Shown piece after piece: positions 1 to 33,663 of a stretch of DNA of 33,663 bases. The notes under the pieces were generated by a model. That model searched no databases. It worked only from the letters and a program-made list of their open reading frames with translations, and had not been told where the DNA came from. The stretch is from a virus. Both the position numbers and the translations under genes were made by a program. Within the stretch, counting starts at the first letter, position 1, and each line of letters starts with the position of its first letter. The DNA is taken from the IMG/VR virus record IMGVR_UViG_3300007754_000034, positions 1-33,663 of that record; one strand, written 5' to 3'.

Positions 1-696
1 TGTTGGACTCTTTTCCCCCGGTAGCAACTTCTCCCCAGCAGTGATATTAAACGCGACTCTTGGCTCTAGTGATGTAAAGTCGACTTCAAATAAAGACCCA
101 CCATCAAACCTGCTTCTTAAAACTTCACGATATTCTTTTTTTAGAGTTAAAATTTGCGGACCAGTTTTAATTGTAAGACGTCCTGTTTTAGTAGAAACTC
201 TGCTATATTGTGGCGGTTCAATTATGGCGTTTTTGCTAGCTTTCAAAAAGCTAGTCAAAGCAGCAGAGGTAGTCATTTCCAGTTCGTGCTTAGCTTTGTC
301 CATGTCGAGCTGACATGAGTATAGTTTATTTAAAATTCTGTTCGTTTCAATAAAAAAATTAGAATATTCATTATTCGCTATATTTTCTTCTGCGGCTGAA
401 AGGGCATTGATGAAGTTTTTAAACCTCTCCATAAATTTCCTTTTTGGCAATATATGAGCCCACGGAACACCCTTGTCGATCCCGCATGTTCGCATTGCTT
501 GAATAAATTCTGCTGGTATCAATTCTGGTAAAGTGATATCAAAAAGCTGGAACAGAGGCTCAGACGCATTGATTCTATCACCACAGCCATAAGTGAATGT
601 TGCCGGATATTCATCGGTGACCCAACATGCTTGGCCATCTTCAAGTAATAAGCTCTGTCCTGTTCCTATAGCATCTTTACAAACAAAAATAGACAT
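1..696 (-). CDS. Family A DNA polymerase-like protein, N-terminal 232 residues, cut by the window edge
   Basis: An uninterrupted frame runs from an ATG at 696 to the window edge, so the C-terminus is missing. Residues 164-180 read YSRVSTKTGRLTIKTGP, which resembles the TGRLS segment before the palm of Pol I-type enzymes. Residues 204-216 read EVDFTSLEPRVAF, which fits motif A (classically DYSQIELRV), with Asp206 as the likely metal-binding aspartate. About 30 residues separate the two segments, as in family A. Motifs B and C would lie outside the window. The first 150 residues show no 3'-5' exonuclease motif that I recognise. The start lies 42 bases after the hub gene on the same strand and has no clear Shine-Dalgarno sequence, so the start is uncertain. 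T4 itself uses a family B polymerase, which makes this placement unusual. The open frame is certain; the family call is by motif only. Confidence 0.65.
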   Translation of the reverse strand, partial: MSIFVCKDAIGTGQSLLLEDGQACWVTDEYPATFTYGCGDRINASEPLFQLFDITLPELIPAEFIQAMRTCGIDKGVPWAHILPKRKFMERFKNFINALSAAEENIANNEYSNFFIETNRILNKLYSCQLDMDKAKHELEMTTSAALTSFLKASKNAIIEPPQYSRVSTKTGRLTIKTGPQILTLKKEYREVLRSRFDGGSLFEVDFTSLEPRVAFNITAGEKLLPGEKSPT

Positions 697-738
697 TAGA
701 GCAAAATTAGAGCACACAAGTAGTATGTTCAAGAATTA

Positions 739-3700
739 TCACGATTCTTCTGTCTCTGTCATCGCAGTAAGAGCTTTTTCGATAGATTGGAACGTGCTGA
801 TATATTTTCCAAATGCGTCTACCTGTGTGCACTTAAGTTTCGTCTCAAACTTCCCTTGCGATATTGTGTGGCCTATCCCGCTTACAACATACACATTGTC
901 GACAGACGTGCCCGTTCCGAAATCTACAAAAAGATGCTGACCATATTCTATCACAGGACAACCAAGCGTTGTCATTGAAAGTGATGTTGGTGCCGTCTGT
1001 AGGGGGAGTCCCGCGTCTCTAGCGCCCTGGGCTGTTGTGCCCCCGCCAAGGCCGCCGCGTTGCATATTGACTGTTGCCAACTTTGAATTATTCATCGAAG
1101 AAAGATCAGCGGAAATAACCGCAGAATTTTGTGAGCCATAAATGATAGATGGCATCGATTTAGACACAAACGCTTTTAGCGCTCTAAAACCACCCTTAAG
1201 ACGAAAATAATTTCTTGCGAACTCTTCCGGATCTACGCTTGTAATCGCTCCATTCCCATCAACTGTTGCGCCGACTAGCTCAGGCACTGCCTCTAGAAGA
1301 CCGGCGTCTAATGCTTGAGAAAGTAAATCGATAAACTCTGCCTCATGGTCTGCTTGTGCGGTTTCCTCTTCGGGGTCTGGCTCTCTAGCGGACTGAGATG
1401 CGGCAGAAGACAGCATTCCAAGAGAATTGCCCCGGGAGGCTAGCATCATTTTCCCCAGCGCGCTATATTTTGTCGCTTGGCTATCGAAAAGATGAATCCG
1501 TAAAATTGTCCCTTGCCTGCCCTGGCCGTCTTCAATACCCGTTCTCATAGGAACGGCTTCTATATGCATTGTGAGTCGTGGCATTTTAAATTCTTGGTCT
1601 GCAGACTCCCCGTACGCATCCTCTAAGCGCTTAACTTTTTCATTGTACAGCGCAGTAGCATCTTCAGAGATAGATTCTTTCATTTTCTGATTTCCCTCAT
1701 CGTCTGTTTCATATAGCTTTGTCAAGCCATACGCAGCAGAGGCTTGATTATGAACAAATTCCTTGTTTAAGAAGCTTATAAAACGACCTAATGGAATATT
1801 TGCAGTAGTTTCAGTCATTTCTTTAAATTTCTTTGAAAACTCTTCGAATTTTATTGGAAATTCAGAAATATTTGTACCAGTCAGATATGAAGACTTGTCA
1901 TTAAACGCATAAAAAACAAACTGTACCTCATCAAACCTATGTGTCGCAGCTAGAGGTTTTCCCACGAAATATAACAATAGAGCGCCAAGACTGATATACC
2001 GTTTATTTTGGCCATGAATATACACATACGTCGATGACCCGCCCATACCTGTGAATGTCCTTGGAAACGGATCGAGCCCTCGTCCCCGGAGCCTCTTTGC
2101 AATAGATAATTTATTCTGTACGGCACCGGCGATTGTTGCCTTCGCATCTGCTACTACACCTGATTTTCCGTCACTGCCGAATAATGCTGTTAAATTATCT
2201 ACCATTTCATCTGTCGCAGAGCCCTCTTCCGGATTTCTATTATTACCAAGAAATTTTGCTATAGCTTTTGACGTCTCTTCGTCAATCGTCAAAGCAGAAC
2301 TGGTGTCTGATGCTGCACCCAAGAATGTCGAGCCACCGACATCTTCTGATGCACCGCTAGAGCTTCCCAATATCTGGCGTCTTAACACAGATATCGCTTC
2401 GGTGAGGTCTCTTATTGTTTCCATAATATCGTCAACACCCTCGCCCTTGCTGATATTCGTGGTATTAACCGCGCTTGATCCCTTCATCGATAATTTGAGC
2501 TTAATCTTAACCTGACCAACTTCGTCAAAGGAAAATGAGCTATTAACAATACCATATTTCTCTGATATCTTCAATGCGTTTAAAAAAGACCCAAAGAAAT
2601 TACCAGATAATCCAGCATCTGCACTGGCTGCTGAATCGTCTGGATGAGACCACCCATAAGTTATCATGAGCTCTGTTCTTCCATACAAGTCCGGCTTTAC
2701 AAATTCAGCTATCTCAGACAATCTCGATCTGTCGTGCAGCGTTAACGATAGGTCAGCTGTCTTGTGAGACATCATCCCTTTAGACGGCGTAACAGTTATG
2801 TTAAAGTCATTAATCGACATGAACGGCCTTGTTCGATCAATGATCGGAGCTCCCCTGGTACCACCATAACTGGGTAATTTTTCTCCCGAATCGACTTCAT
2901 CGTCTGTCGTTGCCTCGGGGTCAACCGTAAAATCATCATACGTTTCATTCATGGGAACCAGCGTTTGAGGAGCAGTGAATAATTCCATACCTGCAGTAGA
3001 AATTCCTGCCGCTACTTCTTCCAGCAGCTCCTCATCTCCGGATGCCATCGCAGCATCCTGAGTTTCGACAAAATCGCTAATCGCGTCCATGCTTGTCGCG
3101 GACTGAAGGTACTCATTCACCGAGTCTTCCTCTAGCTTCGCTTGACCTATTAAAAATTGCATTAACGATATTGTTTGAATTCTACCATCATCGCTTACAG
3201 GCTTATTTGGCGTTATTAGTGTTATATCAAGATAAGGAATACATCGAGAAAATTCTAATGTTGGAATTGCGTTCATAAAAAGTGCCACAGCACCAGTGTC
3301 TCGTTGCGCTGGGGTTAGTCGGACGGGGAAAACGCACGTTGCAGTAAGATTAGGGTCGGATTTTTGGGGCGAAGCAAAAACTTGGTTTAATATACTCCCA
3401 CCAATCATCTCCTTAATAGATACGCTTGAGGCAGGCATACCACTTATACCCATAGTCTCAAATGAGTCGGGCTCTCCTACAAACTTGTATAAAGAAGCTG
3501 CTATGTCTTGGTCAGCAGCATCGTCACCAGACAACATATCACCCAGTTCTTTAACGATGTCGTATTGAATAACACCGCCCTCTGTTGTGTTCATTAATAG
3601 ACGGACCAGCTTCCGTAATGGATCATTGTCAGTAAATGAAGTAGTACCAAATTCAGCAAGATCTTCTTCTCCACCAAAAGCTAAAACAGAAATAAATTCT

Positions 3701-3774
3701 TCTTTCGATATTATAGAAAAATATCTCCCAAGAGCCTCCACAACAAAAGAAAGCTTGTCGTCAACTAACGCCAT
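739..3774 (-). CDS. Baseplate hub-like tail protein (gp27/gpD type)
   Basis: A 1,011-residue protein that probably forms the central hub of the baseplate, where the tail tube meets the puncturing device. Around residues 317-372 it has a beta-rich stretch (NDFNITVTPSKG, then LSLTLHDRSRL and ELMITYGWSHP) like the domains of phage hub proteins that describe layered beta barrels. Near the C-terminus, YVVSGIGHTISQGKFETKL resembles the last strand region of hub proteins (pattern Y-V-x-G-I-x-H-x-I-x-x-G-x-F-x-T). A helical, Ser/Gly-rich middle part (about residues 430-560) may be an insertion. T4 gp27 has 391 residues, so this is far longer. It starts 8 bases after the LysM gene, as P2- and Mu-type phages place a LysM protein near the hub. 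A gp5-like lysozyme domain was not recognised. The hub role is inferred from position and these two segments. Confidence 0.62.
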   Translation of the reverse strand: MALVDDKLSFVVEALGRYFSIISKEEFISVLAFGGEEDLAEFGTTSFTDNDPLRKLVRLLMNTTEGGVIQYDIVKELGDMLSGDDAADQDIAASLYKFVGEPDSFETMGISGMPASSVSIKEMIGGSILNQVFASPQKSDPNLTATCVFPVRLTPAQRDTGAVALFMNAIPTLEFSRCIPYLDITLITPNKPVSDDGRIQTISLMQFLIGQAKLEEDSVNEYLQSATSMDAISDFVETQDAAMASGDEELLEEVAAGISTAGMELFTAPQTLVPMNETYDDFTVDPEATTDDEVDSGEKLPSYGGTRGAPIIDRTRPFMSINDFNITVTPSKGMMSHKTADLSLTLHDRSRLSEIAEFVKPDLYGRTELMITYGWSHPDDSAASADAGLSGNFFGSFLNALKISEKYGIVNSSFSFDEVGQVKIKLKLSMKGSSAVNTTNISKGEGVDDIMETIRDLTEAISVLRRQILGSSSGASEDVGGSTFLGAASDTSSALTIDEETSKAIAKFLGNNRNPEEGSATDEMVDNLTALFGSDGKSGVVADAKATIAGAVQNKLSIAKRLRGRGLDPFPRTFTGMGGSSTYVYIHGQNKRYISLGALLLYFVGKPLAATHRFDEVQFVFYAFNDKSSYLTGTNISEFPIKFEEFSKKFKEMTETTANIPLGRFISFLNKEFVHNQASAAYGLTKLYETDDEGNQKMKESISEDATALYNEKVKRLEDAYGESADQEFKMPRLTMHIEAVPMRTGIEDGQGRQGTILRIHLFDSQATKYSALGKMMLASRGNSLGMLSSAASQSAREPDPEEETAQADHEAEFIDLLSQALDAGLLEAVPELVGATVDGNGAITSVDPEEFARNYFRLKGGFRALKAFVSKSMPSIIYGSQNSAVISADLSSMNNSKLATVNMQRGGLGGGTTAQGARDAGLPLQTAPTSLSMTTLGCPVIEYGQHLFVDFGTGTSVDNVYVVSGIGHTISQGKFETKLKCTQVDAFGKYISTFQSIEKALTAMTETEES

Positions 3775-3781
3775 CCACCTG

Positions 3782-4081
3782 TCATCCTAGCATGCTATTT
3801 ATCTGGGTTATGTCAAGCGGAATTGCCAAATACGTCCCGGGCGGCACCTGTAAATTCCACCCAATCCCACTAGCTGCAGCGATGACCCACCACAACGTTC
3901 CATCTCCGTAATATTTACCTGCTAAAACATCTAAACGCTCTGTTTCTGATGTTGTGTATGAGGTTACTTTTATCTTGTTACGCTGTACCGCTCGATAAAT
4001 GTGAAGCCCGGGTGAGAAAGTCCCATAAAATTTTCCTCTCTTTAACTTCGGAGCCCTTCTATATCTTTGCACAGTCATCAT
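3782..4081 (-). CDS. LysM-domain baseplate protein (gp53 / tail protein X type)
   Basis: A 99-residue protein. Its C-terminal half, from SETERLDVLAGKYYGDGTLW to VPPGTYLAIPLD, has the plan of a phage LysM module: a polar start, L-A-x-K-Y-Y-G-D, a Trp-Trp pair, and a closing P-P-G-x-x-L-x-I-P. In P2 (gpX) and T4 (gp53, 196 residues) such modules sit in the baseplate at the hub or wedge. Its position between a large baseplate gene and the hub gene fits. Two adjacent ATG codons (4081 and 4078) are possible starts. AAGGAG lies 4 bases before the first and 7 before the second, so the second may be the one used. The first overlaps the upstream stop as TAATG, which suggests translational coupling. 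Confidence 0.72.
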   Translation of the reverse strand: MMTVQRYRRAPKLKRGKFYGTFSPGLHIYRAVQRNKIKVTSYTTSETERLDVLAGKYYGDGTLWWVIAAASGIGWNLQVPPGTYLAIPLDITQINSMLG

Positions 4082-7000
4082 TATTCTCCTTCGTCAATTC
4101 TTCCACCGGCTCGACCAAATGCCTCACGGACAGCAGCTTGGAAACGATCTCGTGTAATTTTTCCAGCATCGACTCCTCCAGTCCGGCGAGCAGCTCCTGA
4201 GCCTATATCGGAAACAGGTACAGTACCAGCAGAGCCCCGATCGTATTGATCAGTTCCAAACATTCCAGCAATTTCACCAACAGGATAATTTATCGCCCTT
4301 GTAAAGCCGTTGTTGTCTATACCCGGCGGGATATCGTGTATCGGTGCAAATTGGATTGATATCTTCATTGCAGTAGGTGCCCGTCGGCCCATCGATTCCA
4401 TGTCCCACATCGCATCTCCATAATCCATATCGAATGATGTAATAAACCCAGCTAGCCCTCGTCCGCCGGCGGCTTCGAACGAACTTACAATAGCGTTATT
4501 TTTCGGATCAAAGAAATCGGAAATTTCCTGCATCTGTTCTTCCAGCGTCGTGGGTGTTGGGTTCGGGTCAGCTGGACCAATCGGAATTAGGTCTTCTTGC
4601 AAAACAAAATAAGAATGATAATGACCTTTTGCGCTCACTGGACCGTACGGATCACCAACATCATCCCGGTCTACATACTGGACCGCATATTCGATGTTAT
4701 GACTACCTTCCCCCATTGATAATTGCACATCGCTATCCCACTGATCGATGGTACCGTCGCCATCGACGTCCGTTGGGTCGTAATCACCACCACCAATCCA
4801 CGTACGCCCCATAATTTCTACCGTTCCATTTGCGGTTGTCCTACTAAGAAATGGAGTTTGCTCAACGTGAGTTGCTCCAACAGGGGTTGGGAGCCCGGGC
4901 TTTGCACCAGTATCCCATGTCGTGTATCCCCTTGAAGATGCTTTTAATATCGCTATATCTCCAACAGCGAAGCCATGAGCCTCGTCGCTGGGCGCGGAGG
5001 GTTCACGCGAGAATCTCTCATTAAATGCTGCTATCTCAGCATCATGAGCCTCTTGATCGGCCTGAGATACCCGCTCAATCGTTACAACATCAAATGGTGC
5101 ACCGGATGGTGCATCTTGGCGGCCGCCTTCCAAATCAGCAGATTCCGCAATACCGAATAACCGCGCCAAGTTAAACCTTGTGTAATTGCTTCTTATAACA
5201 TCCCCCACTCGTAATCGTATCATGGGGGAAGCAGTGGGAATTTGTGAAAAGGGCATAATAAAATGCTTTTCGCCAGCCTGCACCTGTTTTCCCATCGACC
5301 ACTGTGGATATAGTAATGTGATTAGCTTATTGACGCTCCACCACATCGAATCAAAGTCTTGGGGTGATGTAGACACAATCCAAAAATCAATAGAAATGCT
5401 ACGCTCAGTGCTCTGATAAATTTTAACCTTATCAATTCGACCGTAACCGCTGGAATCCTGATAGCTGACAGAGTACGAGTCCTTGATGTTTGACAGGAAC
5501 CCATGAAATCCCACAATTTCGTTTGTACGAAGATCATGAAAATAAAAGGGCATATACTCTATTTCAAATTGGTCCTCTAATTGCGACACCATTTCTTGTG
5601 GAAGCCTACTAACTTGAGACAACAGCCCCTTTCGCTGTTGCTTATCCCAATGTCTTGTTGTGTCTGCGTTCTGATCCGGAAAACTGTCCCCTGTATCTCC
5701 CTTAGTATCACCTACCAGAGCCATCAACGTATCAGGTGTCCCAAATCCCATATCAAAGACAGAGAACGCAGACTTTAATTTCGTTGGTAAAAGGAACCGA
5801 CCGGGAGCAGAGCGGTGGCGCCATGCCAGCTCTGATTTGTCTCTTGCTATTCTGCTTTTGGCCTGGCGTGTTTGTCCATTATCAGGCATCTGCTCCAGCG
5901 GGTTGCCACCTCGACCACCTAATGGAAAAGACCTTCTAGCTCTCATTACAGCGATATCGCCAATAACAGCAAGAACCATGATAAACCGAAATGAAGGAAA
6001 AGAAAGTAGACTTGTCACCAATTGATAAGCAACTAAAAGTGGGTTCACATCAAGAGAATCAAGAACGATATCATCTATAGCCATGACAAATCGAACGATA
6101 TCACGATTAAGAACCCTGAATAAGTTTGCGAAATTACCAGAAGTCAAAACTACATTCTCGGCAATCTGGTCTATATTCGAACCCAGGCTCTCCCACCATA
6201 AAATAATGCCAGGCCAACCTGCGGTCGCGACCCTGGGGTCAGGAGGATCGACAGCATTTCCTAGCCCCAAAAACTCTATGATACCCATAATAACACATAA
6301 GGTAAAATCGTGTTTAAGCGCAGGGATGCCAATCATCCGCATTATTCGTGTTCTTTGAGATTCAATTCGGTGAGAGCCCATCCGCATCGCTGATGGAATT
6401 GTGGGAACAGGGCTTCCGCCGCCAGTGTCTAGTAACAGCATCACTGCGGCGATTGCGGCCGCACCCAGAATTACTCCAGTCATGCCGCTAAGAGCGACAG
6501 CAAGCATAGCGGTGCGGTTTTTACCAGTGAAAGGCTCCAAATGTGAATTTAGAGCGCCAAAGCTCTTTGACGCTAGAAGAGGATTACCCATCTCATCGTA
6601 AAGTAACTCAGCATCCAGCGACGGTTTATCGGGCGCACCGTAAGCGTTGGCAGCCCTCAAAAAGTCCATCGTTATTTTTGTATGACCAGACTGTTCACCG
6701 GTCGGAAGTAGCGATGCAATGACTTGCAGAGCGCTATCTGGATCTGCGTCATCTTCTTTTGCGTGACCTGTTTGACGTAGCAACAACGACGCAGCGACCT
6801 TTCGGAGTTCGCTAAATAAAATTTCATCACCCTCGTTAGCGTGTACTCCGAACTCAGGTTGCTCTATCGCAGTTGCGTGAGTGAACTGTCCATCTTCGAT
6901 ATAGGGAGATTCACCATCTGGATTAAACCGATTATGGCTAGTGAGGATCGCGGATATTTTTTTCTGCTGGACCGGTGCGTACGTCGGTATCTCTATTCGC

Positions 7001-7479
7001 TTTTCACCGTATTGATTTCCAACACCCGGTTCAAATGGTGGTCTTGTCCCCTGGATATCAGACAGTACTGCATGTCCGTCAAGTTGGTTGTTTTTATCCA
7101 TGAACGATGACAAGGGTTGCGCGGTGGGACTTGCTTCATCAAACTTCCCAGAATTGCTCAGCATATCGAAAGATGTTCTTGCAGCAGATGCTTGCTCGCT
7201 ATTACCTCCGAGCGTATCGGTATATCCTGCCGTCGCAGCATCTTGACCACCCATCTCGATAGATGCAGGTGAGCCATCAGCGTTCAAATATGACGTCTCA
7301 ATGTACGTGGAATCCTCTACCGGATACGCATTACGAGTTCGTGCGTTCGTCGTCAGCGAGCTCATATAAGAGGCAAGAGTGTTCCTTGACGACTCCTTTA
7401 AGTCATCGCCCTCCTGAACAACACCGCTTCCTCCCGTACCAGCTGGAGCGAAGTCAACATCTGTAACGTCATCAGCCAC
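4081..7479 (-). CDS. Large baseplate structural protein with hydrophobic segments and an EF-hand-like loop
   Basis: A 1,132-residue protein read from a GTG that overlaps the preceding stop by 8 bases. I do not recognise one named family across its length. The N-terminal third is polar. Three hydrophobic stretches follow, at about residues 321-356, 390-410 and 477-514, which could be membrane segments or buried helices. The C-terminal half has beta-rich segments such as SISIDFWIVS and MKISIQFAPIHDIPPGIDN, of a kind found in myovirus baseplate proteins. At about residues 899-914, DVDGDGTIDQWD fits a 12-residue EF-hand loop (Asp at 1, 3, 5, 9 and 12, Gly at 6, Ile at 8), so calcium binding is likely. 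Placement between the tape measure and the LysM/hub genes supports a baseplate role. Its exact role (wedge, tube initiator or hub partner) is open. Confidence 0.6.
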   Translation of the reverse strand: MADDVTDVDFAPAGTGGSGVVQEGDDLKESSRNTLASYMSSLTTNARTRNAYPVEDSTYIETSYLNADGSPASIEMGGQDAATAGYTDTLGGNSEQASAARTSFDMLSNSGKFDEASPTAQPLSSFMDKNNQLDGHAVLSDIQGTRPPFEPGVGNQYGEKRIEIPTYAPVQQKKISAILTSHNRFNPDGESPYIEDGQFTHATAIEQPEFGVHANEGDEILFSELRKVAASLLLRQTGHAKEDDADPDSALQVIASLLPTGEQSGHTKITMDFLRAANAYGAPDKPSLDAELLYDEMGNPLLASKSFGALNSHLEPFTGKNRTAMLAVALSGMTGVILGAAAIAAVMLLLDTGGGSPVPTIPSAMRMGSHRIESQRTRIMRMIGIPALKHDFTLCVIMGIIEFLGLGNAVDPPDPRVATAGWPGIILWWESLGSNIDQIAENVVLTSGNFANLFRVLNRDIVRFVMAIDDIVLDSLDVNPLLVAYQLVTSLLSFPSFRFIMVLAVIGDIAVMRARRSFPLGGRGGNPLEQMPDNGQTRQAKSRIARDKSELAWRHRSAPGRFLLPTKLKSAFSVFDMGFGTPDTLMALVGDTKGDTGDSFPDQNADTTRHWDKQQRKGLLSQVSRLPQEMVSQLEDQFEIEYMPFYFHDLRTNEIVGFHGFLSNIKDSYSVSYQDSSGYGRIDKVKIYQSTERSISIDFWIVSTSPQDFDSMWWSVNKLITLLYPQWSMGKQVQAGEKHFIMPFSQIPTASPMIRLRVGDVIRSNYTRFNLARLFGIAESADLEGGRQDAPSGAPFDVVTIERVSQADQEAHDAEIAAFNERFSREPSAPSDEAHGFAVGDIAILKASSRGYTTWDTGAKPGLPTPVGATHVEQTPFLSRTTANGTVEIMGRTWIGGGDYDPTDVDGDGTIDQWDSDVQLSMGEGSHNIEYAVQYVDRDDVGDPYGPVSAKGHYHSYFVLQEDLIPIGPADPNPTPTTLEEQMQEISDFFDPKNNAIVSSFEAAGGRGLAGFITSFDMDYGDAMWDMESMGRRAPTAMKISIQFAPIHDIPPGIDNNGFTRAINYPVGEIAGMFGTDQYDRGSAGTVPVSDIGSGAARRTGGVDAGKITRDRFQAAVREAFGRAGGRIDEGE

Positions 7480-7654
7480 TATTCTTAAGTACCTCTTCTA
7501 GAGCTTTTTGCACAGCTTCGGGATGCTGTTTTAATTCTTCTATTATCTCCATGATTCTTTCGACACTTGCCATCATCTCATCACTGTGCTTCATACAGCT
7601 TTGCAAATATTCCAAATCTTCAGGACTGAAACCGACACTTTCTTCTTTACTCAT
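7472..7654 (-). CDS. Small acidic helical protein between tape measure and baseplate genes
   Basis: A 60-residue protein with high predicted helix content and a heptad-like pattern in its second half (MASVERIMEIIEELKQHP). It has no Cys pair or membrane segment. Its ATG overlaps the tape measure stop as TAATG, and its stop overlaps the next start by 8 bases, so it is embedded in a translationally coupled set. This tight coupling is the main evidence that it is real. I do not recognise a family. It could bind the tape measure C-terminus or help baseplate assembly, but that is only inferred from position. Confidence 0.6.
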   Translation of the reverse strand: MSKEESVGFSPEDLEYLQSCMKHSDEMMASVERIMEIIEELKQHPEAVQKALEEVLKNSG

Positions 7655-17300: not shown

Positions 17301-17466
17301 CGACGAAATCAGCAAAAGTTGCTACCGTAATAGGAACAAATGCTCGACCCTGATCAGCCGTACCTATAACACCAGCAGGTGTACCTGTAGGCGCAGCCTT
17401 TGTTGGGCCTGATAGGTCGATTTCCCTTGTGGAAACCCCAGGACTCTTAAATGTCAGTTCAGCCAT
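14383..17466 (-). CDS. Tail sheath protein, second paralogue (gp18 type)
   Basis: A 1,027-residue contractile sheath subunit. It begins MAELTFKSPGVSTREIDLSG and carries YPWFAPAGFTRGAL at about residue 858, then FGQKTL and SALDRVNVRRLLIEIRRQVR, the conserved C-terminal core that packs on the tube. It is clearly paralogous to the gene just upstream (same N-terminus and C-terminal core). T4 gp18 has 659 residues, so about 370 extra residues lie in the middle and probably form outward-facing domains. That part is rich in Ser, Gly, Ala and Asn. A TTG at 17472 would add two residues, but AGGAG lies 10 bases before the ATG at 17466 and only 4 before the TTG. It follows the first sheath gene by 33 bases. 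Confidence 0.9.
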   Translation of the reverse strand: MAELTFKSPGVSTREIDLSGPTKAAPTGTPAGVIGTADQGRAFVPITVATFADFVAEFGNTDGVKFGPMAMRQWLNYAKAGTYLRLLGAGDGKKRNSGGDVTNAGFTVGAQEAKANGLIGPNAYAGSTVAGAGNAGVLGRTHLLGVIMEESGSSAAFTDAGLGTVQPILRGVVMVPSGVVCALSASRSTVTNNTPLGSPSANNYAAGSSFGTGGADNAGSSNGAVNLAGGRQEFVMLLNGHTHTDAYPTIITASFDPNVPNYFANVLNTDPTKLQNAGHYLYAHWDVYPAIAYPTGSSLVSSTYAAATAGGTVSNEDIAFLMTSSISRANSTDANVPDFDSYKDRFRTAVSPYVISQKYGGKNNNLFRIHALDDGAIGNTRVKISIENIVKSTNVNQPFGAFDLLVRDYNDSDTEPVVIEKFSKLSLDPGSDRYVARQIGDYHLYYDFDKRVGSQKLILEGAYPNKSNYIRVETNTQLDKGKLPADCLPVGFRGPQHLVTSGSSIFGQPGDSATPLLNSSVASRLVQYPVPYRATVSKNVTPKKALAAELYWGVQFEVKDLVAEPNKNVKLDPSIKHYSTYFANYSQSGRKAMVGNNEGTADSSGTVLDADKFNNNLFSLENIQVCTTTDSTPVADSKQWAAAVYRRSGVAASSIPDIDGTARTLNASGGSRLLSVANDFGLSSARRFLKFSFIVQGGFDGVNIFNNEKAKFSNIAVTKEMADVTLQGGVTGPTVAAYRKAMDVLAERSDVDIQLLAVPGIRHKSVSDYVIQSVEERFDAMYIMDIENKDTYNEVVTGSAQLTSVTNTVNTFSGRNLDSSFAAAYFPDVIMTDVGTSTNVQVPPSVAVLGAFALNDSVAYPWFAPAGFTRGALKNVLESQVKLSRANLDALYDVDINPITAFPQTKGEVVVFGQKTLLAAQSALDRVNVRRLLIEIRRQVRAIGDTFLFEPNRESTLARFSAAVNPVLARIQAQQGLDRFKVQIDTTTTTQADVENNTVRGKIFLQPTRSVEFISLDFVVTNAGTEI

Positions 17467-17499
17467 TTCCAAAAATCTCCTGTTTCTCTCTTAACTATA

Positions 17500-20400
17500 T
17501 CACGCAAAATCTACACCGCTGTTTGTGATGATAAAATCTATCGCAATAAATTCGATTGCCCTTGTCGGCACAATAACGATTCGACCATTCAGCTTGTTGC
17601 TTTCAACATCTTCGGAAGTATTGTTGGTGTCATCCATAACAACCTTGAAAGACTCTATACCCTGCTGCGCCTGAATCGCAGCTAGCATCGGTGTAACTAG
17701 ATTTATGAATCGTGCTCTTGTAGCAGCGTTATTCGGCTCAAAAAGAATCTTATTAGCAACGCCAACAACCTGACGCTTGAGTTCAAGCAACATCCTACGG
17801 ACATTCACTCGATCCAACGCAGATTGAGTAAGCTGCATCGTCTTTTGGCCAAATATTACAAATCCACCATTCGGAAAGTTCGCAATCGGGTTAATTCGAT
17901 TATCGTATAAATCATCTCTATCGCTTGCGGTCAACCTAACATCGGTGTTCGTAACAATTCCTAACCCACCTCTATTAAATCCAGCAGGAGCAAACCAAGG
18001 ATATGCAACAGCATCGTTGTACGCTAACGCTGCAAGAGCAGCAATAGACGATGGAACGCGGACTGCCTCGCCGGTGTTTGAGTCGTTGATATAAACATCA
18101 GGGAAGTACGCGGCGCAATAATTGTTGTCAACCGCCCTTGACTCGAATTGCTCTGCTGTTTCCCTCACGTCGGGGGTGGAGTTGGAGGCGCTCTGAATCA
18201 ACGTCCTATCTTCATCTCCAAATAGGCGTGTGGAGCTCTCTGACCATGACGGAATGTCCATTAAGTAAATGGCCATTGAATAATCACGGACTCTATTGGC
18301 AGCCCAATCAGTGACAAATGTGTCTCTTATACCGGGTATTGTTAGGATGTTGCTACGTACCGTCATGGGATCTGTCATGATACGAGCAGCTTCTTTATAC
18401 GCAAATATATTATTGTTGAGACGACCGGATCCAGCGGGATTAGTACTAAGACCAATTGTAGAAGCGCTAAATTCATCAGCAGCCTTCCCTGTTTCACCAG
18501 ACGCGTCGGTCGACGTAGCTCGATCGTTCATTAATGACATGTCTTTATCAAGAATATTCAAGCCGTCGAATCCACCGTATAGCGGAGTCGTGAACTTAAG
18601 GTAACTCGTAAAACGATTAAAATGCACTGACGATGAATTAACAAGCGAAGCAAAAGTAACTCTATTTCCTGCACCGTCTGGATCATTTACCACATAGGTT
18701 TGCGAATCAGGTACACCATTTCGAATATATGATGCCTCAAGCATGTGCTCCTTTGCAGAACCAGTTACATATTGTAGTAATGTTGCAGAATTTGAACCTG
18801 CTGTGGCGATCGTGACTTTGGCAAGTGAAAACTTGTTAGCGTTAAATGTAGCGACTGCAGAGCCAGAAACTAAAGTATCAAGCTTTTGAATTCCCTGGAA
18901 CTTCGTATATGCTGAAACTGTCGGGTTTGGCAGAGAAGACACATTCTGGTCCAAAACAGCACTGGAAAGGTCGTTCTCCTTCGGGCATCTTTCAAACTTT
19001 GTACCCCAGTAGAGCCTCCCATCAACACGCTCGTCGTCACCAGGCAGCCCAGAGAACCACGGTGATGCGTTGACCGCACCACGGGTAATCTTAAAGCGCA
19101 TCGGAAGAGGAGGAACAATTGAGCCTGTCAGCGCCGATGTGACGCGACCCGCGAGACGCGGGTTGTCGAGTTGTCCGTACGTCACTCCATCAAACTCAAG
19201 AGCACCCTTGAGCGAGTCTGTCAGAGCGTCTGACGTCTTTATAGCAGGGATCCCAGCGAAACCGAACGGTAAAGCATCTGACGGTACTTGCTCCCTATAA
19301 ACAGCTTCTTCTATAACAACTCTAATATGTACAGATTGATTAGGATATTTTCCACTAACGACAATTCTTCTTTCATCGTCGTTTTCTGCATCGAAATTGT
19401 ACCGTGCCTTATAGTCACCAATTTTTCTACCGACAAAGCTTTCTGAGTTGGGATCTAAAGTGCATGCAGGATAGCTTTCCAGTACCTCGGGATCTAAATC
19501 GGTGTCGCCAAACCGACGGACCTGAACCTCAAACGTACCAAATGGGTAATTCTTATTTGAGCTAGCCCGCAAATTCGCAATAGAAACCTTGACTTTATTA
19601 TTCCCGTATGCTCCGTCCGACAGGGCTTCAAAATTGAATAATTTATATTCTGTGCTTCCGTATGGTTGTGATAGTATAGCGGGAGACGTAGGAGTTGTAT
19701 ATCGTGTGTCGTAACGACCGAACAACATTGTAAACTCGTTGCCCGCGCCCGAGCTTAATGTTCGGCCATAATTTCCAGAACCTGAAAGAATGGCAATAGA
19801 CCCCGCGGTTTCAAGAACAGGAGCGATCTCATTTTCTACAGCAAAATCCATGTAAAGAAGGTGCTGGTTCGTGTAAAACTTCGTAGGATCAGTGTTCAAA
19901 ACGTTCGCAATATACGCGTCACTTGCAGGATCAAGTGACGCAGTTACAACTTTAACACCGGGATAGCTTGGAAGCTGATTACAGAAAGCTGACCCAAGCG
20001 AAGAAGAAATCGCAAGCAAGAAATTACCACCAATATTGTTGGCTGCAGCGGTGGGAGCGCATCCATCGGTCATGTGGTTAGCCCAAGAGTCACCGACATC
20101 CATCACTTGTATTCTTGCGTTGACCGAACTAAAAATAACACCTCTCACTATATGAAGAGCGCTTGAATTACTGAAACTTGGGTTATCAGTAAATTCCGGC
20201 ATCGCTGCAGCTTCATTCGCGACTGCATCGTGCTTTGCAACTAAAAATTGCACCACGCCATTCTGAGCCTTATTCGTGGGCGGGGAAGCAGATATATTCC
20301 CCGACAAGACAAATCCTGCGTTTACCACTGTGCCGTAGGTTTGAGTGTTTGTTATGTTAGTTGTGGATTCATTCGCACCGGCACCTAAAACGCGCATGTA

Positions 20401-20643
20401 CGTTACTGCTGTTCTATTTTGTAGGAATGCTTGGACTGCATACGGTCCAAAGCGGTCGGGGTCAATGTCTCCAAAGCGATTCAAAAAATCTTGAAAACTG
20501 CCGACTGTTACGGGCACAAATGCCGGTCCCTTCTCAGCAGTACCTACGATTCCTGCTGGAACACCCGTTATTTCGGTCTTTCTCGTCGACGCGTCTATTT
20601 CGCGTTCAAAAAAGCCCGGGGATCTAAATGTCTGTTCTGCCAT
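17500..20643 (-). CDS. Tail sheath protein, first paralogue (gp18 type)
   Basis: A 1,047-residue contractile sheath subunit. The N-terminus (MAEQTFRSPGFFEREIDAST) and the C-terminal core (YPWFAPAGFNRGGL at about residue 878, then NPIANFPNGGFVIFGQKTM and SALDRVNVRRMLLELKRQV) fit the phage sheath family and match the second paralogue closely. The middle parts of the two differ much more. AGGAG lies about 10 bases before the ATG. It is the first gene after the gp15-like gene, from which it is separated by 65 bases with no terminator. Possible reasons for two copies are a mixed sheath, stage-specific use, or a recent duplication whose surface domains are diverging under selection; the sequence does not decide. 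Confidence 0.9.
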   Translation of the reverse strand: MAEQTFRSPGFFEREIDASTRKTEITGVPAGIVGTAEKGPAFVPVTVGSFQDFLNRFGDIDPDRFGPYAVQAFLQNRTAVTYMRVLGAGANESTTNITNTQTYGTVVNAGFVLSGNISASPPTNKAQNGVVQFLVAKHDAVANEAAAMPEFTDNPSFSNSSALHIVRGVIFSSVNARIQVMDVGDSWANHMTDGCAPTAAANNIGGNFLLAISSSLGSAFCNQLPSYPGVKVVTASLDPASDAYIANVLNTDPTKFYTNQHLLYMDFAVENEIAPVLETAGSIAILSGSGNYGRTLSSGAGNEFTMLFGRYDTRYTTPTSPAILSQPYGSTEYKLFNFEALSDGAYGNNKVKVSIANLRASSNKNYPFGTFEVQVRRFGDTDLDPEVLESYPACTLDPNSESFVGRKIGDYKARYNFDAENDDERRIVVSGKYPNQSVHIRVVIEEAVYREQVPSDALPFGFAGIPAIKTSDALTDSLKGALEFDGVTYGQLDNPRLAGRVTSALTGSIVPPLPMRFKITRGAVNASPWFSGLPGDDERVDGRLYWGTKFERCPKENDLSSAVLDQNVSSLPNPTVSAYTKFQGIQKLDTLVSGSAVATFNANKFSLAKVTIATAGSNSATLLQYVTGSAKEHMLEASYIRNGVPDSQTYVVNDPDGAGNRVTFASLVNSSSVHFNRFTSYLKFTTPLYGGFDGLNILDKDMSLMNDRATSTDASGETGKAADEFSASTIGLSTNPAGSGRLNNNIFAYKEAARIMTDPMTVRSNILTIPGIRDTFVTDWAANRVRDYSMAIYLMDIPSWSESSTRLFGDEDRTLIQSASNSTPDVRETAEQFESRAVDNNYCAAYFPDVYINDSNTGEAVRVPSSIAALAALAYNDAVAYPWFAPAGFNRGGLGIVTNTDVRLTASDRDDLYDNRINPIANFPNGGFVIFGQKTMQLTQSALDRVNVRRMLLELKRQVVGVANKILFEPNNAATRARFINLVTPMLAAIQAQQGIESFKVVMDDTNNTSEDVESNKLNGRIVIVPTRAIEFIAIDFIITNSGVDFA

Positions 20644-20708
20644 GAGTCAGGTCTCCTGGATCTACTTTCATCACAAATAACTATTTCGTGCAAAGGGTAA
20701 ATGTCACA

Positions 20709-22052
20709 TCAATCCTTGAAGAGATCGCCTAAATCGATAGATAATCCATACGATGGGTATTTTGACTGTCGAAAAACCGTCTCTCCCTTCTTGTTGTTCG
20801 CATATAACACGTTGTATTGTGATGTTTCATCCTTCCCAGTAAAGGGGTTTCTTTTAGTAATTATTACTTTCGGTCTGTTCGGATACGTAGCACCCGTACT
20901 TGTTGAATCCGAATTTGTCGAGCCGATGTTAACGTTGTTTGAGACAACAGTTACGGCACCCGGAAATCCGGTAGTTAATACGCTATTTGACCCTACAGGC
21001 ATCGCTTGCCCCGGAATTCCCATATCATCAGTATCAATATCTTCCAATATGAAATGGCCCGGCTCACCTGCGGCGACAGAAGACGGAGCACCAGTATTCA
21101 TATGGGAACTTAATTCTGAGACTCCAAAATTAATATCTGGAGCAGAAATTGATCTTCTAAATGGCACAGGCAGTCCGGGCTCTTGCGGTGCAACAACATA
21201 AGCCGGCACACTCACACTAAAACTATACTTAACTAGTCTTTCATCATCAGAAAAATCATCAAAATTATTGCTTGGGTTTAACGCGGCGTCAATATAAGCG
21301 GAAAATTTATACCCTGATTTTGTAGTTATTAAGAATGTTCGTTGATGATTTTGGGTATACCCGCCCATAACAGTTGTCAATAGCGAATTCATTTCTTGAG
21401 TGTACTGGGTCCAAAAAGTAATCTCATAATTCGCAGTGTATTGTTTGATTGGAGGAATTTCAATAAATTCAATTATGTTTTTGGCAGTGTGCGGCTCGAG
21501 TATTGTTCCGCCACTTACAGCTATTGGCGTAGGAAAGACTGTTCGTCGGGTTGCAATACGACCACCATCAGTTCCTCCCCCAAGCCCAGCATCAGTCTTA
21601 TTTCCAGCGCTAACTGCTATATCATCAGCGTTTTCAAACCCGAATCTATTTTGAAGACGCTGGTATCGTGGATCTTCTTTGGAAATTCTAACTTTAATCA
21701 ACATCGGGCTTCCTTGACCATGAGCAGCGCCCTTTGCGTTTGTTTGATCAATACCACTGCGGAGTATCGAAACAAGTGGTAATATAATCGCACCGGTTTT
21801 GTCTCGTAGCGGCTTTTTCCTTGCCAAAATTGCGAATCGCTCGCCAGTAGCGAAAATAATGGGAACCCGCTTTATTGCCTTTCTGCGCTTGTAAAAAAGC
21901 GGAATTTCTTCATTAAAAAAATTAAATAAAGCTCTGTCTACATCCTCAATGGTACAAGACGGGATAGAGAAATCCTCAGGGATATCTTCGCTTGAATAAC
22001 CAAGGTCTAATGAACCGTTCTTGTAAGTAGTCGTATTATAGCGCGTTGGCAT
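20709..22052 (-). CDS. 15: Tail sheath stabiliser / tail terminator (gp15 type)
   Basis: A 447-residue protein that probably caps the proximal end of the tail and joins it to the neck. In the first half it has RVPIIFATGERFAIL, then ILPLVSILRSGIDQ, and later TANYEITFWTQYTQEMNSLL and DDERLVKYSFSVSVPAYV. These correspond in order to segments of T4 gp15 (RVPITYA, ILPRINL, YELSIFTRYEDDMFQ and the closing strand before W-x-Y-P-P). T4 gp15 has 272 residues; here a Ser/Gly/Pro-rich C-terminal extension of about 150 residues (with TKRNPFTGKDETSQYNVLYA) follows. Its position after gp14-like and before sheath fits. AGGTGGAG lies close before the ATG. Confidence 0.75.
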   Translation of the reverse strand: MPTRYNTTTYKNGSLDLGYSSEDIPEDFSIPSCTIEDVDRALFNFFNEEIPLFYKRRKAIKRVPIIFATGERFAILARKKPLRDKTGAIILPLVSILRSGIDQTNAKGAAHGQGSPMLIKVRISKEDPRYQRLQNRFGFENADDIAVSAGNKTDAGLGGGTDGGRIATRRTVFPTPIAVSGGTILEPHTAKNIIEFIEIPPIKQYTANYEITFWTQYTQEMNSLLTTVMGGYTQNHQRTFLITTKSGYKFSAYIDAALNPSNNFDDFSDDERLVKYSFSVSVPAYVVAPQEPGLPVPFRRSISAPDINFGVSELSSHMNTGAPSSVAAGEPGHFILEDIDTDDMGIPGQAMPVGSNSVLTTGFPGAVTVVSNNVNIGSTNSDSTSTGATYPNRPKVIITKRNPFTGKDETSQYNVLYANNKKGETVFRQSKYPSYGLSIDLGDLFKD

Positions 22053-22066
22053 TTTTGCTCTCCACC

Positions 22067-22750
22067 TTAACCATTGTTGTAAGAAATCTCATCATAAAAA
22101 GAAGAACTGATTGTTGCGGGATCTCCTTTAGGCGACACCTCCACAGGTGCGGGGCTAGCTGGTAATTCCATTTTCCCTTGCTCAATCAATGCCCTTTTAT
22201 CTCCCGTTTCGCCAAGCCTATTTTCCGCAAACCCGCGTTGTTGTACAAACGTGTCTTGCACAGCATCAGAGTCTGAATAACCTTCGTCAGTCGGACCGTG
22301 CGGATCTTTATTAATTAGGCCTTGACGCGCTTGTTTTCCTTGTAATTTCACACCCGTCATGTGCTCAACTTCACCATAGATTGTTGACTGCCATTGAAGT
22401 TGTGTTATCTCAAAAAATGTCTCGCCGTAGCTGAAATAATCACCCTCTCGGACCTCAATATCCTTGTCTATTAAGTCTCGATAATGGAGATATGCACCGA
22501 CGATCTGGCCGGAATTTACACCAAATCTAGTCGTCGTAATTTCTGGAGCATTCCATTCCACCTGAGCACAAATCTCTATGGGCAGATCAAAAACCTTCTC
22601 CATCGCTTCTTCGTATACGTCATGAATTGTTGTTAAGTCTTCTCGTACACGGTAATAGTATATCTTCTGGCCAACGACGTCTTTTATGACCTCCTTGGTG
22701 ATGTCAGCTATTAAATCGACTTCTCTTGGAGTTATGAAGAGACGAGCCAT
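22067..22750 (-). CDS. Neck / head completion protein (gp14-like)
   Basis: A 227-residue protein. It begins MARLFITPREVDLIADITKE and has DVVGQKIYYYRV, EEAMEKVFDLPIEI, then a beta-rich part VREGDYFSYGETFFEITQLQ and STIYGEVEH, followed by a flexible tail. The YFxxGxxFFEI element and IYGE are like those of gp14-type head completion proteins (T4 gp14 has 256 residues), and a head-closure role also fits. GAGGAGGG lies 5-6 bases before the ATG. It sits between the gp13-like and gp15-like genes, which is the T4 order 13-14-15 and the main support for the call. Confidence 0.6.
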   Translation of the reverse strand: MARLFITPREVDLIADITKEVIKDVVGQKIYYYRVREDLTTIHDVYEEAMEKVFDLPIEICAQVEWNAPEITTTRFGVNSGQIVGAYLHYRDLIDKDIEVREGDYFSYGETFFEITQLQWQSTIYGEVEHMTGVKLQGKQARQGLINKDPHGPTDEGYSDSDAVQDTFVQQRGFAENRLGETGDKRALIEQGKMELPASPAPVEVSPKGDPATISSSFYDEISYNNG

Positions 22751-22760
22751 GCTACCCTCC

Positions 22761-23930
22761 TCATGCTATTATGATCGATTTGCCAGCGGGTATTGGAATC
22801 TTCTTAAGCGCTGTCTGTATATTGTCGGAATCTGCCGCTTGAGCCTCCAATATCTTACTATACGTCAAATTTTCCAATAATTCTTTTAATTGGTCGCGGA
22901 GCCTTGTTTGGTCTTCTCGGCCTCGACCTATCAAATCAGCGCCATTGAGCTGAAGATCACCAGACGGGATTGGAACGGCAGAGAATTTCGATCTTACCTG
23001 TCCTAATAATTCTTCGCACAAGGCTTTAGCATATTGTCTTACCCATTGGCGTCCTATAGAATTAACATTGTCATAAGTAAAGCGCCCAAATGGAACATTT
23101 GAAATATCAGAGACACCGTATATCGTATCATCTCTAATATCTGGACTAATTGGATTTGGGCTATATGCAATACGTATCCACAGCTTTCCAGGATTATCCC
23201 CCGTTGGCTTCGGAAATATCCTTATCTTACTACCGATTATTTTATATGAATAATTTGATCTTCGAACTCTATTTGACACACCCATCTGGCCAGCCCGAAG
23301 GACATCTTCAAAAACCGGCAAAACGTAAAATACAGTCTCTGGAGTAAATGATTCAAAACTAAATTCATTGTTTAAATAATTCACAGATGAAGTTGTGTCA
23401 AAAAATCTGTAAGCGGCTTGCGGAGAGAAGTGAAATACTTCTTTTATCCGCATCTTTGTTCGAGGATCGTTCAAGCTACTAGACACCATGAGGTTGCCAC
23501 CATTGTCTTTTAACGTTTCATAAATGTCATAATCTTGAGAACCGGTGTTTAGTGCTATGGACCCTGAGAATTCGTTATACGAACCCCCTACACCGCCCTC
23601 CATTGCATAGGGCTCAGCCATCCTTAGGAGATATTCAAGATTTTGCTTTGGAAACAATCCAGTTACTTCATCACCACTTCCGGTCGGCATACCAAGAAGA
23701 TTCGGAGTTTGTGAAAGAGCGTTCGCCTCATTAACAATTCTTCCATATTCTAAGAATGATTCTTCTAAACATGCCCAAATTTGTTTTTTCGTTAATTCGA
23801 CGCTTAATATATCATCGCCCAACTTCTGTTTGACAAACGTAATCACAGAATCAGCTTCCGTTTGAAACGCTGTGTCTGTGTCGAAAAAACCGAATGGTGT
23901 CGGATTTCTGGTAAAAGCGAAAGTCGGCAT
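22761..23930 (-). CDS. Neck protein (gp13-like)
   Basis: A 389-residue protein likely to form the ring between portal and tail. The N-terminal third (VITFVKQKLGDDILSVELTK, then IWACLEESFLEYGRIVNE) is helical; the middle is beta-rich (PETVFYVLPVFEDVL, SYKIIGSKIRIFP, WIRIAYSPNP); and the C-terminal part has WVRQYAKALCEELLGQVRSK, which is like a conserved helix of gp13-type neck proteins. T4 gp13 has 309 residues. AGGGTG lies 5 bases before the ATG. It is the first gene after the capsid terminator and therefore probably the first gene of the neck and tail transcript. Confidence 0.68.
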   Translation of the reverse strand: MPTFAFTRNPTPFGFFDTDTAFQTEADSVITFVKQKLGDDILSVELTKKQIWACLEESFLEYGRIVNEANALSQTPNLLGMPTGSGDEVTGLFPKQNLEYLLRMAEPYAMEGGVGGSYNEFSGSIALNTGSQDYDIYETLKDNGGNLMVSSSLNDPRTKMRIKEVFHFSPQAAYRFFDTTSSVNYLNNEFSFESFTPETVFYVLPVFEDVLRAGQMGVSNRVRRSNYSYKIIGSKIRIFPKPTGDNPGKLWIRIAYSPNPISPDIRDDTIYGVSDISNVPFGRFTYDNVNSIGRQWVRQYAKALCEELLGQVRSKFSAVPIPSGDLQLNGADLIGRGREDQTRLRDQLKELLENLTYSKILEAQAADSDNIQTALKKIPIPAGKSIIIA

Positions 23931-23940
23931 ATCACACCCT

Positions 23941-23956
23941 GTTCTAACTATAGAAC
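23941..23956. repeat. Inverted repeat in front of the gp13-like gene
   Basis: GTTCTA-ACTA-TAGAAC has 6-bp perfect arms and a 4-base centre. It overlaps the candidate -10 region of the promoter for the gp13-like gene and is shaped like an operator, though it could be chance. Confidence 0.4.
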
Positions 23957-23978
23957 TAGAGCATAAAAATCATGTCAA
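23947..23978 (-). promoter_or_regulatory. Candidate promoter of the neck/tail operon
   Basis: A perfect -35 TTGACA (23978-23973) is followed 20 bases later by TATAGT (23952-23947); TTCTAT at 17 bases is a weaker alternative. It lies in the 66-base gap between the capsid terminator and the gp13-like start, where a new promoter would be expected. The spacing makes it a weak match. Confidence 0.4.
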
Positions 23979-23986
23979 TCACGATG

Positions 23987-24022
23987 AAATTAAAAAGGCG
24001 GGGTCCTCGAAAGGACCCCGCC
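23987..24022 (-). terminator. Rho-independent terminator after the major capsid gene
   Basis: Arms 24022-24013 and 24006-23997 (GGCGGGGTCC / GGACCCCGCC) form a perfect 10-bp, very GC-rich stem with a 6-base loop, followed on the minus strand by TTTTTAATTT. It lies 29 bases after the capsid stop. Confidence 0.93.
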
Positions 24023-24050
24023 AGATTTTTACGAACGAACTATCTAAACT

Positions 24051-25958
24051 TTAGATTACGTCCATGTTCTGGACAGTCACTGTGCCGTAGAAGTCGTTAC
24101 GGACCATCTTCTTACCATAGCGAGTCATCACGCCCTTGCGGGGGGTGAAATCCTCAGGAGCGAAGATAGTGGGAGTAACGATTAGCGGTACATACGGAGC
24201 GTACACATACCCAGTCTCCAGATAGCTACCACCCTTGTACCCAACAAGAATCTTGTTGCGTGGGAAGTAAGGATCCTTATAGACTGTGAAGCGATTGCTA
24301 AGCGTACCAACCTTCTCACAACCCAACGTCATTCCGCCCGCGACCTGGCCATCACCATCAAGGGTGTAAGCAGGACGATAGAGGACAGAAGCCTCGAGGA
24401 TAGTAGCAACATCAGGACTTACGACCATGAAGTTTGCAGAGCCTCTAAGGGTCTTACGATGGATTTCGTTCGCCACATCGATAACTGTCTCTACAAGAGT
24501 CTCGTACCACTCGCGGACTGTACCAGTAAAGGATGCATGTCCTGCTTGGGTTGAACGATTCTCGACTAGAGCACCAGTCTTCTTGTTGACGAAACGACCG
24601 GGCTGACGTGACCAGTAATAAGCTGTATCGGCTTCTACCAAGAGATCGTTAAGGATCTCACGGTCAATCTCTAGAGCAATCTGCTCGGAGAGGATCTGAG
24701 TAAGCTCAACCTCAGCGTCCAGGCTGTGGTAGGCATTCAGGTCCTGAGCAAGCTCGGGAGACCAACGGGCACGCAACTTACGGGTCTGAGCGACGACTGA
24801 GATACTCTCAATCTTGATATCGATCTCAGGAATCTGAGGCTTCGGTGATGTACCGAAATCAGACTCGAACACCGGCACGACAAGAGTATCGCCAACACCA
24901 GATGTAACATCGAGACTATTGCCCTTCGGATACGAAACGCAGAAGGCCTTCAGGTCTGTGCTACCCAACGCGGTACCAGAAAGTACCATCAACAACGCTG
25001 CACCAGAGGTGGATCGCGTGGCCATTGGAGCTGCTGTGATTGCACCACCCGCAGAGGATGACGTAATCAGCTGGTTGAGACGACGGATGTTATACACACC
25101 CGCTCCGCCCTGGTATATGTCGCCAGGAACAGCAAGGTCCGTTGAGGTACTGTTGAAACCAGCGGTACCGGTTAGTAACAATGCACATTCCTTAACCGCG
25201 GTAGGATCGAAGTCGGAACCCAGTGCTCCGAGATTGACAGCCAAGAAGCGGAACTTGCCACTCTCGCTATCAACCTTAGTTGTGACCGTAGGATCAAACT
25301 GTGCGAAACGACCGTCTGCACCAGCAGATGCAATCCCGCCGGCAGACGTTGAACGACTCTGTGTAGCAGAACTACCAAGTACGAAGCATGCGTTCGCGAC
25401 GGTTGTGATGTTACTACGAGCGTGGACTCTAGAATAACCAGAGCCAGCAAGGTCATACTGCCCACCGGTACCAAGAGATCCAGACTGGATACCCTTACCT
25501 ACGGGGTTATTATATATGGACTGACCTTTCGTGTAGATCGACTTGGACGATGTACCGATACCTGTGGTAGCCGTACCACCAATGTTGGTGCCATATGTGT
25601 AATCCAGATAGAAGAGCAGACCAGAAGGTAAGCTCATTGGCTGAATTGATACTAGCTCATTCGCAACCAGCCCACCGAAAACTCGGCGTACGATTGGGAA
25701 TGCGATGTTAGTGAAACCTCGGATGTCACCAGATGAAGCGGAGGGGCTCATCCCACCACCACCGAGAGTGTTTTGCTCCCGGAGTATCTGACCTGCCTGG
25801 TTCTCGAGTAGCTGTGCCATGTTTTCACGATGGACGCCGTCGAGACCTCGCAGGAGACCGGTCCGAGTCCACTTTTCTGTCAAACGACGTCCATGGCTGC
25901 CCATGTGACGCTGACGGATACCTTCCGTCAGTTGATCGAGTGTGAACTTCTTAGACAT
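24051..25958 (-). CDS. 23: Major capsid protein (gp23 type)
   Basis: A 635-residue precursor of the head shell. The N-terminus (MSKKFTLDQL, then MAQLLENQAGQILREQNT) is the helical region removed by the prohead protease in this family; E52 (LLE) and E61 (LRE) are candidate cleavage points, near residue 65 as in T4 gp23. After it come AFPIVRRVFGGLVANELVSI and QPMSLPSGLLFYLDYTYGT, strongly typical of gp23. Later IESISVVAQTRKLRARWSPE and AEVELTQILSEQIALEIDRE belong to the shell core. T4 gp23 has 521 residues; the extra length lies mainly in a Ser/Gly/Thr-rich middle region (about 150-340), probably a surface insertion. AAAGGAG lies 8 bases before the ATG. By eye the codons favour C-ending choices more than the neighbours, which fits high expression. 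No separate vertex protein (gp24) is seen. Confidence 0.97.
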   Translation of the reverse strand: MSKKFTLDQLTEGIRQRHMGSHGRRLTEKWTRTGLLRGLDGVHRENMAQLLENQAGQILREQNTLGGGGMSPSASSGDIRGFTNIAFPIVRRVFGGLVANELVSIQPMSLPSGLLFYLDYTYGTNIGGTATTGIGTSSKSIYTKGQSIYNNPVGKGIQSGSLGTGGQYDLAGSGYSRVHARSNITTVANACFVLGSSATQSRSTSAGGIASAGADGRFAQFDPTVTTKVDSESGKFRFLAVNLGALGSDFDPTAVKECALLLTGTAGFNSTSTDLAVPGDIYQGGAGVYNIRRLNQLITSSSAGGAITAAPMATRSTSGAALLMVLSGTALGSTDLKAFCVSYPKGNSLDVTSGVGDTLVVPVFESDFGTSPKPQIPEIDIKIESISVVAQTRKLRARWSPELAQDLNAYHSLDAEVELTQILSEQIALEIDREILNDLLVEADTAYYWSRQPGRFVNKKTGALVENRSTQAGHASFTGTVREWYETLVETVIDVANEIHRKTLRGSANFMVVSPDVATILEASVLYRPAYTLDGDGQVAGGMTLGCEKVGTLSNRFTVYKDPYFPRNKILVGYKGGSYLETGYVYAPYVPLIVTPTIFAPEDFTPRKGVMTRYGKKMVRNDFYGTVTVQNMDVI

Positions 25959-25966
25959 GTTTTTTT

Positions 25967-25973
25967 CTCCTTT
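25967..25973 (-). promoter_or_regulatory. Strong ribosome binding site of the capsid gene
   Basis: AAAGGAG lies 8 bases before the capsid ATG in an A/T-rich leader. It is among the best Shine-Dalgarno matches in the window and fits very high capsid synthesis. Confidence 0.8.
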
Positions 25974-25985
25974 AGAAAGTAGCGT

Positions 25986-27752
25986 CTATTTGGTGTCGAT
26001 GCCAGCAAGAACTGCCCAACGATCCTGGTGCTCAGCACCCTCTGCGACGCTACCTGCGCTGCGAGTGGGTCTGGATGCGGAACCGAGAACTCTTCTCCCT
26101 GACGATCCCTCGGATAGGGACCTTCTCTTAAGTGAGCGAGTCAAGCTGTCATAAACAAGCTTGGCTTCTCTAATGGTCTTGGCACTATCTAAAGCCTCGA
26201 CAATGGCACGCTGCTGCTTCGAACTTACATTACGATTTTGCATCAGTTTATTCACATAAAGCAATTTTGCGTTAAAAAGATTCATTTCGGAAAGCTTACG
26301 CTTAAGAACTTTGTTCTCAACTGTAACCTTCCGGGATACGGATTGTGTGCGTCGGCCGGATGAGCGTCTCTGAGCTGCTGCTCTACGACGACTTTCGGCT
26401 ACGCGGCGGCGACGAGCTGCTCTACGACGACGATAGGATTCCGGCATTGCATCACCAGCAGGAACCGGGGGACCAACCTCAGGTGTCGGAACACCAGGAT
26501 CACCAAGCTCATCAGCCAGTGCGTTAATAAGGTCATCCTCATCAACATCAAGAATAACGTCACCTTCATCATCTCCACCGTGTGCAAGCGCTGGATCGGC
26601 GGCGGCTGCTCTGCCAACTTCCTGCTCCTGGAGACGACGGGCACGGAGGCGTCGAAGTTCACGCTTAAGCATGCGGGGGTCAATCTCATAAACCTCACCG
26701 AGGTCTCCAAGATCTTCCTCACCCTCGAGGCCTTCTTCGTCCTCAAGTCCTTCTTCGTCTTCAACTTCACCCTCAGGTTCGACAACAACGTCTAATCCGA
26801 GTGCTACGCCAAGGTCTTCTATTGCAGTTTGAGCGGCGTCTAGTTCGACCTCACCCTCCACTGCTTCCTCGTCAGCAACTCCTTCATCTCCAAGAGCTGC
26901 TTCATCTCCTTCGAGATCATCGAGGTCCTCTTCTGCTAGGAAGAGGTCCATTTCATCTAGTTCTTCCATGCCATCTCCAGCCTCGAATAGACGGTTGAAA
27001 ATGGCGCGGCTGCGTCGGTCAGTCATTTGTTTCATCTCCTTTAAAGTTTCGAAAAGTACAAGACGAACCTTTTTCTCATTGTTGTTAGGGATAACTATTG
27101 ACTCCCTACGCAAATTGATCATTTCGTCTAAAAGTTTTGTATATGACTTTTTAATTACAGCGCGTTGCCTTCGGGACAATCGACGATATTCGACCCCCTC
27201 CAACAATGCATCCATTCTCTTAACCTTCCGTCGAAGCTGTATATTTCTCTCAATCAGCTTATTTACGTTGGAAGACTTAGAGTTATTGCGTTTCATCTTT
27301 CGCCTGGATGAAACGCTCTCTCGTGAGAGAGAAGAATTTTCGGAAACGCTTACGTTCACGTCTCCTTGAGCATTTACGACGACAGAAGCATCATTGTCGA
27401 GTTCGACATCATCCTCATCGTCAACTAATTCATCGGGAGCCATTAATTCTAGCTCCATTTGATCAAGGGGGTCGACAGCGACATCATCAATGGCAGGAAG
27501 CGCTTCCACTTCCCCTACATCAACGGCAACGTCGTCAACCACAGCATCTACGACATCATCCGCTAGCGGGCTGTCGTCTTCTAATTCATCAATTTCTAAA
27601 TCATCTGGCTGCTCAGACAACAATTGAGCTTCTACCATCGCTTGAATTTTCGGGGTAAGAGCTTCTATAATCTTATTCTTAGCGTTCTGCTCGGCCATAG
27701 CTTTAAGCTGCTGGGCCTCCTGAATCGCTTCCATGTAGAGATTTGTTGACAT
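25986..27752 (-). CDS. 22: Prohead core scaffolding protein (gp22 type), highly charged
   Basis: A 588-residue protein that lies just before the capsid gene, as gene 22 does in T4 (gp22 has 269 residues). The N-terminus EAIQEAQQLKAMAEQNAKNK is helical as in scaffolds. Long acidic tracts (about residues 45-125 and 255-350, rich in Glu and Asp) alternate with basic helical parts. Residues about 440-467 are an Arg-rich stretch with runs of four Arg. The C-terminal 100 residues return to a helical basic form (KLSEMNLFNAKLLYVNKLMQ). T4 gp22 is degraded by the prohead protease, leaving acidic internal peptides; the same is likely here, and the basic part might stay with DNA. The scaffold role is inferred from position, charge and N-terminus. 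Confidence 0.78.
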   Translation of the reverse strand: MSTNLYMEAIQEAQQLKAMAEQNAKNKIIEALTPKIQAMVEAQLLSEQPDDLEIDELEDDSPLADDVVDAVVDDVAVDVGEVEALPAIDDVAVDPLDQMELELMAPDELVDDEDDVELDNDASVVVNAQGDVNVSVSENSSLSRESVSSRRKMKRNNSKSSNVNKLIERNIQLRRKVKRMDALLEGVEYRRLSRRQRAVIKKSYTKLLDEMINLRRESIVIPNNNEKKVRLVLFETLKEMKQMTDRRSRAIFNRLFEAGDGMEELDEMDLFLAEEDLDDLEGDEAALGDEGVADEEAVEGEVELDAAQTAIEDLGVALGLDVVVEPEGEVEDEEGLEDEEGLEGEEDLGDLGEVYEIDPRMLKRELRRLRARRLQEQEVGRAAAADPALAHGGDDEGDVILDVDEDDLINALADELGDPGVPTPEVGPPVPAGDAMPESYRRRRAARRRRVAESRRRAAAQRRSSGRRTQSVSRKVTVENKVLKRKLSEMNLFNAKLLYVNKLMQNRNVSSKQQRAIVEALDSAKTIREAKLVYDSLTRSLKRRSLSEGSSGRRVLGSASRPTRSAGSVAEGAEHQDRWAVLAGIDTK

Positions 27753-27812
27753 TATATTATCCCGTAACGCACATTCTAAATATGCAATTAAAACGAATAT
27801 TCCTATTCTGCA

Positions 27813-28388
27813 TCACTCAATTTCCTCTTCTTGTCTAATAATATCACCAATTACTTTTCGAAGTTTCACGATTGTTGGATCTTCGCCGTCTTCAATCTCA
27901 GAAAATTTTACAGTATCGCCTGATGTAACTGGAGCTTGAGACCACCCTCGATATGTACCAGTTCTAGAATATTGGCCTGGATTATATGCAGCCGGTGTGT
28001 TTACGCCGCCGCCGCCCTGCAGGCGGTTTTTATACATACTCGGGAAAGGAACCATCCCTGAACCAGCTGCCTCTATATTCAAACCGGAATCGGGACCAAC
28101 TCTTCGGTTACCACCCTGAAATGCAAAACGATCGGCTGCTCGCCCACTTAGCGAATCAGTCGAGTCAGCAGTACCGCGCATTTTATTTAAGACTCTTTTT
28201 ATAAGGTCTTCATCCTCAATAAACATTTCATCATCAAAAGAAACAGGCTCAGCGTACGGAAAATTTCCGCCCTTTACTCTTTGTTTGTGAAAACGATCCG
28301 AGCTTCGACCGTAGCCAGCGTCTCTTTTAGCATCATAACTACGTCCCGGACGTAAACCTATGCTTGTCGGGTTATCGGGACTGCTCAT
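27813..28388 (-). CDS. Putative virion or prohead protein, disordered middle
   Basis: A 191-residue protein of no family that I recognise. It starts MSSPDNPTSIGLRPGRSYDA, has an acidic helix (DDEMFIEDEDLIKRVLNKMR), a Gly/Pro/Tyr-rich middle (GGGGVNTPAAYNPGQYSRTG) and a closing acidic helix (DPTIVKLRKVIGDIIRQEEE). The ATG follows the previous stop by 6 bases, with only a weak Shine-Dalgarno sequence. It lies in the head cluster before the scaffold gene, so it is probably packaged or part of the core. Confidence 0.6.
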   Translation of the reverse strand: MSSPDNPTSIGLRPGRSYDAKRDAGYGRSSDRFHKQRVKGGNFPYAEPVSFDDEMFIEDEDLIKRVLNKMRGTADSTDSLSGRAADRFAFQGGNRRVGPDSGLNIEAAGSGMVPFPSMYKNRLQGGGGVNTPAAYNPGQYSRTGTYRGWSQAPVTSGDTVKFSEIEDGEDPTIVKLRKVIGDIIRQEEEIE

Positions 28389-28394
28389 TATAAA

Positions 28395-28871
28395 TCAGGG
28401 ACTCGGTGCCTTACCCATCACGTAATCGCCCAATGTCATGGTCGATTGCGCGGCGGAAGATTCCGCTGGAGTAAGTTGAGAACCAACACCAGAACCCCAT
28501 TGATCATTCGGCGTCTGGCCAAAACCATCAGGCGGATCGGCCTGGTCAGCAGGATTCATACTACCGGGTCCAGGAGAAACAGGGTTCGGTACCCATGGAG
28601 AAGCAGGCAGACCGCCACCTCCTTTTTCGACGTCGCCATAATCAGGTGCTTCAGTATAATCGCGTTCGAATACTCCGAAAGTGTGACCAGCATCGTTTAC
28701 TTCACCGTCTAATAGCAAAGCCTGGCCTTGTTCTGTCACGCCATCGTCAGTTAAATCACCGAGATAAATTGGAGACGCAGGAAAACTAGCTTGAATTGTC
28801 GTTGTGTCGGCGCTGCCTAAATCAGCGACAGTCACAACAGCTTCTACCATATTTTGCTTGTGGGAAGGCAT
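28395..28871 (-). CDS. Putative virion protein, Pro/Gly-rich
   Basis: A 158-residue protein. The N-terminal half is beta-like with hydrophobic strands (VEAVVTVADLG, SPIYLGDLTDDG). The second half is Pro, Gly and Asp-rich (GGGGLPASPWVPNPVSPGPG, then PPDGFGQTPNDQWGSG) and is probably unstructured or extended, as in proteins that lie on or in the head shell. No Cys or membrane segment is present. AAGGAAC lies before the ATG. Function unknown; membership of the virion is inferred from position between protease and scaffold genes. Confidence 0.6.
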   Translation of the reverse strand: MPSHKQNMVEAVVTVADLGSADTTTIQASFPASPIYLGDLTDDGVTEQGQALLLDGEVNDAGHTFGVFERDYTEAPDYGDVEKGGGGLPASPWVPNPVSPGPGSMNPADQADPPDGFGQTPNDQWGSGVGSQLTPAESSAAQSTMTLGDYVMGKAPSP

Positions 28872-28885
28872 TTTTTATAGTTCCT

Positions 28886-29158
28886 TTATAGTTTCTTTAG
28901 AATTTTACGACGCAATCTTGTACGACGTTCGTGGACTTGCTTGAGCTTCGTGTACAGACGACGCTCATGAATTTTAAGAGCTTTCATCCAGTCGATATCA
29001 GACTCAAGAGAATCAGCGTACTCATCGCCCTCTACCTCTTCAGCCTTTACTTTCTCAGGGTCTTCCACTCCAGTCTCTAATGTTTCTCGAATTCTTCTTT
29101 TTTCTTGAAGCACAAGCTTCTTGAGAAGAGCGGGTGTAAGTTTTGTAGGTCTTGCCAT
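28886..29158 (-). CDS. Small charged helical protein, possible prohead core component
   Basis: A 90-residue protein, mainly helix, with Lys/Arg at both ends and a Glu/Asp-rich centre. It begins MARPTKLTPALLKKLVLQEK and ends RRTRLRRKILKKL. GGAGG lies 6-7 bases before the ATG. Small charged helical proteins next to the protease and scaffold genes are often prohead core components (T4 gp67 has 80 residues), and this is the likeliest role. There is no direct sequence proof. Its opening resembles that of the next upstream gene in being a short basic helix. Confidence 0.58.
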   Translation of the reverse strand: MARPTKLTPALLKKLVLQEKRRIRETLETGVEDPEKVKAEEVEGDEYADSLESDIDWMKALKIHERRLYTKLKQVHERRTRLRRKILKKL

Positions 29159-29206
29159 TTGAATCCTCCGGAATAATATTACTTATTTCGCTCAATTAGT
29201 TTGTTA

Positions 29207-29638
29207 TCATTTTTTAGGCGAATCACTAAAAGCTAGCGTTGCCCAATTCTGTGCTGCTCCACCGAAAAGATCAGTGGGATCGTTATTAGCTACTATTCTC
29301 GTCGCGGTATCACCACGACCAACAGGCGCGCCTTGTTCGGCTTCAGCTTGCTCCTGTAACGTCGTCGCGGCAGTGTCTTCAAAAATTGCAGCCATTATCG
29401 GATCACTAGTGATATTTTGCACATCGATCGGTCGTCGTGGGGGAAGAGTATCGTATTTCAAATTATCCAATGCAGGTCGGGAAACCTTTTGCTTCTTGAC
29501 AGTTTTCCTCGATCTCTCTACCAGCTTTGCCGATCGATCTTCGTTTAAAGAGTCCTCTGTTCCTGTTGCTTCCAAGAGAATCTCAAATAAACACTCTTTT
29601 ACCAGCGTTTTCAAAGTTGAACGTGATACCTTAGCCAT
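29207..29638 (-). CDS. Putative head protein with a short helical N-terminus
   Basis: A 143-residue protein beginning MAKVSRSTLKTLVKECLFEI, a short amphipathic helix, followed by a basic region, and a low-complexity C-terminal half with no recognised fold. The ATG overlaps the previous stop as TAATG. I do not recognise a family. The helical N-terminus resembles leader regions of phage head proteins cleaved by the prohead protease, so it may be a core or internal protein. Confidence 0.58.
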   Translation of the reverse strand: MAKVSRSTLKTLVKECLFEILLEATGTEDSLNEDRSAKLVERSRKTVKKQKVSRPALDNLKYDTLPPRRPIDVQNITSDPIMAAIFEDTAATTLQEQAEAEQGAPVGRGDTATRIVANNDPTDLFGGAAQNWATLAFSDSPKK

Positions 29639-30195
29639 TACCCAATCCCATGATAACCAGAAGAGCCCGTTAGACTAAGCTGGTCCCGAGATATGCCTGT
29701 CAGGCCAGCAATAATTGTAAAACCGCATGCGCCGGCGCTGGTGTCTGACCTTAAGAAAAGATCGGTACAAGCCAGTTCAAACCGAACGCTAGGTGCGCCC
29801 ACAATTCCAGCACCCGCTGCAGTCCCACCAGCATTTGGCCCAACAACGAAATAATTCTTGTGGGTGTTTTGCTGATCAGCAGCTGAGGGCGCCGGTTGTG
29901 GTGTCACATATTTTTCTGTTCCATTCGTCTGTATTTCTCCGGTGGGAACTGATCCTGTAACCGCACCAAGACCGTTAACACCGTTTTGCGAAAATCCAAC
30001 ACGTAAATTCCCAGAAGTTGCGTCAGAACCACTAACTGCTATTTGAAACCATCGAGTCACACGAGGAAAACTAATTTGTACAACGTTCCCCGAAGCTGTG
30101 CACTCATCGTCTGCTGATGACGTAACGTACGGTGTTCCACTTACTTGATATGCTGATGCATGTCCTAAACCTGGGCTCGGCCAATTAGAGCTCAT
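29638..30195 (-). CDS. Putative virion structural protein (beta-rich, SNWPSPGLGHASAYQVSG type)
   Basis: A 185-residue protein beginning MSSNWPSPGLGHASAYQVSG, a start that I believe recurs in head-cluster proteins of marine T4-like phages, though I cannot check this. The rest is beta-rich with Gly, Thr and Ser (VVQISFPRVTRWFQIAVSGS, then VRFELACTDLFLRS and CGFTIIAGLTGIS) and looks like a compact beta sandwich, which fits a decoration or outer head protein. The frame opens with a GTG at 30204, but GGGGTGA lies 5-8 bases before the ATG at 30195, which is preferred. It overlaps the protease stop. Confidence 0.62.
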   Translation of the reverse strand: MSSNWPSPGLGHASAYQVSGTPYVTSSADDECTASGNVVQISFPRVTRWFQIAVSGSDATSGNLRVGFSQNGVNGLGAVTGSVPTGEIQTNGTEKYVTPQPAPSAADQQNTHKNYFVVGPNAGGTAAGAGIVGAPSVRFELACTDLFLRSDTSAGACGFTIIAGLTGISRDQLSLTGSSGYHGIG

Positions 30196-30805
30196 CGTCT
30201 TCACCCCACTCTAATATTTCGTTAAACATTCTATAAATTCTATCTGATTGATTGAACACATCATCTAACTCATTCTGTCTTACTACTCGTCCCTCACGCA
30301 TCATAAATGCGCCAGGAGTTGATGGCTCTGATACAAAATCCCAACAAATAAGTTGAAAATCGTCTTGCACAACGTCAGTGTCTCCACTTCGCTTTGTTGA
30401 TCCAACGCCTCTACTGGATATCCCAAGTGTTACTCCTGCTTCGACAAGCTTCTGAAGAATTTCACCAGCTGGGGTATCGAGAAGTTCGACAATTCCATAA
30501 CATATATCACCATCCATATACGCTTCTCTCACAATATGGGATGCATTTTTCAATTCAACAACAGAGCTATCAGGATGATCGCACTCACCAAGAGCTCGAT
30601 TCTCTTGAATAAATTTCTGATAATTTCGCACCTCGCGATCTAAGATCGCGCGGGGGTACACTCTACCATTCTGATTCAGAGTGTCAGCCTTTTGCAATAC
30701 ACCCTTCATCACAATCTTACCATCATTTTCTAATTTAGATTGTTCCACGAGCTCTTTAGTATATTCAAAGGGGGCCCATTCTGTCAAAAGCTTAAGTTCA
30801 GCCAT
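30185..30805 (-). CDS. 21: Prohead core maturation protease (gp21 type)
   Basis: A 206-residue serine protease that trims scaffold and capsid proteins inside the prohead. It has His77 in GECDHPDSSVV and the Ser pair at 130-131 in LGISSRGVGS, the His and Ser of the gp21 family, with the ENDGKIVMKGVLQKADTLNQ and NGRVYPRAIL segments before them. T4 gp21 has 212 residues. The frame has an ATG at 30811, but GGGAG lies right against it and 6 bases before the ATG at 30805, which is therefore chosen. Start overlaps the preceding gene by 8 bases and the stop overlaps the next gene by 11. Expected cleavage sites are (I/L)-x-E. Confidence 0.93.
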   Translation of the reverse strand: MAELKLLTEWAPFEYTKELVEQSKLENDGKIVMKGVLQKADTLNQNGRVYPRAILDREVRNYQKFIQENRALGECDHPDSSVVELKNASHIVREAYMDGDICYGIVELLDTPAGEILQKLVEAGVTLGISSRGVGSTKRSGDTDVVQDDFQLICWDFVSEPSTPGAFMMREGRVVRQNELDDVFNQSDRIYRMFNEILEWGEDDEL

Positions 30806-31652
30806 TATCATCTCCCGCGGTTAACTCTTCGGTGAGTTTCATCAACGTTAAATATTGAGATATAACAGAGTCATCTACCTCAAGAGCAGACAAATTCTTA
30901 ATTTTTTCTTTTACCCCACCAATTTGCTCACACAAAATATCATTCTCGCATGCTCGCTCAAACGAGGTTAGCTTATCAAGGGTCGTCTTTTGAATATCAA
31001 CGAGCTTGTTAGAAATATCACTTGATGAATCTTTTTGTTTTGAAAAAACATATTGCTTCATCAACAACGTTTGTTCTTCACTTAACACTTTTCCAAAACG
31101 CTCACGCATTTTTTCTTGCATAATCTGGACGGCAAGCCTATTCACATCCGGGGTGGCTAGCGCAGTGAGGTCTGTTGTAGCTTTCTCTTTTAACAGATGC
31201 TCGTGTAGAGACTTCTCAAACTTGGTGGTAACAGTTATATCTGGATCTCTGCTTCGCCAATTATTCAACAGCGTCTGGACTGTTGCGAAAGCTTTATATT
31301 CTGTAACTCTTCTGCTGTAGAAGTCTGGTTCTGCAATACGATAATTTATGTCTCTTATTAAGGCAGACTTTTCTTGTCGTAATCTAGTCATATTCATATT
31401 ACGTGCAGCTTGCTTTGCTTCATTTATTATAGAGACAGCCAACGAGGGGCTGGGTACTTCAGTCGTTACCAAAGCTCGAAATAATCGAAATTCTCGATGT
31501 AATTCAGTGCCCTTCACAAAGTGGCTCTTTAATATGCTTAGAGCAACATGCGAATCTTGCTCTCGGCCCTCCACTAATGCCGAGGAAATGTACTCGGATA
31601 ATTGAGCGAAGAGAACTCCTACATTCCTCTTTTTGTTATGTTTAACTTTCAT
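30798..31652 (-). CDS. Helical protein between portal and protease, possible prohead core protein
   Basis: A 284-residue protein, mainly helical and basic with many Lys, Arg and Glu, no Cys pattern and no membrane segment. It begins MKVKHNKKRNVGVLFAQLSE. A longer frame starts at 31730 inside the portal gene, but GGAG at 31659-31662 lies 6 bases before the ATG at 31652, giving an 11-base overlap with the portal stop. In T4 the space between genes 20 and 21 holds core genes 67 and 68; this gene has the same place, but I see no clear similarity to either. The call rests on place and composition. Confidence 0.6.
   Translation of the reverse strand: MKVKHNKKRNVGVLFAQLSEYISSALVEGREQDSHVALSILKSHFVKGTELHREFRLFRALVTTEVPSPSLAVSIINEAKQAARNMNMTRLRQEKSALIRDINYRIAEPDFYSRRVTEYKAFATVQTLLNNWRSRDPDITVTTKFEKSLHEHLLKEKATTDLTALATPDVNRLAVQIMQEKMRERFGKVLSEEQTLLMKQYVFSKQKDSSSDISNKLVDIQKTTLDKLTSFERACENDILCEQIGGVKEKIKNLSALEVDDSVISQYLTLMKLTEELTAGDDNG
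30812..30816 (-). promoter_or_regulatory. Ribosome binding site that decides the protease start
   Basis: GGGAG lies 6 bases before the ATG at 30805 but directly against the ATG at 30811, so the downstream start is the better one. Confidence 0.7.

Positions 31653-33663: not shown

Follow-up and report, generated by a model that had tools for sequence, protein, structure and literature searches.

The window analysed here is the whole of IMG/VR record IMGVR_UViG_3300007754_000034 (33,663 bases), and the open frame at its first base, cut there by the contig end, is the beginning of a gene for a short family A DNA polymerase without a 3'-5' exonuclease domain, referred to below as the mini-polymerase. 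The gene opens the replication module of a T4-type phage. Its 400-residue product is probably an accessory enzyme of the Pol I kind that fills gaps or serves recombination, with its 5'-nuclease encoded by a separate gene and genome copying left to another polymerase.

The frame runs on the reverse strand from 696 to 1 and in translation gives the first 232 codons of the polymerase, with TKTGRLTIKTGP at residues 169-180 and EVDFTSLEPRVAF at residues 204-216. A TTG at 732 is a possible start, and the frames of two related loci (L007 and L008) begin with ATG at the equivalent place. The continuation of the window DNA is present in four other contigs, the largest of which comprises 254,743 bases and matches the window at 99.99-100% identity. 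The frame passes the window edge with no early stop and, in the identical DNA of locus L002, runs for 168 further codons to complete a protein of 400 aa. The 232-aa piece by itself gives a weak signal (PF00476 at 12.8 bits, below the cut-off of 34.3; phrog_17 at E 1.5e-4); the complete protein reaches 50.5 bits with PF00476 (DNA_pol_A; curated cut-off 34.3) and 5.4e-20 with phrog_17, which confirms the polymerase-like frame that an earlier, sequence-only reading of this DNA had proposed. Its assignment to family A, with no 3'-5' exonuclease domain, is supported as well.

Motif B, looked for in the continuation, is present (RDTAKLAVLCSLYG), and the R-x3-K-x7-Y-G pattern of the O helix is found as R248, K252, Y260 and G261. 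Motif C is likewise there (IIHDALIMDV), although it reads HDA and not the HDE that had been anticipated. In the window clade, sampled as 19 loci with 15 distinct polymerase proteins, the equivalents of R668, D705, E710, R754, K758, Y766, Q849, H881 and D882 (E. coli numbering) are invariant in all 13 aligned rows, and the two catalytic Asp residues, D705 of motif A (D206 in the mini-polymerase) and D882 of motif C (D362), are invariant at all 19 loci also. Position 762 is Leu at 14 loci, Ile at 4 and Met at 1, and the position of E883 is occupied by Ala at 18 loci and Ser at one, giving HDA or HDS, not HDE. Glu stands at 883 in 3 of the 9 full-length phage PolAs compared; judging from these sequences, E883 is generally not conserved among phage PolAs, and an exact HDE in motif C is common in family A without defining it. 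Two residues that the sequence-only reading had singled out as unusual, the Phe that follows the Asp of motif A and the Pro that follows its Glu, are not special, since both are seen in other members of the window clade and the full-length PolA of Flavobacterium phage vB_FspM_immuto_2-6A (immuto) reads SLEPH.

A profile built from 13 relatives matches Pol nu (1e-16, the best match of solved structure), Taq and Klenow (2e-12), and also Bst. The AlphaFold2 model of the 400-aa protein, computed from the 13-sequence alignment (pLDDT 89.9, pTM 0.88), aligns with Bst Pol I (4dsj_A) over 384 of 400 residues (VIA Z 23.0, rmsd 4.9), and Foldseek matches it to Taq at 6e-13. The model thus predicts the Pol I polymerase-domain fold of palm, fingers and thumb, and this domain alone. 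The predicted fold and the catalytic residues are shared with the Pol I large fragments of Bst, Taq and Klenow, from which the mini-polymerase differs in the Leu at 762 and the Ala in place of E883. These large fragments also retain the exonuclease domain, which in Bst and Taq is vestigial, whereas the mini-polymerase would have at most some 60 residues at that position.

PF00476 is the sole profile above its cut-off in the 400-aa chain, and no 3'-5' exonuclease domain is found in it. About 160 residues precede the R668 motif, mostly helical in the AlphaFold2 model, and the first 60 or so may be a remnant of an exonuclease domain, since the alignment of the model with the Pol I large fragments begins in their vestigial or real exonuclease domain. 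Nor is a 5'-3' exonuclease fused to the mini-polymerase, the PF02739 match being a gene of its own (L002:15065-16015). In three pairwise comparisons among L002, L007 and L008, in which dS is saturated, residues 161-400 show 87-90% identity and dN/dS of 0.04-0.055, against 44-53% identity and dN/dS of 0.22-0.26 for residues 1-160. By these ratios the catalytic part is under strong purifying selection; the N-terminal part diverges several times faster.

The genes that surround the mini-polymerase are collected in Table 1. The claim that the polymerase lies directly behind the tail genes stands insofar as it adjoins the 1011-aa gene on the same strand, whose product has no confident Pfam or PHROG name; the mini-polymerase gene, however, is part of the replication module, which comes after the tail genes, and not of the tail module itself. 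Among window-clade loci, all 14 that extend at least 500 bases upstream have a homologue of the 1011-aa gene there, and all 11 that extend at least 5 kb upstream have one of the 99-aa wedge-like gene. In L002 the mini-polymerase is followed by a 160-aa frame, an RNase_T exonuclease, a 97-aa frame, a gp32-type SSB, UvsX/RecA, the 5'-3' exonuclease, DnaB and ribonucleotide reductase. Across window-clade loci with room on that side, the module includes SSB (16/16), RecA (13/13), the 5'-3' exonuclease (FEN; 11/11) and DnaB (5/5). The same order recurs in a second clade, named here for immuto and sampled as the best 80 of 312 relatives (66 distinct polymerase proteins): within this sample the upstream gene is found at 73 of 74 loci with room, the wedge-like homologue at 52 of 52 with at least 5 kb upstream, SSB at 34 of 34, RecA at 30 of 30 and FEN at 26 of 26, no locus being long enough for a count of DnaB. 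Two tandem tail sheath genes of the window (14383-17472 and 17500-20643, reverse strand) are very long, at 1029 and 1047 aa, and both match phrog_23 and phrog_10581; sheath proteins usually have about half to two thirds of this length. Elsewhere in the related contigs, a 410-aa protein (L037:5860-7092, reverse strand, equal to G001:226860-228092) has a weak match to the PhuZ tubulin (phrog_4733, E 0.005), and a GroEL-like gene lies at G001:218576-220159.

Table 1. The mini-polymerase and neighbouring genes in the window (coordinates are window positions; residues follow full-protein numbering)
Feature	Position	Strand	Remark
Mini family A DNA polymerase, first 232 of 400 codons	1..696	-	3' end cut by contig end
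Mini-polymerase residues within the window			R173, D206 (motif A), E211
Mini-polymerase residues beyond the window			R248, K252, L256, Y260 (motif B), Q333, H361, D362, A363 (motif C)
1011-aa baseplate-region protein	739..3774	-	Gene immediately upstream of the polymerase
99-aa baseplate wedge subunit-like protein	3782..4081	-	phrog_7145 1.8e-7
1132-aa tail/baseplate-region protein	4081..7479	-	Homologue at the same place in relatives
T4-type baseplate hub protein	12883..13737	-	PF12322 4e-13
Tail tube protein	13853..14341	-	phrog_4542 1.6e-30
T4-type major head protein	24051..25958	-	phrog_138 1.4e-72; the nearest named phages were identified with it

The mini-polymerase coexists with other polymerases. 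The T4-like family B polymerase that the sequence-only reading had suggested seeking elsewhere in the genome is absent from the 254,743-base contig, and no family B gene (PF00136) is seen in G001-G004, G007, G008, G010 or G011, contigs that are possibly incomplete. The 254,743-base contig instead carries a 1266-aa Pol III alpha of the DnaE type, encoded on the same strand some 17 kb downstream of the mini-polymerase, with PHP, NTPase, finger and HHH domains and a PDxDxD motif. Because this contig has a Pol III alpha, and the mini-polymerase is thus not its sole polymerase, the mini-polymerase is probably not the main replicase. A DnaE-type gene is present in 7 of 11 window-clade records, some 17-38 kb downstream of the mini-polymerase, and the four records without one (G002, G005, G006 and G009) extend no more than about 8 kb beyond it on that side. 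In the immuto clade DnaE is found in none of 8 records, 7 of which hold a second, full-length PolA of 777-796 aa; that of immuto itself (777 aa) has an exonuclease-like N-terminal part, and in the 114-kb record G013 the mini-polymerase is the only polymerase seen. Microcystis phage Mel-JY01 pairs a mini-polymerase homologue with a polymerase of family B. In LR756508 (484 kb) a mini-polymerase of the immuto type sits at the same place as in its relatives; this record further contains two open frames of 1022 and 625 aa with pieces of family B and a 575-aa frame that matches Pol III alpha (LR756508.1 260623-266900 and 47415-48068), and so three polymerase families in one record. LR756511 (595 kb) combines DnaE with a 428-aa family A gene, which lies on a long branch in the tree and, over the 40 kb read, is not beside homologues of SSB or of the baseplate genes. 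RM378, a relative by its capsid, has a polymerase gene of family B by sequence and profile, and neither PF00476 nor the HMMs of the two clades detect a mini-polymerase in it, a point that counts against the main reading; it was therefore rejected as a split-polymerase model and as the closest known case. The beta clamp profile PF00712 has no match in any of 4 records, the primase zinc-ribbon profile matches solely under its cut-off in 6 of 9, and a search of the genome contigs that returned 201 stretches fitting a pattern, none of them confirmed, gave no clue to the host.

The closest annotated counterpart is immuto gene 1 (QQO91680, 'DNA polymerase family A', 441 aa), which like the window gene encodes a family A enzyme with the polymerase domain. 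It occupies the same place as in the window clade, after the genes for sheath, tube, hub and tape measure and before those for SSB, RecA, 5'-3' exonuclease, DnaB and ribonucleotide reductase, and it too is accompanied by a second polymerase, there the 777-aa PolA with exonuclease and polymerase parts as against DnaE in the window clade. Its N-terminal region is longer than in the window type, and its clade differs at the active site: among the best 80 of 312 relatives, E710H and R754Y are found in 80 of 80 and H881Y in 78 of 80 (2 gaps), and D705, K758, F762, Y766 and D882 (78 of 80, 2 gaps) are retained. The three changes occur jointly in L069-L148, Mel-JY01 and LR756508, with both catalytic Asp residues kept. 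E710 is the steric gate in Klenow. From these substitutions, the immuto type may differ in activity from the window type.

The Mel-JY01 homologue (WWT39333, 'hypothetical protein', 408 aa) has the same place and neighbours as the window mini-polymerase and is matched by the HMMs of both the window clade (49 bits) and the immuto clade (109 bits), but it has the active-site changes of the immuto type, and the other polymerase of this phage is of family B. Between its mini-polymerase and SSB genes lies a protein with an S-adenosylmethionine lyase domain (L174:20406-21692; PF23780 4e-10). The window-clade HMM scores seven full-length PolAs of the immuto clade at 33-42 bits, nearly as high as the Mel-JY01 mini-polymerase, and misses the immuto mini-polymerases, and hhalign of A3 against A4 gives a probability of 64 (E 6.5e-5). 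Tree support is high for each group (99/99 for the window clade; 100/100 for immuto with Mel-JY01 and LR756508) and not for their union; a single clade of all mini-polymerases, in a test that left out the 428-aa gene of LR756511, was not rejected (p-AU 0.462). The two types may be orthologues, a view that rests on position and on Mel-JY01 matching both HMMs; alternatively, a different PolA may have taken over the same site.

An accessory role is the simplest reading, since what varies among these phages is the other polymerase, and the short family A enzyme keeps its place as first gene of the SSB-RecA-FEN-DnaB module. The proposed substrates are lagging-strand gaps and those of recombination intermediates. 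At these the 5'-3' exonuclease, six genes downstream, would take off the primer or flap, the gp32-type SSB would cover the gap, and the mini-polymerase would fill it by ordinary two-metal catalysis with D206 and D362. UvsX/RecA and DnaB in the module suggest recombination-dependent synthesis as a second use, and copying of the genome would fall to the other polymerase, DnaE in the window clade. We infer catalysis in vitro, the use of these partners and the division of labour.

The RNase_T exonuclease (phrog_192, 'DNA polymerase exonuclease subunit', 3.9e-34) stands in the same gene run as the mini-polymerase in L002-L008, a module that also holds SSB and DnaB. Such an arrangement would suit a split replicase, in which the main replicative role would fall to the mini-polymerase, detached proofreading to the RNase_T exonuclease two genes further on, and repair or the lagging strand to DnaE. 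This is unlikely: the exonuclease is in the module at 7 of 18 window-clade loci, those of the closest contigs, but is missing from it at the other 11 and at 53 of 53 immuto-clade loci (among the best 80 of 312 relatives), lying elsewhere in G007 and G008, and relatives with enough sequence retain another polymerase. It occurs in 5 of 7 window-clade contigs with DnaE (the two without are fragments of 76 and 34 kb) and in LR756508, falls under the cut-off in LR756511 and is in none of 7 immuto-clade records. Since it occurs together with DnaE, proofreading for that enzyme is a likelier role for it than partnership with the mini-polymerase. As an obligatory partner it was rejected, being outside the module in most relatives and going with DnaE.

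Equally improbable is a translesion or recombination-repair polymerase with a role like that of Pol nu or theta, which would extend D-loops made by UvsX or pass lesions. Such a role would fit the missing exonuclease domain, the RecA/UvsX gene of the module and human Pol nu as the best solved profile match; that match, however, is within the general family A range, with Bst, Taq and Klenow close behind, and Leu at 762, the residue at 14 of the 19 loci here, has been tied to slower, more accurate synthesis (PMC9069017). That the protein is a degenerate, inactive polymerase retained for a structural or regulatory purpose is very doubtful, for the lost motif C Glu, the fast-evolving N-terminal 160 residues and the changed E710, R754 and H881 positions of the immuto clade would agree with it, but all metal- and dNTP-binding residues checked are invariant in the window clade, residues 161-400 are under strong purifying selection, and most full-length phage PolAs compared have no Glu at 883 either.

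The accessory reading can be extended, tentatively and with a little less than even confidence, to T4-type phages: a conserved cassette of mini-PolA, SSB, UvsX, FEN, DnaB and ribonucleotide reductase would keep the helper polymerase in place, the replicase being exchanged among DnaE, a PolA with exonuclease and polymerase parts, and PolB, and in the branch of immuto, Mel-JY01 and LR756508 substrate choice may have shifted, for example toward ribonucleotides or RNA ends, through the combined loss of the E710 steric gate, R754 and H881. Parts of this picture are already known. Immuto gene 1 is annotated as a family A polymerase, and second polymerases beside a main one are described in the available portion of a study of jumbo-phage replication (Iyer et al. 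2021; PMC7824862), where group 2.2 has PolB with a split minimal Pol III alpha and group 3.2 uses Pol III alpha; a family A mini-polymerase is not mentioned in that portion. Among the open-access listings and abstracts searched, no paper describes this gene, or a mini-polymerase of this kind as a conserved part across replicase types.

If this reading is correct, the replicase would be separated from the gap-filling polymerase within one phage lineage, the former exchangeable and the latter staying as its helper, and a Pol I-type enzyme of about 400 aa without an exonuclease domain would be on offer. The division of labour would be directly testable in the cultured immuto phages, in which the two polymerase genes could be deleted singly. 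An annotation of 'DNA polymerase family A' in such phages would then not necessarily denote the replicase.
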